A stretch of DNA of 64,000 nucleotides from Mucilaginibacter rivuli. GTDB taxonomy: Bacteria; Bacteroidota; Bacteroidia; Sphingobacteriales; Sphingobacteriaceae. The notes below the pieces were generated by a model. The model ran no database searches and had not been told where the DNA came from. It saw nothing but the letters and a program-made list of their open reading frames with translations. Numbering within the stretch: the stretch's first letter is position 1; each line of letters begins with the position of its first letter. Where the stretch lies: positions 620,001-684,000 of the forward strand of contig NZ_JAHXPQ010000001.1 in assembly GCF_019391655.1 (NCBI RefSeq), in the 5' to 3' direction. Below, in pieces: positions 1-64,000 of this stretch. Both the position numbers and the translations under genes were made by a program.

Positions 1-384
1 AAAAACAACCTTTTTCCTGATGCGCACGCCACTTTGGAATACCTGTATAATAAATACCCCCTGCACCTGATATCAAACGGCTTTTTGGAATCAACAGAAA
101 TGAAGATCGGTAAAACCGATTTAGGTAAGTATTTTCAAAATGTTATCATATCCGAAGTTGTAGGCGTTAATAAACCCGATAAAGCAATTTTTGAGCATGC
201 ACTTAATTTGGCAGGCGCGGTAAAAGAGGAAAGCATTATGATAGGAGATAGTATTGAGGCCGACATACGCGGCGCATTAAACTTTGGTATGGATGCCATT
301 TATTTTAACCCGGCCGGGTTACCCAAACCCGGTGATGTGCCTTTACAAATAACTCATTTAAATGAGTTAACTTTGATATTATGA
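1..384 (+). CDS. HAD-superfamily hydrolase, YjjG-like nucleotidase (5' truncated)
   Basis: The frame is open from the first base, so the N-terminus, including the nucleophile DxD motif, lies outside the window; 127 residues are visible. The visible part carries HAD motif II (the SNG in HLISNGF), motif III lysine (NKPDKAIF) and motif IV (IMIGDSIEADIRGA). This layout fits the YjjG family of pyrimidine nucleotidases, which remove phosphate from (non-canonical) nucleoside monophosphates in the cytoplasm. The substrate is an inference from family resemblance; another HAD subfamily is possible. Its stop overlaps the start of the next gene by 4 bases (ATGA), suggesting translational coupling. Confidence 0.75.
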   Translation, partial: KNNLFPDAHATLEYLYNKYPLHLISNGFLESTEMKIGKTDLGKYFQNVIISEVVGVNKPDKAIFEHALNLAGAVKEESIMIGDSIEADIRGALNFGMDAIYFNPAGLPKPGDVPLQITHLNELTLIL

Positions 385-905
385 GCATAGCCGCCGATAA
401 AAAGAATATTGAAAATACCCTGCTTGTTTACCGGCAAAAACTTGACCAAATACCCGACGACCAGTTTAATGTTACCCCGCCCGGCGGTGGCTGGAGCTAT
501 GCCGAAGTGTATTCGCATATTATGCAGGCAACCGTTGCCTCATTTATCGCGGTAGAAAAATGTAGCAACGGCACAGGTAAAACAGATACAAAGCGCATTA
601 ACTGGCTGGCATGGTTGGTTTTGGTAGCCGGTGTTTTTCCGGGTACTAAGTTTAAAGCGCCGGCATCCATTGCCGGTATGGTAGCCGATATCAGCAAAGA
701 AGATGCCCGCAACCTCATCATTAAAGTAAAAAAACGGCTGGACGAAGTAATTCCCAACATATCAGGTTCATCCGCGTTTTGTAAATTGAAACATCCCCGT
801 TTTGGTATGCTTAACGCTAAGCAATGGCTTCGCTTTACCGGCATCCATTTAACGCACCATATTAAACAACTTAAACGCATCGAAAAAAAATTTCAGAAAC
901 GTTAA
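381..905 (+). CDS. DinB-like superfamily protein
   Basis: A 174-residue protein starting inside the stop of the HAD gene (ATGA overlap). It resembles DinB/DUF664-type four-helix proteins, which often bind a metal through spaced histidines: a GGGWSYAEVYSHIMQ segment near residues 35-50 and GIHLTHHIKQLKR near the C-terminus (about 152-164) supply candidate His ligands. A hydrophobic stretch around 72-88 (WLAWLVLVAGVFPG) is unusual for a soluble DinB protein but is short. The biochemical role is unknown; some relatives are thiol-dependent transferases. The coupling with the HAD hydrolase suggests co-expression only. Confidence 0.6.
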   Translation: MSIAADKKNIENTLLVYRQKLDQIPDDQFNVTPPGGGWSYAEVYSHIMQATVASFIAVEKCSNGTGKTDTKRINWLAWLVLVAGVFPGTKFKAPASIAGMVADISKEDARNLIIKVKKRLDEVIPNISGSSAFCKLKHPRFGMLNAKQWLRFTGIHLTHHIKQLKRIEKKFQKR

Positions 906-973
906 ACATTTAACAATTAACGTTGTCTTAATATTCAGATAATCTATTAGTTGGATATTTGCATTTAATACAG

Positions 974-1087
974 ATGAATACAGAGTTAGTACATGTTTTT
1001 GAAGTGGGTTTGTTTTTGCTTGCACTTGGTGCATTTTACCTCAGCCCCTTTGAATTGAGCGTTAATGAGGACGAAGACGACGAGTAA
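974..1087 (+). CDS. Possible 37-residue single-pass membrane peptide
   Basis: An ATG at 974 opens a short frame (MNTELVHVFEVGLFLLAL...) ending in TAA at 1085-1087. It encodes one hydrophobic helix (about residues 8-24) followed by a strongly acidic tail (NEDEDDE). It lies alone between the DinB-like gene and the LpxH-like gene in the same orientation. There is no clear ribosome binding site, but this is common in Bacteroidota. The clean helix-plus-acidic-tail design makes it worth recording; it could equally be a chance frame. No function is assigned. Confidence 0.33.
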   Translation: MNTELVHVFEVGLFLLALGAFYLSPFELSVNEDEDDE

Positions 1088-1174
1088 AAACAGAGCACGC
1101 TGCCACAATTTAACCGGCTTAAATAGCCGTACCGCAAGGCTCACCTTCAAAAACTGCAAATCCCCCGTAACCTT

Positions 1175-2029
1175 ATGGTAAAGCGCGAAGTAGATATTGC
1201 GGTAATAAGCGATGTGCATTTAGGCACATACGGCTGCCAGGCAAAAGAGCTTTTAAAATACCTGAAAAGCATAAAACCCAAAATTCTGATCCTGAACGGC
1301 GATATTATTGATATATGGCAGTTCAGTAAATCATACTGGCCTGAGGCACACATGAAAGTTGTGCGCCGCATACTCAAGTTTGTTACCGATGGTATTCCCG
1401 TTTATTACCTTACCGGCAACCACGATGAAATGTTGCGTAAATTTGCCGATTTTGACCTGGGCAGCTTTAAGCTCATGAACAAAGTATTGCTTAACATTGA
1501 TGGTAAAAAGGCCTGGATATTTCACGGCGATATTTTTGATGTAACCATGCAGCACTCCAAATGGCTGGCAAAACTTGGTGCTGTTGGGTACGATACGCTG
1601 ATCATCATTAACAGTATGGTAAATAAGGTGCTTACCGCAATGGGCAAACCCAAAATGAGCTTTTCGCAAAAAATAAAGGGCAGGGTAAAAGAAGCCGTTA
1701 AATTTATTAACCATTTTGAACAAACCGCCGCTGATCTGGCGATTGATAAAGGGTACGATTATGTGATATGCGGGCACATACACCACTCCGAAATACGCGA
1801 GATAAAACACTCGGATGATACAGGTTCGGTACTATATCTTAACTCGGGCGACTGGGTAGAAAGTTTAACCGCACTTGAATATATGAACGGTAAATGGGGT
1901 ATATATAAGTATGATGCCGAGCAGTTTAAAACTGAGGCTGAAGACGACGATAAGACCGATGCTGAGGATCTTGACGCTAAGATGAATGTTATTGACCTGT
2001 TAGCACGCTTTAAGCAGGAAACCCACTAA
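1175..2029 (+). CDS. LpxH-like metallophosphoesterase (UDP-2,3-diacylglucosamine diphosphatase family)
   Basis: A 284-residue calcineurin-like phosphoesterase. Metal-binding motifs appear in the usual order: SDVHLG (D13, H15), NGDIID (D43), LTGNHDE (N82, H83), a FHGDIFD block near 118 and CGHIHHSEI near 198. The spacing matches the LpxH/YbbF branch, which cleaves UDP-2,3-diacylglucosamine to lipid X in lipid A synthesis. The acidic C-terminal tail (EAEDDDKTDAED) lies outside the catalytic fold. It is followed after 40 bases by a glycosyltransferase, which supports an envelope-lipid or glycolipid role. Whether it is the true LpxH cannot be told without comparison with other copies in the genome. 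Confidence 0.7.
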   Translation: MVKREVDIAVISDVHLGTYGCQAKELLKYLKSIKPKILILNGDIIDIWQFSKSYWPEAHMKVVRRILKFVTDGIPVYYLTGNHDEMLRKFADFDLGSFKLMNKVLLNIDGKKAWIFHGDIFDVTMQHSKWLAKLGAVGYDTLIIINSMVNKVLTAMGKPKMSFSQKIKGRVKEAVKFINHFEQTAADLAIDKGYDYVICGHIHHSEIREIKHSDDTGSVLYLNSGDWVESLTALEYMNGKWGIYKYDAEQFKTEAEDDDKTDAEDLDAKMNVIDLLARFKQETH

Positions 2030-2069
2030 AAGATATGCCCTAAGTGGTTATATTTGCTAAATAACATTT

Positions 2070-3053
2070 ATGAAAATACTTTACGCTATACAAGGAACAG
2101 GCAACGGGCACATTAGCCGTGCACGCGAAATCGTTCCGCTGCTGCAAAAGTATGGCGAGCTTGACCTGGTAATTAGTGGCACCGAGGCCGAAATGAAATT
2201 ACCGCAAGCGGTTAAGTATACTTTTCATGGTTTTAGCTTTGTTTTTGGCAATAAGGGCGGTGTTGATAAATGGGCCACTTACAAGCTGATGGACCTGAAG
2301 CAGCTTTGGAAGGATATGCATGCCATCCCGCTAAAGGAATACGACCTGATCATTAACGATTTTGAGCCTGTTACCGCATGGGCGTGCAAGCTGCAAAAGA
2401 TAGAGTCTGTTTCGCTAAGCCATCAATGTTCCTTCGTATCGAAAAAAACACCACGGCCACGCTGGAGCGTAGCCGAGTTATTATTGAAATACTACGCGCC
2501 GACAAACCATTGTATCGGTTTCCATTTCGACAGGTATGATACCTTTATCAATACCCCGGTCATACGCAGTGAGATACGTAACCTCGAACCTAAAAACTTA
2601 GGGCATTATACCGTTTACCTGCCTGCCTATGATGACAGGACGCTGGTGAAATACCTGTCGCAGATAAATGTGCCCTGGCAGATATTTTCAAAAAGACAAA
2701 AAAAGGCTTATACCGAAGGCAACGTACAGGTAAGCCCGGTAAACAACGAAGCCTTTAATTTAAGCGTTGCCAATTGCGAAGGCTTGCTTACAGGCGGCGG
2801 CTTTGAAGGCCCCGCCGAGGCATTGTTCCTGCAAAAGAAATTGATGATGGTACCCATGGCCTACCAGTATGAGCAGGAATGTAATGCTCTTGCCGCATCA
2901 AAGTTAGGTGTACCCGTTATTAACGAGATAAATGATAGCTGTATACCTAAAATTCGCGAATGGGTAGAGAGCAGCCACCGTGTTAAAGTAAACTTCCCCG
3001 ACGAAACCGCCGCCATTATTGATGATATGGTGCACAGGTATGCAAGGAAATAA
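2070..3053 (+). CDS. MGT/GT28-type glycosyltransferase
   Basis: A 327-residue protein with a GT-B look: a glycine-rich N-terminus (MKILYAIQGTGNGHISRA) typical of nucleotide-sugar transferases that act on lipid acceptors, and a C-terminal sugar-nucleotide site (LLTGGGFEGPAEALFLQKK, then a P-x-x-x-Q-x-EQ segment) as in GT1/GT28 enzymes. No signal peptide; probably a peripheral enzyme at the inner face of the cytoplasmic membrane. The neighbouring LpxH-like phosphoesterase suggests envelope glycolipid work, but donor and acceptor are unknown. A TAnnTTTG-type box (TATATTTG, 2049-2056) lies just upstream, so it may have its own promoter. Confidence 0.7.
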   Translation: MKILYAIQGTGNGHISRAREIVPLLQKYGELDLVISGTEAEMKLPQAVKYTFHGFSFVFGNKGGVDKWATYKLMDLKQLWKDMHAIPLKEYDLIINDFEPVTAWACKLQKIESVSLSHQCSFVSKKTPRPRWSVAELLLKYYAPTNHCIGFHFDRYDTFINTPVIRSEIRNLEPKNLGHYTVYLPAYDDRTLVKYLSQINVPWQIFSKRQKKAYTEGNVQVSPVNNEAFNLSVANCEGLLTGGGFEGPAEALFLQKKLMMVPMAYQYEQECNALAASKLGVPVINEINDSCIPKIREWVESSHRVKVNFPDETAAIIDDMVHRYARK

Positions 3054-3105
3054 ATTGCCTGTCGGTAGTTTTTAGTAATATTGCACCGCTATTTAACAGA
3101 CTTAC

Positions 3106-4092
3106 ATGATAAACGCTTTCAGGGCGCTTAACCCGCTTAATATACTATGGCTTGCTGTATTTTGTATTGCCCTGCGCCTCGGCTATATGGTGCAGATGCC
3201 TGCGCATATCGAGTTTGTTTTTGTTGAATCGTTTACCAGGAGCATTATACCCATCTCTATCGAGAGCGCTTTAACACCTATTCTTAACGTTTTTATAGCG
3301 GCCATACTGGTATATGCCCAGGCCATATGGCTCAACCAAATGGTAAACAAATATAACCTGTTGGGTAAACCCACTTTTTTACCGGCCTTAATGTACATTA
3401 CCGTATCGGCCTTGCTGGTGCCTTTTTTGGTGATGAGCCCGCCGCTTATTTGTAATTTTTTGGTGCTGCTGATGATAGATAAGCTGCTCAGCTTTTATAA
3501 AGATGAAAATGCCAAAGCCACGGCTTTTGATCTGGGTATGATCGTAGGGATTGGTACACTCATCTATTTCCCCTACATCTACATGTTTTTAACGGTTTGG
3601 ATAGGTTTGATCATTTTCAGGGCGTTTAACTGGCGCGAGTGGGCAGGGGTATTGGTGGGCTTTGTTACCGTGTTTTTCTTTTTGGCGGTATATTACTTCT
3701 GGAACAACCGTATCGAGCAGTTTTATGCCATATGGTTGCCACTGGGCCATAGTTTTCCTAACCAGATCAGATTTAACTACTATAATTACCTGATGCTGAT
3801 ACCCGTTATTGTTATTTTTGGTTTGGGGTTCATCAGCTTAAGGCAAAACTACTTTAAAAGCTATGTCCAGATCCGCAAAGCATTCCAGATGATCAGTATT
3901 GTTTTTGTTGTAGCGGCCTTGTCGTTTTACGTAAAAACAAACTTCAGGGTAAGCCATTTTTTATTGTGCGCTATACCCGCAGCCATCATATTTGCTTACT
4001 ATTTTTTGTATGCAAGCACACGCTGGTTTTATGAAATATTGTACGCTATACTTATCGCAGGCATCATTTATTTTCAGTTTAACACTTTTTAA
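3106..4092 (+). CDS. Polytopic membrane protein, DUF6427-like
   Basis: A 328-residue, very hydrophobic protein with about nine predicted membrane helices spread over its whole length (for example residues 12-30, 58-78, 98-125, 145-172 and 182-198) and short basic loops. No catalytic motif is recognisable. It resembles the Bacteroidota-restricted DUF6427 membrane family often found near envelope genes; this family call is from memory of general character and should be tested by profile search. It lies between the glycosyltransferase and purQ in the same orientation with gaps of about 50 bases. Confidence 0.6.
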   Translation: MINAFRALNPLNILWLAVFCIALRLGYMVQMPAHIEFVFVESFTRSIIPISIESALTPILNVFIAAILVYAQAIWLNQMVNKYNLLGKPTFLPALMYITVSALLVPFLVMSPPLICNFLVLLMIDKLLSFYKDENAKATAFDLGMIVGIGTLIYFPYIYMFLTVWIGLIIFRAFNWREWAGVLVGFVTVFFFLAVYYFWNNRIEQFYAIWLPLGHSFPNQIRFNYYNYLMLIPVIVIFGLGFISLRQNYFKSYVQIRKAFQMISIVFVVAALSFYVKTNFRVSHFLLCAIPAAIIFAYYFLYASTRWFYEILYAILIAGIIYFQFNTF

Positions 4093-4137
4093 CTTTTAGT
4101 TTCGCTGATATATGGCATCTTGTGTTAGTTTTGTAGC

Positions 4138-4830
4138 ATGAAATTTGGCGTAGTTATTTTCCCGGGTTCCAATTGCGATGAAGACATCATACATGTATTG
4201 GAAAAAATTATGGGCCAGCAGGTTGTTCGCCTGTGGCATAAAGACCATGATCTGCAAAATGTTGATTTTGTAATTCTACCCGGCGGGTTCTCCTTCGGCG
4301 ATTATTTACGTTCTGGCGCTATCGCGCGTTTTTCGCCCATTATGCAAGAGGTAATTCAATTTGCAGCAAGGGGCGGTTACGTATGGGGTATTTGTAACGG
4401 TTTCCAGATACTGGCCGAAGCCGGTTTGGTACCGGGAGCATTACTGCATAACCAAAGCCGTAAATTCATCTGCAATAACATTTACCTTAAAGCTCAAACC
4501 CAAAACTCGTTGCTTACCGCGCAGGTTGATCCGGCAAAGGCATTAAAAATCCCTATCGCACATGGCGAGGGTAATTACTTTATTAATGCTGATGGTTTAA
4601 AAGCCTTGAATGATAACGATCAGGTATTGTTCCGCTATTGCGATGCAGCAGGCAACATCACTGTCGAAGCTAACCCTAACGGAGCTTTGGATAATATTGC
4701 AGGTGTTTGTAATGCGGGCCGTAATGTGTTTGGTATGATGCCGCACCCTGAGCGCGCAGCCGATTCGCTTTTAGCTAACCAGGATGGCGTTGCCATTTTT
4801 GAATCGATATTATCGCTTGTAAAAGCCTGA
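4138..4830 (+). CDS. purQ: Phosphoribosylformylglycinamidine synthase subunit I (glutamine amidotransferase)
   Basis: A 230-residue class I glutamine amidotransferase of purine synthesis. It frees ammonia from glutamine for the PurL synthase, converting FGAR to FGAM. The N-terminus MKFGVVIFPGSNCDED is typical of PurQ; the nucleophile is Cys86 in WGICNGFQ, and the triad is completed by His203 and Glu205 in MPHPERA. Length matches the stand-alone bacterial subunit, so a separate PurL (and PurS) must exist elsewhere. It is one base upstream of coaX and probably heads a run of co-oriented genes extending to the PpiD-like gene. Confidence 0.95.
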   Translation: MKFGVVIFPGSNCDEDIIHVLEKIMGQQVVRLWHKDHDLQNVDFVILPGGFSFGDYLRSGAIARFSPIMQEVIQFAARGGYVWGICNGFQILAEAGLVPGALLHNQSRKFICNNIYLKAQTQNSLLTAQVDPAKALKIPIAHGEGNYFINADGLKALNDNDQVLFRYCDAAGNITVEANPNGALDNIAGVCNAGRNVFGMMPHPERAADSLLANQDGVAIFESILSLVKA

Positions 4831-4831
4831 T

Positions 4832-5575
4832 ATGGCTAACCTGGTTATCGATATTGGCAACTCATACATTAAAACAGCAATATTCAGCTTTGATGCGATA
4901 ACGTGGATACAGAGCCACACCAGTATTGATGAGCAAAGGATAAGTGAAATTTTAGCTGATCATAAACCTGAAAAAGCAATTGTATCATCGGTAAAAAAAC
5001 ATGCTGAAAGCTGGGAGGCGGCTATCAGCAAACAAATACCGCTCATAAAGTTTAATAACAGCATGGGCAAAATGGTTAAAAACCATTACCGCACGCCGCA
5101 TACTTTAGGAGCCGACAGGCTTGCAGCAGTAATAGGGGCCTATACTACTTATCCCGGCAAGGCAAACCTGGTTATTGATGCCGGTACCTGTATTACGTAT
5201 GATGGTATTGATGCCGGTGCCAATTATTACGGAGGCAGTATATCACCGGGGCTAACAATGCGGTACAAGGCATTGAACCATTATACCGATGGTTTACCTG
5301 TAATTGATGCCGATACTGCATTTATTGATGATACGGGATACGATACAGCCACCGCCATACGTTCGGGAGTACAAAGCGGGATGAAATTTGAGATACTGGG
5401 GTTTATACAAAGCTATTTTGCCAAACACCCTGATACTAACGTGATACTAACCGGGGGCGACTCGATTTTTTTTGATACTCTATTGAAAAATAGCATCTTT
5501 GCCCCTCATATAAAAATTGAACCTCATTTGGTTCTTAAAGGATTAAACGCAGTTATACAACACCATAATGATTAA
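4832..5575 (+). CDS. coaX: Type III pantothenate kinase
   Basis: A 247-residue ASKHA-fold kinase that phosphorylates pantothenate, the first step of coenzyme A synthesis. The phosphate loop LVIDIGNSYIKTAIF lies at the N-terminus, GADRLAAVIGAY near residue 92 and the second acidic/adenosine motif LVIDAGTCITYD near residue 110; a GGSISPGLTMR block follows. Type III kinases are not feedback-inhibited by CoA. The gene starts one base after the purQ stop, and its own end overlaps the next start by 8 bases, so it is almost certainly translated from a polycistronic message. Confidence 0.95.
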   Translation: MANLVIDIGNSYIKTAIFSFDAITWIQSHTSIDEQRISEILADHKPEKAIVSSVKKHAESWEAAISKQIPLIKFNNSMGKMVKNHYRTPHTLGADRLAAVIGAYTTYPGKANLVIDAGTCITYDGIDAGANYYGGSISPGLTMRYKALNHYTDGLPVIDADTAFIDDTGYDTATAIRSGVQSGMKFEILGFIQSYFAKHPDTNVILTGGDSIFFDTLLKNSIFAPHIKIEPHLVLKGLNAVIQHHND

Positions 5576-6896
5576 GTACATCAGGGTTTTTATTATAATT
5601 ATATTATCGGTTACAGCATTTGGTGCATTTGCTCAAAGTTCGGCTACTACAAGCTCTCCATATTCACAATTTGGCATTGGCGATTATAATGACCCTACAT
5701 TACCGCAATTGCGTGCTATGGGTGGCATTGGTACCGGGGTGGCACGCAGCACCGATGGTCTGAGCTTTATCAATATGGCTAACCCTGCAGCGTACAGCAG
5801 TATTAATTTAACTACTATTGATATTGGCGCGTTTGCAAATATTGTTAGCTTGAGCAGAACAGGTTTTGGCTCCGAAACAAGCAATAACTTTAGGTTGGGC
5901 CATATTGCCTTCGCGGTACCTACCAGTAAACACTCTGCAATAAGTTTTGGTTTAATGCCTTATACCAACCTGGGTTACAGCTACAGGCAAACCAACAAAA
6001 TACCATTAAACAGGGCACCTGTTGGTATTGATACCACTACAGTTGAAGATAACGTATACTCCGGCGAAGGTGGTTTTTCAAAGGCATACCTTGGCTATGG
6101 CATTGGTTTTGGCAACTTTAGCATAGGCGCAAATGTTGCCTACATTTTTGGTAAAGAAAAACTGTTAAGGCAAACAGAATACCCGCAATTGCCTGCTGCA
6201 TTCTCAACGGCAATAGAGAACAGCGTAAGTGTTGGAGGTGTTAGCTATGATTATGGTGTACAATATAACTTTAAACTGAGCGAAGTAAGCAGATTTACAG
6301 TAGGCTACTCAGGCTCGGCAGGTACAGACCTGAGCACTACCAACAATTTTGTAGTAAGCCACTACCTTATCAACTCAGACGGTTCGCACTCTTCGGCTAT
6401 TGATAGTACCCGTTACCAGCAAAATGAAAGTAAACTAACCTTACCCACCATGCACAGGTTTGGCATATCATACTCAAAAGATCTGAAATATATGATCGGG
6501 GCTGATTTTAAAATGGGCCAATGGTCGGATTTGAGAGTAAACGGTGCTAACGCGGGTTTACAAAATAACCAAAGCTTTGCTGTGGGCGGTCAAATTACCC
6601 CTAATATTAACTCATTATCAAGTTATTGGGCAGTAGTTGATTACCGTTTAGGTTTTAACTATGATAATACTTACATCACAACTAATGGTGTAAACATTAA
6701 ACAATATGCAGCCACAATTGGTTTTGGCTTACCAATACCCAACCAAAGCCGCACAAACTATTACAAGGTTAACATAGCTGCCGAGTTTGGCCAACGTGGT
6801 ACCCTTGATAAAAGTTTAATAAAAGAAAGCTTCATCAATATCCACTTAGGCTTTGTTATTAACGAAAAGTGGTTCCAGAAGTATAAATTTGATTAA
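5568..6896 (+). CDS. Putative outer-membrane beta-barrel protein
   Basis: A 442-residue protein with a signal peptide (hydrophobic core about residues 6-22, cleavage likely after AFGAFAQ). The mature part alternates aromatic and glycine-rich strands, and an early RAMGGIGTGVARSTDGLSFI segment resembles the N-terminal region of FadL/PorV-type barrels in Bacteroidota. This suggests an outer-membrane barrel, perhaps a transporter; no substrate can be named. It overlaps coaX by 8 bases and precedes lptC by 9, placing it among envelope-assembly genes. Whether it is a true FadL/PorV relative needs a profile search. Confidence 0.6.
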   Translation: MIKYIRVFIIIILSVTAFGAFAQSSATTSSPYSQFGIGDYNDPTLPQLRAMGGIGTGVARSTDGLSFINMANPAAYSSINLTTIDIGAFANIVSLSRTGFGSETSNNFRLGHIAFAVPTSKHSAISFGLMPYTNLGYSYRQTNKIPLNRAPVGIDTTTVEDNVYSGEGGFSKAYLGYGIGFGNFSIGANVAYIFGKEKLLRQTEYPQLPAAFSTAIENSVSVGGVSYDYGVQYNFKLSEVSRFTVGYSGSAGTDLSTTNNFVVSHYLINSDGSHSSAIDSTRYQQNESKLTLPTMHRFGISYSKDLKYMIGADFKMGQWSDLRVNGANAGLQNNQSFAVGGQITPNINSLSSYWAVVDYRLGFNYDNTYITTNGVNIKQYAATIGFGLPIPNQSRTNYYKVNIAAEFGQRGTLDKSLIKESFINIHLGFVINEKWFQKYKFD

Positions 6897-6905
6897 TTAC
6901 CCCCT

Positions 6906-7490
6906 ATGCTGATGCAGGCAAAATGGTTCGCTCATTATTTTTTGCCGGTAATGCTGATAGCAGCTTTGCTATTGCCCGCCTGCGAAAATGATTTGAACCA
7001 GGTAAAAAAAATATCGCAGCAGGAAGCCAATAATAAAATTGACAGCTCAAAAGTTGTTGATATCATTTACAGCGATTCGGCTAAAGTTAAGGCGCGGGTT
7101 TTAACGCCTTTGCTGCTTACTTTTAATACGGTTACACCACCTTATCATGTAATGCCTAAAGGCGTTAAGATCTATTTTTATGACGGTAAATCGCCTGAGC
7201 CATCAAGCACCGTGGTGGGCGATTCGGCCATTACAAAAAATGGCGATAAAATAATCGAGCTGCACGGCAATGTGGTAGTGAGCAATGCAAAAGGGGATAC
7301 CTTTAAATCGAACGAGTTGATTTGGGATCAGTTAAAAAAGATACTCTACTCACACCAGCGCTGGCAGTTAAATAAAGCCGATGGTACCATGCTTAACGGT
7401 ATGAATTTTCAGAGCAATGAAACTTTTACCAACAAAACCGGCGATGATGGCAACGGCGTAATTGTAACTAAAGAAGGCGTTGGAAATTGA
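6906..7490 (+). CDS. lptC: LPS export protein LptC
   Basis: A 194-residue protein with an N-terminal hydrophobic segment (about 10-26) ending in LLPACEN, where the cysteine could act as a lipobox. After it come the beta-jellyroll signatures of LptC: GVKIYFYDGK, then IIELHGNVVVSNAKGD and LIWDQLKKILYS. LptC receives lipopolysaccharide from the LptBFG pump and passes it to the LptA bridge. The Bacteroidota form is often annotated as a lipoprotein. It follows the barrel protein by 9 bases and precedes the PpiD-like foldase, making an envelope-biogenesis cluster. Confidence 0.85.
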   Translation: MLMQAKWFAHYFLPVMLIAALLLPACENDLNQVKKISQQEANNKIDSSKVVDIIYSDSAKVKARVLTPLLLTFNTVTPPYHVMPKGVKIYFYDGKSPEPSSTVVGDSAITKNGDKIIELHGNVVVSNAKGDTFKSNELIWDQLKKILYSHQRWQLNKADGTMLNGMNFQSNETFTNKTGDDGNGVIVTKEGVGN

Positions 7491-7519
7491 TTTTGCAGCA
7501 GGTTAGCTTACAGTAAATT

Positions 7520-7538
7520 ACACTATTTAAAATAGTGT
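7520..7538. repeat. Short palindrome in the lptC-ppiD gap
   Basis: The sequence ACACTATTTAAAATAGTGT has 9-base perfect arms around one central base. It lies 30 bases after the lptC stop and 65 bases before ppiD. Without a T-run it is not a convincing terminator; it may be a regulator site or RNA hairpin. A nearly identical palindrome occurs at 33491-33512. Confidence 0.5.
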
Positions 7539-7603
7539 TATAAATTTTTATCAAAAGTTGTATCTTGCGCCTCTTTTTGAAATAAATATAATATAGATAT
7601 AGT

Positions 7604-9703
7604 ATGGCAGTAATGGGTTTTTTACGCGATAGGGGCGGTAAAATAGTAGCAATTACTATTGGTCTTTCGCTTTTTGCGTTTATAGTTGGTGAAGTTATGC
7701 ACTCGGGCAGCTCGTTTTTTAGGGATAGCGCAGCCAATGTTGGCGAGGTTGACGGAGAAAAAATTACAACAGTTGATTTTAACAAAAAGGTTGAGATAAA
7801 TACTCAAAACTTTAAGCAGCAATCCGGGCAAACCAATATCAATGCCCAAATTACTAATTACATACAGGCAACTACCTGGAATCAGATCATCAGTAAAACT
7901 ATCCTTGATAAAGAGATTGACAAGTTAGGTTTAGCCATTGGTTTGAATGAAACAAAATCAATGATAAGTGGCCCTACGCCTAACCAACAAATTGTGCAGG
8001 CATTTACAAACCAGCAAACCGGCCAGTTTGATAAAGACCAGTTAAACACTTTTCTGCATAACCTGGAAAGCGCTAAAGCGAACGATCCTATAAAAGATAA
8101 ATGGAATGATTTTGTTGCCCAGATGCAGGAAGCTAAAAAAGGTGAGAAATATTTAAACCTGGTAAAAAACGGTTTATATGTTAACAGCCTTGATGCTAAA
8201 GACGACTATGAAAACAAAAACAAGCTGGCAAACTTTAAATATACCGGCCTGGATTACGCATCAATACCTGATAACAAGGTAACCCTTACCGATAATGATT
8301 ATCAAAACTATTATGATGAGCATAAAAACGAGTTTAAAACCAAAGAAGAATTAAGAAGTTTTGATTACGTTGTTTTTGATGCATCGCCAACGCAGGAAGA
8401 CTCTGCCGTTGTTAAAGAGCAGGTTGCTAAATTATTGCCTGATTTTAAAGCCAGCACAAATGATTCGCTTTTTGTTGCGATAAATGCGGATACAAAAGCA
8501 CCACTGGTATTCCAGAAAAAAGGACAGCTTGAACCTAAATTAGATACTTTAATGTTTAATGCCGCTCCGGGTTTTATTTACGGTCCGTATTTTTCTAATG
8601 GCGCTTTCAAATTAGCTAAATTGGTTGATTCACGCATTGGTCCTGATTCGGTTAAGGCCCGCCATATTTTATTGGCTCCGGGTACACCGTTAAAAACAGC
8701 CGATTCATTAAAAACATTATTAGCAAGCGGCAAAAAAACCTTTGCAGAACTGGCTACAGCCAATTCGATGGATAAAGGTTCGGCAGCAAAAGGTGGCGAT
8801 CTGGGCACCTTTGGCCGTGGCGCTATGATACCAGTATTTGAAGACGCGGTATTTAACGGCCATAAAGGCGATATTAAAATTGTACAATCGCAATATGGTA
8901 TCCACATTATTGAAATACAAGAGCAAAAAGGTTCATCAAAAGTTGTTAAGGTAGCCGTGGTTGATAAACCATTAACCCCAAGCAGCAAAACTGAAACTGC
9001 TGCTCACTCAAAAGCACAGCAATTCTTAGCATCGTTAACCAAAGGTAATTTTGATGCCGAGGTTAAAAAAGAAGGCTTGGTTAAGAAAACTGCTGCCGAT
9101 GTTTCGGGAGTTGCAGGCTCATTGCCGGGCTTAGATAATACCCGCGACCTTGTACGCTGGGCATTTAACAAAGCCAGCGTAGGCGATTTTACCGATGAGG
9201 TGTACGAATCGGGCTACCAAGGGATTGTTGCAGTATTAACCGAAGTTAAACCTGTAGGTGTACTATCGCTTGATGCGGTTAAAAAACAAATTAAACCTGC
9301 TGTATTAAACAAAGTAAAAGCAAAACAACTTTCGGATAAATTAGCGGCAGCATTGAATGGTGCAGGCTCTATTGACCAGGTTGCCCAGAAAGCCGGAACT
9401 ACAGTAATGCCGGTACAAAATGTTGTATTTGCAAATCCGGTAATACCGGGCGCTTCGCAAGAGAATAAACTGATAGGTGCTATCTTCGGCTCAAAGCCAA
9501 ATAAATTATCAAAACCTGTTGAAGGTGAAAAAGGGGTTTTTGTTTACGTAGTTGATGGTTTTACAACCCCGACACCGTTAAATAACTCATTACGCCAAAA
9601 AGAACAATTAGGCCAGGCCATTGTACAACGTGCCGAAGGTGGTGTGTTAGAAGCGCTGAAAGATAAGGCGAATGTCAAAGATTACCGCGCCAAGGTGCTT
9701 TAA
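7604..9703 (+). CDS. PpiD/SurA-like periplasmic peptidyl-prolyl isomerase
   Basis: A 699-residue foldase anchored by one N-terminal helix (about residues 13-30, AITIGLSLFAFIVGEV). The long N-terminal SurA-like chaperone region (about 35-250) is followed by one parvulin domain at about 350-447 (VKARHILLAPGTPL ... GGDLGTFGRGAM ... YGIHIIEI) and a C-terminal helical region. PpiD-type proteins help newly secreted outer-membrane proteins fold at the periplasmic face. Its position after lptC fits this. A strong terminator follows at 9726-9762, closing the purQ-to-ppiD run; a 113-base gap with a palindrome separates it from lptC, so it may also have its own promoter. Confidence 0.88.
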   Translation: MAVMGFLRDRGGKIVAITIGLSLFAFIVGEVMHSGSSFFRDSAANVGEVDGEKITTVDFNKKVEINTQNFKQQSGQTNINAQITNYIQATTWNQIISKTILDKEIDKLGLAIGLNETKSMISGPTPNQQIVQAFTNQQTGQFDKDQLNTFLHNLESAKANDPIKDKWNDFVAQMQEAKKGEKYLNLVKNGLYVNSLDAKDDYENKNKLANFKYTGLDYASIPDNKVTLTDNDYQNYYDEHKNEFKTKEELRSFDYVVFDASPTQEDSAVVKEQVAKLLPDFKASTNDSLFVAINADTKAPLVFQKKGQLEPKLDTLMFNAAPGFIYGPYFSNGAFKLAKLVDSRIGPDSVKARHILLAPGTPLKTADSLKTLLASGKKTFAELATANSMDKGSAAKGGDLGTFGRGAMIPVFEDAVFNGHKGDIKIVQSQYGIHIIEIQEQKGSSKVVKVAVVDKPLTPSSKTETAAHSKAQQFLASLTKGNFDAEVKKEGLVKKTAADVSGVAGSLPGLDNTRDLVRWAFNKASVGDFTDEVYESGYQGIVAVLTEVKPVGVLSLDAVKKQIKPAVLNKVKAKQLSDKLAAALNGAGSIDQVAQKAGTTVMPVQNVVFANPVIPGASQENKLIGAIFGSKPNKLSKPVEGEKGVFVYVVDGFTTPTPLNNSLRQKEQLGQAIVQRAEGGVLEALKDKANVKDYRAKVL

Positions 9704-9725
9704 GGAATATAATACATAACTTTAC

Positions 9726-9762
9726 ATCCGGAAAGGGCAATTAAACCTTTTCCGGATTTTTT
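9726..9762 (+). terminator. Rho-independent terminator after the ppiD-like gene
   Basis: A 12-bp stem (ATCCGGAAAGGG pairing with CCTTTTCCGGAT, one G-U pair) with an 8-base loop is followed by six T residues. It sits 22 bases after the ppiD stop and before the DUF2480 start, and separates the two transcription units. Confidence 0.85.
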
Positions 9763-9775
9763 AGTTTATAGAGCA

Positions 9776-10291
9776 ATGGATATTCAGGAAGTTATAGTTA
9801 ATAAAGTAGCGCAAAGCGGCCTGGTAAGTTTAGATCCCGCAAGTTTTTATCCGGAAGGCGAACGTGTTATTTATGATATAAAAGACAATCTTTTTCATGG
9901 CCTTATTTTGCGCGAAAAGGATTTCAGGGATTTTGTTAAGGAGCACGATTGGGCACAATACCAGGGTAAAAATGTAGGAATTACCTGCACAGCCGATGCT
10001 ATTGTACCAACCTGGGCATATATGCTTTTGGCAAATCGTATGACACCTTTTGCCCGGGAGATCGTCTTTGGTGATATGGCTACTCTTGAGACCGTATTAT
10101 TCGAAAAGGCGCTGGCTGGTTTAGATGTAGAACAATACCGTAACCAGCGCATCGTTATAAAGGGATGTGGCGATGTAGAGGTACCCGCCTCTGCATATGT
10201 TGAGTTAACCAGGAAACTTACACCGGTAGTAAAAAGCCTGATGTTTGGCGAACCCTGCTCAACTGTACCCATATATAAAAAGAAAGAATAA
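9776..10291 (+). CDS. DUF2480 family protein
   Basis: A 171-residue cytoplasmic protein of the Bacteroidota-specific DUF2480 family. It contains two related halves: residues about 50-100 (DWAQYQGKNVGITCTADAI ... ANRMTPFAREIVFGD) and about 115-165 (QYRNQRIVIKGCGDVEVP ... TRKLTPVVKSLMFGEP), each with a cysteine and a hydrophobic MFGE/VFGD-like end, which suggests an internal duplication. The function is unknown. It starts 14 bases after the terminator and probably begins a run with the DUF3108 and DUF3109 genes that follow. Confidence 0.75.
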   Translation: MDIQEVIVNKVAQSGLVSLDPASFYPEGERVIYDIKDNLFHGLILREKDFRDFVKEHDWAQYQGKNVGITCTADAIVPTWAYMLLANRMTPFAREIVFGDMATLETVLFEKALAGLDVEQYRNQRIVIKGCGDVEVPASAYVELTRKLTPVVKSLMFGEPCSTVPIYKKKE

Positions 10292-10321
10292 AATTGGATT
10301 ACTTTTTGTAATAAGTGCTGT

Positions 10322-11092
10322 ATGAAATTTACCTATCTAACCCTAATACTGGCACTTATCAGTATAACCTCCTATTCGCAAGAGCTGGTTAAAGACCTGC
10401 AGGCACCATTTCAGCCGGGAGAGCACCTGCACTATAAGTTACATTATGGCCTTTTTACAGCTGCAGAAGCCGACCTCCGTTTGGAAGATTCGCCTGTAAA
10501 ATTTGATGGTAAGGCTGCTTACCACATTATAGCTGATGGAAAAACCAACGGCACTTTCGATTTTTTTTATAAAGTGCGTAACCGGTATGAGTCGTTCTTA
10601 GATATAAACACTTTGTTGCCTTACCAGTACAAAGAAAATCGCCGCGAAGGTAAATACAGGCACACCGATGATATTACCTTTGATCATGATAATAATAAAA
10701 TAACGGCATCAAAAGGTGTTTACCCTTTCACCGGGCAGATATTTGATTTCCCTTCGGCCTATTATTTTGCGCGTTGCCTGGATATGTCGAGGATAAAGGT
10801 TGGCGATAAGCTGGTGTTCCATTACTTTTTAGAAGATAAGATAGAAACGCTTACAATAACTTACTTGGGCAAAGAAGTTGCAGAATGTAGCCTGGGTAAA
10901 TTTGAATGTTTAAAATTTACACCATCAATTATTCCCGGAAGTATTTTCAGAAAGGATAGTAAGTTTTACCTTTGGGTAACTAACGATAAGAACAGGATAC
11001 CTATAAGGGCACAGGCCGAAGTAATATTGGGAAGCCTTACCATGGAGCTGTCTGATGCGAAAGGCTTAAAATACCCCTTAAACAAGCAATAA
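10322..11092 (+). CDS. DUF3108 domain protein, exported
   Basis: A 256-residue protein with a signal peptide (cleavage after about SITSYSQ, residue 19). The mature part is rich in beta strands, with the GEHLHYKLHYGLFTAAEADL opening and PGSIFRKDSKFYLWVTNDKNRIPIRAQ near the end, both typical of DUF3108 (a TTHB210-like, LolA-resembling fold). Such proteins are periplasmic and of unknown function; a lipid-handling role has been suggested by fold only. It ends 5 bases before the DUF3109 gene, so the two are very likely co-transcribed. Confidence 0.75.
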   Translation: MKFTYLTLILALISITSYSQELVKDLQAPFQPGEHLHYKLHYGLFTAAEADLRLEDSPVKFDGKAAYHIIADGKTNGTFDFFYKVRNRYESFLDINTLLPYQYKENRREGKYRHTDDITFDHDNNKITASKGVYPFTGQIFDFPSAYYFARCLDMSRIKVGDKLVFHYFLEDKIETLTITYLGKEVAECSLGKFECLKFTPSIIPGSIFRKDSKFYLWVTNDKNRIPIRAQAEVILGSLTMELSDAKGLKYPLNKQ

Positions 11093-11097
11093 TATAA

Positions 11098-11670
11098 ATG
11101 ATCGAAGTTCAGCATACATTAGTGCACGAAGATGTAGTTAAAGAGAATTTTGTATGCAACCTCAATAAATGCAAAGGTGCCTGCTGCCTTGAGGGGGATT
11201 CGGGTGCGCCGCTTGAAGCCGCTGAGCTGGATATTTTGAATGAGATATATCCAAAAGTAAAACCTTACATGACAGCCAAAGGCATCGCTACCATTGAAAA
11301 AGTAGGTACCTATGTTAAAGATTTTGAAGGCGACCTGACCACCCCATGTGTTGATGTAAACAAAGAATGTGCTTACGTAATATGGGAGAATGGCATTACC
11401 AAATGTGCTATTGAAAAAGCTTATGAGCAAGGCGATATTGCCTGGCAAAAACCTATATCCTGCCATTTATATCCCATCCGCATTACGGCATATCCTGAGT
11501 TTGATGTGCTGAATTACGACAGGTGGAGCATTTGTAGCCCCGCATGCAGCTTTGGTGATGAATTGCAGGTGCGAGTGCATGAATTTTTAAAAGGCCCGCT
11601 GATCAGGAAATACGGCGAGGAATGGTATGCTGAGTTAGAAAACCAGGTAGCCAGTCCACCGGAGGGTTAA
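11098..11670 (+). CDS. DUF3109 family cysteine-rich protein
   Basis: A 190-residue protein with many conserved cysteines: [11 protein letters not shown] near residues 18-28, then C in [16 protein letters not shown] (about 82-97), [18 protein letters not shown] (about 120-130) and SICSPACSF. This pattern matches DUF3109/YkgJ-like CxxCC proteins, thought to bind a metal or iron-sulfur cluster in the cytoplasm. Function is not established. It follows the DUF3108 gene by 5 bases; the pair is probably one transcript. Confidence 0.75.
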
Positions 11671-11749
11671 CTATTTTTTCTTTCCATTATACAACTACAA
11701 ACTATTTATTAATAATATTGTACCTGTATTCAACTAAAACAAATACACT

Positions 11750-12622
11750 TTGAAAGGAATTATATTAGCCGGCGGATCGGGCACCAGGTTGCACCCGCTA
11801 ACTTTGGCGGTAAGTAAACAATTGATGCCTGTTTACGATAAGCCGATGATCTATTACCCGCTGTCTGTTTTAATGCTGGCAGGTATAAAAGAAGTATTGA
11901 TCATCTCAACCCCGCACGATTTGCCCCACTTTAAAAAGCTGCTTGGCGACGGCGCAAGCTTAGGCTGTAAGTTTGAATATGCCGTACAGGCCGAACCAAA
12001 TGGTTTAGCGCAAGCTTTTGTTATTGGTGCCGATTTTATAGGTACTGATAAAGTAGCGTTAATATTGGGCGATAATATTTTCCACGGCGATGGGCTTTCG
12101 AACCTGTTGCAGCAAAGTAACGATCCACAAGGCGGAATGGTATTTGCCTACCAGGTAAGTGACCCGGAGCGTTATGGCGTGGTGGAATTTGATGTGAATA
12201 ACCAGGCAATATCTATAGAAGAAAAACCTGTTGAGCCAAAATCAGATTACGCGGTGCCGGGATTGTATTTTTACGATAACTCGGTAGTTGAGATAGCCAA
12301 AAACATTAAACCATCGCCGCGTGGCGAATACGAAATAACTGATGTAAACAAAGAATACCTGCGTCAGGGTAAACTAAAAGTAGGAATATTGAGCCGTGGT
12401 ACAGCCTGGTTAGATACCGGTACTTTTGCATCGTTAATGCAGGCAGGGCAATTTGTACAGGTAATTGAAGAACGCCAGGGTCTTAAAATTGGATGTATTG
12501 AAGAGATCGCCTATCGCATGGGCTTTATTGACGACGCTCAGTTAGAAAGCATTGCCAAGCCATTGGTAAAAAGCGGCTATGGCCAGTACCTGCTTAAACT
12601 GCTAAAAAAAAGAAAGAAGTAA
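11750..12622 (+). CDS. rfbA: Glucose-1-phosphate thymidylyltransferase
   Basis: A 290-residue nucleotidyltransferase making dTDP-glucose from dTTP and glucose-1-phosphate, the first step to dTDP-rhamnose. The start is a TTG at 11750; the product begins [18 protein letters not shown], the family's exact N-terminus, which decides this start. The active-site [17 protein letters not shown] and GDNIFHG motifs are intact, as is [19 protein letters not shown]. The usual rfbBCD partners are absent. Instead, two bases after its stop begins a decayed fragment of a GDP-mannose dehydratase, which suggests rearrangement of a former sugar-nucleotide locus. Confidence 0.93.
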
Positions 12623-12623
12623 A

Positions 12624-13025
12624 TTGGTTGATGTTGCCGATATAACTGCCAATATTGCCCGTGTTGCCTTGGGCAGGCAAGTATGTGTGTATATACCCGA
12701 CCTTTCGGCCGAAAGTGGTTATGCCGCTGATATGACGGCTGTTTTAAAAGTAGTTCGGCAAGATGGTGTAGTATCCGGAACGGCTATGGTGGAAGAATCT
12801 GTTAGCCTGCGCGAGTTTGTGCGGCAATGTTTTTACGAACTTGGTATTACCATTGAGTTTAGCGGCAAAGGCCTGTACGAAAAAGGTGTTATTATTGATA
12901 CCGACGAAGATACCATAAACGCCATGTGCCTGGATACTGATATCTTTAGGTTTGGCGAAACAGTGGTAAGGGTAAAGGTATAGGCGGATAGCCCTTTATA
13001 CCGATCAACCAATGAACTAATCACC
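12624..13025 (+). pseudogene. Remnant of GDP-mannose 4,6-dehydratase (C-terminal third)
   Basis: The frame (first codon TTG at 12624, amber stop at 12981-12983) encodes 119 residues that align by eye with the C-terminal third of Gmd: ANIARVALGRQVCVYIPDL against its ANIALGRQ-type motif, then VSLREFVRQCFYELGITIEF and GKGLYEKGV against the SVREFVE..KELGI and GxGVNEKG blocks. Past the amber codon the same frame continues with ADSPLYRSTNELITQ up to TAA (13023-13025), matching the DPRYFRPAEVE element. The Rossmann half and catalytic residues are missing, so it cannot be a working dehydratase. The long open frame leaves open that the fragment is still translated. Confidence 0.6.
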
Positions 13026-13040
13026 CAATAAACCAATTCA

Positions 13041-13610
13041 ATGTCATCACATCACATCGTTCGCGAAAAGCAGGAACCGGCCCTGTTGGTTTTAGGTTTA
13101 GCCAACTTTACTGATGAATTGCTGGGCCAGCTGTTGGAGTGGAGCCCTACTGTTATGGTTACCGCGGATACTGCAGAGCAACTTAATGCGATGGGGATAA
13201 AAGTTGATGTAGTGATAGAAGGGGATAATGCCGAACTGCAATCAGACATTAAAACCATCCCGGCAAAGGGCGATAGCCTTGCCGTAGCAGCGTTACAATA
13301 CCTTATAGGCAATAAATACCCGGCGGTTAATATAATTACTGATGAGTTTGCTGTGGGTGACTATTTGCCTTACATCAGCAATATTAATATTGTGATATAC
13401 CATAAGGGGCAAAAAATATACCCTGTACATAACGGTTTCAGCAAATGGAAACCTGCAGGGGAGACGATAAACGTATTAAACAATACGGGCAGGCTTAACG
13501 TAACCGGCTTGGATCCCATCAACGAAAGCGAATACACTACCACCCACGATGGTTTTTTTACCCTGCAGTTTGATGCTCCTTTTTTGCTGATCAGCGAAAG
13601 TATCCTGTAA
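13041..13610 (+). CDS. Thiamine pyrophosphokinase-like protein (divergent)
   Basis: A 189-residue protein with the general layout of thiamine pyrophosphokinases: an opening strand and VMVTADTAEQLNAMGIKVDVVIEGDNAE, which corresponds to the ADGA...GIKPDxIIGDFDS region, followed by an alternation LAVAALQYLIGNKYPAVNII and a C-terminal beta domain. The key GDFDS motif is replaced by EGDNAE, so kinase activity is doubtful. It may be a Bacteroidota-specific relative with another role. It lies 15 bases after the end of the gmd remnant and 69 before the M61 peptidase. Confidence is in the family resemblance, not in the activity. Confidence 0.5.
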   Translation: MSSHHIVREKQEPALLVLGLANFTDELLGQLLEWSPTVMVTADTAEQLNAMGIKVDVVIEGDNAELQSDIKTIPAKGDSLAVAALQYLIGNKYPAVNIITDEFAVGDYLPYISNINIVIYHKGQKIYPVHNGFSKWKPAGETINVLNNTGRLNVTGLDPINESEYTTTHDGFFTLQFDAPFLLISESIL

Positions 13611-13679
13611 AGCTTATCCAAACAATCTTTGGCAGTAAGGGCTATTTTTTATAAATTGAGCCATCTTACAACATTAACT

Positions 13680-15494
13680 ATGAAAAAGCTTATCCCGGGC
13701 ATATTGTTGCTGCTTGCCGCGACTTGCAGCTTTGCACAAAAGCCCATCTTTTACGAAATAACTTTCCCGAATGCTGCCCACCATGAGGCCGAGATCAGGA
13801 TGACGATACCTGAATCGCCGTCAGGGACGATCAGGGTGCGCATGAGCCGCTCATCTGCCGGTAGATATGCTACACACGAATTTGGTAAGAATATTTATAA
13901 TGTACGTGCTTATGGCGCAGATAGCAGCAAGCTGGATATTAAACAGGTTGAAGGTGATGTATACGAGATAAAAACCCATGAGGCGACAGTTAAAATAAGC
14001 TATACCCTTTATGCTAACTATGTTGACGGTACCTACTCAGGCATTGATGAAAGCCATGCACACCTCAATATGCCTGCTACCTTTATGTGGGCCCCTGGTT
14101 TAGAGGGTAGGGCAGTTAGGTTCCAGTTTAGCGATATTGACGCTCACGGCTGGAAGGTAGCTACGCAATTGAAACATGAGGGCGCTACCATTTACAGTGC
14201 GCCTAACCTGCAATATATGATGGATAGCCCTACCGAACTTTCTAATTTTAAACAAAGCACCTGGACGGTAGTAAATACTGATGGTAAAACAGAAAAGATC
14301 ATACTAAGCACCCACTCTGACGATGCACAGAGCGTGGTGGATGGTTATGCCAAAATGGTACAGAAAATGGTATTGGAAGAGAAAGCTGTTTTTGGCGAAT
14401 TGCCTGCGTATGATTACGGAGAGTATACTTTTCTGCAGGATGTTTACCCCACAAACTCGGGCGATGGGATGGAACACCGCAACTCTACCTGTATTGTTAC
14501 TACGGGCGATAAGGTGGCCGGGAACGAAACAAGGTTGTTGAGCACATTCGCGCATGAGTTTTTTCATAGCTGGAATGTGAAACGTATACGGCCTAAAAGT
14601 TTGGAGCCCTTTAACTTTGAGCATGCCGATATGAGCGGCGAGCTTTGGTTTGCCGAAGGCTTTACGCAATATTATGGAGAGCTGATGCTTGTACGCGCGG
14701 GCCTCCATGCCCCGGCGGAGTATACGCGTATCTTAAGCGGTTTAGTAAACAGTGTGTTGAACAGCCCCGGCGCGGCAAAATACTCGCCAATACAAATGAG
14801 CAATTACGCGGTATTTGCTGATGCAGGTGTATCTATCGATCCGACAAACCAGGCTAATATTTTTACATCATACTATTATTACGGCGGCGCTACCGCCCTG
14901 GCGCTGGATCTGCGCCTGCGCAGCGAGTTTAACCTTACACTTGATGATTACATGCGCCAGGTTTGGCTTGACTGGGGCAAGCCTTACATCCCGTACACGG
15001 TAGCCGATCTGGAAAAATCGTTAGCCAAGGTAACAAAGAGCAAGGTTTTTGCCTATGAGTTTTTTAAGAAATACATATACGGTTTTGAAAAAAACAACTA
15101 TAAAGACTTGCTGGCTAAGGCAGGATATATTTTACGTAAATCGCAGGATGGTAAGGCATATTTAGGTTTGCGTATAGATGTGGTGGGCGGCAAGCTTGTT
15201 GTACTGTCAAACTCGTTAATAGGTACAGCAGGTTACAGGGCGGGCTTAGATAAAGGCGATGTAATATTAAAAGCCGATGGCGCCCCGCTTACAGATGCAT
15301 CATCATTAAATACCTTAGTGGCGGGCAAAAAACCGGGCGACAAGATCACGCTAACTTACCATAACCGCAGCGGCGACCATGATGGTGTTGTAGTGCTGGA
15401 CGAAAATCCATTCCTTGAAGTCGTATCTGCAGAAACTTTAACTGCCGAGCAGCAAACATTTCGTAACAATTGGTTGTCATCAAAAGTAAAGTAA
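13680..15494 (+). CDS. M61 family glycyl-aminopeptidase-like metallopeptidase with PDZ domain
   Basis: A 604-residue secreted zinc peptidase. I chose ATG 13680 (MKKLIPGILLLLAATCSFAQ) because it begins a clean signal peptide; an upstream frame extension lacks one. The zinc motif HEFFH lies at residues 292-296 within AHEFFHSWNVKRIRP, and the third ligand is Glu326 in LWFAEGFTQYY, as in M61 enzymes. A C-terminal PDZ-like domain (about 490-585, including GLDKGDVILKADGAPL) probably handles substrate. Family members cut small N-terminal residues such as glycine. The M28 peptidase follows after 7 bases; the two likely form a periplasmic peptide-degradation pair. Confidence 0.9.
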   Translation: MKKLIPGILLLLAATCSFAQKPIFYEITFPNAAHHEAEIRMTIPESPSGTIRVRMSRSSAGRYATHEFGKNIYNVRAYGADSSKLDIKQVEGDVYEIKTHEATVKISYTLYANYVDGTYSGIDESHAHLNMPATFMWAPGLEGRAVRFQFSDIDAHGWKVATQLKHEGATIYSAPNLQYMMDSPTELSNFKQSTWTVVNTDGKTEKIILSTHSDDAQSVVDGYAKMVQKMVLEEKAVFGELPAYDYGEYTFLQDVYPTNSGDGMEHRNSTCIVTTGDKVAGNETRLLSTFAHEFFHSWNVKRIRPKSLEPFNFEHADMSGELWFAEGFTQYYGELMLVRAGLHAPAEYTRILSGLVNSVLNSPGAAKYSPIQMSNYAVFADAGVSIDPTNQANIFTSYYYYGGATALALDLRLRSEFNLTLDDYMRQVWLDWGKPYIPYTVADLEKSLAKVTKSKVFAYEFFKKYIYGFEKNNYKDLLAKAGYILRKSQDGKAYLGLRIDVVGGKLVVLSNSLIGTAGYRAGLDKGDVILKADGAPLTDASSLNTLVAGKKPGDKITLTYHNRSGDHDGVVVLDENPFLEVVSAETLTAEQQTFRNNWLSSKVK

Positions 15495-15501
15495 CAACAA
15501 C

Positions 15502-16842
15502 ATGAAAAAGTATTTAGCTATATTAATGCTCCCGCTTGCAGTGGCGGGTTGCGCGTTGCCAAACGTAAACAGGATAAAGCAGGATGATGTAAAGCGCATT
15601 ATAGCTACGCTTAGCGCCGATGATATGGAGGGGAGGGCTACATTTTCGCCGGGTATTGAAAAAGCGGCTAAGTTTATTGAAAATGAGTTTACCGATATTG
15701 GGTTGAAACCATTGCCGGGTAATACATCCTATCGCCAAAACTTTACCATGCTGCGCACCAGGCCCGTTAAAACAGCGGTAACAGTAAATGGTAAGGCAAT
15801 AGCAGCCGATAGCGTTATTGTTTCAACCACGGCCCCGGCTATTGATTGGGCAAACAATGCAGATGTACAGGTAGTTAGCCTTACTGCCGCAATGGATTTT
15901 AATAAGCAATATGCTGCATATACATCCGGCGGGAAGAAAATGCTGGTTGTTGTTGATCCTAAGTTTACCGCTAGTTTTAAAAGGATAGCCGCTCGCGCAA
16001 GCCGCGGCAGCACTACTTTTATGGGTGGTACGGGTAGCACGCAATCTGTAGTAATGGTACTGGGTAGTTTTGAAAAAGTAAACTCATTCGCAGTAAAGTA
16101 TGAGGGGAAATCGGAGCAGTTGCAGTTATGCAATATTGCAGGTATGATACCGGGCAAGTCAGAAAAAGAAGAGTATGTGGTGTTTTCGGGCCATTATGAT
16201 CACTTAGGTATCATTAAACCAACAAAGCTTACCGGCAAACTTGCCGACATGGTAGTAAAGCCAATGGCCGGTGATAGTATTGCCAATGGCGCCGATGATG
16301 ACGCATCAGGTGTTACTGCAATGATATCGCTTGCCAAATATTATAAGCATGGCCCTAAGCCGCAACGCACCCTTATATTTGTTGCCTTTACCGCTGAAGA
16401 GATTGGGGGATACGGCTCAACCTACTTTGGCCAACATGTTGACCCTGATAAAACCGTTGCCATGTTCAATATTGAAATGATTGGCAAGCCATCAAAATTT
16501 GGACAGAACTCGGCATTTATTACAGGTTATGAGCGGTCGGATTTTGGTGAGATACTGCAGCGCAACCTTGCAGGTACGCAATTTAAATTTTATCCCGACC
16601 CATACCCGCAACAAAACCTGTTTTACCGCAGCGATAATGCTACCCTTGCCCGCCTTGGTGTACCGGCGCATACCATATCAACCGACCAGATAGATATTGA
16701 TAAATTGTACCATACCGTTGGCGATGAGCTAAGCTCGCTTGATGTAAATAATATTACGCTGACCATACGTGCCATCGCGTTAAGCTCCCGTACAATAATT
16801 AGCGGCAAGGATACACCGAAACGGATACCAAAGCAGGAATAA
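15502..16842 (+). CDS. M28 family metallopeptidase, lipoprotein
   Basis: A 446-residue peptidase with a lipoprotein signal (LAVAGC, lipid Cys at residue 17). The M28 zinc-binding series is present: SGHYDHLG (His231), NGADDDASGV, FTAEEIGGYGS (the catalytic/ligand Glu pair) and the late VPAHTIST histidine. An inserted PA-like region (about 100-215) precedes the catalytic core, common in this family. Such enzymes are aminopeptidases at the cell envelope. It is 7 bases downstream of the M61 peptidase and probably co-transcribed with it. Confidence 0.9.
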   Translation: MKKYLAILMLPLAVAGCALPNVNRIKQDDVKRIIATLSADDMEGRATFSPGIEKAAKFIENEFTDIGLKPLPGNTSYRQNFTMLRTRPVKTAVTVNGKAIAADSVIVSTTAPAIDWANNADVQVVSLTAAMDFNKQYAAYTSGGKKMLVVVDPKFTASFKRIAARASRGSTTFMGGTGSTQSVVMVLGSFEKVNSFAVKYEGKSEQLQLCNIAGMIPGKSEKEEYVVFSGHYDHLGIIKPTKLTGKLADMVVKPMAGDSIANGADDDASGVTAMISLAKYYKHGPKPQRTLIFVAFTAEEIGGYGSTYFGQHVDPDKTVAMFNIEMIGKPSKFGQNSAFITGYERSDFGEILQRNLAGTQFKFYPDPYPQQNLFYRSDNATLARLGVPAHTISTDQIDIDKLYHTVGDELSSLDVNNITLTIRAIALSSRTIISGKDTPKRIPKQE

Positions 16843-16940
16843 CAAGTTTTTCGCGAATTGAGTTCGGGATTGTAAATGCCGACCAAATAAAGTACGCTAA
16901 ATGTTGTTTTATTATATATTTGCGGCCTAAACTTTTTATA

Positions 16941-17228
16941 ATGAGTGATACAATTTCGCACAATTCATATTTTGAAGGTAAAGTGCAAAGCCTGGGTTTA
17001 CAAACTACACAAGGCAAAGCTACGGTAGGTGTTATGCTGCCGGGTAAATATAAATTTGGCACAAACACGCAAGAAACTATGGTGATTGTATCAGGTGAAC
17101 TGAATGTTAACCTGCACGATGCCGAGTGGAAAATATATACCGCGCAGGAAAGCTTTATTGTTGCTGCCGATACTTCGTTCTATGTATCGTGTGATGAGGA
17201 TGTGGCTTATATTTGCTATTACGCTTAA
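16941..17228 (+). CDS. ppnP: Pyrimidine/purine nucleoside phosphorylase
   Basis: A 95-residue single-domain cupin matching PpnP (formerly YaiE/DUF1255), which phosphorolyses many nucleosides to free base and ribose-1-phosphate. Hallmarks are NSYFEGKVQSLGL near the N-terminus, GVMLPGKYKFGT, and the ETMVIVSGELNV core strand. I chose ATG 16941 because it gives the usual length; an in-frame TTG at 16920 would add seven atypical residues. A TATATTTG box lies at 16915-16922, just upstream. A hairpin terminator shared with the convergent DinB gene follows at 17232. Confidence 0.9.
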   Translation: MSDTISHNSYFEGKVQSLGLQTTQGKATVGVMLPGKYKFGTNTQETMVIVSGELNVNLHDAEWKIYTAQESFIVAADTSFYVSCDEDVAYICYYA

Positions 17229-17231
17229 AAT

Positions 17232-17274
17232 AAAAGATCCGGCATGAGTGTTTTACTTATGCCGGATCTTTTTA
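17232..17274. terminator. Bidirectional terminator between ppnP and dinB-family gene
   Basis: A perfect 14-bp stem (AAAAGATCCGGCAT at 17232-17245 with its complement at 17259-17272) has A-rich and T-rich ends on both strands. It starts 3 bases after the ppnP stop and ends next to the stop of the opposing gene, so it can serve both. Confidence 0.88.
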
Positions 17275-17793
17275 TTATGCCATCATTTCTTTTTGCAGCT
17301 CAAGCTCATCAGCACTTGGGCCGTAGCTTCCCGGGATAGGTACATTTAGTAACCTTAAAAATACACCTAATTGGGCACGGTGATGTATGGTTTGGCTTAT
17401 CGACATACGAATTACCTCAGCTTTGGTGTACTCTTGTATAATGTAATCGCCGTTACGTAATACCCATTTATCGTCCATTGATATTTCCTGTTCGGGTGTT
17501 AGTTTAGCCAGTGCGTTCGCTAAGTTTTTTTCCAGATCAGCTAATGCCTGGGCATTGTTGGTTGCAAATTCGGGTTCGTAGGGGTTGGCAGCAAAGTCAA
17601 GTTCATCAGTTACCATGGCCATGGCTACCCATTCAGGTAATTCGGCAATATGGGTTACCAGGCGGCCAATGGTCATGCTTTTTGGGTGTGGCTGCCAATC
17701 GTATTTATCATTTGGTACAGCGGCTAACATTTTACGGGTAATTGCAGCTTCCTGCTCTAATTCTGTTCTGAAGATCTCGGTGAATGTTTTCAT
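17275..17793 (-). CDS. DinB family protein
   Basis: A 172-residue four-helix DinB-like protein. ATG 17793 (MKTFTEIFRTELEQEAAI) is chosen over upstream in-frame codons that would add a non-conserved tail. The three metal-ligand histidines expected in DinB proteins are visible: His in YDWQPHPKSMTIGRLVTHIAELP (about 39-60) and in SISQTIHHRAQLGVFLRLL (about 128-146). DinB-type proteins are metal-dependent, sometimes bacillithiol- or thiol-linked transferases; the actual reaction here is unknown. The Lhr-type helicase gene lies 110 bases upstream on the same strand. Confidence 0.82.
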   Translation of the reverse strand: MKTFTEIFRTELEQEAAITRKMLAAVPNDKYDWQPHPKSMTIGRLVTHIAELPEWVAMAMVTDELDFAANPYEPEFATNNAQALADLEKNLANALAKLTPEQEISMDDKWVLRNGDYIIQEYTKAEVIRMSISQTIHHRAQLGVFLRLLNVPIPGSYGPSADELELQKEMMA

Positions 17794-17902
17794 AATAATT
17801 GCTTTTTTGTTTGTTGATGTAAAGGTGCGATGGGAGAGTGACAGCCCTATGTCAACAGGTTTTGGATTATTTTTTTGAAATAAAAAAAGCAGCAATTATT
17901 AA

Positions 17903-20449
17903 TCACAGCCCACGTTTTCGTACACTAAAACGGCTGGGTTTTTTAGTTTCAGGTTCTTCGGCCGGTTGGTATTGGCGGGCCATTTTGGCAACACGCTCTT
18001 CCAATGTTTCGGTGCTTAGCTTTTCCCGGCCAAGGCTGTCAACCAATATGGGGAAGGCAAAAGGGGTAGGTTGTGTGGTGTGTTTTATAATAAGTTTTTG
18101 TTTGGCTATACGCTGCAAAGCTTCGCGGAGCCTAAACTCTTCTAACTGGAAAGCCAATGCCTCGTTATAAGCCTGGCGCACCAGCAGGTTGTCGGGCTCG
18201 TACTCGCTAAATACATCGAACAATAAAGATGATGATGCCTGCAGGTGCCTGTTTTTTACCGGTTGCCCGGGATAGCCTGTAAACAGTAAGCCACCAATAT
18301 GTGCAATATCCCGGAAGCGGCGGCGTGCCATTTCATTCGCGTTCAGGCTTTGCAGGATATCATCCAACAAGTTATCGAGTGTAAATAAATTATTCTGCAA
18401 GGCTTGTTGCAGCGGTACATCATCTTCGGTGAGTAATTCAAAACCATAATCATTCATGGCGATAGAAAAACTGGCACTTTTAATTTTAGAGATACGGTAG
18501 GCAATAAGTGAAGCCATACCCTCATGCACCAAGCGCCCTTCGAAAGGGTAAAACAGCAGGTGGTGCCCTTCTCGGGAATGCAGCGATTCGATAAGAAACT
18601 CATGCTCACGCGGGATGATAGACTCTTGTTGCTGAATAGCCAATAATGGTTTTAACGCCTTCATTTCAATATCCTGCTCCAAGCCACGGGCAGCATCGTC
18701 TAATTTATCACGCAGTACAGCAGATAGCTGTGATGACAGTGGCATGCGCCCACCCATCCAACTGGGTATCATCCCTTTTTTCTTGTTTGATTTTTTTACG
18801 AACGCCGACATTTCTTTCATCTGGATAAACTCCAGGCTCCTGCCCGCGAACCAGAAATTATCACCGGGTTTTAAACGTGATATGAACGACTCCTCAATAG
18901 TACCTAAGCTGCCGCCGCTTAGCCATTTTACCCTGATGCTTACATCGCTGGTAATGGTGCCTATACTGAGCCTGTGGCGCATGGCTACACGCCGGCTATT
19001 CACTTTATAGAGGCCGTTCTCAACCTCAACTTTTAAAAACTCATCATATTGGGCAAGGGTTTTGCCGCCGCGGGTAATAAAATATATCAGCTCATTAAAC
19101 TCTTTTAAAGTAAGATCAGCGTAGCTAAAAGTAGTTTTCACTTCTTTGAACAAGTCATCGGCGCGAAAGCCATCAGATACTGCGAGTGTGACCATATATT
19201 GTATCAGTACATCCATAGCCAGCAGTATAGGGTCGCGGCTTTCATACACGCCGTTCTTAAGCGCTTGCTTTAACGCGGCACCTTCCAATAGTTCCATGGA
19301 ATGGGTAGGTACAAAGTAAGCTTTTGATATAGCGCCTGGGTGGTGGCCGCTGCGCCCGGCACGCTGCATAAAGCGCGCTACGCCCTTGGGGCTTCCTATT
19401 TGTACCACGGCATCAACGGGGCGAAAATCTACACCCAGATCAAGGCTTGATGTGCATACTACTACCTTGAGGGCTTCGTTATGCAAGGCCTGCTCAACCC
19501 AGTTACGTAAATCATTATCTAACGAGCCGTGGTGCATGGCCATAATGCCCGCATATTCGGGGTAATTATCCAATATGGCATGATACCAGATCTCTGATTG
19601 TGAACGGGTATTGGTAAAGATAAGCGTGGTTTTACTTTTGGCTACAATATCCATTACTTGTGGTAAAAGCCTGATACCAATATGACCAGCCCATGAGTAT
19701 GTTTCTACACTTTCGGGGATGACAGATTCGATAACGATCTTCTTCTCCAGGTTGGCGCGTACCATTTTGGTACGGCCGGCGGGCATATCATTACCTAATA
19801 AAACCTGGCCGGCTTGTTCTAAATTGCCTATGGTAGCACTAATTCCCCATATTTTAAGTGGCGAGTTTTGGGTTGTGGATTGTGGGTTGATTGTATTATT
19901 TAGGAATTTTAATTTAGATAACGCCAGCTCTACCTGTACGCCGCGTTTGGTACCCAGTAGTTCATGCCATTCATCGGTCACTATTACATGCAGGTTTTGG
20001 AATATTTTGGGGTACTCTTTTTGGGCCAGCATCAGGTGCAGGCTTTCGGGAGTTGTGAGGAGTACTTCGGGCAGTTTGCGTTTAAGGGCGGCCTTTTCGG
20101 CAGCAGAGGTATCGCCGGTACGGGTTGCTATTCTCCAGGGAAGTTCAAGGTCATCGCAAACCTCTTGCATGGCTTTTCGGATATCGTTAGTGAGGGCGCG
20201 CAAAGGGGTTAGCCAAAGCATCATCAAACCATTGTTTTTCCGGGTTTTATAATCATTAGGATATTTATTGATGTACGCGGCCAGGAATGGTAAAAACATG
20301 GCGAATGTTTTACCGCTACCTGTGGGAGCATTTAACAGGCCTGAAAAATCATCAAGGTAAGCTTCTTCCATCTCAAGCTGAAATGCAAACTGTTTCCACT
20401 TTTTGTTTTGGAACCACTGCCTGATCACTTTTTGCCCGGGAGTTTGCAT
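17903..20449 (-). CDS. Lhr-like DEXH helicase (ligase-associated DNA damage response type)
   Basis: An 848-residue superfamily 2 helicase. Motifs: Walker A NAPTGSGKTFAM (about 40-51), motif Ia LTPLRALTNDIRKA, motif II VTDEWHELLGTKRGVQ, motif III WGISATIGN, then VVCTSSLDLGVDF and FMQRAGRSGHHPG in the second RecA domain, followed by the Lhr-type C-terminal regions. The DEWHELLG box and length fit the family annotated as ligase-associated DNA-damage-response helicase, normally encoded with an ATP-dependent DNA ligase, an exonuclease-like MBL protein and a phosphoesterase. None of these partners is within this window. Acts in the cytoplasm on DNA, probably in repair. Confidence 0.88.
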   Translation of the reverse strand: MQTPGQKVIRQWFQNKKWKQFAFQLEMEEAYLDDFSGLLNAPTGSGKTFAMFLPFLAAYINKYPNDYKTRKNNGLMMLWLTPLRALTNDIRKAMQEVCDDLELPWRIATRTGDTSAAEKAALKRKLPEVLLTTPESLHLMLAQKEYPKIFQNLHVIVTDEWHELLGTKRGVQVELALSKLKFLNNTINPQSTTQNSPLKIWGISATIGNLEQAGQVLLGNDMPAGRTKMVRANLEKKIVIESVIPESVETYSWAGHIGIRLLPQVMDIVAKSKTTLIFTNTRSQSEIWYHAILDNYPEYAGIMAMHHGSLDNDLRNWVEQALHNEALKVVVCTSSLDLGVDFRPVDAVVQIGSPKGVARFMQRAGRSGHHPGAISKAYFVPTHSMELLEGAALKQALKNGVYESRDPILLAMDVLIQYMVTLAVSDGFRADDLFKEVKTTFSYADLTLKEFNELIYFITRGGKTLAQYDEFLKVEVENGLYKVNSRRVAMRHRLSIGTITSDVSIRVKWLSGGSLGTIEESFISRLKPGDNFWFAGRSLEFIQMKEMSAFVKKSNKKKGMIPSWMGGRMPLSSQLSAVLRDKLDDAARGLEQDIEMKALKPLLAIQQQESIIPREHEFLIESLHSREGHHLLFYPFEGRLVHEGMASLIAYRISKIKSASFSIAMNDYGFELLTEDDVPLQQALQNNLFTLDNLLDDILQSLNANEMARRRFRDIAHIGGLLFTGYPGQPVKNRHLQASSSLLFDVFSEYEPDNLLVRQAYNEALAFQLEEFRLREALQRIAKQKLIIKHTTQPTPFAFPILVDSLGREKLSTETLEERVAKMARQYQPAEEPETKKPSRFSVRKRGL

Positions 20450-20480
20450 GTATTAGCTATAGGTAATTAAAAGTATAAGG

Positions 20481-20515
20481 TACAAAAAAAGTCCTGCCGT
20501 TATTGGCAGGACTTT
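20481..20515 (-). terminator. Terminator of the OmpA-like gene
   Basis: An 11-bp perfect stem (AAAGTCCTGCC with GGCAGGACTTT, loop of six) lies 27 bases beyond the OmpA stop. On the minus strand the stem runs into a stretch of seven T residues, a classical intrinsic terminator. Confidence 0.9.
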
Positions 20516-20542
20516 CTATTTTGAATTTGTATTTGCTACAAA

Positions 20543-21931
20543 TTATTTTTTGAACTCAACACGACGGTTTAATTCGCGACCAGCTTCAGTAGAGTTATCA
20601 GCTACCGGGTTAGTTTCGCCTAAGCCTTTAACTTTAAGTTTTTTAGCATCAACACCAGAGTTAACTAAGTAAGTTTTAACTGCGTTAGCGCGATCTTTAG
20701 ATAAACGTAAGTTGTGAGCTGCAGTACCTTCTGATGAAGCGTAACCTGAAATAGTTACAGCTTTTTTAGAAGCCCTTAAGTCAGCTGAAGTAGCATCTAA
20801 TACAGGGAATGCAGTTGGACGTAAACCTGAGCTATCAAATTCGAATTGGATGTTAGAATAAGCTGTTGGAGCAACAGTACCACCACCATTCATTGCAGTA
20901 CCTTTTCTAACGAATAATGAAGTATCGATAGTTGGCATTTTCAATGGGCAACCAGCACCGTCAACTACAGTACCTGCAGGAGTGTTAGGGCATTTGTCAA
21001 ATTGATCAGCAACACCGTCACCGTCAGAATCTTTCTTCAGGTCATCAACTGCTTTTTCAACATTTGTAACACGGCCTTTTAATGCCTGAACTTCTTGACG
21101 TAAAGTTGGATCGTTCAATTCATCATACATCATAGCAACAGGGTTAACCCAGTCTAAGTTAGGTTTAGCACTTGAACCTAAAGAGAACTCTAAACCACCG
21201 TAAGCGTAAGAGTATTTGTCTTTGTGGAATGGATTTGATGAGTTCTTGATGCCATCAAAATAATCATTATCAATAAAGTTAGCAGTGTAACCGAAGTTTA
21301 AAGCAACACGGTCGCTTAAACGGAATTTAACACCAACACCTACAGGGATAACTAATTCTTTAACGTAATCAGTACCTCCATTGTGTTTTCCTTTGTTGTC
21401 AAGAGTTTGGCTACCTGCAACCGGTGTACCCCAAGTAAGAACTGGGTTGAAAGCAACTAAACCAGCACCAGCTGATACGTAAAAATTAATTGCATTTTTA
21501 CGACGTAAATAATCGATAGTAGCAACATTAACAACACCACTTAAAGTAGCTTGGTAAGCGATTGTAGTTTCGAAAGATTTAATGTTGTTACGTGGAGTTG
21601 AGTTAGAACCACTAACTTTACTTCCGTAACCAACAACATCAAGTTGCGCACCGAAAGAATGAGCTAATTGTTTTCTAACAGAGATACCATAAGCAAATCC
21701 AGCAGACCAATCAGTAGTACCATTAGTTCCGCCTATTGCAAGGAACGGAGAAGTAACACCTGCATTGATACCGATGTTCCAAGTTCTGTACTGTCCACTA
21801 CCACCAAATACCTTGGCAGCAGTTCCAGCCTTAGCCGTTGTATCAGATGATGATTGCGCATTAACTGCAGCAACGGCCATTAATGATACAAATGACAAAG
21901 CGACTGTTTTCTTTAATGTAGAATAATTCAT
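20543..21931 (-). CDS. OmpA family outer-membrane protein with TSP3-type repeat
   Basis: A 462-residue protein. ATG 21931 (MNYSTLKKTVALSFVSLMA) gives a proper signal peptide ending about NAQS. An N-terminal beta-barrel (about 45-270) is followed by a calcium-binding thrombospondin type 3 segment DSDGDGVADQFDKCPNTPAG (about 310-330) and a C-terminal OmpA domain with the peptidoglycan-binding ISGYASSEGTAAHNLRLS and GLGETNPVADN motifs, ending NRRVEFKK. It tethers the outer membrane to the cell wall and is usually among the most abundant proteins. A long AT-rich leader with a TAAATTTG box (21970-21977, minus strand) and the strong terminator support high expression. Confidence 0.93.
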   Translation of the reverse strand: MNYSTLKKTVALSFVSLMAVAAVNAQSSSDTTAKAGTAAKVFGGSGQYRTWNIGINAGVTSPFLAIGGTNGTTDWSAGFAYGISVRKQLAHSFGAQLDVVGYGSKVSGSNSTPRNNIKSFETTIAYQATLSGVVNVATIDYLRRKNAINFYVSAGAGLVAFNPVLTWGTPVAGSQTLDNKGKHNGGTDYVKELVIPVGVGVKFRLSDRVALNFGYTANFIDNDYFDGIKNSSNPFHKDKYSYAYGGLEFSLGSSAKPNLDWVNPVAMMYDELNDPTLRQEVQALKGRVTNVEKAVDDLKKDSDGDGVADQFDKCPNTPAGTVVDGAGCPLKMPTIDTSLFVRKGTAMNGGGTVAPTAYSNIQFEFDSSGLRPTAFPVLDATSADLRASKKAVTISGYASSEGTAAHNLRLSKDRANAVKTYLVNSGVDAKKLKVKGLGETNPVADNSTEAGRELNRRVEFKK

Positions 21932-21969
21932 AATTTTAAGATTAAACAATTTTAATTGTGATTTTTTTT

Positions 21970-21977
21970 CAAATTTA
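21970..21977 (-). promoter_or_regulatory. Putative -7 box for the OmpA-like gene
   Basis: On the minus strand this reads TAAATTTG, a match to TAnnTTTG, 38 bases before the ATG. A TTTG lies upstream at 22001-22004, but the 23-base spacing is longer than the usual 19-21, so only the -7 element is convincing. Confidence 0.4.
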
Positions 21978-22081
21978 GTTAATATGTTTGAAACGTTTAC
22001 CAAACACCGTTCCAAATTTTATTATTATTTCACAAAAAAAATAAAAAAACGGTTTAATAAATTTTAAATACGCTCTGTAAA

Positions 22082-23374
22082 ATGAAATACTTACCTATTA
22101 GTCCTGATTTATTTATTAATAATAGAAATAATTTCGTTTCGCGATTGAAACCACGATCAATAGCCATATTTAATTCAAGTGATGAGTTTCCAAGAAGTGG
22201 CGATCAGACCTTTATTTTTAAGCAAAACCCTGACTTTTTTTACTTAACGGGCATAGATCAGGAGCAATGTCGGCTTATTTTGTTCCCGGATTGTCCTAAT
22301 CCTGTATACAAAACAGTACTTTTTTTAAGACAAACCAACGAAAATATTGCAGTATGGGAAGGACACAAATACACAAAAGAGGAGGCATTGGCCGTCTCGG
22401 GTATTACAGCTATCTTCTGGACGGACGATTTTGAGAATATTTTGCACAGTATTATACACTACGCCGAAAATGTGTACTTAAATACAAACGAAAATGACAG
22501 GTATTCGCACAAGGTTGTTTATAATGATTTGCGTTTTATAAAAAAGATGCAGGAAGACTACCCCTTGCATACCTACCATCGGGCTGCTACAATTATGCGC
22601 GATCTGCGGGCTATCAAATCGCAACCTGAAATTGAGTTGACCCAAAGAGCTTGTGCCATAACACGTGATGCTTTTGTACGCGTGCTTAAATTTGTTAAGC
22701 CCGGCGTTGCCGAGTATGAGATAGAGGCTGAGATCATCCATGAGTTTATCAGGCAGCGTTCAACGGGACATGCATATACACCCATTATCGCCTCAGGAAA
22801 GAATGCGAACATCCTACATTATAACGATAATAACCAGGTTTGTAATGATGGCGATGTGATATTATTTGATTTTGGTGCCGAGTACGCTAACTATAACGCC
22901 GACCTGAGCCGCTCTATCCCGGTAAACGGCAAGTTTACACAACGGCAGCGCGATGTTTACAACGCTGTTTTACGTGTTATGAACGAAGCTAAAAAAATGC
23001 TGGTTGCCGGAACAATATGGAATGAGTACCACGAAGAGGTTGGAAAAGTAATGACCAGCGAATTGATAGGCCTTGGCTTATTAACTAAACACGATGTTGA
23101 AAAACAGAATCCTGCAATTCCTGCTTACAAGAAATACTTTATGCATGGTACATCGCACCACTTAGGTATTGATGTGCATGATTTTGCCAGCCGCTACCAG
23201 GCTTTTGCCGAAGGTAACATATTAACCTGTGAGCCGGGTATCTATATACCCGAAGAAGGCCTGGGTATCCGTTTAGAGAATGATATACTGATAACCAAAG
23301 GAGGGAATATTGACCTGATGGCTGATATACCTATCGATGCTGAGGAGATAGAAAGTATTATGAATGCCCATTAA
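22082..23374 (+). CDS. pepP: Xaa-Pro aminopeptidase (M24B, aminopeptidase P)
   Basis: A 430-residue enzyme that removes N-terminal residues preceding proline. The N-terminal creatinase-like domain (about 1-165) ends before the pita-bread metallopeptidase domain. Dinuclear-metal ligands are seen in VILFDFGAEYANYNADLSRSIP (two Asp), GTSHHLGIDVHD (His), LTCEPGIYIP (Glu) and GIRLENDILIT (Glu). All five ligands are present, so the enzyme should be active in the cytoplasm. Its last 17 bases overlap the end of the convergent MeaB gene. Confidence 0.93.
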   Translation: MKYLPISPDLFINNRNNFVSRLKPRSIAIFNSSDEFPRSGDQTFIFKQNPDFFYLTGIDQEQCRLILFPDCPNPVYKTVLFLRQTNENIAVWEGHKYTKEEALAVSGITAIFWTDDFENILHSIIHYAENVYLNTNENDRYSHKVVYNDLRFIKKMQEDYPLHTYHRAATIMRDLRAIKSQPEIELTQRACAITRDAFVRVLKFVKPGVAEYEIEAEIIHEFIRQRSTGHAYTPIIASGKNANILHYNDNNQVCNDGDVILFDFGAEYANYNADLSRSIPVNGKFTQRQRDVYNAVLRVMNEAKKMLVAGTIWNEYHEEVGKVMTSELIGLGLLTKHDVEKQNPAIPAYKKYFMHGTSHHLGIDVHDFASRYQAFAEGNILTCEPGIYIPEEGLGIRLENDILITKGGNIDLMADIPIDAEEIESIMNAH

Positions 23375-24239
23375 AAGTTTCGGCAAACTGATAGATATTA
23401 AAATTAGTATCAAGCAAAGCTCCGGCAATTAATTGTTGGAGCTTTGTTTTATTTACCGATGCCATTTTATGATGTTGTATTAACCTGTACACTTTTTCGG
23501 TCAGCAGGTACACTTTTTTATTGTTGATTTTACTGTTTGCCGCAACAAGGTAATTGGCTACTTCATCAATACCAATATTATTTAAGGCATTGGTTTTAAA
23601 AACAGGAATGGCACCATGTTTTTGGCTCACCATTTTTTTTACGTTACCGGCAAAGGTATCGGCACCATCGCGATCGCATTTGTTTACGATGAATACATCG
23701 GCAATTTCCATCAGTCCCGATTTGATGTGCTGTATCTCATCGCCGGCTTCGGGTACCAGTACAACTATGGTAACATCGGCCAGGCCCGCGATATCAATTT
23801 CTGATTGCCCAACACCTACCGTTTCCACAAAAACATAGTCAAAGCCACCCGCGCGTAAAACATCAGCCATTTCAATGGTTTTTATACTGAGGCCGCCAAC
23901 TGCGCCGCGGGTTGCAATGGATCGGATAAAGATATTGGGGTTATTAAAGTGGGTAGCCATGCGTATCCTGTCACCCAGCAGCGAACCAAGGTTAAAAGGC
24001 GAGGTAGGATCGACTGCCAATACCGCTATCTTTTTTTGTTGTTTAAGCAAGCCGGTTATTATGGCATTTACCAGTGTGCTTTTGCCAGCACCGGGAGGGC
24101 CTGTTATACCAATAACAGGTACATCGTTTTCAAACCGCAACGCTTTCAAAATATCAGCCGAGCCGGGCAGGTCGTTTTCAACTAAAGTTAGCTGGCGTGC
24201 TATTTTTTTAAAATCAATGGGCGTACCGGTTGTCATCAA
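23358..24239 (-). CDS. meaB: Methylmalonyl-CoA mutase-associated GTPase
   Basis: A 293-residue G3E-family GTPase that guards loading and repair of the B12 cofactor of methylmalonyl-CoA mutase. Walker A GPPGAGKST lies near residues 46-54, the MeaB-specific DPTSPFNLGSLLGDRIRM block near 77-95, switch EVTVGVGQSE-like sequence VETVGVGQSEIDI near 141 and the guanine motif NKCDRDG near 188. No mutase gene is in the window. Its 3' end overlaps pepP by 17 bases tail to tail, so no terminator lies between them. The second ATG (Met2) is an equally possible start. Confidence 0.93.
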   Translation of the reverse strand: MMTTGTPIDFKKIARQLTLVENDLPGSADILKALRFENDVPVIGITGPPGAGKSTLVNAIITGLLKQQKKIAVLAVDPTSPFNLGSLLGDRIRMATHFNNPNIFIRSIATRGAVGGLSIKTIEMADVLRAGGFDYVFVETVGVGQSEIDIAGLADVTIVVLVPEAGDEIQHIKSGLMEIADVFIVNKCDRDGADTFAGNVKKMVSQKHGAIPVFKTNALNNIGIDEVANYLVAANSKINNKKVYLLTEKVYRLIQHHKMASVNKTKLQQLIAGALLDTNFNIYQFAETFNGHS

Positions 24240-24362
24240 TTATTTATACCTTATATATATGGTGTAAAAACAGGAGCAAAAGCTGGCATGATCAGCCGTC
24301 CCATTATTTAAGTAACCGCTAAAATAACAAAAATCAAATAAGCCTGCCCGGGCAACACCCCG

Positions 24363-24400
24363 AAAAAATAAGCCGCTATCCTTTTTAGGGATAACGGCTT
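24363..24400 (-). terminator. Terminator at the end of the beta-oxidation operon
   Basis: A 12-pair stem with one mismatch (AAGCCG/CGGCTT and TATCC/GGATA portions) and a 7-base loop is followed on the minus strand by TTTTTT. It lies about 85 bases beyond the acyl-CoA dehydrogenase stop and closes the marR-to-dehydrogenase transcription unit. Confidence 0.82.
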
Positions 24401-24486
24401 TGCATTAATTATTAAGGGTCAGTCAATAATAGTCTCTTTCATATTCGCAAGCCTGCTGGCATGCGTTTCAATATTTACTTATACGG

Positions 24487-26277
24487 TTAAAAACAATATT
24501 TGTTTGCCTCTATCAATTGTTTGGCAACACGCTGCCTTGCATCTTTAATATTGTATGGCTGTGTTTTGGTAAAACGTTTTAAACCCATCATCATGGCGGT
24601 AAACTCATCACCTTCGGCAAACGAGTTTAGGGCTTCTTTACCTTGTATATATACAATATCTGTGGCTTGGTGCAGATATATGCGCATCATATCCAATTGG
24701 CCGGCACAAGCTTCTTCGCCGCGCTGTTTTACCAGCTTTTCGGTGCGTAGGATGGTCGATTCTGCAATATAAACTTCTCCAACCATATTTGCAATATTCA
24801 TCAGTATCTCCTGCTCTTTGCCCAAAGTGGCCATCAGTTTTTGTACAGCGGCACCTGCTATCATTAAGCCAGCTTTTTTCAGGTTCTTTAATATCTTTTT
24901 CTCGTAAGCAAACAAGCTGTCATCTTCGGCAGCAAAATCAGGTATCGCCATTAACTCGCCGGCAACGGCCATGGCAGGCGTCATCAGATCAAGCTCACCT
25001 TTCAAAGCGCGTTTCAATAACATATCAACGATCAGCATTCGGTTAATCTCGTTGGTGCCTTCAAATATCCTGTTGATGCGGCTATCGCGGTAAGCGCGTT
25101 CCATTGGCGCTTCGGCGCTGTAGCCCATACCACCATAAACCTGCAGGCCTTCGTCAACGGTATAGTCCAGCATTTCAGATCCCCACACTTTTAGTATAGC
25201 GCATTCAATAGCAAACTGCTCTACCGATTTCAGTTTTGCTTTTGCCGGATCCATGCCGCCGGCCACTAAATGATCATAAGTATCATCAATATTTTGCCCT
25301 GCCCTGTATGCCGCGCTTTGGCAGGCATAATTGCGGGTAGCCATTTCGGCTAATTTATAACGTATAGCACCAAATTTTGAAATGGGTAGTTTAAACTGCA
25401 CACGTTCGTTAGAATAGTTAATGGCATAGTTTAAAGCCATACGCGCCGAGCCTATGGCTGCAGCACCTAATTTGATACGGCCAATATTTAGAATATTTAC
25501 TGCTATTTTAAAACCGTTTTGCCTTTCTGATAACAGGTTCTCTACCGGTACAGGGCAGTCGTTAAAAAATATCTGGCGGGTTGATGAGCCTTTGATACCC
25601 AGTTTATGCTCTTCGGGGTTCATGGTAATACCTCCAAAATCCTTTTCAACAATAAAAGCGCTCAGATTCTCATCGTTATCAATTTTGGCGAACACCACAA
25701 ATACATCGGCAAAACCACCGTTGGTGATCCACATTTTTTGGCCGGTGATGAGGTAATGCTTTCCATCACCACTCAAAACGGCTTTAGTACGACCAGAGTT
25801 TGCATCAGAACCAGAATTAGGTTCGGTTAAGCAGTACGCCGCTTTCCACTCTCCCGAACCTAATTTGGGTATATATTTTTGTTTTTGCTCTTCATTACCA
25901 TAATACAGTATCGGCAAAGTACCAATACCTGTGTGCGCCGATAAAGCCACTGCGAACGAAAACCCAGCGCCAACAGCATCAGCCACCAGCATGGATGTAT
26001 TGAAGTTTTTGCCAAAACCACCGTACTCTTCGGGGATGGATACGCTTAGCAGGCCCAACTCGCCGGCCTTATCCATCAAAGTCGGCATCAAACCTTCTTC
26101 CTGTGCGTCAATACGCTCCAGGTTTGGTAATACTTCGGCAGCCAAAAAATCCTCGCAGCTTTGTTTTATCATCTGCGATTCCTCGTCAAATTCTTCGGGG
26201 ATGAAGATATCGTCCGCTTCTGTTTCGCGGATAATGAACTCGCCGCCTTTAATGGTTTTCTTTTCTGTAGTTTCCAT
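24487..26277 (-). CDS. Acyl-CoA dehydrogenase, long form
   Basis: A 596-residue flavoprotein that introduces the trans-2 double bond into acyl-CoA, the first step of beta-oxidation. Start ATG 26277 (METTEKKTIKGG) is preferred over an upstream in-frame codon that lies inside the flanking inverted repeat. The FAD/substrate motifs YCLTEPNSGSDANS and WITNGGFADV and the C-terminal catalytic glutamate in RIFEGTNEINR are present, with YGGMGYSAEAPMERAYRDSR ahead. The extra 200-residue C-terminal part resembles the VLCAD/ACAD9-like class found with fadAB in Bacteroidota. It is the last gene of the operon. Confidence 0.92.
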   Translation of the reverse strand: METTEKKTIKGGEFIIRETEADDIFIPEEFDEESQMIKQSCEDFLAAEVLPNLERIDAQEEGLMPTLMDKAGELGLLSVSIPEEYGGFGKNFNTSMLVADAVGAGFSFAVALSAHTGIGTLPILYYGNEEQKQKYIPKLGSGEWKAAYCLTEPNSGSDANSGRTKAVLSGDGKHYLITGQKMWITNGGFADVFVVFAKIDNDENLSAFIVEKDFGGITMNPEEHKLGIKGSSTRQIFFNDCPVPVENLLSERQNGFKIAVNILNIGRIKLGAAAIGSARMALNYAINYSNERVQFKLPISKFGAIRYKLAEMATRNYACQSAAYRAGQNIDDTYDHLVAGGMDPAKAKLKSVEQFAIECAILKVWGSEMLDYTVDEGLQVYGGMGYSAEAPMERAYRDSRINRIFEGTNEINRMLIVDMLLKRALKGELDLMTPAMAVAGELMAIPDFAAEDDSLFAYEKKILKNLKKAGLMIAGAAVQKLMATLGKEQEILMNIANMVGEVYIAESTILRTEKLVKQRGEEACAGQLDMMRIYLHQATDIVYIQGKEALNSFAEGDEFTAMMMGLKRFTKTQPYNIKDARQRVAKQLIEANKYCF

Positions 26278-26282
26278 CGTGT

Positions 26283-26316
26283 TTTGATAAAAGAACAAGG
26301 AGTAAGGATTAAAGAC
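26283..26316. repeat. Left arm of inverted repeat flanking the S23 gene
   Basis: A 34-base arm made of four 7-nt units of the pattern GAnnAAR (GATAAAA, GAACAAG, GAGTAAG, GATTAAA) after TTT, ending in GAC. It matches the reverse complement of 26680-26713 at 29 of 34 positions. It fills the gap between the S23 stop and the dehydrogenase start. Confidence 0.8.
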
Positions 26317-26673
26317 CTATGCCTTATTCAAAGTTTTTCTAAAATTTGTTATCATCTTTTGCAGGATAATTATCTCTGCAATTAGTACTTCAGTATCCTC
26401 TTTAACTATAAATTCAAAATCATTAGCCAGTATAATTTGAGTCTCCAATTCAAACAATGAACCAATTGAAATCGATAAAAAATGCATAAACTCTTTATCC
26501 GAACTACGGGAAGAACCTTCAGCAATATTTGAAGCGACAGATACAACCGACCTGTTAATTTGAGAAGTTAAACCATACCTTTCGTTAGCTGGAAAGGTAG
26601 CTGTCAATCTATAAACAGACTTTGCCAGCTTCATTGCATCCTTCCAAATGTTTAACTGTCTAAAATTGTGCAT
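26317..26673 (-). CDS. Four-helix bundle protein, S23/23S rRNA intervening-sequence protein family
   Basis: A 118-residue, all-helical protein of the S23/IVP type (family signatures: LNIWKDAMKLAKSVYRLT near the N-terminus, then FPANERYGLTSQINRSVVSV and ASNIAEGSSRSSDKEFMHFL). Relatives are encoded inside intervening sequences of 23S rRNA genes and at scattered chromosomal sites; crystal structures show pentameric four-helix bundles with a basic face, but the role is unknown. Here it sits between fadA and the acyl-CoA dehydrogenase, with which it has no evident functional link, and is enclosed by a 34-bp inverted repeat. GGAG lies very close to the ATG (one base), so the true start context is unusual. 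Confidence 0.9.
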   Translation of the reverse strand: MHNFRQLNIWKDAMKLAKSVYRLTATFPANERYGLTSQINRSVVSVASNIAEGSSRSSDKEFMHFLSISIGSLFELETQIILANDFEFIVKEDTEVLIAEIIILQKMITNFRKTLNKA

Positions 26674-26679
26674 TCTCCT

Positions 26680-26713
26680 GTCTTTGTTCCTTGCTCCTTA
26701 TTCCTTTATCAAA
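26680..26713. repeat. Right arm of inverted repeat flanking the S23 gene
   Basis: Read on the minus strand this arm is TTT followed by GATAAAG, GAATAAG, GAGCAAG, GAACAAA and GAC: four 7-nt units of pattern GAnnAAR. It includes the fadA stop codon (TGA at 26709-26711) and supplies purine-rich, Shine-Dalgarno-like sequence before the S23 start. It pairs with 26283-26316. Confidence 0.8.
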
Positions 26714-27890
26714 GAAGTTCGAAGATTCCCGCAGCTCCCTGACCTGTTCCCACGCACATCGTTACCAAGCCGTATTTTTGCTTTCGCTCGCGCAATTCGT
26801 TCAAAAGTTGTACAGTCAGTTTAGCACCGGTACAACCCAAGGGGTGACCGAGCGCTATCGCGCCGCCGTTTACATTTAGTTTACTTTGATCGATTCCCAA
26901 TTCCCGCACTATCGCTAATGATTGCGATGCGAAGGCTTCGTTCAGTTCGATCATATCTATCTGATCTAGTTTCATACCTGCCTGCGCCAAAGCTTTCGGG
27001 ATGGCATATATCGGGCCTATGCCCATAATGCGTGGCGGTACGCCTGCAACGCCGTAGCTAACTAAACGGGCAATGGGTTGCACGTTCAGTTCCTTCAGCA
27101 TCTTTTCTGATACGATGAGCACAAAAGCTGCCCCGTCCGAAGTTTGCGATGAATTGCCTGCTGTTACCACACCATCAGCCATAAAAACAGGCTTCAATTT
27201 GGCCAGTTTATCAACGCTGGTATCAGCACGCGGGCCTTCGTCGGTATCAACAATGTACTCGCGGGTTTTCTTTTTCATGTTCTCATCCAGGTAGGTTTCC
27301 TTCACGGTGATGGGAACCACGCCATGTTTCAGGCTGCCGTTGGCTAAAGCCTTTATCGCTTTTTGATGCGATTGATAAGCAAACTCATCCTGGTCTTCGC
27401 GGCTAACCTTATATTCCTTTGCTACTTCTTCGGCAGTGAGGCCCATATTCCAGTACCAGTCGGGATGCGTTACGGCAACCGCTGGGTTCGGTACGATCTT
27501 CCATCCGCCCATTGGTATCATCGACATGCTTTCCACGCCACCTGCAATAATACAATCGGCCATACCGCTGCGTATCTTTGCCGTGGCGGTAGCAATGGTT
27601 TCCAACCCCGATGCGCAATAACGGTTCATGATAACTCCCGGCACTTTATCAGTATCCAAACCCATCAGTGATATTAACCTTGCCACGTTCAAACCCTGCT
27701 CCGCCTCGGGCGATGCATTGCCTACGATCACATCGTCTATGCGTTCTTTATCAAGTCCTGGAACTGATGCGACTAAATGTCTTATTACGTCTGCTGCAAG
27801 ATCATCCGGACGAGTAAAACGGAACACGCCTCTCGGTGCTTTACCAACTGCTGTACGATATCCTGCTATTATATATGCGTCTTGTCCCAT
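26709..27890 (-). CDS. fadA: Acetyl-CoA C-acyltransferase (3-ketoacyl-CoA thiolase)
   Basis: A 393-residue thiolase that splits 3-ketoacyl-CoA with CoA, the last beta-oxidation step. The acyl-carrying Cys92 lies in NRYCASGLE; the general-base motifs are GGAIALGHPLGCTG (His, about 350) and CVGTGQGAAGIF (Cys, about 380). Its start lies 3 bases after the fadB-like stop, so the two subunits of the trifunctional-type complex are translationally close. Its stop codon is the first part of the right arm of the inverted repeat around the S23 gene. Confidence 0.94.
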   Translation of the reverse strand: MGQDAYIIAGYRTAVGKAPRGVFRFTRPDDLAADVIRHLVASVPGLDKERIDDVIVGNASPEAEQGLNVARLISLMGLDTDKVPGVIMNRYCASGLETIATATAKIRSGMADCIIAGGVESMSMIPMGGWKIVPNPAVAVTHPDWYWNMGLTAEEVAKEYKVSREDQDEFAYQSHQKAIKALANGSLKHGVVPITVKETYLDENMKKKTREYIVDTDEGPRADTSVDKLAKLKPVFMADGVVTAGNSSQTSDGAAFVLIVSEKMLKELNVQPIARLVSYGVAGVPPRIMGIGPIYAIPKALAQAGMKLDQIDMIELNEAFASQSLAIVRELGIDQSKLNVNGGAIALGHPLGCTGAKLTVQLLNELRERKQKYGLVTMCVGTGQGAAGIFELL

Positions 27891-27893
27891 TTC

Positions 27894-30299
27894 TTAGTTT
27901 CTTAAAGGCTTACCTTTTGTTATTATCGACTGGATTCTTTCAAGCGTTTTTCTTTCTCCGCACAGCGAAAGGAACATCTCACGCTCCAAATCGAGTAGGT
28001 ATTGCTCGCTTACCAATGTTGGTGCTGACAAATCACCACCACACATCACATACCCCAACTTTTCGGATATCTTTTTATCGTGTTCCGAAATATAATGGCC
28101 CGAATACATGGAGTTTGCACCGATATAAACCATACCTAAACCTGCTTTGCCTAATACCTTAATATCCTTACGGTGCGCGGGTTGGGTATAGCCTGCATCT
28201 GCCAATTCCAATGCTTTCTCTTTGGCGTCGGCTATCAATCGGCTTTTATTCATACTGATGGAATATTTGTCTTTCAGCAAATAACCCAGGTCGAATGCTT
28301 CTTGTGCCGATGTGGACACTTTTGCCATGCCTATGGTAAGGAAGCGGTCTTTTAATACATTTTGCTCTATTTGTCCGTCTTTAAACTCATCGGATGCACG
28401 CAGGGCAAACTCTTTGCTGCCACCACCGCCGGGGATAAGACCTACACCAAACTCCACCAAACCCATATAGGTTTCGGCGGCTAATTGCACATGGTCGGCA
28501 TGGAGGCAAAACTCGCAGCCACCACCTAAAGCCAGGTCGTGTGGGGCAACCACTACGGGGATGGACGAATAACGTATCCGCATGGATGTGTTCTGGAACA
28601 TTTTGATGGCCATGTTAATCTCGTCCCATTCCTGCTCAACGGCCATCATAAATATCATACCCACATTGGCACCTGCCGAAAAATTCGCTCCATCGTTACC
28701 GATAACCAAACCGCGATAATCTTTCTCGGCAATATCAATAGCTTTATTAATGCCTTGCAAAACCTCGCCGCCAATGGTATTCATTTTGGTGTGGAACTCG
28801 AGGTTCAAAATACCATCACCTAAATCGGTTAAGGTTGTACCGCTATTTTTCCAGATGGTTTTGTTTGCACGGATATTATCCAGCACAATAAAATTATCCG
28901 TTCCCGGGATAGGCTTGTATGTTTTGGTCGGGATATCGTAGTATTGCTTTACACCGTTATCAACTTTGTAAAAAGATTCGTTTCCACCGTCCAACATCTC
29001 GTGCACCCATGCAGCGGCTTCGTTGCCTTTTTCTTTCATGGGTGCAACGGTGGCTTTTACACCCAGCGCGTCCCAAACTTCAAACGGACCCAACTCCCAG
29101 CCAAAGCCGGCACGCAAGGCATCATCTATACGATATAACTCATCCGATATTTCGGGTATCCTGTCGCTTACATATTCAAACAAACCGTAAAACGAGGTGC
29201 GGAAAAACTCACCTGCTTTATCAGTGCCTTTAGCATAAACGCGCATGCGTTCGCGCAGGTTATCAACCGGTTTAGTAGCTTCCAGCGTTGCCGATTTTAC
29301 TTTTATCTGCGGCTTGTATTCCAGCGTCTTTAGGTCCAGCGCTAAAATTTCGCTGCTGCCGTCGGCATTTTTTACTTTCTTATAAAAACCTTGTTTTGTT
29401 TTGTCGCCCAGCCATTTGTTCTCGGCCATTTTCTTTACGTATTCAGGCAGCACAAACAGGTCGTGCGCCTTATCGTTAGGCAGGTTATTGTAAAGGCCGT
29501 TGGCCACGTTTATCATGGTATCTAAGCCCACAACATCGCTGGTGCGGAAGGTGGCCGATTTTGGCCTGCCTAATACCGGGCCGGTAAATTTGTCCACCTC
29601 CTCAACCGTCAGGTCCATTTTTTCCACCAAATGCAATAACGACATGATGGAATAAACTCCAACACGGTTAGCAATAAACGCCGGGGTATCTTTACATAAA
29701 ACAGTTGTTTTACCTAAAAACTTATCGCCGTAGTGCATTACAAAATCAATCACCTCGGGGCTTGTTGCCGGGGTGGGAATGATCTCCAATAAACGTAAAT
29801 ATCGCGGCGGGTTAAAAAAGTGCGTTCCGCAGAAATGGGCTTTGAAATCTTCGCTGCGCCCTTCGGCCATTAAATGGATGGGGATGCCTGATGTATTTGA
29901 TGTGATGAGTGTACCCGGTTTGCGAAATTTTTCCACCTCGTCGTACACCTTCTTTTTGATATCTAAATTCTCAACCACCACCTCTATCGTCCAGTCGCAA
30001 CCGGCGATGTCCTTCATGTTATCGGTAAAGTTACCTGTAGTAATGCGGTTAACCACCGCTTTGGTAAATATGGGCGATGGGTTTGATTTGACAGCGGTTT
30101 CGAGCGCGGCGTTTACAATTCGGTTCGTCACTTTAGGGTTATCTAAAGTGAAGCCTTTGGCTTGCTCATCGGGCGTTAATTCTTTTGGAGCGATATCCAT
30201 CAGCAATACCTCAACGCCAATATTGGCGAAGTGGCAGGCAATGCGCGAACCCATAACCCCTGAGCCTAAAACCGCTACTTTTTTTATTATTCTGTTCAT
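27894..30299 (-). CDS. 3-hydroxyacyl-CoA dehydrogenase / enoyl-CoA hydratase fusion
   Basis: An 801-residue bifunctional enzyme for the two middle steps of beta-oxidation. The dehydrogenase comes first: NAD fold KVAVLGSGVMGSRIACHF (residues about 7-24) and the 3HCDH C-terminal domain about 195-300 (DTPAFIANRVGVYSIM). A hydratase/crotonase domain follows at about 480-680 (GNDGANFSAGANVGM oxyanion hole, GLVEFGVGLIPGGGGS). This order is opposite to E. coli FadB and is the form common in Bacteroidota, Firmicutes and Actinobacteria. It is followed at 3 bases by fadA and preceded by marR. Confidence 0.93.
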   Translation of the reverse strand: MNRIIKKVAVLGSGVMGSRIACHFANIGVEVLLMDIAPKELTPDEQAKGFTLDNPKVTNRIVNAALETAVKSNPSPIFTKAVVNRITTGNFTDNMKDIAGCDWTIEVVVENLDIKKKVYDEVEKFRKPGTLITSNTSGIPIHLMAEGRSEDFKAHFCGTHFFNPPRYLRLLEIIPTPATSPEVIDFVMHYGDKFLGKTTVLCKDTPAFIANRVGVYSIMSLLHLVEKMDLTVEEVDKFTGPVLGRPKSATFRTSDVVGLDTMINVANGLYNNLPNDKAHDLFVLPEYVKKMAENKWLGDKTKQGFYKKVKNADGSSEILALDLKTLEYKPQIKVKSATLEATKPVDNLRERMRVYAKGTDKAGEFFRTSFYGLFEYVSDRIPEISDELYRIDDALRAGFGWELGPFEVWDALGVKATVAPMKEKGNEAAAWVHEMLDGGNESFYKVDNGVKQYYDIPTKTYKPIPGTDNFIVLDNIRANKTIWKNSGTTLTDLGDGILNLEFHTKMNTIGGEVLQGINKAIDIAEKDYRGLVIGNDGANFSAGANVGMIFMMAVEQEWDEINMAIKMFQNTSMRIRYSSIPVVVAPHDLALGGGCEFCLHADHVQLAAETYMGLVEFGVGLIPGGGGSKEFALRASDEFKDGQIEQNVLKDRFLTIGMAKVSTSAQEAFDLGYLLKDKYSISMNKSRLIADAKEKALELADAGYTQPAHRKDIKVLGKAGLGMVYIGANSMYSGHYISEHDKKISEKLGYVMCGGDLSAPTLVSEQYLLDLEREMFLSLCGERKTLERIQSIITKGKPLRN

Positions 30300-30318
30300 T
30301 TGGCAAATGTTGAGTCTC

Positions 30319-30351
30319 TTTTAAATCCTCCCCTGAAGGGAGGACTTAAAA
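30319..30351. repeat. Hairpin in the marR-fadB gap
   Basis: An imperfect palindrome: TTTTAA and TCCTCCC arms pair with GGGAGGA and TTAAAA (13 of 14 positions) around a 5-base loop. It fills most of the 54-base gap between the marR stop and the fadB-like start. It has no long T-run. It could set the ratio of regulator to enzyme message or be a dispersed intergenic repeat of the kind common in these genomes. Confidence 0.65.
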
Positions 30352-30353
30352 GG

Positions 30354-30788
30354 CTACTCTGGTTTATAATCAATGGTCAGTTGGTTAATCTTTTTCAATG
30401 TATCAGTAAGCTGTTGTTTGTCAGCTTCGCTGATATGGTCGTTCAGGTAATCGTTAAACTTGCGTACTACAACCCTTGCCAGGTGGCGTTTCTCTTTACC
30501 CAGCGGGGTTAAGTAAATTTTCACCGAGCGTTTATCGCCTTTGTTCGACTCGCGGTAGATCAGTCCTGATTCTTCCAGGTTGATCAGCATGCGCGACAGG
30601 CTGGTGGATTTTAAGCCGAGCAGTCCGGCAACTTCGCTAACAGTTGTGCCTTCGTGTTCATCGATATTAATGAGCAAATAGCCGATGGATTGGGTAATGC
30701 CAAACTCGGATGCTAATTGGTTATACCTGTTGGCAACGGTTTGCCATACTACCTTTAAAAAATAATCTATGGTTTCCTGGTGGTTCAT
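30354..30788 (-). CDS. MarR family transcriptional regulator (beta-oxidation operon)
   Basis: A 144-residue winged-helix regulator: helices 1-2 (about 5-45), the HTH EHEGTTVSEVAGLLGLKSTSLSRMLINLEESGLI (about 49-83; key part VAGLLGLKSTSLSRM), the wing YRESNKGDKRSVKIYLTPLG with the conserved Asp-Arg pair, and C-terminal dimer helices. It heads the operon marR-fadB-fadA-S23-acd. Two copies of a palindrome lie on its promoter (30791-30807 and 30828-30844), and similar sites occur at two other fatty-acid gene promoters in the window. This suggests an autoregulated repressor of fatty-acid degradation, with acyl-CoA or a fatty acid as the probable ligand (inference). Confidence 0.9.
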   Translation of the reverse strand: MNHQETIDYFLKVVWQTVANRYNQLASEFGITQSIGYLLINIDEHEGTTVSEVAGLLGLKSTSLSRMLINLEESGLIYRESNKGDKRSVKIYLTPLGKEKRHLARVVVRKFNDYLNDHISEADKQQLTDTLKKINQLTIDYKPE

Positions 30789-30790
30789 TA

Positions 30791-30807
30791 TTTACTATGC
30801 AAGCATA
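30791..30807. promoter_or_regulatory. Candidate MarR operator 1
   Basis: TTTACTATGCAAGCATA, with the palindromic core TATGCAAGCATA (30796-30807). It sits between the -7 box and the marR ATG, covering the expected transcription start, where binding would block transcription. The same 17 bases recur at 30828-30844. Confidence 0.72.
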
Positions 30808-30808
30808 A

Positions 30809-30839
30809 CAAATGTAAGTAATGAAAATTTACTATGCAA
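30809..30839 (-). promoter_or_regulatory. Promoter of the marR-fad operon
   Basis: On the minus strand there is TTG (30839-30837), a 20-base spacer, and TACATTTG (30816-30809), a full match to the Bacteroidota consensus TTG-N19-21-TAnnTTTG. Transcription would begin at about 30803. The two candidate operators bracket it: one contains the -33 TTG, the other covers the start point. Confidence 0.75.
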
Positions 30840-30844
30840 GCATA
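30828..30844. promoter_or_regulatory. Candidate MarR operator 2
   Basis: An exact second copy of TTTACTATGCAAGCATA, 37 bases from the first (start to start). The -33 TTG of the marR promoter lies in the centre of its palindrome, so protein bound here would compete with the sigma factor. Confidence 0.72.
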
Positions 30845-30919
30845 TTGTTCAGGAAAATTTCAGGATGATACAATAATGACGAATACGGTAGAAAAGAGTA
30901 TAAATTAAGTTGAACGCGT

Positions 30920-32683
30920 CTATACCGTCCGATATATCTCTTCCACCAATTTCTCGTACTTTTTCAATATCACTTTCCGTTTCAGGCTTAGTTTGGGGGT
31001 CATCTCGCCGGTAGCTATGCTCCATTCATCGGCAATGAGTTCAAATTTTTTAACCTGTTCCCAATGGCCAAAGTTGTCGTTATATTTATCCAGTTCGTTT
31101 TGGATCTTATCAATAACGCGGCGGCTTTTAACTGCTTCTTCGCGGGTGGTGTATTCAAGGCCTTTTTTAGCGCACCAATCTTTTACGGCGTCAAAGGCAG
31201 GGATGATCAATGCCGCAGGGAAACGCTGGTTTTCGCCAATCACGATGATCTGCTCAATAAATGGCGACTCCTTAAACTTATTCTCCAATGTTTGTGGCGC
31301 GATGTATTTGCCACCCGCGGTTTTAAATATCTCTTTTTTGCGATCGGTAATGCAGAGGTATTTGTTATCCAGCATTACGCCAATATCCCCGGTGTGGAAA
31401 TAGCCGTCGGCATCAATGGCTTCGGCAGTAGCATCGGGGCGGTTATAATAGCCTTTCATTACGTTTGGCCCTTTTACCATGATCTCACCATCCGATGCGA
31501 TTTTTAAATTTACGCCTTTTACTATCGGGCCAACCGTACCAAAACGGGCCTCGCCGGGCTGCGGTGCGTTCACCGCGATAACCGGCGATGTTTCGGTTAA
31601 GCCGTAGCCTTCCAACACTTTAATACCCGCGGCCCAGAATACCCTGGCCAGCCTTGGCTGCAAAGCCGCCCCCCCGGATACGATAGCGATAATTTCGCCA
31701 CCCAAAGCGTCCTTCCACTTACTGAATACCAACTTTCGGGCGATCTTTAATTTCATTTCGTACAAAAAGCCATTGCGGCCATTCATTTCGTAACGTAAAC
31801 CTAATTGCAATGCCCAGTTAAATATATTCTTTTTAGCACCGGTGAGCTCGGCACCTTTGGCTACTATTTTATCATAAACTTTTTCGAGCAGGCGGGGCAC
31901 AGTGGTAAAGCAATGCGGTTTTACCTCCTGCATATCAGCAACAATAGTATCCATACTTTGCGCATAGTAAATAGAAATGCCCAGGTACAGGTACATATAT
32001 ATAACCATGCGTTCAAATATGTGGCACATGGGTAAAAAGCTTAAGGCCCGGTTAATTTCGGCAGGGTATAGCTTTGAGCATTCCAATACATTGCTTACCA
32101 GGTTGGCATGCGTAAGCATAACCCCTTTAGGCGTACCTGTGGTGCCGGATGTATAGATGAGCGTAAGCAGGTCATCGGGCTGTACTTTATCGCGATATTC
32201 CTGCAGGTTGGGCTGGCGGTTGTTTTTACCGGAATCTAATATTTCGTTCCAGTTTTTTACGCCTTCAACATTCTCGTAACTGTATACCTGTAAGTCTTGT
32301 TTTGTTTTTTGGGTAACCTCGCTTATTTTATGGCATATCTCCTTATCAGCAGCAAAAATGATCCGGATACCGGCATCTTTTAAGATATGTTCTATATCGG
32401 CATCGCTCAGGGTAGGGTACATAGGTACCGATACCGCGCCTATTTGCATAATGCCGAAATCGCAAAAGTTCCACTCGGGCCTGTTGTGCGACATGATTGC
32501 TATCTTATCATCTTTTTTTACACCCAGCGCCAATAAACCGTAGCTAACATCATCAATAGTATCGGTAACCGCCTGTGTGGCATATTTTGACCATGCGCCC
32601 GATTGTTTATAGGCAAGCATATCGGCCTTGGGGAAGTTCTGTAAATTGTAAGGGAGCAGATCAAAAACACGTGTTATAGCCAT
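30920..32683 (-). CDS. Long-chain acyl-CoA synthetase (AMP-forming)
   Basis: A 587-residue ANL-superfamily ligase that activates fatty acids to acyl-CoA using ATP. The AMP-binding P-loop is YTSGTTGTPKGVMLTH (about 176-191); a YGLTETSPV motif follows near 358, then DGYFHTGDIG and DRKKEIFKTAGGKYI with the hinge and the lid lysine later. It resembles FadD/long-chain synthetases of the FAA1-like (COG1022) type. It is transcribed alone but next to the beta-oxidation operon, and its promoter carries a variant of the same palindrome found at marR, so it is likely part of the same regulon. Confidence 0.92.
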   Translation of the reverse strand: MAITRVFDLLPYNLQNFPKADMLAYKQSGAWSKYATQAVTDTIDDVSYGLLALGVKKDDKIAIMSHNRPEWNFCDFGIMQIGAVSVPMYPTLSDADIEHILKDAGIRIIFAADKEICHKISEVTQKTKQDLQVYSYENVEGVKNWNEILDSGKNNRQPNLQEYRDKVQPDDLLTLIYTSGTTGTPKGVMLTHANLVSNVLECSKLYPAEINRALSFLPMCHIFERMVIYMYLYLGISIYYAQSMDTIVADMQEVKPHCFTTVPRLLEKVYDKIVAKGAELTGAKKNIFNWALQLGLRYEMNGRNGFLYEMKLKIARKLVFSKWKDALGGEIIAIVSGGAALQPRLARVFWAAGIKVLEGYGLTETSPVIAVNAPQPGEARFGTVGPIVKGVNLKIASDGEIMVKGPNVMKGYYNRPDATAEAIDADGYFHTGDIGVMLDNKYLCITDRKKEIFKTAGGKYIAPQTLENKFKESPFIEQIIVIGENQRFPAALIIPAFDAVKDWCAKKGLEYTTREEAVKSRRVIDKIQNELDKYNDNFGHWEQVKKFELIADEWSIATGEMTPKLSLKRKVILKKYEKLVEEIYRTV

Positions 32684-32750
32684 TGTGCTTCGGTATTTGT
32701 ATAAAAAAGGAACTGGTTATTAAAATTGGTTGGCTTTAATACCATCAACC

Positions 32751-32758
32751 CAAATATA
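32751..32758 (-). promoter_or_regulatory. -7 box of the acyl-CoA synthetase promoter
   Basis: On the minus strand this reads TATATTTG (TAnnTTTG), 67 bases before the ATG. The -33 position, 20 bases upstream, has TTT/TTA rather than TTG and abuts the palindrome at 32781-32808. Confidence 0.5.
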
Positions 32759-32780
32759 TGAAATTTATTGCCCGTTAAAT

Positions 32781-32808
32781 AAAAATACTATGCATGAATA
32801 GTATTTTT
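32781..32808. promoter_or_regulatory. Candidate MarR operator at the acyl-CoA synthetase promoter
   Basis: A perfect inverted repeat: 11-base arms AAAAATACTAT and ATAGTATTTTT around GCATGA. Inside is TATGCATGAATA, close to the TATGCAAGCATA core at the marR promoter (13 of 17 positions match over the longer site). It lies just upstream of the -33 region of the synthetase promoter. Confidence 0.6.
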
Positions 32809-32909
32809 ATTTTTTGTGAGAACCATATAAATACTTTAGGCTATTATCTGTCGTTTTAAGCGTGTGGCACTAAAATTGATAGGTTGCCACATATAATTTA
32901 ATTACTGAT

Positions 32910-33398
32910 ATGAAAAAGATTTTGCTACTTACCCTTATTACTGTGTCTACTTTATTTACAAATCGTTTATTCGCGCAAAGCTACCCCGTTGCTGTTGGCG
33001 CTAAGTTTGGCGGTTATGAAAACGGCCTTTCTGTTAAATACTTTATGCAAAAAAATGCTGCCCTTGAGGGGATATTAGGTTTCCGTTCGCATGGTGTGGT
33101 GTTAACCGGCCTGTACGAAATACATCAAACAGCCTTTAACGTACCCGAATTGAAATTTTACTATGGCGGCGGCGCGCATATTGGTTCGATAAATGGCGAT
33201 TACAGCCGCTTTGGGTCCGACAGCCAAAAATATAATGGCAGTACACTTTTATTAGGTGCCGATGGTGTAATCGGGTTGGAGTACAAAATACCTAACGCGC
33301 CTATCGCGATAAGCTTAGACCTTAACCCACGCCTTGAACTGGCCACCGGTCCGTTTTTTGACCTTGCACCGGGATTAGGATTGAAATATACCTTTTAG
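32910..33398 (+). CDS. Small outer-membrane beta-barrel-like protein
   Basis: A 162-residue protein with a signal peptide (MKKILLLTLITVSTLFTNRLFAQ). The mature 140 residues read as antiparallel strands with Gly/aromatic alternation (GAKFGGYENGLSVKYFM, LKFYYGGGAHIGS, ending APGLGLKYTF), an 8-strand barrel type size with a C-terminal aromatic residue, as in outer-membrane barrels. No specific family is recognised. It diverges from the acyl-CoA synthetase and converges with the S8 protease; no operon partner. Confidence 0.6.
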   Translation: MKKILLLTLITVSTLFTNRLFAQSYPVAVGAKFGGYENGLSVKYFMQKNAALEGILGFRSHGVVLTGLYEIHQTAFNVPELKFYYGGGAHIGSINGDYSRFGSDSQKYNGSTLLLGADGVIGLEYKIPNAPIAISLDLNPRLELATGPFFDLAPGLGLKYTF

Positions 33399-33407
33399 AA
33401 GATAGTA

Positions 33408-33475
33408 AGTGGTTGGTAAAGTTAATTAGTTAAATAGTGCGTTGTTCACTCACTATTTAACTTTACTAACCACTC
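33408..33475. terminator. Hairpin between convergent genes
   Basis: The left arm AGTGGTTGGTAAAGTTA...TTAAATAGTG (33408-33439) pairs with the right arm CACTATTTAACTTTACTAACCACT region (33452-33475), leaving about 8 unpaired bases on the left. It lies between the stops of the barrel gene and the S8 protease and could end transcription in both directions. The flanking bases look like loose 7-nt repeats. Terminator activity is an inference, as T-runs are poor. Confidence 0.5.
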
Positions 33476-33490
33476 ACCTAATCAACTCTA

Positions 33491-33512
33491 TTCACTATTT
33501 TAAAATAGTGAA
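33491..33512. repeat. Perfect 22-bp palindrome over the protease stop codon
   Basis: Eleven-base arms (TTCACTATTTT and its complement) meet without a spacer. The last codons and stop of the S8 protease (TAG, 33495-33497 on the minus strand) lie inside it. A close copy is at 7520-7538. Confidence 0.7.
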
Positions 33513-36500
33513 CTGTTTTGAGTACACTTTGTCGTCAATTTTTAGTTTGATGAAATATGGGCCATCGGCAAAAGCTGAGGTGTTGATAATGGTATTGAAA
33601 GGCCCCGTGCTTAGCGTTTTTGTATCATCATAAATATGCTGCCCTATTGAATTTAATACAGATATAGAGAGTACCCCGTTTTTTGCAGCATTGAACGCGA
33701 TATTTAGCTGATTGGCGGCGGGGACCGGGAATACAGCTAATGAAATATCTGATCCTAAGCCGGTACCCGTAACCGGTAATACAAAATTAAAATCGTCTGA
33801 TTTGGAAACGCAGCCGTTTGGCGCAATAATATCAACCCGGTAAACACCGCTCCTTAACGGGGTATAGGTTTGGCTGCTTGCACCTGCAATCAGGTTGCCG
33901 TTTAAATACCATTGATTATTGGTAGTAAAATTTGAAGTAAGCACCGTTCCATTTAACGTAATGACAGGTTTTACAAGGGTTACCGCCACCCTTGAAGGTG
34001 ATGGGCAACCCAAACTTTTTACATGCATGTTGTAAAAATAATAGTAAAAATTACGGTAATACGTGGTATCGGTTGGTGTGGCGGTTGATGTGGCATTGTT
34101 ATTCACAATATTAAATAATCCGTTTAAACTAAAAGGATAGCCAGTAACGCCGCCATTGTTGCGGTACAAAGTAGCTCCATCAGGGTATGATACCGATATG
34201 GTGTAAAAACCCGCCGCGGGCAATGCTAAATTCAGATTGTATATTTTTCCCTGGTCGGTAGGGTCATCGGTGAGAGCGCCGGCTGCAGGATTGGCACGTG
34301 TAGCGGTTACATTAATGGTAGTGCTTGATACAGGCTGCCCGTTTGGCGTGGTAACTGTAAATGTTATTTTACCGGAGTTACCAATGTAAAGGCGTGCGCT
34401 TTCAATAAGCAAAGGCACTTTTGTGTATACCTTAACGCGTGGCGTAAACTGGTTATAGGCACCCGCGGCAAATGTATTTTTGGTTGCCGGGCCAACGTTG
34501 CCGCTAAAATCATTCAGGCTGGCGTAGTAGGTGTTATTTATGGGGGCCTGTGCTGTAACAACGCTATTGCCGAATGTAAACGGAGCTACATCGCCAATGT
34601 TTTGGTACCAGAATACCTGGCCGCTGCCTGTCGCGTTTAAGCTGTAGGTTTTGGCATCGGTACAATAAAATGCCGATAAGTTGGTAGGGAACGGTGTATT
34701 GCTGATAACAGATGTTGCTGTAACCTGGTTATTTGTTGTAACTGCATCGTTAGCTAATTGTGTCGCGGCTGTAATTGTGTAGCTGCCCCCTGCAATAGCG
34801 TTAAATGTTCCGGTGAGAATAAGGTCGTCTTCGGCTAACGGTGCCAACGTACCCGGGTAGCTTTCGTTAAGGGTAGTTATGTTGCCAGTAGCTACCGAGG
34901 TAATGGTTACCGTTATCGGGACGTTGCTGATAGCGGTACTTCCAAAGTTTTTCAACCTTACCGAAACACTTTCGTTAGTGGCCGGGCAACTGCCTGTTAC
35001 CGGGCTGTTTATGGCGATGGTGCCTGCATCAAGCGTTGTTTTTATAAACTTAACACGGTAGTCCTGCGTTTCGCCTTTGGCGTAAGTGCCACAGGCCGTT
35101 ATTGTATTAGGGTCGGTAGTTTCAACCAGCACTACACGCATCAGGCTGTAGTTATCCGGTATAACGGTTGGCGGTACTGTAATATTTGTGCTGTAGGTAC
35201 CTGTGGCGGCAATTACGCCCGATGTGGCAACCAACTCATTGGCATCAAAAACACCGTTGCCATTCCAGTCGATATAAACTTTGGCTATTTTACTAAAGTT
35301 AGCACCGCAAGTGCCTAATGTAAGGCTTAAAGGGTATGTTTTACCTTGCTCAAGGGTAGCGGTTAAGGTAGTGTAATTTGAGTAGGTGGTACAGCCCCCC
35401 GGAGCAGTAAAATTCAGGTCGGATAAAGTGAGGTTGTTCACCTTCGAATCGGCATTTGATGAGGGTGCCGAAGCACAATAAGCTACACCGCCTATGCCGG
35501 TAACTACCAACGAGAAATCCTGCGACGCGTTGGTTAATATGCCTTTATGGGTAACGGTAATGGTATAGCTTTTACCCGGTACGGCACCGGCTATATAAAC
35601 CTGCTCTACATTGTCCCTGATGTTATCGCCGGTGGTGGCGTTAGCCCCCGGAGCAGTTGGATCTAACACCCATGGCCTGAATGTTGTAGAGCCATCGCTT
35701 ACGCGGATATCAAGATCATTAACTAATTTGGGCGTACGGTCATTAATAGTACCAAGGGCTGAGGGTGTGCCTGCAGGATCTGTCCATACAATACCTGCCA
35801 CCAGTGGGCCGTTGCCCGATGCCGTTACGGTAAATGTTTGCGTTTGGCCCTGGCCCAAAGTTTTTTCGGTTATCAGGCTTTTGGTATTGTTATCAGTTAT
35901 GGCCTGGGCGGCTTTTGCCACATCAAGCAAACCCCAACCATAAATATAATCGGGCCCGGGCCTGCCTGCATCTAAAGCGGTATTGCAAACCAGTGCTTTT
36001 AAAGTAGCTGAGCGCATAAAATTACCCGCGTTTTTTTGCGCGTAATATTCCTGCAACAGATACAGAGAGCCTGATACGTTAGGTGAGGCCATAGACGTGC
36101 CCGATTCGTACAGGTAGGCATCAGGCGCGGTACTGCCGGATGATAGTACATTTACCCCATCGCCACAGATATCCGGTTTGATACGCCCGTCATCGGTAGG
36201 GCCAAAGCTGCTGAAGTAGGCTATGCTTATATCACTGCCGGTTGATGGCCCAAAGGGGAGGGGATTAACTGCGCCAACAGATAAAATGTTTTTTGCCGTG
36301 TTGCTTGCGCTGATCACATCATATCCTCCATTTGAACTGATGGTAGCCGGCCGCGGGCCTTTATTTACAATGGTTTTATCTGTTCGGGTATTATAGCCAT
36401 AATAGGTTGTGCCAACATTGGGGCCTGTTTCGCCACGGTGGTTACCAGCCGCAAAAACCATCAGGTATTTTGGAGCATTATAGGATATCTGATCGTATGA

Positions 36501-37253
36501 TTGTGCATAAGTATCGTAGAAACCGAAACGATAATCTACAGTATCACCAGGCAGGCCATCCCATTCCCAACGTGTTTGGTCCGTATCGTAATACCAACCA
36601 CCTCCATGATCGTATGAGTGGTTTGAGAGTATCAATCCGGCTGCGGCTGCGGTTGCCATTTCGTTTATATCATTGCTAAAATCGTAGGATAGCAAGCTTG
36701 TAGCACCAAATGCCATGCCTTTTGCCGGGGCATAGGTACCTGCTGCTATCATGGTGCCGGCAACGTGCGCGGCGTGATCGATATAAATTAAGGGTGTTGC
36801 GTCTTTAAACTGAATGTTTTTGCCCGCAAATTCCTGGTGTGCTGCGTATACGCCCGAACCATCCCAAATGGCAAGCTTATTTACCAAAGCGCTGCTGGAT
36901 CCGGTAAGGTTTAAGCCTAACAAGCCGCCGGGCTGTACGGTATTGGTGCGGGTTGATGCTGCCGCGATGATGTTGTTAACTGTTTTAGCATAAATGGGGA
37001 AGCCCAACTTATCCACCCCCTGCAATACCACGGCACCCCCATTTGCATAACTTGAAATGGTCCACCCGTTTTTTTTTGCCAGTGCAATTAACTGCTGGCG
37101 GTTAGCATTATATTCGGTATCGGCCTTTGCTGCAATTGCGGTTAATTGTTTACTTTGGATTGTACCTGTAGCCGGCACTTGCTGCGCTTGTGTGCCTATG
37201 GTAAAAAAGCCAAGTAATAGGGTTATAAAAACAGTTGGGTAAAATCTCTTCAT
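33495..37253 (-). CDS. Secreted S8 (subtilisin-like) serine protease with type IX sorting domain
   Basis: A 1252-residue secreted protease; ATG 37253 (MKRFYPTVFITLLLGFF) begins the signal peptide. The catalytic triad is Asp131 (LAIWDGSGV), His163 (DHAAHVAGTMI) and Ser387 (ESGTSMASPNVSG), with oxyanion Asn271 (FAAGN). After a proprotein-convertase-like beta domain (about 450-590) come a GEVED-like domain (about 600-740, DWNGNGVFDANE) and CARDB/Ig-like repeats. The C-terminus (LAVFPVPAANQLNIAF ... GPYFIKLKIDDKVYSKQFTILK in two parts) is a type A T9SS signal, so the protein is sent across the outer membrane by the gliding-linked type IX system. Likely role: extracellular protein degradation. Confidence 0.92.
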   Translation of the reverse strand: MKRFYPTVFITLLLGFFTIGTQAQQVPATGTIQSKQLTAIAAKADTEYNANRQQLIALAKKNGWTISSYANGGAVVLQGVDKLGFPIYAKTVNNIIAAASTRTNTVQPGGLLGLNLTGSSSALVNKLAIWDGSGVYAAHQEFAGKNIQFKDATPLIYIDHAAHVAGTMIAAGTYAPAKGMAFGATSLLSYDFSNDINEMATAAAAGLILSNHSYDHGGGWYYDTDQTRWEWDGLPGDTVDYRFGFYDTYAQSYDQISYNAPKYLMVFAAGNHRGETGPNVGTTYYGYNTRTDKTIVNKGPRPATISSNGGYDVISASNTAKNILSVGAVNPLPFGPSTGSDISIAYFSSFGPTDDGRIKPDICGDGVNVLSSGSTAPDAYLYESGTSMASPNVSGSLYLLQEYYAQKNAGNFMRSATLKALVCNTALDAGRPGPDYIYGWGLLDVAKAAQAITDNNTKSLITEKTLGQGQTQTFTVTASGNGPLVAGIVWTDPAGTPSALGTINDRTPKLVNDLDIRVSDGSTTFRPWVLDPTAPGANATTGDNIRDNVEQVYIAGAVPGKSYTITVTHKGILTNASQDFSLVVTGIGGVAYCASAPSSNADSKVNNLTLSDLNFTAPGGCTTYSNYTTLTATLEQGKTYPLSLTLGTCGANFSKIAKVYIDWNGNGVFDANELVATSGVIAATGTYSTNITVPPTVIPDNYSLMRVVLVETTDPNTITACGTYAKGETQDYRVKFIKTTLDAGTIAINSPVTGSCPATNESVSVRLKNFGSTAISNVPITVTITSVATGNITTLNESYPGTLAPLAEDDLILTGTFNAIAGGSYTITAATQLANDAVTTNNQVTATSVISNTPFPTNLSAFYCTDAKTYSLNATGSGQVFWYQNIGDVAPFTFGNSVVTAQAPINNTYYASLNDFSGNVGPATKNTFAAGAYNQFTPRVKVYTKVPLLIESARLYIGNSGKITFTVTTPNGQPVSSTTINVTATRANPAAGALTDDPTDQGKIYNLNLALPAAGFYTISVSYPDGATLYRNNGGVTGYPFSLNGLFNIVNNNATSTATPTDTTYYRNFYYYFYNMHVKSLGCPSPSRVAVTLVKPVITLNGTVLTSNFTTNNQWYLNGNLIAGASSQTYTPLRSGVYRVDIIAPNGCVSKSDDFNFVLPVTGTGLGSDISLAVFPVPAANQLNIAFNAAKNGVLSISVLNSIGQHIYDDTKTLSTGPFNTIINTSAFADGPYFIKLKIDDKVYSKQFTILK

Positions 37254-37323
37254 GTAAAGCAATTAGAAGCGTAATATAATTCAAATGGTAACTATAAACA
37301 AACGCATTACCTTAATAAATTGT

Positions 37324-37701
37324 ATGAAGACGTTTGCATTTATGTTAATGTTTTGCCATTTTATGCCTTAGCGCAAACAAAACCAGCAGTAAAATATATC
37401 TAAAACAAGGGAAAAGTATGCCCGTTCCGGGCCGGAAAATGGGCAACGGAATAGCTGTTAGCCGCAACGTGTATGTATACGAATTAACTACTACAGCGCA
37501 AACCGTACAGCAGGCTACTTTTTTTACTGTTATTAAAACCAAACTGATAGCCAAAACACAAAGTGATGCTAATGGCAATTACTCGATGTCATTACCTCCC
37601 GGTGATTACACTGTTTTTTTAGAGCAAAAAATCGCATGTATGCCAATAGCTTTGACGGGAAAGGGAATATTTGCCCGGTAAAGGCTAAAAGGATAGCGTG
37701 A
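37324..37701 (+). pseudogene. Frameshifted carboxypeptidase-regulatory-like exported protein
   Basis: Three frame pieces together read as one short exported protein. ATG 37324 begins MKTFAFMLMF, the start of a signal peptide that then needs a frame change. The central piece (from before 37418) gives KSMPVPGRKMGNGIAVSRNV, VYVYELTTTAQ and SDANGNYSMSLPPGDYTVFLEQ. The end needs another shift to give YANSFDGKGNICPVKAKRIA, stopping at 37701. This order of motifs fits small Bacteroidota proteins with a carboxypeptidase-regulatory-like fold. Two frameshifts make it a probable pseudogene; sequencing error would be the alternative. It diverges from the S8 protease. Confidence 0.6.
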
Positions 37702-37738
37702 GCAGGAAAGATATTATTATTAACGACAGTGCGGTTAA

Positions 37739-38185
37739 TTAACTGTTAAACTGCCTGAGGTGATGATCGAGGTGTTTATAGGCCAGATAGCCAACCTGTT
37801 CTTTGGTCATGGGGCCAAAAAACCAGTGTACAAAACTATCGTTCGAATAGTTGGCATATCCGTTGATTAACGTTATCAGTTTATCTTTTTCGGCGGCAAT
37901 ATCACCAACGGTTTGCTGCACTTTAAAATCGTTACCGGTAGGAGCGTTTTTACCCATGGGGGCATCATCCTTAGTCAAACTTTTCAAAGCCATTTTGCCT
38001 AATATGCGGCCAATGAACACGCGTTTGTATTGTTTATTGCCCTGATACATTTCGTCCGACAGGGTGCAATGTTTAAGCATTTGGTAAACATTCATTTTAC
38101 CCCATAGCGGAGTACTTGCCTGGTTCAATGTTTTTATCCTGCCGATCAGTTGCGCGCGTGTACCCTCGTCAAATATTGTATTCAT
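37739..38185 (-). CDS. DUF1569 (DinB-superfamily) protein
   Basis: A 148-residue helical protein. It starts MNTIFDEGTRAQLIGRIKTL and has the DUF1569 hallmarks WGKMNVYQMLKHCTLSDEMY (about 28-47) and, near the C-terminus, FFGPMTKEQVGYLAYKHLDHHLRQF with a histidine cluster. These histidines are the likely metal ligands of the DinB-like fold. Function unknown. It is the third DinB-superfamily protein in the window (others at 381 and 17275), none of them adjacent. Transcribed alone. Confidence 0.75.
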   Translation of the reverse strand: MNTIFDEGTRAQLIGRIKTLNQASTPLWGKMNVYQMLKHCTLSDEMYQGNKQYKRVFIGRILGKMALKSLTKDDAPMGKNAPTGNDFKVQQTVGDIAAEKDKLITLINGYANYSNDSFVHWFFGPMTKEQVGYLAYKHLDHHLRQFNS

Positions 38186-38333
38186 TTTACTTTGATTGTT
38201 TTATACAAACCTAAACCATAAATGAGGTAAATTAAAGGGCATATCAAGACCAATTACGGGGTAAATACGACAGGTGTATTTTTACCAATTGCTAATTTGT
38301 AGCTATTTCTGTATTTTTATATATCGATCAGCA

Positions 38334-38810
38334 ATGAGCATGTCCCTGAATTATTTTTCGAAATTTAGATCTGTATTTATTTATGGTGTTTCGCTGGCGG
38401 CTTTGTTGTTTTTATTGAAATGGCTGGAGTGGCGTTTTATTATCGTAAATTATACATTCGAGATATACGCCGGATTTATCGCCGTTATTTTTACCGGGCT
38501 GGGTATCTGGCTGGCACTTAAACTAAGCAAACCTAAAACCACCATTGTAACTGTAGAAAAAGAAACGGTAATAACCAATGATGAATTTGTGCTGAACGAA
38601 AACGTACTTGACGAAATGGGTATCAGCAAACGCGAATTGGAGGTACTCCAATTAATAGCGCAGGGTTTGAGCAATCAGCAAATAGCCGAGCAACTGTTTG
38701 TATCGTTAAATACCATTAAAACACATTCATCAAAAGTATTTGAGAAACTGGAGGTGCAACGCCGTACGCAGGCGGTTGAAAAGGCAAAGCGGTTGAGCCT
38801 GATTCCATAA
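38334..38810 (+). CDS. Membrane-anchored LuxR-type transcriptional regulator
   Basis: A 158-residue protein: two N-terminal membrane helices (about 14-30 and 37-60), a linker and a C-terminal LuxR/NarL helix-turn-helix (KRELEVLQLIAQGLSNQQIA, then EQLFVSLNTIKTHSSKVFEKL). There is no receiver domain, so it is not a classical response regulator; the signal may enter through the membrane part. I chose ATG 38334 (MSMSLNYFSKFR), with ATG 38340 as an equal option; upstream in-frame codons add an unlikely tail. The DUF4199 membrane protein follows 102 bases downstream and may be its target or partner. Confidence 0.82.
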   Translation: MSMSLNYFSKFRSVFIYGVSLAALLFLLKWLEWRFIIVNYTFEIYAGFIAVIFTGLGIWLALKLSKPKTTIVTVEKETVITNDEFVLNENVLDEMGISKRELEVLQLIAQGLSNQQIAEQLFVSLNTIKTHSSKVFEKLEVQRRTQAVEKAKRLSLIP

Positions 38811-38912
38811 TACTTTGGTATGAAAGCGGTACATTGCTGTAAAATCACCCGAAAGTATGAGGGTAAAGATGTAGCAAACGCTCAACTTTGAACCGAACTA
38901 AAACTAAAAAAC

Positions 38913-39449
38913 ATGAAAAAGAATGTACTTGTTTACGGATTGATCTCGGGGGCTTTGATCTCGGCTTTTATTGTTATTTCTATGAACGTTTGGGGCTGCG
39001 AAGGCAACGCTTCCAGCATGTATATTGGTTATGCCGCACAGTTGCTGGCCCTTTCGCTTGTTTTTGTAGGCATTAAAAACTATCGTGATAATTATAACGG
39101 AGGTGTGATATCATTTGGTAAGGCATTTACCATGGGCCTATATATTTCGCTCATTGCCTCAACCATGTATGTAGTGGTTTGGACGATAGATTACTATTAT
39201 TTTATGCCCGACTTTATGGATAAGTTTGCCGCAAGCATGCTTAAACAAGCCCAGAGTAGCCACTTGTCGCCCGCCCAATTAGCCTCCAAAACGGCCGAAA
39301 TTGCTGAAATGAAAAAGATTTACGCAAGCCCGATTATGGTTTTTTTGTTTACCTATGTAGAGATACTTCCTACAGGATTGATCGTATCGCTGATATCGGC
39401 TTTGATATTGAAGAAGAAGGCTGGTGGTGATGGAGTTGTGGTGGCGTGA
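38913..39449 (+). CDS. DUF4199 family membrane protein
   Basis: A 178-residue protein with four membrane helices (about 5-25, 36-53, 70-95 and 145-170) and a periplasmic/cytosolic loop rich in charged residues between the third and fourth (KFAASMLKQAQSSHLS). The GCEGNASSMYIGYAAQLLALSLVFVGIKNYRD region and the GGVISFGKAFTMGL block are typical of DUF4199, a Bacteroidota family of unknown function. It follows the membrane-anchored LuxR gene on the same strand. Confidence 0.78.
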   Translation: MKKNVLVYGLISGALISAFIVISMNVWGCEGNASSMYIGYAAQLLALSLVFVGIKNYRDNYNGGVISFGKAFTMGLYISLIASTMYVVVWTIDYYYFMPDFMDKFAASMLKQAQSSHLSPAQLASKTAEIAEMKKIYASPIMVFLFTYVEILPTGLIVSLISALILKKKAGGDGVVVA

Positions 39450-39591
39450 TTATTCGAAGTTGGAAATTTCGAACATCAAAATAGGCGAATCCGTTAACGC
39501 GCTTTTGTTTATCAGGTCAAAATTGCGTATATTGTAGTTGTCGGGCTTGCTCTTGCATTCGTCGGTGAGCATACCGACGAAGAACTTGAAA

Positions 39592-39609
39592 AATACCTGT
39601 TTTTACCTG
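39592..39609. repeat. Direct repeat, copy 1
   Basis: AATACCTGTTTTTACCTG, followed by a T-run. An identical 18-base copy is at 39743-39760, on the other side of the palindromic element. Confidence 0.85.
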
Positions 39610-39618
39610 TTTTTTTTA

Positions 39619-39737
39619 TTATGTCATTGCTAGGGGTGCTTCTATCGGCACGACGTGGCAATCTCTGAGAAAGGCTCTCAAACATGCAGGGCGGGAATGT
39701 CCGCAGAGATGGCCACGCTTTGCTCGCCATGACATGG
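39619..39737. repeat. REP-like palindromic element
   Basis: The ends ATGTCATTGC (from 39619) and GCCATGACAT (to about 39736) are inverted copies with one mismatch. Further pairs lie inward: GTGGCAATCTC near 39655 against GAGATGGCCAC near 39707, and CAGGGCGGGA at the centre. This matches the general look of the dispersed GTCATTGCGAGG...GCAATCTC palindromes common between genes in Bacteroidota. No transposase is encoded. Confidence 0.7.
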
Positions 39738-39742
39738 TGTAG

Positions 39743-39760
39743 AATACCTGTTTTTACCTG
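39743..39760. repeat. Direct repeat, copy 2
   Basis: The second identical copy of AATACCTGTTTTTACCTG, again followed by a pyrimidine run, 22 bases before the nadE stop. Confidence 0.85.
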
Positions 39761-39781
39761 CTTTTTTAAGACGGTATTTTA

Positions 39782-41446
39782 CTATGACAGGTACTTGCCT
39801 ACTATTGGCATCCTGCGGCCCATGCCGAATGCTTTTGGCGATACGCGGAGGATGGGCGGGGTTTGGTAGCGTTTGTGCTCGGCCCCGTTCACCAGTTTCA
39901 TTACGCGTTTAACTACGGCCTCATCATAGCCCAGTGCGATAATTTGGGCGGATGATTTTCGGTGCTCGATGTACTCCATCAGGATGGTATCGAGTATGTC
40001 GTATTCGGGCAGCGAGTCGGAATCCTTTTGGCCGGGACGCAACTCGGCAGATGGTGGCTTTACAATGGAGTTTACCGGGATGATCTCCTGCGCGCGGTTA
40101 ATGTGGTGGGCAAGCTCATAAACCTGTGTTTTGTACAGGTCGCCAAGTACAGATATACCACCGCACATGTCGCCGTAAAGCGTGCCATAACCGACAGCGG
40201 CTTCGCTTTTGTTGGAAGTGTTGAGCAATATATAGCCAAACTTGTTGCTCATGGCCATCAGCAATACAGCACGACTGCGAGATTGGATGTTCTCTTCGGC
40301 AATATTAAATGGCAGTCCGCTGAATTGTGGTTGCAAAGCGGTTTCAAATGCTTCGGTGATATTTTTAATGGCTACGGTCTCGCTCAGGCAGCCAAGGTTC
40401 TTCACCAGGTCTTCGGCATCGCTAATGGAATGGTCTGATGAGAAGCGCGATGGCAGCAACACAGCCATCACATTTTTAGGCCCTAATGCCTCGGCAGCCA
40501 ATGCGCAAACCACGGCAGAATCAATACCGCCCGATAAACCCAAAATGGCTTTGCTGAAACCGGATTTATAGAAGTAATCGCGGATGCCGAGAATTAGGCC
40601 CTGATGGATCTGCTCGATATCGCTGGTATGGGCCGATTTGATGGTATGCTCGTGATCGAAGGTGATGGCTGATTTACCCGCGGCATCCTTATCCAAAGTA
40701 TAGTAGGATATGTGCTCTTTGAAATACGGCATCTCATCAACCAAAGTGCCCGCGGCATCAAATACTAAGGAGCCGCCATCAAAGATGAGTTCGGTTTGTG
40801 CGCCAACCTGGTTTACATAAAACAGGGGTAGGTTATATTGCTTGGCATTATTGCTCAGGATATCGATACGCTCCTCATCATGGTTATACGCGAAAGGCGA
40901 TGCCGCAATGTTGATCATCACATCAGGATTCTGGGTGATGAGTTTATCCATTGGGCGGGTAATGTACAGCGGGTTTTCAATGGTGTTCCACAAGTCCTCG
41001 CAAATGGTGAGGGCTATGCGGTGCCCCTTAAAATTGATACAGTTAAAATCGGTTTCGGGCTCAAAGTAACGGTACTCATCGAACACATCGTAGTTGGGTA
41101 GCAGGGCTTTGTTTACGATGGCTTTGATCTGTCCATCTTCAATAAAATAAGCAGAGTTGAACAAGTCCTTGCCTTCATCCTTTAAATTATAGGTTGGCAG
41201 GCCAATAATACAAGCTATGCCTTTGCAAACTTCGGCTATTTGTTTTGCCGCTTGTGCGCAATAATCAATGAACTCGGTAAACTCTAAAAAGTCGCGGGCG
41301 GGGTAGCCACAAACGCACAGCTCAGCAAATACCACTAAGTCTGCACCGTTTTGGCGGGCCTCGTTAATGCTGTCGATTATCTTTTTGGTGTTCGATTCAA
41401 AGTTACCAATATGGTAATTACGTTGGGCAAGGGCAATTTTTATCAT
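39782..41446 (-). CDS. nadE: Glutamine-dependent NAD+ synthetase
   Basis: A 554-residue two-domain enzyme completing NAD synthesis by amidating nicotinic acid adenine dinucleotide. ATG 41446 (MIKIALAQRNYHIGNF) is the nitrilase-domain start; an upstream in-frame codon would add nine odd residues. The N-terminal glutaminase has the Glu (FAELCVCGYPARD), Lys (NKALLPNYDVFDE) and Cys (LTICEDLWN) triad. The C-terminal ligase has the PP-loop LGLSGGIDSAVVCALAA and NKSEAAVGYGTLYGDM. Another NAD-related operon (pnuC and nadR-type kinase) is 10 kb downstream. Confidence 0.95.
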   Translation of the reverse strand: MIKIALAQRNYHIGNFESNTKKIIDSINEARQNGADLVVFAELCVCGYPARDFLEFTEFIDYCAQAAKQIAEVCKGIACIIGLPTYNLKDEGKDLFNSAYFIEDGQIKAIVNKALLPNYDVFDEYRYFEPETDFNCINFKGHRIALTICEDLWNTIENPLYITRPMDKLITQNPDVMINIAASPFAYNHDEERIDILSNNAKQYNLPLFYVNQVGAQTELIFDGGSLVFDAAGTLVDEMPYFKEHISYYTLDKDAAGKSAITFDHEHTIKSAHTSDIEQIHQGLILGIRDYFYKSGFSKAILGLSGGIDSAVVCALAAEALGPKNVMAVLLPSRFSSDHSISDAEDLVKNLGCLSETVAIKNITEAFETALQPQFSGLPFNIAEENIQSRSRAVLLMAMSNKFGYILLNTSNKSEAAVGYGTLYGDMCGGISVLGDLYKTQVYELAHHINRAQEIIPVNSIVKPPSAELRPGQKDSDSLPEYDILDTILMEYIEHRKSSAQIIALGYDEAVVKRVMKLVNGAEHKRYQTPPILRVSPKAFGMGRRMPIVGKYLS

Positions 41447-41507
41447 ATATATACGTAGTACTTCGAATAACATCCGAAATACAATTTTAAAAAATTAATT
41501 TTACTGC

Positions 41508-42551
41508 ATGATACCGGTTCTGCAATATAAGCGTACAAGGCAAATTTATCTTTTTTTTTCAATCGTAATGCTCTTATCGGCCTGCGGACGCAATAAAAAA
41601 GTTGATGTGAGCAATATACCAGTTCATATTGATATTGCCCGCTTTGACCATGATTTTGATGATATGCGCCGAAAGCCGATGTATGAGCAGGCGCAATTTC
41701 TGCAAAAAAAATACGGGCTTTTTTACCAGGACTATATTGAACGAATATTGCAGGCCGGTAGTACACGCGATACAGGTTATTTTAAAACCCTGCGGATCAT
41801 CTTCGGGAATGCTGATTATGCCGCACTTAAAAACGAGGTAGACTCGGTTTATCCGAACCTAAACCTGCAGAGCGAGCAGCTTACCGATGCATTCAGGCGT
41901 GTTAAATATTATTTTCCTAAAATTAAGATACCCGAAGTGTATGCTTACTTTTCGGGTTTCAGGGCGCAAACTACGTTGGGAGATACTTATTACGGGATAG
42001 GGCTCGACCAGTTTTTGGGAGCTAATTCCAAGTTTTATCCCGCTATAATTGAAGCTTTTCCGCATTATATTTCGCGGCGGTTTACACCGGATAACATAGC
42101 CCCGCGCGTGATGGAAGGCTTTATCCGCGAAGATATGTTCCAGGAGCCTGAGGAAGATAAATCGTTGCTGACGCAGATGGTGTACAATGGTAAAATAATG
42201 TACATGATGGACCAGGTTTTGCCCGATATGCCAGACAGCCTGAAAATTGGCTATACACCGCAGCAATTAAAATGGTGCGAAGATTTTAAAGGGCAGGTTT
42301 GGGCCTACTTTTTAGGTGAGAATTTGCTGTATGAAACCGACAATCAAAAAATAAGCAAGTACATAAACGAAGCTCCCTTTACACCGGGCTTGGGAGAACA
42401 TAATGAATCGGCACCAAAATTGGGGGTATGGACAGGCTGGCAAATTGTGCGCCAATATATGGAGCGGCACCCCGAAATAACTTTGCCGCAATTAATGGCT
42501 AATAACGATGCTCAAAAAATACTAAATGAATCCAGGTACAAACCCAAATAA
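41508..42551 (+). CDS. gldB: Gliding motility lipoprotein GldB
   Basis: A 347-residue lipoprotein with lipobox LLSAC (Cys at about 27) and the GldB features VHIDIARFDHDFDDM, KIPEVYAYFSGF, GIGLDQFLGANSKFYP and, later, GEHNESAPKLGVWTGWQIVR. GldB is needed for gliding in Flavobacterium johnsoniae, and homologues are also present in non-gliding members of the phylum. The fold is related to zinc-peptidase-like DUF2268 proteins. The gene diverges from nadE; its last 26 bases overlap the patatin start. Confidence 0.88.
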   Translation: MIPVLQYKRTRQIYLFFSIVMLLSACGRNKKVDVSNIPVHIDIARFDHDFDDMRRKPMYEQAQFLQKKYGLFYQDYIERILQAGSTRDTGYFKTLRIIFGNADYAALKNEVDSVYPNLNLQSEQLTDAFRRVKYYFPKIKIPEVYAYFSGFRAQTTLGDTYYGIGLDQFLGANSKFYPAIIEAFPHYISRRFTPDNIAPRVMEGFIREDMFQEPEEDKSLLTQMVYNGKIMYMMDQVLPDMPDSLKIGYTPQQLKWCEDFKGQVWAYFLGENLLYETDNQKISKYINEAPFTPGLGEHNESAPKLGVWTGWQIVRQYMERHPEITLPQLMANNDAQKILNESRYKPK

Positions 42552-43344
42552 CCCGAAGAAGATAGGCCTGGCTATGTCGGGTGGTGGTATACGCGGCGTA
42601 GCCCACTTAGGTATTATGCAGGCGCTTGTTGACAGGGGTATTCAATTTTCGCGGCTAAGCGGCACCAGTGCAGGCGCTATTGCCGCGGCATTTTTTGCGC
42701 AAGGGTTTTCGCCAAAAGAAACACTGGACATTATTAGCCAGGCGCATTTGTTTAAGCTGTTGCGCCCCTCGTTCGGGCATACGGGTTTGCTCTCTATTTT
42801 AAACGTGGAACATTTGCTAAAAGAGTATTTTCCGGGAAACTCATTTGCTAAACTAAAAATACCCATCACCATTACCGCGGTAGACCTTGGCGAGGGTAAA
42901 CTGGTTTACTTTAACGAGGGCGACCTGTGCAAGTGCCTGCTGGCATCATGTTGCTTACCGGGGCTTTTCAGGCCGATTATTATGAACGAACACATGTATG
43001 TGGATGGCGGTATATTGAATAACTTCCCGGTAGAGCCGTTGATAGGTGAGTGCGATTTTATCATCGGGTCATCATGTAACCATTTGTCTGCTGTAACCGA
43101 GATCGGCTCGTTCGCGCAAATGGTTGACAGGGCTGCTATGCTGGCAATAAACAGGAACGTAGAGGCCCATAAAAGCATGTGCGATGTATTGATAGAACCG
43201 CAGGGCTTAGGTAATTATGGCATATTTGATACCAAATATGCCGAAGAAATATTTTGGCTGGGCTACGAAGAAGGTTTGAAAACCATTAAAGGCAATACCG
43301 TAATGCAGGGCATTTTACCTGGCATACAGAAGCCGAAAGAATAG
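42526..43344 (+). CDS. Patatin-like phospholipase
   Basis: A 272-residue serine lipid hydrolase. The oxyanion loop is SGGGIRG (about 18-24), the nucleophile Ser is in GTSAG (about 46-50) and the catalytic Asp in VDGGILNNFP (about 160-169), the full patatin dyad. It has no signal peptide, so it should act in the cytoplasm or at the inner membrane on phospholipid or acyl esters. The start overlaps gldB by 26 bases, an unusually long overlap; a later in-frame start is not evident because the opening GGGIRG motif is near the N-terminus. Confidence 0.9.
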   Translation: MNPGTNPNNPKKIGLAMSGGGIRGVAHLGIMQALVDRGIQFSRLSGTSAGAIAAAFFAQGFSPKETLDIISQAHLFKLLRPSFGHTGLLSILNVEHLLKEYFPGNSFAKLKIPITITAVDLGEGKLVYFNEGDLCKCLLASCCLPGLFRPIIMNEHMYVDGGILNNFPVEPLIGECDFIIGSSCNHLSAVTEIGSFAQMVDRAAMLAINRNVEAHKSMCDVLIEPQGLGNYGIFDTKYAEEIFWLGYEEGLKTIKGNTVMQGILPGIQKPKE

Positions 43345-43352
43345 GCAGAACC

Positions 43353-43544
43353 TTACTTCATGATGGTGAATACCGCTTTAAGGGCGATAATTACACCAAT
43401 AACCAGGATGATGTTAGCAAGAATGTTGTATATCGGCGCATCGCCTGCAAAACGCAGATATACACCAACTATACCTATAATAATAGCAACAGTTAACAGG
43501 ATGTAGTGGCGGGGCGCGTTAGCTTCTTCAATTGAGTTATTCAT
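43353..43544 (-). CDS. Small two-helix membrane protein
   Basis: A 63-residue protein: a short polar start (MNNSIEEANAPRHY) and two membrane helices (about 15-31 and 38-59) separated by a RFAGDAPIYN loop. This composition looks like a real inner-membrane protein rather than a chance frame. No family is recognised with confidence. It converges with the patatin gene (8-base gap) and diverges from the DUF892 gene. Confidence 0.6.
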   Translation of the reverse strand: MNNSIEEANAPRHYILLTVAIIIGIVGVYLRFAGDAPIYNILANIILVIGVIIALKAVFTIMK

Positions 43545-43706
43545 TTACCAGATTTTTTGATGCCCAAAAATAGTAATGTTTTTGTGAAAATGGAACGACA
43601 GATGAAGATTTGTATAAGCCATTGTAATTAATTAGGTTATCTGTTAAACATATTTACATTGTTAACGTTGTTGAGGTAGTTAAAACTTTGTAAATCAACC
43701 TTAATC

Positions 43707-44231
43707 ATGGAGAAAATTGTCACATCGCCTACATCACGCGATATACATCTGGGCGATAGCCGGCTGCACACTTTTTTTATTGACCACCTTAATCATATTT
43801 ATTGTGCCAAGGCGCATATTGTGCAAAGCTTTCCGAACATAGCCGCGCATGCCCATTTTACCGATCTGAAACATGCCATTATTGAAACGATGGAAAATGT
43901 GGAGAAGCAGATAGCGCGTATGGAGCAGATATTTAAAATATTGGGTACCAAAATGTCGGTAGCTGCCTGTACCGGTTTAACAGCTATGCTGGAAGAAGCA
44001 ATTAAAGCGATAAAACACCAAAGCAGCGATGGGGCTTTGCGCGATATGAGCATTTTGTTTTACCTGCAAAATATTGAAAGTGTTGAAATGGCATCCTTTA
44101 AAGTACTACAGGTAACGGCGGCTAAGTTAAAAAACAAAGAGATCATCCAGCTATTAAGAGAAAGCTACGATGAAGCGAAGGAAGATCGTGCTTTATTATT
44201 GCTGATATCTAAAAAGTATATATCGAGTTAA
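43707..44231 (+). CDS. DUF892 / YciE-YciF-like ferritin-fold protein
   Basis: A 174-residue helical protein of the DUF892 type: SRLHTFFIDHLNHIYCAKAHIV (about 18-39), LKHAIIETMENVEKQIARMEQIF (about 52-74), then CTGLTAMLEEA and SVEMASFKVLQVTAAKL. The family is ferritin-like and linked to stress response in other bacteria. Here several of the acidic/His residues that bind metal in ferritins are present (Glu, His) but the set is not obviously complete. It is transcribed alone; an acetyltransferase converges from the right. Confidence 0.72.
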   Translation: MEKIVTSPTSRDIHLGDSRLHTFFIDHLNHIYCAKAHIVQSFPNIAAHAHFTDLKHAIIETMENVEKQIARMEQIFKILGTKMSVAACTGLTAMLEEAIKAIKHQSSDGALRDMSILFYLQNIESVEMASFKVLQVTAAKLKNKEIIQLLRESYDEAKEDRALLLLISKKYISS

Positions 44232-44241
44232 ATACCGGTAG

Positions 44242-44922
44242 TTAAGCTTTTACCAATACATAAAAATATATTGGTGTGCGGGTTTCAAAACCTAAGCTTT
44301 TGTAAACATTAATAGCACGTTCATTATCTCCGCGGACATGCAAGAACGGCGTTTCGCCTTCGGCGTTAATGCGGTGTATCTGGTGCAGCATTAGTTGTTT
44401 GGCGTAACCACGGCCCAGGTGATCTGGATGTGTACATACAGCGCTTATTTCGGCATAGCCTTCAGGGTGCAGGCGTTGCCCCGCCATAGCTACTAACTTA
44501 TCCCCATCAAAAATACCGTGGTAATGCCCAAAATCTATGGTCCGTTCATCAAATGGGCCGGGATTGGTAAGCTGGGTAAGCGCCAGCATTTGGGGTACAT
44601 GGTGCATCGTCAACGGCATCAGTTCGTGGGGATTGATATCCGTTACAATATTGCCGGTATGTACCATTTGTAAGCCGCTCATAAAGCGTATTGCCTTCCA
44701 CCGGGCCGGTATCTGTGTTTGGGTGTTGGTAACAAGCAATGCAGGGCCTGTATGCGGTAAAATATCATATAATACACGAAAATTCTCTTCCGAATTTTCG
44801 CTAAGCCCGAAGAAAGGCGAAACCTCTTTGGTAAAGTACTTTACATTGCTGTTACCGTATGCCAGGTTACTGTTATTGGTGTTCAGCGCGTTCCATGCGG
44901 GACTATCTAATACATGTTCCAT
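44242..44922 (-). CDS. GNAT family N-acetyltransferase
   Basis: A 226-residue protein. The C-terminal half (about 120-225) has the GNAT fold with acetyl-CoA loop VCTHPDHLGRGYAKQLMLHQ and the closing NERAINVYKSLGFETRTPIYFYVL. The N-terminal half is a degenerate GNAT-like or partner domain, as in FR47-like enzymes. Probably cytoplasmic; the acceptor substrate is unknown. It converges with the DUF892 gene, ending 10 bases from it. Confidence 0.85.
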   Translation of the reverse strand: MEHVLDSPAWNALNTNNSNLAYGNSNVKYFTKEVSPFFGLSENSEENFRVLYDILPHTGPALLVTNTQTQIPARWKAIRFMSGLQMVHTGNIVTDINPHELMPLTMHHVPQMLALTQLTNPGPFDERTIDFGHYHGIFDGDKLVAMAGQRLHPEGYAEISAVCTHPDHLGRGYAKQLMLHQIHRINAEGETPFLHVRGDNERAINVYKSLGFETRTPIYFYVLVKA

Positions 44923-45097
44923 TTTGGCAAACGTAAAAAAAGTGGGTTTAAAAGCTGTTACACATTTGTCACATTTATAAATGTGCGATCAGGAGGAACG
45001 CTAAACACTTAATCTATTCTTAAAGCGTTTGATAACTGTATTTGTAATTAAAATGTGTTAAATAATGTTAACGTTCTGTTTTTGTGTTTTAAAAAGA

Positions 45098-45105
45098 TAA
45101 ATTTG
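45098..45105 (+). promoter_or_regulatory. Putative -7 box for the FKBP lipoprotein genes
   Basis: TAAATTTG, a full TAnnTTTG match, 11 bases before the ATG at 45117. No clear TTG is seen at -33, so it is a partial promoter match; the leader would be very short. Confidence 0.42.
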
Positions 45106-45116
45106 CGTTTTATTAT

Positions 45117-45617
45117 ATGGGCAGGATACTGTTATTTGTTTTGTTTTGTGCCGGCCTGGCAAGCTGCGGTAAGGTAAATACCGATTTGCAACTGGCGCAG
45201 CAACAGCTTGGTGTTGATACCCCCTTGATAAGGAAATACATTAACAGCAATAACATTACAGGCTTTTTACCGGATATAACATTAGGTGTGGCTACAGGTG
45301 TTTATTATAAGATAGACACTTTAGGAACAGGGAACGCATTGTTTACCAACTCTACTTTAATAACAGTAGGTTATAAGAGTAGTTTAATGGGCAGTAGTGT
45401 GCCATTTGCACAAACCGGTACGTTTCACCCGTCGTTTTCGTACGGGCAGATGATACTGGGTTGGCAATATGGTATTAAGCATATAAAAAAAGGTGGTACT
45501 GTAAGGTTGCTGGTACCATCGGGCTTAGCCTACGGGCCTTATGAGCAACCACAATTAGGTTTACCCGCTAACGCGATACTTGATTTTACAATAAAACTAT
45601 ACGATATTAATAATTGA
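45117..45617 (+). CDS. FKBP-type peptidyl-prolyl isomerase lipoprotein
   Basis: A 166-residue lipoprotein (lipobox LASC, Cys about 17). The FKBP core covers about residues 60-165: GVYYKIDTLGTGN, then WQYGIKHIKKGGTVRLLVPSGLAYGPY and AILDFTIKLYDIN. Isomerase activity would be in the periplasm or outer membrane. Some active-site aromatic residues of FKBP12 are not obvious, so it may be more of a chaperone. A two-domain paralogue follows after 10 bases, so the pair is an operon and probably a tandem duplication. Confidence 0.82.
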   Translation: MGRILLFVLFCAGLASCGKVNTDLQLAQQQLGVDTPLIRKYINSNNITGFLPDITLGVATGVYYKIDTLGTGNALFTNSTLITVGYKSSLMGSSVPFAQTGTFHPSFSYGQMILGWQYGIKHIKKGGTVRLLVPSGLAYGPYEQPQLGLPANAILDFTIKLYDINN

Positions 45618-45627
45618 ATACATTTAA

Positions 45628-46560
45628 ATGAAGAGGATATTTTACACGCTGATCATATTACTTGCTGTTGGTTTATCATCATGCAAAAAAGGTGCTGAAA
45701 ACCAAACGATAAAGGAATTTGATGAGAACCAGATACAGGGCTATATTTTACAGAACCACCTGACTAACATGCAGCGCGATAAATCCAATGGTGACACCAC
45801 AGGGATATATTACGAGATATTAAGTAAGGGTACAGGCCCTGTGATAGATTATCCTGATAAGGTATCTTATGTTTATTCGTTCCATACATTCGACAATGAA
45901 TATTCGACAACTGACACCATTGCAAACCATACCAATGGGTTTTTGGGCCATGTTACTCCAAATGCGATACAGCTTAGTCTTAAAAACATCGCTCAAACTA
46001 AAGGAACTAAAGTAAGGTTGTTAATACCATCAAGGTTAGCTTTTGGCCGCGATGGCTACTTTGCAGGCGCGATACACATTAATGGTAACGAGTGCCTCGA
46101 TTATACAATTAACCTGATAGATCAGGATTATGACCCTGTTAAAAAGATAAACTATCAGAGTTTGTATGACGATATCAGCATACAAAAGTATATGGCTGCA
46201 AATAACCTTACCGGTTTTACAAAATCTACCAAGTCGGGTTTGTGGTATAAAGAAACTACGGTAGGTACAGGTGTTGTACCAACCATAAATTCGGTTGTTG
46301 GGGTACAGTACACAGGCTACTTATTTAACAATGCCATATTTGATCAGCAGGTGAATGATGATGCGACGGTAGCGGCGTATTCAACTTCGCTGTACAGTGT
46401 TATTACCGGCTGGCAGGAAGGTTTAACCCATGCACATGTTGGCAGCAGAATTACATTGCTTGTGCCTTCGGCATTAGCTTATGGCGATCCGGCATCGAGC
46501 TCTATACCTGCTTTCAGTTGCTTAAGGTTTGATATTCTGCTGGTATCTGTTACCAATTAA
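45628..46560 (+). CDS. Tandem two-domain FKBP-type lipoprotein
   Basis: A 310-residue lipoprotein (lipobox LSSC, Cys about 19) with two FKBP-like halves: about 35-165 (GIYYEILSKGTG ... KGTKVRLLIPSRLAFGRDG) and about 185-308 (GLWYKETTVGTGVVPT ... GSRITLLVPSALAYGDP). The second half keeps a more typical FKBP sequence (QYTGYLFNNAIFDQ). It follows the single-domain FKBP protein by 10 bases. Likely an envelope foldase. The gene overlaps the convergent photolyase by 4 bases. Confidence 0.82.
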   Translation: MKRIFYTLIILLAVGLSSCKKGAENQTIKEFDENQIQGYILQNHLTNMQRDKSNGDTTGIYYEILSKGTGPVIDYPDKVSYVYSFHTFDNEYSTTDTIANHTNGFLGHVTPNAIQLSLKNIAQTKGTKVRLLIPSRLAFGRDGYFAGAIHINGNECLDYTINLIDQDYDPVKKINYQSLYDDISIQKYMAANNLTGFTKSTKSGLWYKETTVGTGVVPTINSVVGVQYTGYLFNNAIFDQQVNDDATVAAYSTSLYSVITGWQEGLTHAHVGSRITLLVPSALAYGDPASSSIPAFSCLRFDILLVSVTN

Positions 46561-47861
46561 GCTAAGGCTGCTTTAAACGCTTTTAAACAACGGTCGCGTG
46601 CAAAAACGTGATCAACAATGGGTTTTGGATATGTGCTGAAATCGGCATATTCCGGAACCCATTTTTTTACATACTCCATTTTAGGGTCAAAGCGTTTTAG
46701 CTGCAGTTCGGGGTTAAATACCCTGAAATAAGGTGCTGCATCATTACCCGAACCGGCTGCCCATTGCCAGCCACCTACATTGCTTGCCATTTCGTAATCC
46801 AGCAGTTTACTGGCAAAATAATGCTCGCCCCAACGCCAGTCTATCAGCAGGTGCTTGGTTAAAAAGCTGGCTACAACCATGCGTACACGGTTGTGCATAT
46901 AGCCTGTAGCATTCAGCTCGCGCATGCCCGCATCAACTAACGGATAACCGGTTTGCCCATTACACCAGGCTTTAAACTCGGTTTCGTTATTGCGCCATTT
47001 AATACGATCGTAATCCGGCTTAAATGCTTGTGTTGCCGTATGTGGGAAATGGTTCAATATCATGGCGTAAAAATCGCGCCATATCAGTTCGTTTAACCAT
47101 GTTTTCTCTTCAGCTTTATAGGCATCTGCCGCCAGCTTACGTATACTTACCGTACCAAACCGTAAATGTAAACCAATATGTGATGTCCCTTTTACCGCCG
47201 GGAAATCGCGTTTATCTGCATAATCATCAATAATGTCCCTGTATTGTTTAGGCGGAAACTTCAGTACGCTTTCTTCAAACCCCATCAATTTGAGGGTAGG
47301 GACCGGGATGGCTTTGGTTTGATGCAGGTTGCTGAGGTACTTTGTAGTGGGGTATGATCTGAGATAAAACGGCTTCAGCTTATCATACCACTTACGTTTA
47401 TATGGGGTAAATACAGTGTATGGCTTTTTATCGTCTTTAACTACCTCATCTTTTTCAAATATTACCTGGTCTTTAAACGTATGGAAAGATATTCCTTTCT
47501 GATCAAGCTTGTGTTTTATATGATCATCCCGTTTAGCGGCATAAGGTTCATAATCATGGTTGGTATAAACCGCTGCTATATTATAATCTTTAAGTACTTC
47601 ATCCCAGGCATGGGCAGGCGTTGCATATTTAACCAATATGCCCGAGCCATGCTCTTGTAATTCCTTGCTTAGCGCGATGATGGTTTGATGGATAAAGGTT
47701 ACCCGCGCATCGGCTTTATCTTCCAGTTTATCCAATATTTCGGGATCGAAAATAAAGAGTGGCAGTACGGGCAGTTCGCCTTTTAAGGCATGATATAAAC
47801 CGGCGTTATCTTCTAATCGCAGATCACGGCGGAACCAAAAAATATTTATTTGTTGTTGCAT
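46557..47861 (-). CDS. phrB: Deoxyribodipyrimidine photolyase (cryptochrome/photolyase family)
   Basis: A 434-residue FAD enzyme that uses blue light to split UV-made pyrimidine dimers. The N-terminal antenna-binding domain begins NIFWFRRDLRLEDNAGLYHAL; the FAD-binding helical domain has ELIWRDFYAMIL, YPLVDAGMRELNATGYMHNR, then WRWGEHYFASKLLDYEMASN and GWQWAAGSGNDAAPYFRVFN, all photolyase-type, with the conserved Asn in GNDAAPYFR. Class I CPD photolyase fits best; a cryptochrome is the alternative. Transcribed alone on the minus strand. Confidence 0.92.
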   Translation of the reverse strand: MQQQINIFWFRRDLRLEDNAGLYHALKGELPVLPLFIFDPEILDKLEDKADARVTFIHQTIIALSKELQEHGSGILVKYATPAHAWDEVLKDYNIAAVYTNHDYEPYAAKRDDHIKHKLDQKGISFHTFKDQVIFEKDEVVKDDKKPYTVFTPYKRKWYDKLKPFYLRSYPTTKYLSNLHQTKAIPVPTLKLMGFEESVLKFPPKQYRDIIDDYADKRDFPAVKGTSHIGLHLRFGTVSIRKLAADAYKAEEKTWLNELIWRDFYAMILNHFPHTATQAFKPDYDRIKWRNNETEFKAWCNGQTGYPLVDAGMRELNATGYMHNRVRMVVASFLTKHLLIDWRWGEHYFASKLLDYEMASNVGGWQWAAGSGNDAAPYFRVFNPELQLKRFDPKMEYVKKWVPEYADFSTYPKPIVDHVFARDRCLKAFKAALA

Positions 47862-47923
47862 TTAGTATTGTTGAGCAACGCATAGTTAATTAAAAGGTTT
47901 TAAAGCATGAAATACGACTTAAA

Positions 47924-47951
47924 TAAAAACCCCTGCCTGTTGGCAAGGGTT
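47924..47951 (-). terminator. Terminator of the sigma/anti-sigma/surface-protein operon
   Basis: A stem of AACCC and TGCC pairing with GGCA and GGGTT (one mismatch), with loop TGTT, followed on the minus strand by a T-run. It lies about 30 bases beyond the 47979 stop. Confidence 0.82.
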
Positions 47952-47978
47952 GATTGATGTATGTTTGATGTTTGTTGC

Positions 47979-49325
47979 TTAATCGAACTTTACGCTGCCG
48001 TAGCTGGTTTTGATAGAAATAACCTTATCAGCATTGCCTTTGCCCAGGTGCCCTTTGTAGGTTTTGGTTGAGCTGTATCCACGCTCGTCGTCGGCCGGGG
48101 TTTTATCGGTAACGGTAATGCCATGGTCGCCATATACAAAGCTGCCGTAATGTACAGATACATCAAAATTGAAATTTTGATCGTTATTTAAACCTACCTG
48201 CACACTTGAGTAAGTTGAATTTACCGATAGTGCTTTCAGGTTTTTATCCAGCTCGGCAATTTTTAGCCCGCCACCGTAGCGCATATTGATAGTTCCCGAG
48301 GTTTTTATCGAAGCTATTTTGGCTGCGCTATAGCTAAGCTCGGCATTGATATTATCGCAGGCGCCCAGGTTAAGGCTGCCATAAGCAACTTTTAGCGCGC
48401 TGCCTTTCAGGCTTTCTATAGCCGCGCTGCCATAGCGCGAACTGATCTCGCTTGATGGGTTAGTAAGGTTTTTAGCAGTAAAACTACCGTATGAGCTGTT
48501 TATGCTCAATTTACCATCAAAGTTAGGTATTACCGTACCACCGTAGCGGTTAGTAATGGTGAGCGGGTTTTTTGATGGCATGTAAACTGTATAGTTTATC
48601 TCAACTTTGTGTATTGTGTATTTGCCATTACTCGAAAATATGCTCCACGAACTGTTATTATCTTTAAAGGTGGTTTTGAATGAAACATCCGAGCCATCTT
48701 TGCTATCATTGATGGATACACCATCTAAAATCTTTTGTGCTTCATCCTGTTCGTTGGCATCGGCTTTGATCTGTACCTCAACTTTAAACTCGTTTTTGTT
48801 CCAGGTGTTTACTACCACCTTGCCATATTTATTATCAATAGAGAGTACATCATCCTTATCAATATTATAACTTTTAGTGTAGGTTTTGGTTACTTCCTTT
48901 ATTTCGCCGCTTTTTATTTTTTCCTCTAATTTTTGGTCATGCGAATCAATCGTTATCTTATCAAAACTTGAGAATGCCTTATCAAAACCAGAGCCAAGGC
49001 TAAAGGTACCTTGCGAAGAGGAACCTGACGAATAGCTTTTGGGAGCAGGCGTACGTTGTATAATAATTTTACGCGGCTCGGTAGCGGGTGTTGGCGCTGC
49101 CGGGTATGTTATAGTGCTGCCTGATTTTAGTACGGATATTCTTTTTTGCGATGTTTTTAAGCTATCCATTTTAGATTGCATCGCATCCATTTTTAACTCC
49201 AGTGCCTTTAGTTTTGCTTCAAGGTCTTTTTCTTTCTGTGTTTGCTCCTGTGCCATGGCAATGCTTTGCATGCCTGCTACTATTAAAAGTGTATATAGTA
49301 TGGTTTTAAATATTTTTGCTTTCAT
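47979..49325 (-). CDS. Secreted coiled-coil and beta-helix protein (DUF4097/adhesin-head like)
   Basis: A 448-residue exported protein. After the signal peptide (cleaved about AMAQ) comes a coiled coil (about 27-62, KEKDLEAKLKALELKMDAMQ...), a Ser/Pro-rich linker, and a long beta-rich domain (about 145-448) with short repeating strands such as NKYGKVVVNTW, RYGGTVIPNFDG, SSYGSFTAKNL, RYGSAAIESLKG and KTSYGSVKFD, as in DUF4097/auto-adhesin-head beta-helices. Probably periplasmic or surface-bound. It is encoded after the sigma factor and anti-sigma genes with a 20-base overlap, so it is likely the operon's effector. Confidence 0.72.
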   Translation of the reverse strand: MKAKIFKTILYTLLIVAGMQSIAMAQEQTQKEKDLEAKLKALELKMDAMQSKMDSLKTSQKRISVLKSGSTITYPAAPTPATEPRKIIIQRTPAPKSYSSGSSSQGTFSLGSGFDKAFSSFDKITIDSHDQKLEEKIKSGEIKEVTKTYTKSYNIDKDDVLSIDNKYGKVVVNTWNKNEFKVEVQIKADANEQDEAQKILDGVSINDSKDGSDVSFKTTFKDNNSSWSIFSSNGKYTIHKVEINYTVYMPSKNPLTITNRYGGTVIPNFDGKLSINSSYGSFTAKNLTNPSSEISSRYGSAAIESLKGSALKVAYGSLNLGACDNINAELSYSAAKIASIKTSGTINMRYGGGLKIAELDKNLKALSVNSTYSSVQVGLNNDQNFNFDVSVHYGSFVYGDHGITVTDKTPADDERGYSSTKTYKGHLGKGNADKVISIKTSYGSVKFD

Positions 49326-49872
49326 GTTGTTGCTTCTGCTCTTTTTTCATTTGATTAAATTGTTCTATTACTTGTAGTTGTTGATTAAGCACCTCTGTTT
49401 GCATTTGCAAGTTCCGGATCATTGCACGTAAAACAAGGTCCTGGTTAGGACTGGTGGCTAAATCTTTAGTCAGTCTTTTATAACTCGAATCCATTTTGGC
49501 TATCTCGCCGCTAAACTCATTGTATAGCTGTGGGTCGGTTTTGGCAAGCACTTTAAGCTCGCTGCGTTTATTTTGTACCAGCGATGCATAATGCATTTGC
49601 TGTTTTGCATATTCGGGGTTAATGGCGGCCAGGTTTACCACGGGCCTTGATATTTTTAAATAAAACATAAACCCTACGGCCATTACTACCATTACTATTG
49701 CGGCCACCCTTAGTACAAAGGCCAGGGTAAATGTTTTTGCTTCCCGTTTGGCGGGGATAACTTCCTTTGTGTTTAACTTTTGCTCAATGTTGTACCATAG
49801 GTCAACTTTCGGCTCTAACTCATCAAACTCAGCACGGTTCTGTTTGATGAAATCCTCTAATCGCTTGCTCAT
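49306..49872 (-). CDS. Anti-sigma-factor-like membrane protein
   Basis: A 188-residue protein with a cytoplasmic N-terminal segment (about 1-48, MSKRLEDFIKQNRAEFDELE), one membrane helix (about 52-70) and a helical periplasmic part (about 75-180). No ZAS-type HxxxCxxC zinc motif is present. The position directly after the sigma gene (4-base ATGA overlap) and the topology make an anti-sigma role likely. It overlaps the surface-protein gene by 20 bases. Confidence 0.72.
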   Translation of the reverse strand: MSKRLEDFIKQNRAEFDELEPKVDLWYNIEQKLNTKEVIPAKREAKTFTLAFVLRVAAIVMVVMAVGFMFYLKISRPVVNLAAINPEYAKQQMHYASLVQNKRSELKVLAKTDPQLYNEFSGEIAKMDSSYKRLTKDLATSPNQDLVLRAMIRNLQMQTEVLNQQLQVIEQFNQMKKEQKQQHESKNI

Positions 49873-50426
49873 ACTACTATTCCTTTCTGTTTCAATATTT
49901 CAATTAACTTTCTTTTTGCCCTTAAAAACTGCGTACGCGATGTGTTTTGATTAATGTTCAAAATCTCCCCTATTTCTTCATGGTCATAACCTTCCAGTAA
50001 GTAAAGCGATAACACTATGCGGTAGCCTTCGGGCAATAACTTTATAGCGGCTTTTATTTGTTCAACTTTATATGTTGTTTCTTCTCCGTCATCATAATCT
50101 TCGTCAGCTATTTCAATCTGTTCATCATCAATGCTTACCAGTTCCATTTTACGCTTGCGCAATAAGTTGATGGAGCGGTGTACAACAATTTGCTTTAGCC
50201 AAAGGCCAAAGGTTGTTTCCTGCCTGAAATCGTTTATGCGGGCAAAAGCATCCAGGAAAGCTTCCTGCAATACATCCTGAGCTTCATCCAAATTATTAAC
50301 TATCCTGAAGGCGGTGTTCAACATCGCTTTCGAGTATAGTTTATATAATTCGTAATGGGCTTTTTTGCTCCCTTGCTTACATTCAACCACCAGGTTGTAA
50401 TGCTTGTCTACATAAACAGATTCCAA
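49869..50426 (-). CDS. ECF-type RNA polymerase sigma factor
   Basis: A 185-residue sigma factor: region 2 (about 22-88, KAHYELYKLYSKAMLNTAFR, AQDVLQEAFLDAFARINDF, TTFGLWLKQIVVHRSI) and region 4 (about 122-180, LPEGYRIVLSLYLLEGYDHE, EIGEILNINQNTSRTQFLRA). A short acidic linker EQIEIADEDYDDGEE lies between. It begins a three-gene operon with an anti-sigma protein and a beta-helix surface protein, which suggests response to an envelope signal. Confidence 0.93.
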   Translation of the reverse strand: MESVYVDKHYNLVVECKQGSKKAHYELYKLYSKAMLNTAFRIVNNLDEAQDVLQEAFLDAFARINDFRQETTFGLWLKQIVVHRSINLLRKRKMELVSIDDEQIEIADEDYDDGEETTYKVEQIKAAIKLLPEGYRIVLSLYLLEGYDHEEIGEILNINQNTSRTQFLRAKRKLIEILKQKGIVV

Positions 50427-50489
50427 ATTTTATCAGCTTTCGAATTAAATGACACCACGTTTTTTTAAACGTTGCACCAAAGCTTAAAT

Positions 50490-51023
50490 TTAGTGAATAG
50501 ATTTTAAGAAAGTGTTGATTGCGGTAACCCCGTTTTGGTAACGGTCTTGTCCTAAGCCGGATATGAGGGTGTAGTTGGCATTGATCGCATTAAGTTCCTT
50601 AACCCACACATCCATAAAATGTTCGCGCAGGCCGGGGAAATCACGCAAGGGGTCATCTTCCCAGGGCAGGTCTATATTGAGTAGCAAATAACAATCGTAG
50701 TGGTGGTTATTTAACTCTTCTATCACCTCGGGTGGTGTATGGCCAAACATATGGTCGCTCCATATTTTTATAGTAATAAAGGTGGTATCGCATATCAGAA
50801 TTTTATTGGCCTTTGGTAAATGCTCTTCTTCTAATGCTAACTGCCCGTGAAACATGTTTAGCTCGTCCTGTAAAGTTGGTGGCCCGGTTAGCGCGGCACA
50901 ATAATCGCGGGCAAACTCGGGTACCCAAATGGTATGGTAGTGCTTTGCCAAATGTGCAGACATAGTTGATTTACCGGTTGACTCGGGCCCAACAATAGCT
51001 ATTTTTAAAATGGGGCTGCTCAT
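50490..51023 (-). CDS. NadR-type nicotinamide riboside kinase (AAA/P-loop)
   Basis: A 177-residue P-loop protein beginning MSSPILKIAIVGPESTGKST (Walker A GPESTGKST), followed by WVPEFARDY, as in the ribosylnicotinamide-kinase domain of NadR. It phosphorylates nicotinamide riboside to NMN, trapping the vitamin. It lacks the NadR adenylyltransferase and DNA-binding parts. It overlaps pnuC by 4 bases, which supports the role. A general nucleoside kinase is a less likely alternative. Confidence 0.82.
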   Translation of the reverse strand: MSSPILKIAIVGPESTGKSTMSAHLAKHYHTIWVPEFARDYCAALTGPPTLQDELNMFHGQLALEEEHLPKANKILICDTTFITIKIWSDHMFGHTPPEVIEELNNHHYDCYLLLNIDLPWEDDPLRDFPGLREHFMDVWVKELNAINANYTLISGLGQDRYQNGVTAINTFLKSIH

Positions 51024-51649
51024 GCAGGTACAGTTTGCTTTTTATATTCCTTACGCCAATCTATATGGCCCATATAAGCCAGCACCAATAAAACAATATA
51101 CAAAAGCGATGTAAGATACAGGCTTTTATAGATGTAAAGCGGTACATAACATATATCAACAAATATCCATAGCGCCCAGTTTTGTAAAACTTTGCGCGTC
51201 ATTAAAATCTGGGCCATAAAGCTTACTGCAGTGCAAAAGCCATCAATATAGGGTACGTTGGTAGGTGTAAAAGTTTGCAAAAATAATCCCAGCATATATG
51301 ATAGGGCTACAGTGCCTAATAAAACAATAACGATATCTCCCCATGGTAAACTCACAATTGGTTTTTCCTGCGCCTTATCTTTTTTAAGCCAAAAGTACCA
51401 GCCATAAACAGATGTTCCGAAGAAATAGATTTGCAGGGCAGCATCGCCAAACAACTGGCTTTGGTAATAAATAAAGCAATAAGTTGTAACGCTGATGATG
51501 CCTACAGGCCAATTCCAGATGCTTTGCCGGGCAGCCAGGTAAACACAGGCTATGGTAGCGGTAAAGCCAACCCATTCCAGCGGGCTGATATTAAAAAACT
51601 CTTTAACAATATGTTGCCAGATGGTAAGGGATAACAATACCATGATCAA
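51020..51649 (-). CDS. pnuC: Nicotinamide riboside transporter PnuC
   Basis: A 209-residue membrane protein with about seven helices and PnuC signatures: SPLEWVGFTATIACVYLAAR, NWPVGIISVTTYCFIYYQSQ, LFGDAALQIYFFGTSVYGWY and, later, QNWALWIFVDICYVPLYIYK. PnuC allows facilitated uptake of nicotinamide riboside; the coupled kinase pulls it into metabolism as NMN. The gene overlaps the XRE regulator (4 bases) and the kinase (4 bases). The start could also be the second Met (two codons on). Confidence 0.92.
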   Translation of the reverse strand: MIMVLLSLTIWQHIVKEFFNISPLEWVGFTATIACVYLAARQSIWNWPVGIISVTTYCFIYYQSQLFGDAALQIYFFGTSVYGWYFWLKKDKAQEKPIVSLPWGDIVIVLLGTVALSYMLGLFLQTFTPTNVPYIDGFCTAVSFMAQILMTRKVLQNWALWIFVDICYVPLYIYKSLYLTSLLYIVLLVLAYMGHIDWRKEYKKQTVPA

Positions 51650-51888
51650 TATATCCCCTGGAAAAACCCCGAAAGGGAGACATCAAAATAATAACATATT
51701 TTACGCAGCGTATCCAAGCGGATATCTACTTTACCTGATTCTAAACGGGCGATATTGATATTGGTTTCGCTGTAAAATTTTTCCTGGCTAACCTGGTTTT
51801 GCCTGCGAAGTCGTTTAATTTGCAGCGCTACCTTTTTTTTAAAAGCTATTTCGGAAGTGTTTAGATATTCAAAATCGGTTAATAGCAT
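51646..51888 (-). CDS. XRE-family helix-turn-helix regulator of the pnuC operon
   Basis: An 80-residue single-domain regulator: QIKRLRRQNQVSQEKFYSET (helices 1-2), NINIARLESGKVDIRLDTLR (recognition helix and beyond), KICYYFDVSLSGFF. It is the first gene of the XRE-pnuC-kinase operon, all joined by 4-base overlaps. By position it may control nicotinamide riboside uptake; no known NAD regulator (NrtR, NiaR, NadR) is of this type, so it would be a new kind of control (inference). Two palindromes lie upstream. Confidence 0.85.
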   Translation of the reverse strand: MLLTDFEYLNTSEIAFKKKVALQIKRLRRQNQVSQEKFYSETNINIARLESGKVDIRLDTLRKICYYFDVSLSGFFQGIY

Positions 51889-51908
51889 AACTTACTCGGG
51901 TGATAAAA

Positions 51909-51921
51909 AGCTAAAATAGCT
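51909..51921. promoter_or_regulatory. Palindrome upstream of the XRE gene
   Basis: AGCTA-AAA-TAGCT: five-base perfect arms, 20 bases upstream of the XRE start. A candidate autoregulatory operator. Confidence 0.4.
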
Positions 51922-51985
51922 AAAAAACATTATTAATAAAACAGACATGAATTTTAAATAAAAGCCTGCTCACTATTATTACTTG

Positions 51986-52004
51986 CAACTATAATTAATA
52001 GTTG
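51986..52004. promoter_or_regulatory. Palindrome between the XRE gene and the small RNA
   Basis: CAACTAT-AATTA-ATAGTTG: seven-base perfect arms, 36 bases before the -33 TTG of the small RNA promoter and about 100 from the XRE start. A candidate binding site for a dimeric regulator. Confidence 0.42.
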
Positions 52005-52039
52005 TTAAAAAAAGATGATTAATCCTGACGTATTAGTAG

Positions 52040-52070
52040 TTGCGTTAAGTATGTTCTGCCGTTACCTTTG
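52040..52070 (+). promoter_or_regulatory. Consensus Bacteroidota promoter for the putative small RNA
   Basis: TTG (52040-52042), a spacer of exactly 20 bases and TACCTTTG (52063-52070), a full match to TTG-N19-21-TAnnTTTG. Transcription should start near 52077. The only structure downstream before the terminator is the putative RNA. Confidence 0.7.
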
Positions 52071-52076
52071 AATTTA

Positions 52077-52245
52077 TAAAATCTTCATAAGCAATATAAA
52101 GGTTTCTACATCTACCTGTGAAGAATTTTTTTGTTTTGAGTTCTCAGACGCCCAGGCTGAGTGATTTGTGTTCTTTGTTTTGGGTTTAATCAATAGTTTA
52201 AATTAATTAGGGGAAAGGGAGCTTCAAAAGAGCTCTCTTTTTTTG
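52077..52245 (+). ncRNA. Putative non-coding RNA of about 170 nt
   Basis: The stretch starts after a consensus promoter and ends in a strong intrinsic terminator, with no protein frame. It contains CTTCA near its start that pairs with TGAAG at about 52126-52132, a CTCAG-CTGAG hairpin near 52146-52164 and the terminator stem. Gene order (XRE-pnuC operon leaving to the left, acyl-CoA dehydrogenase with its own promoter to the right) makes it an independent transcript. No known family is recognised; 6S RNA is a possibility by size only. It could be a trans-acting small RNA. Confidence 0.55.
52214..52245 (+). terminator. Terminator of the putative small RNA
   Basis: A 10-bp stem (AAAGGGAGCT with AGCTCTCTTT, one G-U pair) and 7-base loop, followed by a T-run. 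It lies upstream of the acyl-CoA dehydrogenase promoter, with no gene before it except the putative RNA. Confidence 0.85.
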
Positions 52246-52255
52246 TTTTAATATT

Positions 52256-52272
52256 TTTACTATGCATGCATA
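52256..52272. promoter_or_regulatory. Candidate MarR operator at the second acyl-CoA dehydrogenase
   Basis: TTTACTATGCATGCATA differs from the marR promoter sites by one central base. Its core TATGCATGCATA (52261-52272) is a perfect 12-bp palindrome. It lies in the promoter spacer, 4 bases upstream of the -7 box. Confidence 0.72.
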
Positions 52273-52276
52273 TCAT

Positions 52277-52284
52277 TATATTTG
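52277..52284 (+). promoter_or_regulatory. -7 box of the acyl-CoA dehydrogenase promoter
   Basis: TATATTTG, a full TAnnTTTG match, 52 bases before the ATG. At -33 (about 52254) the sequence is TTT rather than TTG. The MarR-type palindrome sits in the spacer. Confidence 0.55.
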
Positions 52285-52336
52285 ATTCGATTTAACTGAT
52301 CAGAATTTCATTATCTTTAGCTAATAACGCTGTATT

Positions 52337-53476
52337 ATGTATTTTAACTTATCCGAAGAGCAATTGATGATTCGCCAGGCGGCAAGGGATTTTGCCCAAA
52401 CCGAATTAAAACCCGGCGTTATTGAACGCGATGAACACCAGAAATTTCCGGCCGAGCAGATCAAAAAATTAGGCGAGCTTGGTTTTTTAGGTATGATGGT
52501 TGACCCCAAATACGGCGGCAGCGGCATGGACAGCATCAGCTATGTACTGGTGATGGAAGAATTATCAAAAATTGATGCGTCTGCATCGGTAGTAGTTTCG
52601 GTAAATAATTCGTTGGTATGCTACGGCCTGGAGCACTTTTGTAACGAAGAACAAAAACAAAAATACTTAGTGCCATTAGCCAAAGGTGAAAAGATAGGGG
52701 CCTTCTGCCTGTCGGAACCGGAAGCAGGATCAGATGCTACATCGCAACATACAACAGCTATTGATATGGGCGACTATTACCTGCTCAATGGTACTAAAAA
52801 CTGGATAACTAATGGCGGCACAGCCTCCACATACATTGTAATAGCCCAAACAGATGCCAGTAAAAAAAGCCACGGCATTAACGCCCTTATTGTTGAAAAA
52901 GGCATGGAAGGCTTTACCGTTGGCCCAAAGGAAAACAAGCTGGGCATCCGCGGATCGGATACGCACTCTCTGATGTTTACCGATGTTAAGGTGCCCAAAG
53001 AAAACCGCATTGGCGAAGATGGCTTCGGCTTTAAATTTGCCATGAAGACTTTGGAAGGTGGCCGTATCGGTATCGCGTCGCAGGCCTTGGGCATTGCTTC
53101 AGGCGCTTATGAATTAGCTTTGCAGTACTCCAAAGAACGAAAAACCTTCGGCAAACAATTATCAGAGCATCAATCCATCCAGTTTAAACTGGCCGATATG
53201 GCTACCGAAATTGAAGCGGCACGCCTGCTTTGCTTAAAAGCAGCCTGGTTAAAAGATAACGGGCAGCCCTACGCGCAGGCCAGCTCGATGGCAAAACTAT
53301 TTGCATCCGAAGTGGCGATGAAAACTACTGTTGAAGCGGTGCAGATACACGGTGGCTATGGTTTTGTAAAAGAGTTTCACGTTGAACGCTTAATGCGTGA
53401 TGCCAAGATCACCCAGATATACGAAGGAACATCAGAAATACAGAAGATTGTGATATCGCGCGAGGTGTTGAAATAA
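52337..53476 (+). CDS. Acyl-CoA dehydrogenase (short/medium-chain type)
   Basis: A 379-residue flavoenzyme of normal ACAD length, starting MYFNLSEEQLMIRQAARDFAQ. FAD/substrate motifs are FCLSEPEAGSDATS and WITNGGTASTYIV; the catalytic Glu lies in QIYEGTSEIQK, near 366. It best fits the butyryl/short-chain type, which complements the long form at 24487. Although 20 kb from the beta-oxidation operon, its promoter carries the same palindrome, so co-regulation is likely. Transcribed alone; a thioredoxin-like protein follows with a 74-base gap. Confidence 0.92.
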   Translation: MYFNLSEEQLMIRQAARDFAQTELKPGVIERDEHQKFPAEQIKKLGELGFLGMMVDPKYGGSGMDSISYVLVMEELSKIDASASVVVSVNNSLVCYGLEHFCNEEQKQKYLVPLAKGEKIGAFCLSEPEAGSDATSQHTTAIDMGDYYLLNGTKNWITNGGTASTYIVIAQTDASKKSHGINALIVEKGMEGFTVGPKENKLGIRGSDTHSLMFTDVKVPKENRIGEDGFGFKFAMKTLEGGRIGIASQALGIASGAYELALQYSKERKTFGKQLSEHQSIQFKLADMATEIEAARLLCLKAAWLKDNGQPYAQASSMAKLFASEVAMKTTVEAVQIHGGYGFVKEFHVERLMRDAKITQIYEGTSEIQKIVISREVLK

Positions 53477-53550
53477 TAGTTACATACTACTGACCATAAT
53501 ATGCGGTTTTAAACCTGTTTATCTATATTTTTGTTAATAAGCAAACATGT

Positions 53551-54795
53551 ATGAACAGGTTTAATATTTTCTTCTCCATTATATTTTTATTCTTCGCATC
53601 GTCCTCCTTCACGCAAAGTAAATTGCATACAGGTATTTGGCACGCAGGTATCAAAACGCAATCAGGTAAAGAGATCCCATTTACATTCGAGGTAACCAAT
53701 AAATACATCGCGTTAAGCAACCACGATACCATTGTAAAAAAGCAATTAGTTATTATTAATGGCTCAGAGCGCTTTAAAGTGAATGACGTTAAAGCATATG
53801 GCGATTCGGTGCTGATACACATGCCGCTTTTTGATGCCGATATTAAAGGCAAATTTGATGGCAACACATTAAAGGGCCAATGGATAAAGCACCTGCCCAA
53901 CCGCGAGGCCACGGCTGATTTTTACGCTGTTGCCGGTAATTACAGGTTTTTTAAAGCACCCAAATCCACTCATAATGTACAAGGGCGCTGGAGCGCGATA
54001 TTTGCCAGTGGCGATACTACCGTTGCCGAGTTTAAGCAGGTAGGCACCAAAGTAACCGGCACCTTTTTAACCACCACCGGCGATTACCGCTTTCTGGAAG
54101 GTGTAGTAAATAAAGACAGCCTGTACCTTTCCACCTTTGATGGTACACATGCATACCTGTTTACCGCAAAGATCAATCCGAACAATACATTAACCGATGG
54201 TAAACAATATGCAGGCTATGCCGGTACAGATAAATGGACGGCCGTTAAAAACGCCAAAGCCAAACTACCCGATGCCTACTCGTTAACCTACCTGAAACCG
54301 GGTGCCAAAAAGATCGATTTTACTTTTACCGACCTGGATGGCAAAAAAGTTTCGCTGAGCGATGACAGGTTTAAGAACAAGGTGGTTATCCTGCAGATCA
54401 TGGGCTCATGGTGCCCTAATTGTATGGATGAGACAGCTTACATGGTTGATTTTTATAAAAAATACCATGCCAAAGGGGTTGAGGTTGTAGGATTGGCCTA
54501 CGAACGCAGCATTGATTTTAACCGTTCGAAAAAAAGTGTAGAGCAGTTAAAAGACAGGTTCAACGTAACTTATCCTTTATTGATAACCGGTTATACCAGC
54601 GACAAAAAGGAACTCATCAAAAGTTTGCCTGTGCTGGCAAATTTCATGGGTTTCCCAACTACTATCATTATTGATAAAAAAGGCGATGTACGTAAAATAC
54701 ACACCGGCTTTAGCGGCCCGGGAACAGGAAAGTACTATACCGACTTTACCACCGAATTTGAAAAGCTGAACAACGAATTACTGGCCGAAAAGTAA
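53551..54795 (+). CDS. Exported TlpA-like thioredoxin-fold protein
   Basis: A 414-residue protein with a signal peptide (FFASSSFTQ end, about 22). The first 240 residues form a beta-rich region of unknown type, with two related parts (GKFDGNTLKGQWIKH and similar). The C-terminal thioredoxin domain (about 250-410) has the CxxC site in MGSWCPNCMDE and the cis-Pro in MGFPTTIIIDKKG. This is a TlpA/ResA-like periplasmic disulfide reductase design found in many Bacteroidota. The redox partner is unknown. Confidence 0.85.
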   Translation: MNRFNIFFSIIFLFFASSSFTQSKLHTGIWHAGIKTQSGKEIPFTFEVTNKYIALSNHDTIVKKQLVIINGSERFKVNDVKAYGDSVLIHMPLFDADIKGKFDGNTLKGQWIKHLPNREATADFYAVAGNYRFFKAPKSTHNVQGRWSAIFASGDTTVAEFKQVGTKVTGTFLTTTGDYRFLEGVVNKDSLYLSTFDGTHAYLFTAKINPNNTLTDGKQYAGYAGTDKWTAVKNAKAKLPDAYSLTYLKPGAKKIDFTFTDLDGKKVSLSDDRFKNKVVILQIMGSWCPNCMDETAYMVDFYKKYHAKGVEVVGLAYERSIDFNRSKKSVEQLKDRFNVTYPLLITGYTSDKKELIKSLPVLANFMGFPTTIIIDKKGDVRKIHTGFSGPGTGKYYTDFTTEFEKLNNELLAEK

Positions 54796-54799
54796 AAGC

Positions 54800-55147
54800 T
54801 TAGTCGCGTTTCTTTTTCAACTCTTTGTGGAATATCATTTTAAATATGGCCAGTACAATGGCAAACAGCGCGGCATTTAAAAAGCCATGTACTTTAAAGT
54901 TATCCATCCAGTTACTTACCAGCAATACCATGCAAACGCTGATGATAAAGGATACCAACCCAAGCGTAAGTATGTTTAGCGGAAAAGTAAGGATGCGCAG
55001 TAATAAGCCGACTGTAGCATTAACCAATCCCAAAACAATGCCCGCCAAAACAGCGGTGCCATAACCATCAACATATACGCCGGGAATAAGGTAGGCTGCT
55101 ATCATAATAGCAACGCCTGTTAACAATATTTCGAGTATGAAACGCAT
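54800..55147 (-). CDS. Phage-holin-like (YvlD type) membrane protein
   Basis: A 115-residue protein with four membrane helices (about 5-20, 28-52, 57-80 and 87-106) and a basic C-terminus (HKELKKKRD). It resembles the Phage_holin_4_2/YvlD family, which despite its name is a common chromosomal membrane family unrelated to prophage; function unknown. No phage genes are nearby. It converges with the thioredoxin-like gene (4-base gap) and diverges from the small lipoprotein. Confidence 0.8.
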   Translation of the reverse strand: MRFILEILLTGVAIMIAAYLIPGVYVDGYGTAVLAGIVLGLVNATVGLLLRILTFPLNILTLGLVSFIISVCMVLLVSNWMDNFKVHGFLNAALFAIVLAIFKMIFHKELKKKRD

Positions 55148-55191
55148 AGCTTTATATTTGATGATACAATTTTAGCAAAACCCTTTTGAAT

Positions 55192-55617
55192 ATGCGTTTA
55201 TGGACGGCCTGTTTTTTTGTTATTGCTTTTGGGGCCTGTAATTCCGCAGTGAAAAAACAAGAGGTTGATATTCGCCTGTCCAAAGATTCGCAGTCAGTTT
55301 GTTTAACCGGACTGGAATACGCCATCCTGCATGACCTGAAAACAGATACCCTAAATACAGAAGCCTGGCAAAGCCTGTTCGCGGTATATCGCATACCTGC
55401 TGATACGGATATGAAGGACCTGCAAAAACCACAGCCGGGCAACTACATAGTTACAGATACTTCGATCGTATTTAAACCTGATACAGCTTTTGCCAAACAT
55501 CAAAGCTATTTCGCTCATTTTTACGGCGGCCCATTAGCTGCCGGTAAATTAGAACTGGTACAAGCTAAAACTAAATTAGAGGGGCAGCACTATAAAGAGG
55601 TAGTATTCAATTTTTAA
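55192..55617 (+). CDS. Small lipoprotein, unknown function
   Basis: A 141-residue protein. ATG 55192 (MRLWTACFFVIAFGACNS) gives a proper lipoprotein signal with lipid Cys at residue 16 or so; an upstream in-frame TTG adds two residues and is less likely. The mature part has no recognised domain: LSKDSQSVCLTGLEYAILH, then DTLNTEAWQSLFAVYRIPAD and AHFYGGPLAAGKLELVQAK, a compact beta-rich fold by look. It converges with ksgA with a 4-base overlap of stops. Confidence 0.62.
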   Translation: MRLWTACFFVIAFGACNSAVKKQEVDIRLSKDSQSVCLTGLEYAILHDLKTDTLNTEAWQSLFAVYRIPADTDMKDLQKPQPGNYIVTDTSIVFKPDTAFAKHQSYFAHFYGGPLAAGKLELVQAKTKLEGQHYKEVVFNF

Positions 55618-56393
55618 CGTTCCGCGCTTATCTTTTTGGTGAGCGCCACAAAATCGGCAACGCTAAGCCGCTCTGCACGTAGCTCAAGCAGTGGGTCGTC
55701 AGTAATTTTATCTTTAGGTATGAGTGATGATACGGCGTTCCGCAAGGTTTTGCGGCGCTGATTGAAGCCCGCTTTTACTACCTGCCAAAATAGCTTTTCA
55801 TCGCAATCCAGTTCAATCGTTTCATTTCGCGTTAAGCGGATTACCGCCGATAGAACCTTTGGCGGTGGGTTAAACACGCCTGCCTTTACAGTGAACAAAT
55901 ACTCTACTTTATAATAAGCCTGCAAAAAAACGCTGAGTATGCCATACTCTTTGCTGCCCGGTTTGGCCGCGCAGCGCTCAGCTACTTCTTTCTGGAACAT
56001 GCCCACGATCTCAATTACCTGAGCACGGTTATCCAATACTTTGAACAAGATCTGCGATGAGATATTGTATGGGAAATTACCGATGATGGCGAAAGGCCCG
56101 CTGAAGTGTTTAGAGAAATCCATCTCCAAAAAGTCATCGTTTATCAGGCGGGTACCTAATTGTGGATATTTCTTTTGCAGGAACTGGTAACTCTCTGTAT
56201 CAATATCTATCAGGAAAGTTTCATAGTCAGTTTTTTGGAGCAAAAAATCCGACAGGATACCCATGCCGGGGCCAACTTCAAGCACCTGGTTGTACTTGTC
56301 GGTCAGTTTAAGGCTATCAACTATTTTCGATGCGATATTTTTATCGGTTAAAAAGTGTTGGCCTAAATGTTTTTTTGCTCTAACAATGCTCAT
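55614..56393 (-). CDS. rsmA: 16S rRNA (adenine1518/1519-N6) dimethyltransferase
   Basis: A 259-residue KsgA/RsmA methyltransferase that dimethylates two adenines of the 3' hairpin of 16S rRNA. Start KKHLGQHFLTDKNIASKIV is the typical N-terminal block; the SAM site is VLEVGPGMGILSDFL (about 39-53) and the catalytic motif is IGNFPYNISSQIL (about 101-113). The C-terminal domain has FNQRRKTLRNAVSSLI. Its stop overlaps the small lipoprotein stop by 4 bases. It diverges from pdxA. Confidence 0.94.
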   Translation of the reverse strand: MSIVRAKKHLGQHFLTDKNIASKIVDSLKLTDKYNQVLEVGPGMGILSDFLLQKTDYETFLIDIDTESYQFLQKKYPQLGTRLINDDFLEMDFSKHFSGPFAIIGNFPYNISSQILFKVLDNRAQVIEIVGMFQKEVAERCAAKPGSKEYGILSVFLQAYYKVEYLFTVKAGVFNPPPKVLSAVIRLTRNETIELDCDEKLFWQVVKAGFNQRRKTLRNAVSSLIPKDKITDDPLLELRAERLSVADFVALTKKISAER

Positions 56394-56456
56394 TTATAAA
56401 CTTTATATTTCACACAAATAACGTCATATTTGTGCTTTGTTTAGATAAATTTTAAA

Positions 56457-56491
56457 GCCGAATGCTGAAAGCCAAAAGCTGAAAGCCAAAT
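56457..56491. repeat. Tandem 7-nt repeat (five units)
   Basis: Five successive heptamers: GCCGAAT, GCTGAAA, GCCAAAA, GCTGAAA, GCCAAAT, consensus GCYRAAW. They lie in the rsmA-pdxA divergent gap. The same 7-nt periodicity is seen in the arms of the inverted repeat at the S23 gene, though with another motif. Confidence 0.75.
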
Positions 56492-56531
56492 CGGTGTAAT
56501 CATCACCATAATCGGTGAAATCAAAACCAAT

Positions 56532-57587
56532 ATGAGCGATAAACTAAAAATAGGTATTAGCATAGGCGATGTAAACGGAATAGGCCTCGAAGTTATTATT
56601 AAAACATTGGCCGATGCCCGCATACTCGATTATTGCACCCCCATAGTTTATGGCCATACTAAAGTTGCCTCGTTCCACCGCAAGGCTTTGGATATGGGCG
56701 AATTTAGCTTTAACGTGATCAACTCACCTGCCGAAGTACAAGGCAAACGTGCCAACATGATCAACTGCTGGGAAGAGGACGTGAAGATAGAGCTTGGCGA
56801 AACTACCGAAACCGGTGGCAAGTATGCCTTCCTATCTTTAGAACGTGCTACTAACGATCTTATCGCAGGCCAGATAGATGCCCTGGTTACCGCGCCCATC
56901 AACAAACACAATATCCAAAGCGAGAGCTTCCACTTCCCCGGCCATACCGAATATTTACAGGAACGCGCCGGAGGACAGGATTCACTGATGTTTTTGGTAA
57001 GCGAAGACCTGCGCGTGGGCGTGGTTACGGGCCATGTGCCGGTAACCGAGATCGCATCCAAAATATCCCAGGAAAGCATCATCTCCAAACTCAAGCTGAT
57101 GAACGATAGCTTGAAAAAGGACTTCTGGGTGCGCAAGCCAAAGATTGCGGTGCTTGGCTTAAACCCTCACGCGGGCGATAATGGCCTCATCGGTAACGAA
57201 GAGCAAACTACCATCATCCCGGCTATTGAACAAGCTAAAGCAAGCGGCCTGTTGGTAATGGGCCCATACGCTGCCGACGGCTTTTTTGCCAATGGAGCTT
57301 ACAAAAACTTTGATGCCGTACTGGCCATGTATCACGATCAGGGTTTGATCCCTTTTAAACACATAGCTTTCGAGAATGGCGTAAACTTTACCGCAGGGCT
57401 CAACATTGTGCGCACTTCGCCCGATCATGGTACCGCTTATGATATCGCGGGTAAAAACCTTGCTTCCGAAATATCCTTCCGCGAAGCTATGTTTGCCGCC
57501 ATGCACATCGTAAAAAACCGCCGCGAATCAGCCGAACTCACCGAAAATACCCTGGCATTCGGAAAATTAAGCAGGGATAGGGATTAA
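56532..57587 (+). CDS. pdxA: 4-hydroxythreonine-4-phosphate dehydrogenase
   Basis: A 351-residue dehydrogenase that oxidises 4-hydroxythreonine-4-phosphate in the DXP-dependent route to vitamin B6. Family blocks: IGISIGDVNGIGLEVIIKTL at the N-terminus, ALVTAPINKHNIQ, FPGHTEYLQERAG, then GVVTGHVPVTEI, LNPHAGDNGLIGNEE and YHDQGLIPFKHIAFENGVNF with the metal-binding His/Asp. No pdxJ is in the window. The gene is followed 63 bases on by the TonB receptor. Confidence 0.94.
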   Translation: MSDKLKIGISIGDVNGIGLEVIIKTLADARILDYCTPIVYGHTKVASFHRKALDMGEFSFNVINSPAEVQGKRANMINCWEEDVKIELGETTETGGKYAFLSLERATNDLIAGQIDALVTAPINKHNIQSESFHFPGHTEYLQERAGGQDSLMFLVSEDLRVGVVTGHVPVTEIASKISQESIISKLKLMNDSLKKDFWVRKPKIAVLGLNPHAGDNGLIGNEEQTTIIPAIEQAKASGLLVMGPYAADGFFANGAYKNFDAVLAMYHDQGLIPFKHIAFENGVNFTAGLNIVRTSPDHGTAYDIAGKNLASEISFREAMFAAMHIVKNRRESAELTENTLAFGKLSRDRD

Positions 57588-57650
57588 GCTATACCTTATT
57601 GAATAAAATTGCGTTATAGCGCTTTCGCCTTATCACATAAAATATAATTA

Positions 57651-59975
57651 ATGAGGACAGTAGTATTATTTGCCCTTTTTTCGCTTGTCGCGCTTTCATC
57701 AATAGCGCAAAAAAAACTAACCATTAGCGGTACCTTAAAAGATGAAGCCACAGGCGAACAGCTCATTGGTGCCACAGTTAAAATAAAAGAGATTCCGCAA
57801 AGCGGAACCATTACCAATAGCTACGGGTTTTACTCCATATCTGCTCCTGCAGGAGATTATACCTTGCTATATACTTATGTAGGCTACCAAACCGTTACGC
57901 GCCAGGTATCCTTACATCAAAACCAAAGCATTAATATCGCGCTTCCTGTTAAAAGCTCATTAAAAGAGGTGGTTATTAATGTAAACCGCCCCAATAATGA
58001 TAACATCGCCTCGCCACAAATGGGAGTGGAGAAGCTCAATATGGCACAAATTAACAACGTGCCGGTACTGATGGGCGAAAAGGATATCCTCAAAACCATA
58101 TCGCTGTTGCCGGGTGTAAAAGCCGCCAGCGAAGGCAATACCGGTTTTTATATTCGTGGCGGTAGTTCTAACCAAAATCTTATTTTATTGGATGAAGCAA
58201 CGGTTTACAACGCTTCGCACCTGTTTGGCTTCTTCTCCACTTTTAACTCCGATGCCATAAAGGATGTTAGCCTCTACAAAGGCGGCATGCCTGCCGAATA
58301 TGGCGGACGTTTATCATCGGTACTTGATATTAAAATGAACGAGGGCAACAACCAAAAGTTTACCGTACAGGGCGGACTTGGCCTTATTTCATCAAGGCTA
58401 AAAATAGAAGGCCCGCTGGTAAAAGACAAAGGCTCGTTTATGGTGAGTGCCCGCCGTACTTATATCGATCTGTTTTTAGGTGCATCATCAGATACCACAA
58501 TTAAAGGGAGTACACTCTATTTTTATGACCTGAACGCCAAAGCCAATTACCATTTTAATGATAAGAATGCTATTTATCTTTCAGGCTATTTTGGTAAGGA
58601 TATTTTGGGACTGAAAAACACTTTTGGTACAGAGTGGGGCAACGCCACCGGAACGGTAAGGTTTAACCATATATTCAGTAATAAACTGTTCTCAAACACC
58701 TCGCTCATCTTTAGTAACTATAGCTATACCATCCAAAGCTTCAGCAACACCAACGATTTTAAGGCTACATCGCAAATAACAGATGTAAACTTTAAAGAAG
58801 ACCTGCAATATTCAATAAGCGATAGTCATTCGCTTAAGTTTGGGGTGAATGTGCTTCATCATACCATAGCACCGGGCGAAATCTCATCATCACAATCATC
58901 AAGCATCAACACCCGGAGTATTGAGGATCGTTATGGCTATGAAATTGCCGCCTATATAAGCGATGAATGGAAAGCCACCGATAAACTGACGTTACTATAC
59001 GGCCTACGCCTTAGCGATATGTTTTTACAAGGCCCCGGTACATTTAAAACCTACGATGCAGCGGGCAATACCGCTACATCAAACACCTATAACTCAGGCG
59101 CGGTGGTGCAAAGCTATGTTAACCTTGAACCACGATTATCTGCCGGTTATGCGTTTAACGATGAAAACTCCGTAAAGCTTTCCTATAACCGCAATACGCA
59201 AAACGTTCACCTCATCAGCAACTCAACCAGCAGCACGCCTACAGACTTGTATGTGATGAGCAGCAACAACATCAAACCCGAAATTGCCGACCAGGTAGCT
59301 ACCGGCTTCTTCAAAAACTTTAAGGATAATACTTACGAGTTTTCGGCCGAGGTATACTATAAATGGATGCAGAACCAGATAGATTATAAAGACGGCGCGC
59401 AACTGATCGCTAATCAGGATGTTGAGTCGCAATTAACCTATGGTTCGGGCAGGGCGTATGGTATCGAATTATTCTTAAAGAAAAAATACGGGCGCTTTAA
59501 CGGATGGATAGGTTACACGCTATCGCGTACCGAGCTTCAATTTGCCGCCATTAACAAGGGTAACTACTATCCCGCAAGGCAAGACCGCACCCATGATCTG
59601 TCGGTAGTTGGCATCTTCGAATTAAATAAACGCTGGACGTTCTCCGGAACCTTTATTTATGGTACAGGCAACGCGGTTACCTACCCAACCGGTAAGTACA
59701 ATATTGGCGGCTTAACCACCTTCTCCTTCTCAGAACGTAATGGCTACAGGCAGCCTGCTACTAACCGTTTAGATATTGGCGCCACCCTTGAAGGTAAAGA
59801 GCATAAAAAGTACCACTCAAGCTGGACGTTTGGTATTTACAACGTTTACGGATACAAAAACCCATATGTTATCACCTTCCGGGATAGCAAAACAACCCCT
59901 AACACTACCGAGGCGGTACAAACAAGCATTTTTGGTTCGGCCATTCCATCTGTTACCTGGAACTTTAAATTTTAA
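57651..59975 (+). CDS. TonB-dependent outer-membrane receptor
   Basis: A 774-residue receptor: signal peptide (LVALSSIAQ), a carboxypeptidase-like regulatory domain (about 22-105, LTISGTLKDEATGEQLIGAT), a plug (about 115-220, GVKAASEGNTGFYIRGGSSN and AEYGGRLSSVLDIKMNEGN) and a 22-strand type barrel ending ASVTWNFKF-like (final SVTWNFKF). Barrel strands alternate aromatic residues. It uses TonB energy to import a large nutrient or complex. There is no SusD-type partner but a DUF4249 lipoprotein follows with 4 bases between, a common pair in Bacteroidota. The substrate is unknown. Confidence 0.92.
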   Translation: MRTVVLFALFSLVALSSIAQKKLTISGTLKDEATGEQLIGATVKIKEIPQSGTITNSYGFYSISAPAGDYTLLYTYVGYQTVTRQVSLHQNQSINIALPVKSSLKEVVINVNRPNNDNIASPQMGVEKLNMAQINNVPVLMGEKDILKTISLLPGVKAASEGNTGFYIRGGSSNQNLILLDEATVYNASHLFGFFSTFNSDAIKDVSLYKGGMPAEYGGRLSSVLDIKMNEGNNQKFTVQGGLGLISSRLKIEGPLVKDKGSFMVSARRTYIDLFLGASSDTTIKGSTLYFYDLNAKANYHFNDKNAIYLSGYFGKDILGLKNTFGTEWGNATGTVRFNHIFSNKLFSNTSLIFSNYSYTIQSFSNTNDFKATSQITDVNFKEDLQYSISDSHSLKFGVNVLHHTIAPGEISSSQSSSINTRSIEDRYGYEIAAYISDEWKATDKLTLLYGLRLSDMFLQGPGTFKTYDAAGNTATSNTYNSGAVVQSYVNLEPRLSAGYAFNDENSVKLSYNRNTQNVHLISNSTSSTPTDLYVMSSNNIKPEIADQVATGFFKNFKDNTYEFSAEVYYKWMQNQIDYKDGAQLIANQDVESQLTYGSGRAYGIELFLKKKYGRFNGWIGYTLSRTELQFAAINKGNYYPARQDRTHDLSVVGIFELNKRWTFSGTFIYGTGNAVTYPTGKYNIGGLTTFSFSERNGYRQPATNRLDIGATLEGKEHKKYHSSWTFGIYNVYGYKNPYVITFRDSKTTPNTTEAVQTSIFGSAIPSVTWNFKF

Positions 59976-59979
59976 GCGT

Positions 59980-60777
59980 ATGACACTCACTATAAAACAT
60001 TGGTTTATCATTTTGCTTGCTGTATCGGTAACAGCATCCTGTACAAAAGTGATCCAATTACAATTGGCTGATGATACAGGCAAGCTTGTCATCGAAGGTA
60101 ATATTGTTAATTCAGTTGGGCCACAAACGGTTAAGCTGAGCCGGAATGTGGCTTTTACCAATACCAATACCTACCCGGCTGTAACCGGTGCTACCGTAAC
60201 CATTACCGATAATGTGACAGGCAATAATTACCGCCTCCTGGAGGCAAGCCCCGGCACCTACACCATTATACCCATGGTTGGGACGGTTGCTAAAACATAT
60301 ACCCTGAACGTTTTAACAGGTGGCCAAACCTATACAGCTGCTTCTGTTATGCCGGCGTCGGTTACGCTCGATTCGCTCACGTCAAAACCATCTACCTTCG
60401 ACGTTAAAAAAAGGCAGGTAACGCTTCACTTCCTTGATCCGGCGGGTGTAAGTAACCAATACCGTTTTGTGATGTTTGTGAACGGTGTACAGGTGAAAAG
60501 CGTTTTTGCTACCAATGATGATTTTACTGACGGACGCTACGTTCATTATGATCTGAGGCAAAACGATATTGATGTTTACGCAGGCGATACCGTAACTGTT
60601 GAAATGCAATGCATAGATAAAGTTAACTACACCTATTGGTATACCCTGGCAAGGCAACAGGTAAACGGACCCGGCGGTGGCGTTACGCCAACAAACCCGC
60701 CTAATAACATTAGCCCCGATGCATTGGGCTATTTTAGCGCGCATACCACGCAAAGCCGAACCATCGTAGTAAAATAA
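59980..60777 (+). CDS. DUF4249 family lipoprotein
   Basis: A 265-residue lipoprotein; ATG 59980 (MTLTIKHWFIILLAVSV) gives the lipoprotein signal with Cys at about residue 22 (TASC). It has the DUF4249 features KLVIEGNIVNSVGPQTVKLSR, ATVTITDNVTGNNYRL and YTLNVLTGGQTYTAASVMP (an Ig/CarboxypepD-like fold). It begins 4 bases after the receptor, with which it most likely forms an operon. DUF4249 proteins are thought to lid or assist TonB receptors; this is not proven. An in-frame extension upstream overlaps the receptor and is not used. Confidence 0.85.
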   Translation: MTLTIKHWFIILLAVSVTASCTKVIQLQLADDTGKLVIEGNIVNSVGPQTVKLSRNVAFTNTNTYPAVTGATVTITDNVTGNNYRLLEASPGTYTIIPMVGTVAKTYTLNVLTGGQTYTAASVMPASVTLDSLTSKPSTFDVKKRQVTLHFLDPAGVSNQYRFVMFVNGVQVKSVFATNDDFTDGRYVHYDLRQNDIDVYAGDTVTVEMQCIDKVNYTYWYTLARQQVNGPGGGVTPTNPPNNISPDALGYFSAHTTQSRTIVVK

Positions 60778-60791
60778 CACACTACACCATG

Positions 60792-61565
60792 CTATAAGCT
60801 CATCGCAAAAGCCAAGCCTGTAGCGCCGTCTTGATATGTAGGTACTAAGTATGCCTTTTTACCCTTTTTAGTATCGTGGGTAAGCGCATTACGAATATAG
60901 GGGTATACAAAGTATCCGGCCTTGGTAGCCAGTATACCAAAGCCCGCGCCCGCAACCACATCGCTAAACCAATGGTCGTGATTGTACAGCCTGAAGATAC
61001 CCGTTGTGGTAGCAATGGCATATCCGGCAACGCTATACCAAACGGATTTGCCGCCAAACTCCTGGTTTAAAAACTCGGCACCCAAAAAGGCGGTAGAGGT
61101 ATGACCCGAAAAGAACGACAGGTAATCGGAGCCATCGGGCCTTAACCTGTGTGTTGTTTGTTTGGTAACGGTGGCTGTAAGGGCTAAAATACCGCCCGAT
61201 AAGCCTAATACCACTGTACGGTCAATAAATGTATTTTTGCCTGATATACCGGCAAGGTTTAGTCCGTACACTATAATAACCGGGGCAAACTGGAAATAGT
61301 TTTCGGCCTTGCTGCTATTAAAATTAGGATCAGTCCGGGTGATGGCATCGTTAACTGAAAAGTCGAGGTTACGCACCGGTGTAAACGCAAATGATGATAC
61401 ACCGTAAGCCGCCAGTACAACAGGAGGTATCAATGCGTATTTTTTACTGTGCAGGTGTTGTACCGTATCCGGCGCGGTAAGCAAATCCTTTTTAACACTG
61501 TCTAATACCTGGGCATTAACATTAAGCGAGGCAATACAGCTTATCAGCAATAATAGTCTTTTCAT
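60792..61565 (-). CDS. PAP2-family phosphatase, exported
   Basis: A 257-residue protein with a signal peptide (start ATG 61565, MKRLLLLISCIASLNVNAQ). The three acid-phosphatase motifs are present: KQTTHRLRPDG (motif 1), FFSGHTSTAF (motif 2) and RLYNHDHWFSDVVAG (motif 3, with nucleophile His). This is the lipid phosphate phosphatase/vanadium haloperoxidase fold. It may remove phosphate from undecaprenyl pyrophosphate or other lipids in the periplasm. It converges with the DUF4249 gene (14-base gap). Confidence 0.88.
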   Translation of the reverse strand: MKRLLLLISCIASLNVNAQVLDSVKKDLLTAPDTVQHLHSKKYALIPPVVLAAYGVSSFAFTPVRNLDFSVNDAITRTDPNFNSSKAENYFQFAPVIIVYGLNLAGISGKNTFIDRTVVLGLSGGILALTATVTKQTTHRLRPDGSDYLSFFSGHTSTAFLGAEFLNQEFGGKSVWYSVAGYAIATTTGIFRLYNHDHWFSDVVAGAGFGILATKAGYFVYPYIRNALTHDTKKGKKAYLVPTYQDGATGLAFAMSL

Positions 61566-61607
61566 AACACGTAGTAATAGTAACCCTTTCGGATATTCCA
61601 AAACCAC

Positions 61608-61992
61608 ATAACGGCAGGCACGCGTTTATGTTTCGATGAATACATAATAACTTAACTTTATTTTAACATTCCAAAAAAACCAATTTTACTACAGAATTGG
61701 ATTTTAACTTACTTTGTTTTTATATACCCTTTCCCCCTTGGTTATCATAGCGTAATTTGATGAATTTCGAATTTTTCAAATTTTTTACCGCAGAGTTAAC
61801 AGAGGTTTGCACAGAGGAACGCGGAGAAGAAATAGTTCCCATCGCCTAAAGCCTGCGATAGCGATCGCAGCGGAAATCCCGGAATGAGGCTTCCATCAAC
61901 CGAATGAGGAATTGCAGCGTAGAGCGCGGGCCGCAGGCATCGCCCTAATCCTTTACAATAAATTATATAGACAACAGCGCTCGAATATCAAT
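61608..61992. other. Intergenic region with repeat debris, no gene seen
   Basis: This gap contains an AT-rich part, a phrase ACCGCAGAGTTAACAGAGG (61786-61804) typical of dispersed Bacteroidota intergenic repeats, and an 88-base inverted-repeat element (61851-61938). I see no coding frame or RNA gene in it. Confidence 0.6.
61851..61938. repeat. REP/ERIC-like inverted repeat element
   Basis: Outer arms GCCTGCGA (61851-61858) and CCGCAGGC (61931-61938), within which CTGCGAT and ATCGCAG pair and GCGGAAATCCCG and AATTGCAGCGTAGAGCGCGGG follow. The overall look is of a dispersed repeat with GC-rich ends in an otherwise AT-rich region. No transposase is encoded. Confidence 0.6.
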
Positions 61993-63039
61993 TTATTTCT
62001 CAATCCTTTTATCCATTCTCACCCTTTCGAGCCAATGTCGAAACAAATGTCTTGATTCTTTAATTAATATATAAGCCTCTTTCGATTCCCCATAAAACTC
62101 TCGTGTGAAAGGGTGAGATAGCATTTCTGTAGCCCGGTCAAAAGTCCGCAGCAGTTTTTCTTTTTCTTGGATAGTTTTGGCAATTTTTAAACCGCGATAG
62201 GTTTCCATCCCGATTTCATAAAACCAAGGCAACTCATCTCTATAAAGGCTAATAAATATTAGTAGACCGATACCAGGTTCTTCCTCTTCAAATCCGAAAT
62301 GCATCATTTCTTCAAACATCATTGGATGAAATTTTCTACGCTTTCTGCGAAATTCCGGATCAAGTCTATTTTCTAATCGGGCAGGTAAGCTATCAAACAT
62401 AATTTTGACCTCTTCAAAAAGTTTAGCAGCGGAATTTTGATCTGCTACCGCTGATTGTTCTGCTTCGCCATTCACAGCTTTCATATTGCCTGTGATTTCC
62501 GTCACTTTTGCTACAAATTTATCTACAAGCATTTCAACCATGCTTCTGTCTGGGTCAAGTCCTGGGACTTTAACGACCATATCAATCACCAATTTGACTA
62601 AAGAAGCTGCATCACCATCATTGTTTTGGAATAATGCGAATGGCCCTGAAATCGCTTTACTTATCGGTATTCCAAGAGTTATGCCTATAACTTTTTTATC
62701 TACAGCTCCTTTTGCAACTCCTGCTTCGTATAATATCCATGGACGATCTATACTATGTTGAGTTAACAAGCAAACCACATCGGTTGCAGCTTTTATCTTC
62801 TCCATTATAGTAGGATACCATTCCTGCCCATATTCGATCCCCTGTGCTCCTTTTTTGTCAGAAGACCGAAATGATTTTAACGCTCCCGCACTTGCACTTT
62901 TTAATAAATTACTAAATTCTTCTGCAAGTTCTGCATCTCTGGTATCATGGCTAATAAACACCAAGGGTTGATTATGGGTAATAGATTGTTCTTCGGTGTT
63001 TGTTTGGTGAGCTGATAAACTTTGCTTTTTTGGAGGCAT
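61993..63039 (-). CDS. TIR-domain protein with unknown C-terminal domain
   Basis: A 348-residue protein. The N-terminal TIR domain (about 24-150) begins PLVFISHDTRDAELAEEF and has WILYEAGVAKGA with the Trp-x3-Glu motif (W101, E105), the usual position of the NADase glutamate. The C-terminal region (about 200-348) is helical and charged (RRKFHPMMFEEMMHFGFEEE), with no recognised domain. Bacterial TIR proteins often destroy NAD after infection is sensed; this is a candidate defence gene. It lies between the PAP2 gene and the yceD-rpmF core genes, flanked by repeat-rich, AT-rich DNA, a pattern of acquired genes. Confidence 0.82.
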   Translation of the reverse strand: MPPKKQSLSAHQTNTEEQSITHNQPLVFISHDTRDAELAEEFSNLLKSASAGALKSFRSSDKKGAQGIEYGQEWYPTIMEKIKAATDVVCLLTQHSIDRPWILYEAGVAKGAVDKKVIGITLGIPISKAISGPFALFQNNDGDAASLVKLVIDMVVKVPGLDPDRSMVEMLVDKFVAKVTEITGNMKAVNGEAEQSAVADQNSAAKLFEEVKIMFDSLPARLENRLDPEFRRKRRKFHPMMFEEMMHFGFEEEEPGIGLLIFISLYRDELPWFYEIGMETYRGLKIAKTIQEKEKLLRTFDRATEMLSHPFTREFYGESKEAYILIKESRHLFRHWLERVRMDKRIEK

Positions 63040-63269
63040 GATTAATGGTTAGGTTTACGAAGATAATTATAATATCTACAAATAAATATTTCAATATTCC
63101 ACAAGATTTCCCTATCACAACATATAATACACATTTATAACTAACTGAGAAGGTTTCAAATAGTTGCTATTTCAGAAATATTAGAAATAAATAAATCTAT
63201 CATTTATCCTCCAATAGCCCCCCTCTACCACTATTTCCAAAAAACTCTTTCCACTTGTATAAATTTTCC

Positions 63270-63277
63270 TAAATTTG
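63270..63277 (+). promoter_or_regulatory. -7 box for yceD-rpmF
   Basis: TAAATTTG, followed by CGG, a full TAnnTTTG match, 18 bases before the yceD start. No clear TTG is at -33. Confidence 0.5.
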
Positions 63278-63295
63278 CGGGCTAATTAACGCTCA

Positions 63296-63823
63296 TTGAA
63301 ATCGCTAAAGCAATACTCAATACCCTTTACGGGACTCAAGCTTGGAAAACACCGGTTTGATTTTGAGGTAACAGATGTCTTTTTTAACGAATTTGAATAT
63401 TCGTTAGTTAAAAAAGGCGACTTAAAATGCGTGGTGGAGCTCGACAGGCAAGAGACCATGCTGGTGTTGAATTTCGACATTACCGGCACTATCGACCTGG
63501 CTTGCGACCGTTGCTTATCCAGCTATCCTCAATATATTGAGATAGCCGAGCAACAGATAGCCAAGTTTAGTGAGCAGGATATGGGCGATGATGAGGATAT
63601 GATGTTGCTTACGAAGAACGATAACGAGATCAACGTAGCGCCGTTAATATACGAATACATAAACGTTGCAGTGCCGTTTGTTGCGGTTTGCACCGATGAA
63701 GGAAGAACACAATACTGTGATAATGATATGCTTGACAAGTTAGAAAAATTGGCAGGCGGTGGCGAAGAGCCCGATGATGAACAGGACGACCCAACGTGGG
63801 ACGCCCTCAAAAAAATTAAATAA
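63296..63823 (+). CDS. yceD: DUF177 (YceD) family protein
   Basis: A 175-residue protein of the DUF177/YceD family, encoded before rpmF in many bacteria and involved in 23S rRNA (ribosome) maturation. The start is a TTG at 63296, giving MKSLKQYSIPFTGLKLGKH; the protein's normal N-terminus supports this. Metal-binding-like cysteines are in LACDRCLSSYP (about 64-74) and the tail EEPDDEQDDPTWDALKKIK is typical. It is followed by rpmF after 19 bases. Confidence 0.88.
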   Translation: MKSLKQYSIPFTGLKLGKHRFDFEVTDVFFNEFEYSLVKKGDLKCVVELDRQETMLVLNFDITGTIDLACDRCLSSYPQYIEIAEQQIAKFSEQDMGDDEDMMLLTKNDNEINVAPLIYEYINVAVPFVAVCTDEGRTQYCDNDMLDKLEKLAGGGEEPDDEQDDPTWDALKKIK

Positions 63824-63842
63824 ATAGTAACAAAAAAGAGTT

Positions 63843-64000
63843 ATGGCACATCCAAAACGGAAAATATCCAAATCAAGAAGAGACAAGCGTAGAACACACT
63901 ACAAAGCTGAAGCTCCAACGTTAACTACATGCACCACTACCGGCGCTGTTCACTTGCCACACCGTGCATACACAGTTGATGGTAACGTTTACTTCAACGG
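63843..64000 (+). CDS. rpmF: 50S ribosomal protein L32 (3' truncated)
   Basis: ATG 63843 opens [20 protein letters not shown], the conserved L32 start, followed by [20 protein letters not shown]; the frame is open to the window end. L32 is a small zinc-binding or zinc-free large-subunit protein; the visible Cys at about residue 31 is a potential ligand, but the usual CxxC pair is not complete. The yceD-rpmF order is conserved; fatty-acid genes (plsX, fabH) often follow beyond the window. Confidence 0.95.

Follow-up and report, generated by a model that had tools for sequence, protein, structure and literature searches.

An S23 gene between inverted heptamer arrays in a fad operon of Mucilaginibacter rivuli may be one element of a two-tier repeat system

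The window analysed here is a 64,000-nt stretch of the Mucilaginibacter rivuli genome (contig NZ_JAHXPQ010000001.1, positions 620,001 to 684,000), and it contains a fad operon in which a small gene of the S23 (23S_rRNA_IVP) family sits between two inverted arrays of heptamers. The S23 gene (26317..26673, minus strand) is intact and codes for a four-helix-bundle protein of 118 amino acids that matches PF05635 at 129.4 bits (cut-off 33.8), TIGR02436 at 125.9 bits and the solved S23 protein 2gsc with a phmmer E value of 6e-24. Its operon neighbours, a fadA-like gene upstream (26709..27890, with orthologues compared below) and an acyl-CoA dehydrogenase-like gene (acd) downstream (24487..26277, with its ATG at 26277), are likewise on the minus strand and keep the names given to them in the initial annotation. 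Upstream of fadA lies a further operon gene (27894..30299, minus strand) which we take to be 3-hydroxyacyl-CoA dehydrogenase-like. The S23 element is thereby located between two protein-coding genes and outside any rRNA gene, and its coding strand has no large ORF besides S23.

The initial annotation had described a heptad-built inverted repeat around this ORF, and both parts of that description are borne out. The two arms (26283..26316 and 26680..26713, both read on the minus strand) are 34 nt each, are complementary at 29 of 34 positions and have 363 nt between them, and their flank-to-flank alignment score of 23.0 compares with a maximum of 14.0 in 1000 Markov-shuffled flank pairs. On the coding strand the 5' arm, which is upstream of S23 at 26680..26713, consists of GATAAAG, GAATAAG, GAGCAAG, GAACAAA and a final GAC. 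The 3' arm, which is downstream at 26283..26316 and is an inverted copy of the array, reads GATAAAA, GAACAAG, GAGTAAG, GATTAAA and GAC when reverse-complemented from that strand. Each arm is made up of four GAnnAAR heptamers plus GAC and so presents five GA cores at a 7-nt pitch. The lag-7 scores of the two arms are 11 and 9 (reached by 2 and 12 of 2000 shuffles, respectively), and every other lag from 3 to 12 scores 6 or less. As had also been noted, the fadA stop codon (26709-26711) lies within one arm and the other arm ends 5 nt from the acd ATG. The naming of the arms needs one correction: because the genes are on the minus strand, the arm previously called the right one corresponds to the transcript's 5' arm.

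The solved S23 relatives 2gsc and 2rld each have five chains, and the S23 protein is described as a homopentamer in PMC4990558. Congener S23 genes were compared in seven groups of relatives, which have a mean pN of 0.10-0.18 and a mean pS of 0.65-0.83, with group medians for dN/dS of 0.00-0.08 as obtained from the 14 unsaturated pairs among 95. These values indicate that the S23 protein is under purifying selection in the congeners examined, unlike the S23 of the Coxiella 23S rRNA intervening sequence (IVS), which is reported to decay (PMC4990558). The most conserved positions of the S23 alignment include the polar residues Q38, R41, S45, N49, E52, S72 and E75 (numbering of the window protein), and these are spaced like one face of a helix and could form a candidate active or binding site. 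In the window's phylum, 193 of the 247 genomes sampled have a PF05635 match, and in the phylum of a Thiobacillus 62 of 398 do. One Pseudomonadota-type S23 protein had no match in an annotated phage collection.

The window genome (G000) contains four S23 genes, all of which are flanked by inverted arrays, with a period of 7 in three cases and 8 in one. The initial annotation had tied its proposal to the presence of such repeats around other S23 genes, and the other three of this genome do have them. It had also envisaged the same heptad arms around every S23 gene; the period is indeed shared, and the heptad sequence is not, since the units at the four genes (GTATCAA, AAGGAnT, GAGTCTT and TGATTGAA) all differ. 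Overall, 281 S23 loci were compared, drawn from Bacteroidota, Pseudomonadota and other phyla as well as from plasmids and viral contigs, and roughly two thirds of them are enclosed by clear inverted repeats. Specifically, in the window's phylum an inverted-repeat score of at least 15 is reached by 81 of 121 loci as compared with 10 of 242 swapped flank pairs and 0 of 120 distal flanks, with 20 of the 121 loci scoring below 12. Self-similarity at lag 7 (score of at least 10) is observed in 50% of the 242 flanks of these loci versus 0.4% of distal flanks, while lag 8 accounts for 9.5% and lags 5, 6, 9, 10 and 11 for at most 1.2% each; 10 of the 121 loci have no period-7 or -8 array scoring 9 or more. 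The same score of at least 15 is found in 46 of 76 loci from named genomes, 23 of 32 from viral contigs, 25 of 37 from a set that is mainly Pseudomonadota and 9 of 15 from plasmids (14 cyanobacterial and one Riemerella; L498-L512), and removal of duplicates from the first four sets, without plasmids, leaves 169 of 254 loci with a clear inverted repeat. Among flanks whose best array scores at least 10, the best period is 7 or 8 in 97 of 99 (named genomes), 46 of 46 (viral), 56 of 58 (Pseudomonadota set) and 24 of 24 (plasmids, amounting to 24 of their 30 flanks); flanks with no array at that score number 53 of 152, 18 of 64, 16 of 74 and 6 of 30, respectively. Weak S23 genes are under-sampled in these counts because the loci were taken from the top of score lists (the best matches and 60 more from the list top, with few skipped). 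Loci dropped for incomplete ORFs or flanks were 2 of 123 (L022, L029), 4 of 80 (L245, L253, L264, L303), 1 of 33 (L337) and 2 of 39 (L377, L381), and 13 of the 281 are repeats, 12 of them by protein (six viral, and including L291 of L005 and L313 of L019) and one, L357 of L317, from its arrays. As judged from these comparisons, S23 genes tend to sit between inverted arrays of 7- or 8-nt units.

An S23 ORF within a terminal inverted repeat is also the architecture of the S23-bearing 23S rRNA IVS of Coxiella, Leptospira and others, where the ORF occupies the loop, and the likeness drawn in the initial annotation is sound in this respect. Its further suggestion that this architecture had been moved from rRNA into a protein operon is not supported. 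An Rfam scan of 59 S23 loci (56 distinct; 13 from viral contigs and the rest mainly non-Bacteroidota, all outside the 121 Bacteroidota loci) gave no LSU rRNA match, and rRNA thus seems to be an exceptional location for S23; we rejected 23S rRNA as the usual home of the family on this basis. S23 genes of cyanobacterial plasmids adjoin heptamers such as AGGGAAC and TCAGAAG, and some of them lie inside CRISPR operons, in the order cas6-S23-cas4 (L499, L504) or cas10-S23-cmr3 (L511).

The type of unit goes with the protein. Among locus pairs without detected outer-flank homology, similar array k-mers are shared by 0.6-1.1% of those whose S23 proteins are less than 40% identical, as against 64% of the 61 pairs with an identity of at least 70%, and only 1 of 64 locus pairs from the same genome has them. 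These comparisons show array unit type to follow the S23 protein clade and to differ between loci of one genome, a match that can stem from linkage alone. By eye, sister S23 clades differ by a single core base (AAGC, AAGG or AAGT), and related clades may also differ in pitch (AGTCCGAA versus AGTCCAT). Across 97 arrays, mismatches are concentrated at particular unit positions (z 9.6) and about four of seven columns are invariant, and part of this clustering could come from re-duplication of an already mutated unit. The best-conserved dinucleotide most often runs through five units (67 of 150 period-7 arrays and 14 of 24 period-8 arrays), a count that is raised somewhat by choosing the best of 7 or 8 phases.

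We also compared the positions that S23 elements occupy. S23 is co-directional with both neighbouring ORFs at 106 of 120 loci, and where the arms are clear (81 loci) the median distance between the outer edge of an arm and the adjacent ORF is 1 nt on one side and 0 nt on the other. This tight fit exists in part because the arms frequently provide the stop codon of the neighbour, as they do in the window. A co-directional position that fills the gap between genes fits a passenger expressed by read-through. In regards to the idea in the initial annotation that the element is possibly a small mobile cassette, for which relatives should hold an empty site, such a junction is present in G007, the closest relative by FadA (91% identical), where fadA is directly followed by acd across a spacer of about 60 nt that lacks S23. 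The alternative outcome, S23 at this place in all relatives, is not what is observed: S23 occurs within 1.5 kb in 4 of 26 fadA loci, counting the window's own. It lies between fadA and acd in the window and at L148, and at L126 and L145 it is on the other side of fadA, between the 3-hydroxyacyl-CoA dehydrogenase-like gene and fadA. Further support for a dispensable cassette comes from eight other junctions in eight congeners, for which 51 of 64 genome-junction cells were recovered; S23 is present in 20 of these and absent in 31, and all eight junctions are polymorphic. For example, as read by eye, the S23 element at junction L081 has AAGG units in four species, whereas three others show array remains without S23, mostly of the AAGC type. 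Many of the S23-less junctions hold either an array of a different type or palindromic repeats that are unrelated, which makes a clean insertion point or duplication unreadable there, and neither a clean insertion point nor a target-site duplication was recognised by eye at the eight congener junctions. The palindromic repeats are GTCATTGCGAGG...CCTCGCAATGAC-like or CCCCTAAAGGGG-like (L198, L204, L224-L227, L229, L230; L206, L210, L216, L218, L222, L238, L239). Eleven other S23 loci across the phylum join the window locus (L002) by homologous outer flanks, forming a group of 12 with differing unit types and proteins; this flank homology suggests that S23 elements have settled in the fad operon repeatedly.

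Arrays of this kind are also present away from S23 genes. In the non-coding part of 864 kb of the window's contig there are 30 tandem arrays at lag 7 and 16 at lag 8, as compared with 10 at lag 4, 6 at lag 12 and 0-5 at each of lags 5, 6, 9, 10 and 11. Within the window itself, positions 13000-13037 and 56454-56486 hold non-coding tandem arrays of period 8 (ACCAATxA-like) and period 7 (AAAGCxG-like), away from S23 genes. A scan of the contig for inverted array pairs, which missed the window's own pair because one of its arrays is below threshold, listed 18 pairs, among them 14 gene-less hairpins (loops of 11-102 nt) and one S23 element, and many of the gene-less hairpins span the gap between two genes. 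The AAGGA type, to which the window belongs, gives 16 overlapping matches, 4 in the window's arms and 12 at six other places on the contig, versus 1 in the reversed contig. By eye, the loops of S23-less pairs look mutually unrelated, both on the window's contig and at those of 20 G030 loci in which both arms are visible. An inspection of hairpin loops for traces of a former S23 gene gave one doubtful case, at contig position 315482-315555.

The abundance of S23-less arrays goes with the S23 content of the genome. In a comparison of three genomes, the densities of lag-7 and lag-8 arrays per 100 kb of non-coding DNA are 4.4 and 1.5 in G035, which has no S23 match, 24.3 and 13.0 in G000 with its four S23 genes, and 34.5 and 11.5 in G021 with 15; the mean densities at lags 5, 6, 9, 10 and 11 are 2.1, 2.1 and 1.5, respectively, and congeners are not independent of each other. 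A broader comparison of 61 congeners shows that matches to the GTTCAT type range from 0 to 221 per genome, with reversed-pattern controls near zero; these matches overlap and consequently exceed the number of arrays. The median is 71 in the 15 genomes with a cognate S23 (defined as at least 77% identity to L055) and 7.5 in the 46 others (p 6e-6). The number of AGTA-type arrays also goes with the cognate S23 (p 0.002; 37 of the 61 genomes, from an incomplete cognate list), and cross-type controls give p 0.91 and 0.34. The reversed-pattern control for AGTA is not clean, with 118 matches in G015 and 145 in G020 that are perhaps other array types. There are exceptions in both directions, as 14 of the 46 congeners without a cognate S23 still have at least 15 GTTCAT-type matches (168 in G710), and G715, which does have the cognate S23, has a single match. 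Two of the 14, G708 and G712, have partial or 73% S23 matches, and the GTTCAT-rich genomes without a cognate could be ones with lost or divergent S23 genes.

Our preferred reading, to which we assign a probability of roughly 0.6, is that the window feature is one S23 element in a two-tier repeat system similar to REPIN/RAYT, the sole protein of which is a four-helix bundle that would act on the arrays. An S23 element would be an S23 gene between two inverted arrays, each with about five short cores at a pitch of 7 nt or sometimes 8 nt, that is expressed by read-through from the host operon. The S23 pentamer would recognise the core that is typical of its cognate arrays, in all likelihood on DNA, with five cores suiting five subunits in keeping with the five chains of the solved relatives, and it may act on cognate arrays both in cis and in trans. 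S23-bearing elements, of which there are few per genome, and S23-less arrays, of which there are tens or more, would be spread or maintained together, as is thought for RAYTs and REPINs. At the level of sequence comparison, the components of this reading that concern the general layout, the clade-matched arrays, the position in gaps, the gain and loss at junctions and the dispersed S23-less arrays that track S23 are demonstrated. A counterpoint is that the unrelated loops of the S23-less pairs would be odd for recent transposition of whole hairpins.

The likeness to REPIN/RAYT systems, in which few coding copies accompany many short, paired, intergenic inverted repeats whose type is tied to a specific protein (PMC3116915), lies in the many short paired inverted repeats and in a repeat type that goes with the coding partner, bar the exceptions in 14 of 46 genomes. 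There are also differences. The S23 element has no Y1 transposase, it has tandem 7- or 8-nt cores in place of a palindromic REP, and it encodes a single protein, a four-helix bundle that is not known to catalyse any reaction.

An alternative that we regard as unlikely is that the element acts as an mRNA intervening sequence, a selfish passenger at the RNA level. RNase III would excise its stem from the operon transcript, as it does in the case of the 23S rRNA IVS, so that the S23 message is set free and fadA and acd are parted. In agreement with this the transcribed strand folds with its arms paired (-118.8 kcal/mol, z -3.3, with 0 of 100 shuffles as low), the co-directional position at most loci fits a dependence on read-through, and in the Coxiella IVS, with its terminal stem of 28 bp and its tandem GACAGAT heptamers that vary in number between strains, RNase III cuts where the first repeat begins (PMC4990558). 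However, an RNase III stem needs neither a heptad period nor clade-specific cores, and arm mismatches at 199 loci comprise 200 of the G.U type, 248 of the A.C type and 563 transversions (195, 244 and 548 at the 193 loci left when duplicates are removed; p 0.02 in the direction of A.C). G.U pairs do not outnumber A.C mismatches, and selection for stem pairing in the sense RNA is thus unsupported. The order of units is also only weakly kept between arms, being barely above that of permuted units (41 of 64 above the permuted mean and 8 of 64 in the top 5%), and we rejected an RNA stem as the selected feature on these two counts. Together they speak for arms that a protein recognises individually, as DNA, rather than for a stem that masks ribosome-binding sites. 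The suggestion in the initial annotation that pairing conceals AAGGAG-like sites is disfavoured by the same results, and the common unit types GTATCAA, GTTCATA and AGATTTG are not Shine-Dalgarno-like. The strong fold of the transcript, with the opposite strand at z -4.0, is then a by-product of the inverted arrays that is compatible with RNase III cleavage. The window feature is of the S23/IVS kind and the general pattern is a variant of that kind, differing from the 23S rRNA IVS by its location between protein-coding genes, its clade-specific arrays, the dispersed S23-less arrays and the lack of any sign of selection for RNA pairing. In the preferred reading, the 23S rRNA IVS of Coxiella appears to be such an element at a different location, and 23S rRNA IVS look like a special case.

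Clade-specific cores, their number of about five per array and the location of arrays between operon genes would also be consistent with arrays that regulate, a view that we think somewhat less likely still. TRAP is a model for the logic of regulation by a ring-shaped binding protein, and by that logic a ring of S23 would repress its own message together with a regulon of array-bearing operons, with no movement involved. A regulon would be expected to be more stable than what is observed, namely presence or absence and turnover of array type at the same junction among congeners, counts for a single type that run from 0 to 221 matches per congener, and copies on viral contigs and plasmids. These features look like mobile DNA.

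It is improbable, in our estimate, that S23 is an accessory or passenger and that another enzyme, either a RAYT/Y1 transposase or a reverse transcriptase, moves S23-bearing and S23-less elements in trans. RAYTs are thought to spread REPINs (PMC3116915), S23 is homologous to Avd of the diversity-generating retroelements (PMC10053308), and the window genome has one RVT_1 and one Y1_Tnp match. However, the sole Y1_Tnp match (31.7 bits, partial) lies between its own inverted REP-like copies with no 7- or 8-nt array, on which grounds a RAYT/Y1 transposase was rejected as the mover. This gene, at L190 (G000 contig C14), has near-perfect inverted 36-nt REP-like palindromic copies at about 1295-1330 and 1947-1982, and it is likely a RAYT with its REPs that is separate from the heptad arrays. 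A reverse transcriptase was likewise rejected, as RVT_1 is found in 19 of 37 genomes and in none of G008, G011, G013, G020 and G022, each with 5 to 8 S23 genes. Avd is a distant homologue with the same fold and is an accessory protein of a genetic element (PMC10053308). The window S23 matches the NCBIfam Avd model weakly at 21.8 bits, below the cut-off of 80, and its neighbours, unlike those of a diversity-generating retroelement, are fatty-acid genes.

Finally, an origin of the heptamers by replication slippage and of their inversion by template switching, with S23 inserting into them or riding along, would fit the variable array length (up to about 25 units at L266) and arms that are perfect copies as expected of template switching (L001), but is highly improbable given that array density tracks S23 presence in the three genomes and the cognate type, that unit variation is confined to certain positions where slippage would homogenise all, and that unit number peaks near five.

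Heptamer repeats have long been reported from cyanobacteria, and these are presumably the repeats known as STRR. Like the S23 arrays, the cyanobacterial heptamers and those of Xanthomonas and Nostoc (GGGAATC, GGGGA(T/C)T) are 7-nt tandem intergenic units. In X. campestris, intergenic GGGAATC heptamers form convergent inverted pairs in 70 cases, which are unexplained (PMC4692102, where heptanucleotides of Calothrix are also cited). The species also encodes the S23 protein XCC0516, which is the solved 2gsc, and the GGGAATC pairs and this protein may belong together. The term S23 does not occur in the main text of PMC4692102 or of PMC4679880, and the heptamer repeats are not tied to S23 there. 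Three viral contigs with GGGAATC repeats have no S23. Apart from the Coxiella IVS, the literature searched gave no report that links S23 genes with heptamer arrays in inverted orientation, which is weak evidence of absence given that this literature covers few subscription papers and no preprints.

A wider form of the preferred two-tier reading is tentative, and we hold it at somewhat under even odds. It posits that S23 is the sole protein of a new class of self-spreading DNA repeats, in which a pentameric ring would read five cores spaced at 7 or 8 nt in paired arrays and drive the spread of arrays with or without an S23 gene. The Bacteroidota heptamer hairpins that fill gaps between genes, the heptanucleotides of heterocystous cyanobacteria, the Xanthomonas GGGAATC pairs and the 23S rRNA IVS would all be covered by such a class.

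The family PF05635 is named after a location in rRNA that none of the 59 scanned loci showed. If the arrays and S23 form one system, then S23 proteins, intergenic heptamer repeats and rRNA intervening sequences would become one puzzle. Each S23 clade would then have its own predicted binding sequence, for which the AAGC, AAGG and AAGT types would be natural specificity controls. If S23 acts on the arrays, this layout may represent a distinct class of repeat system.
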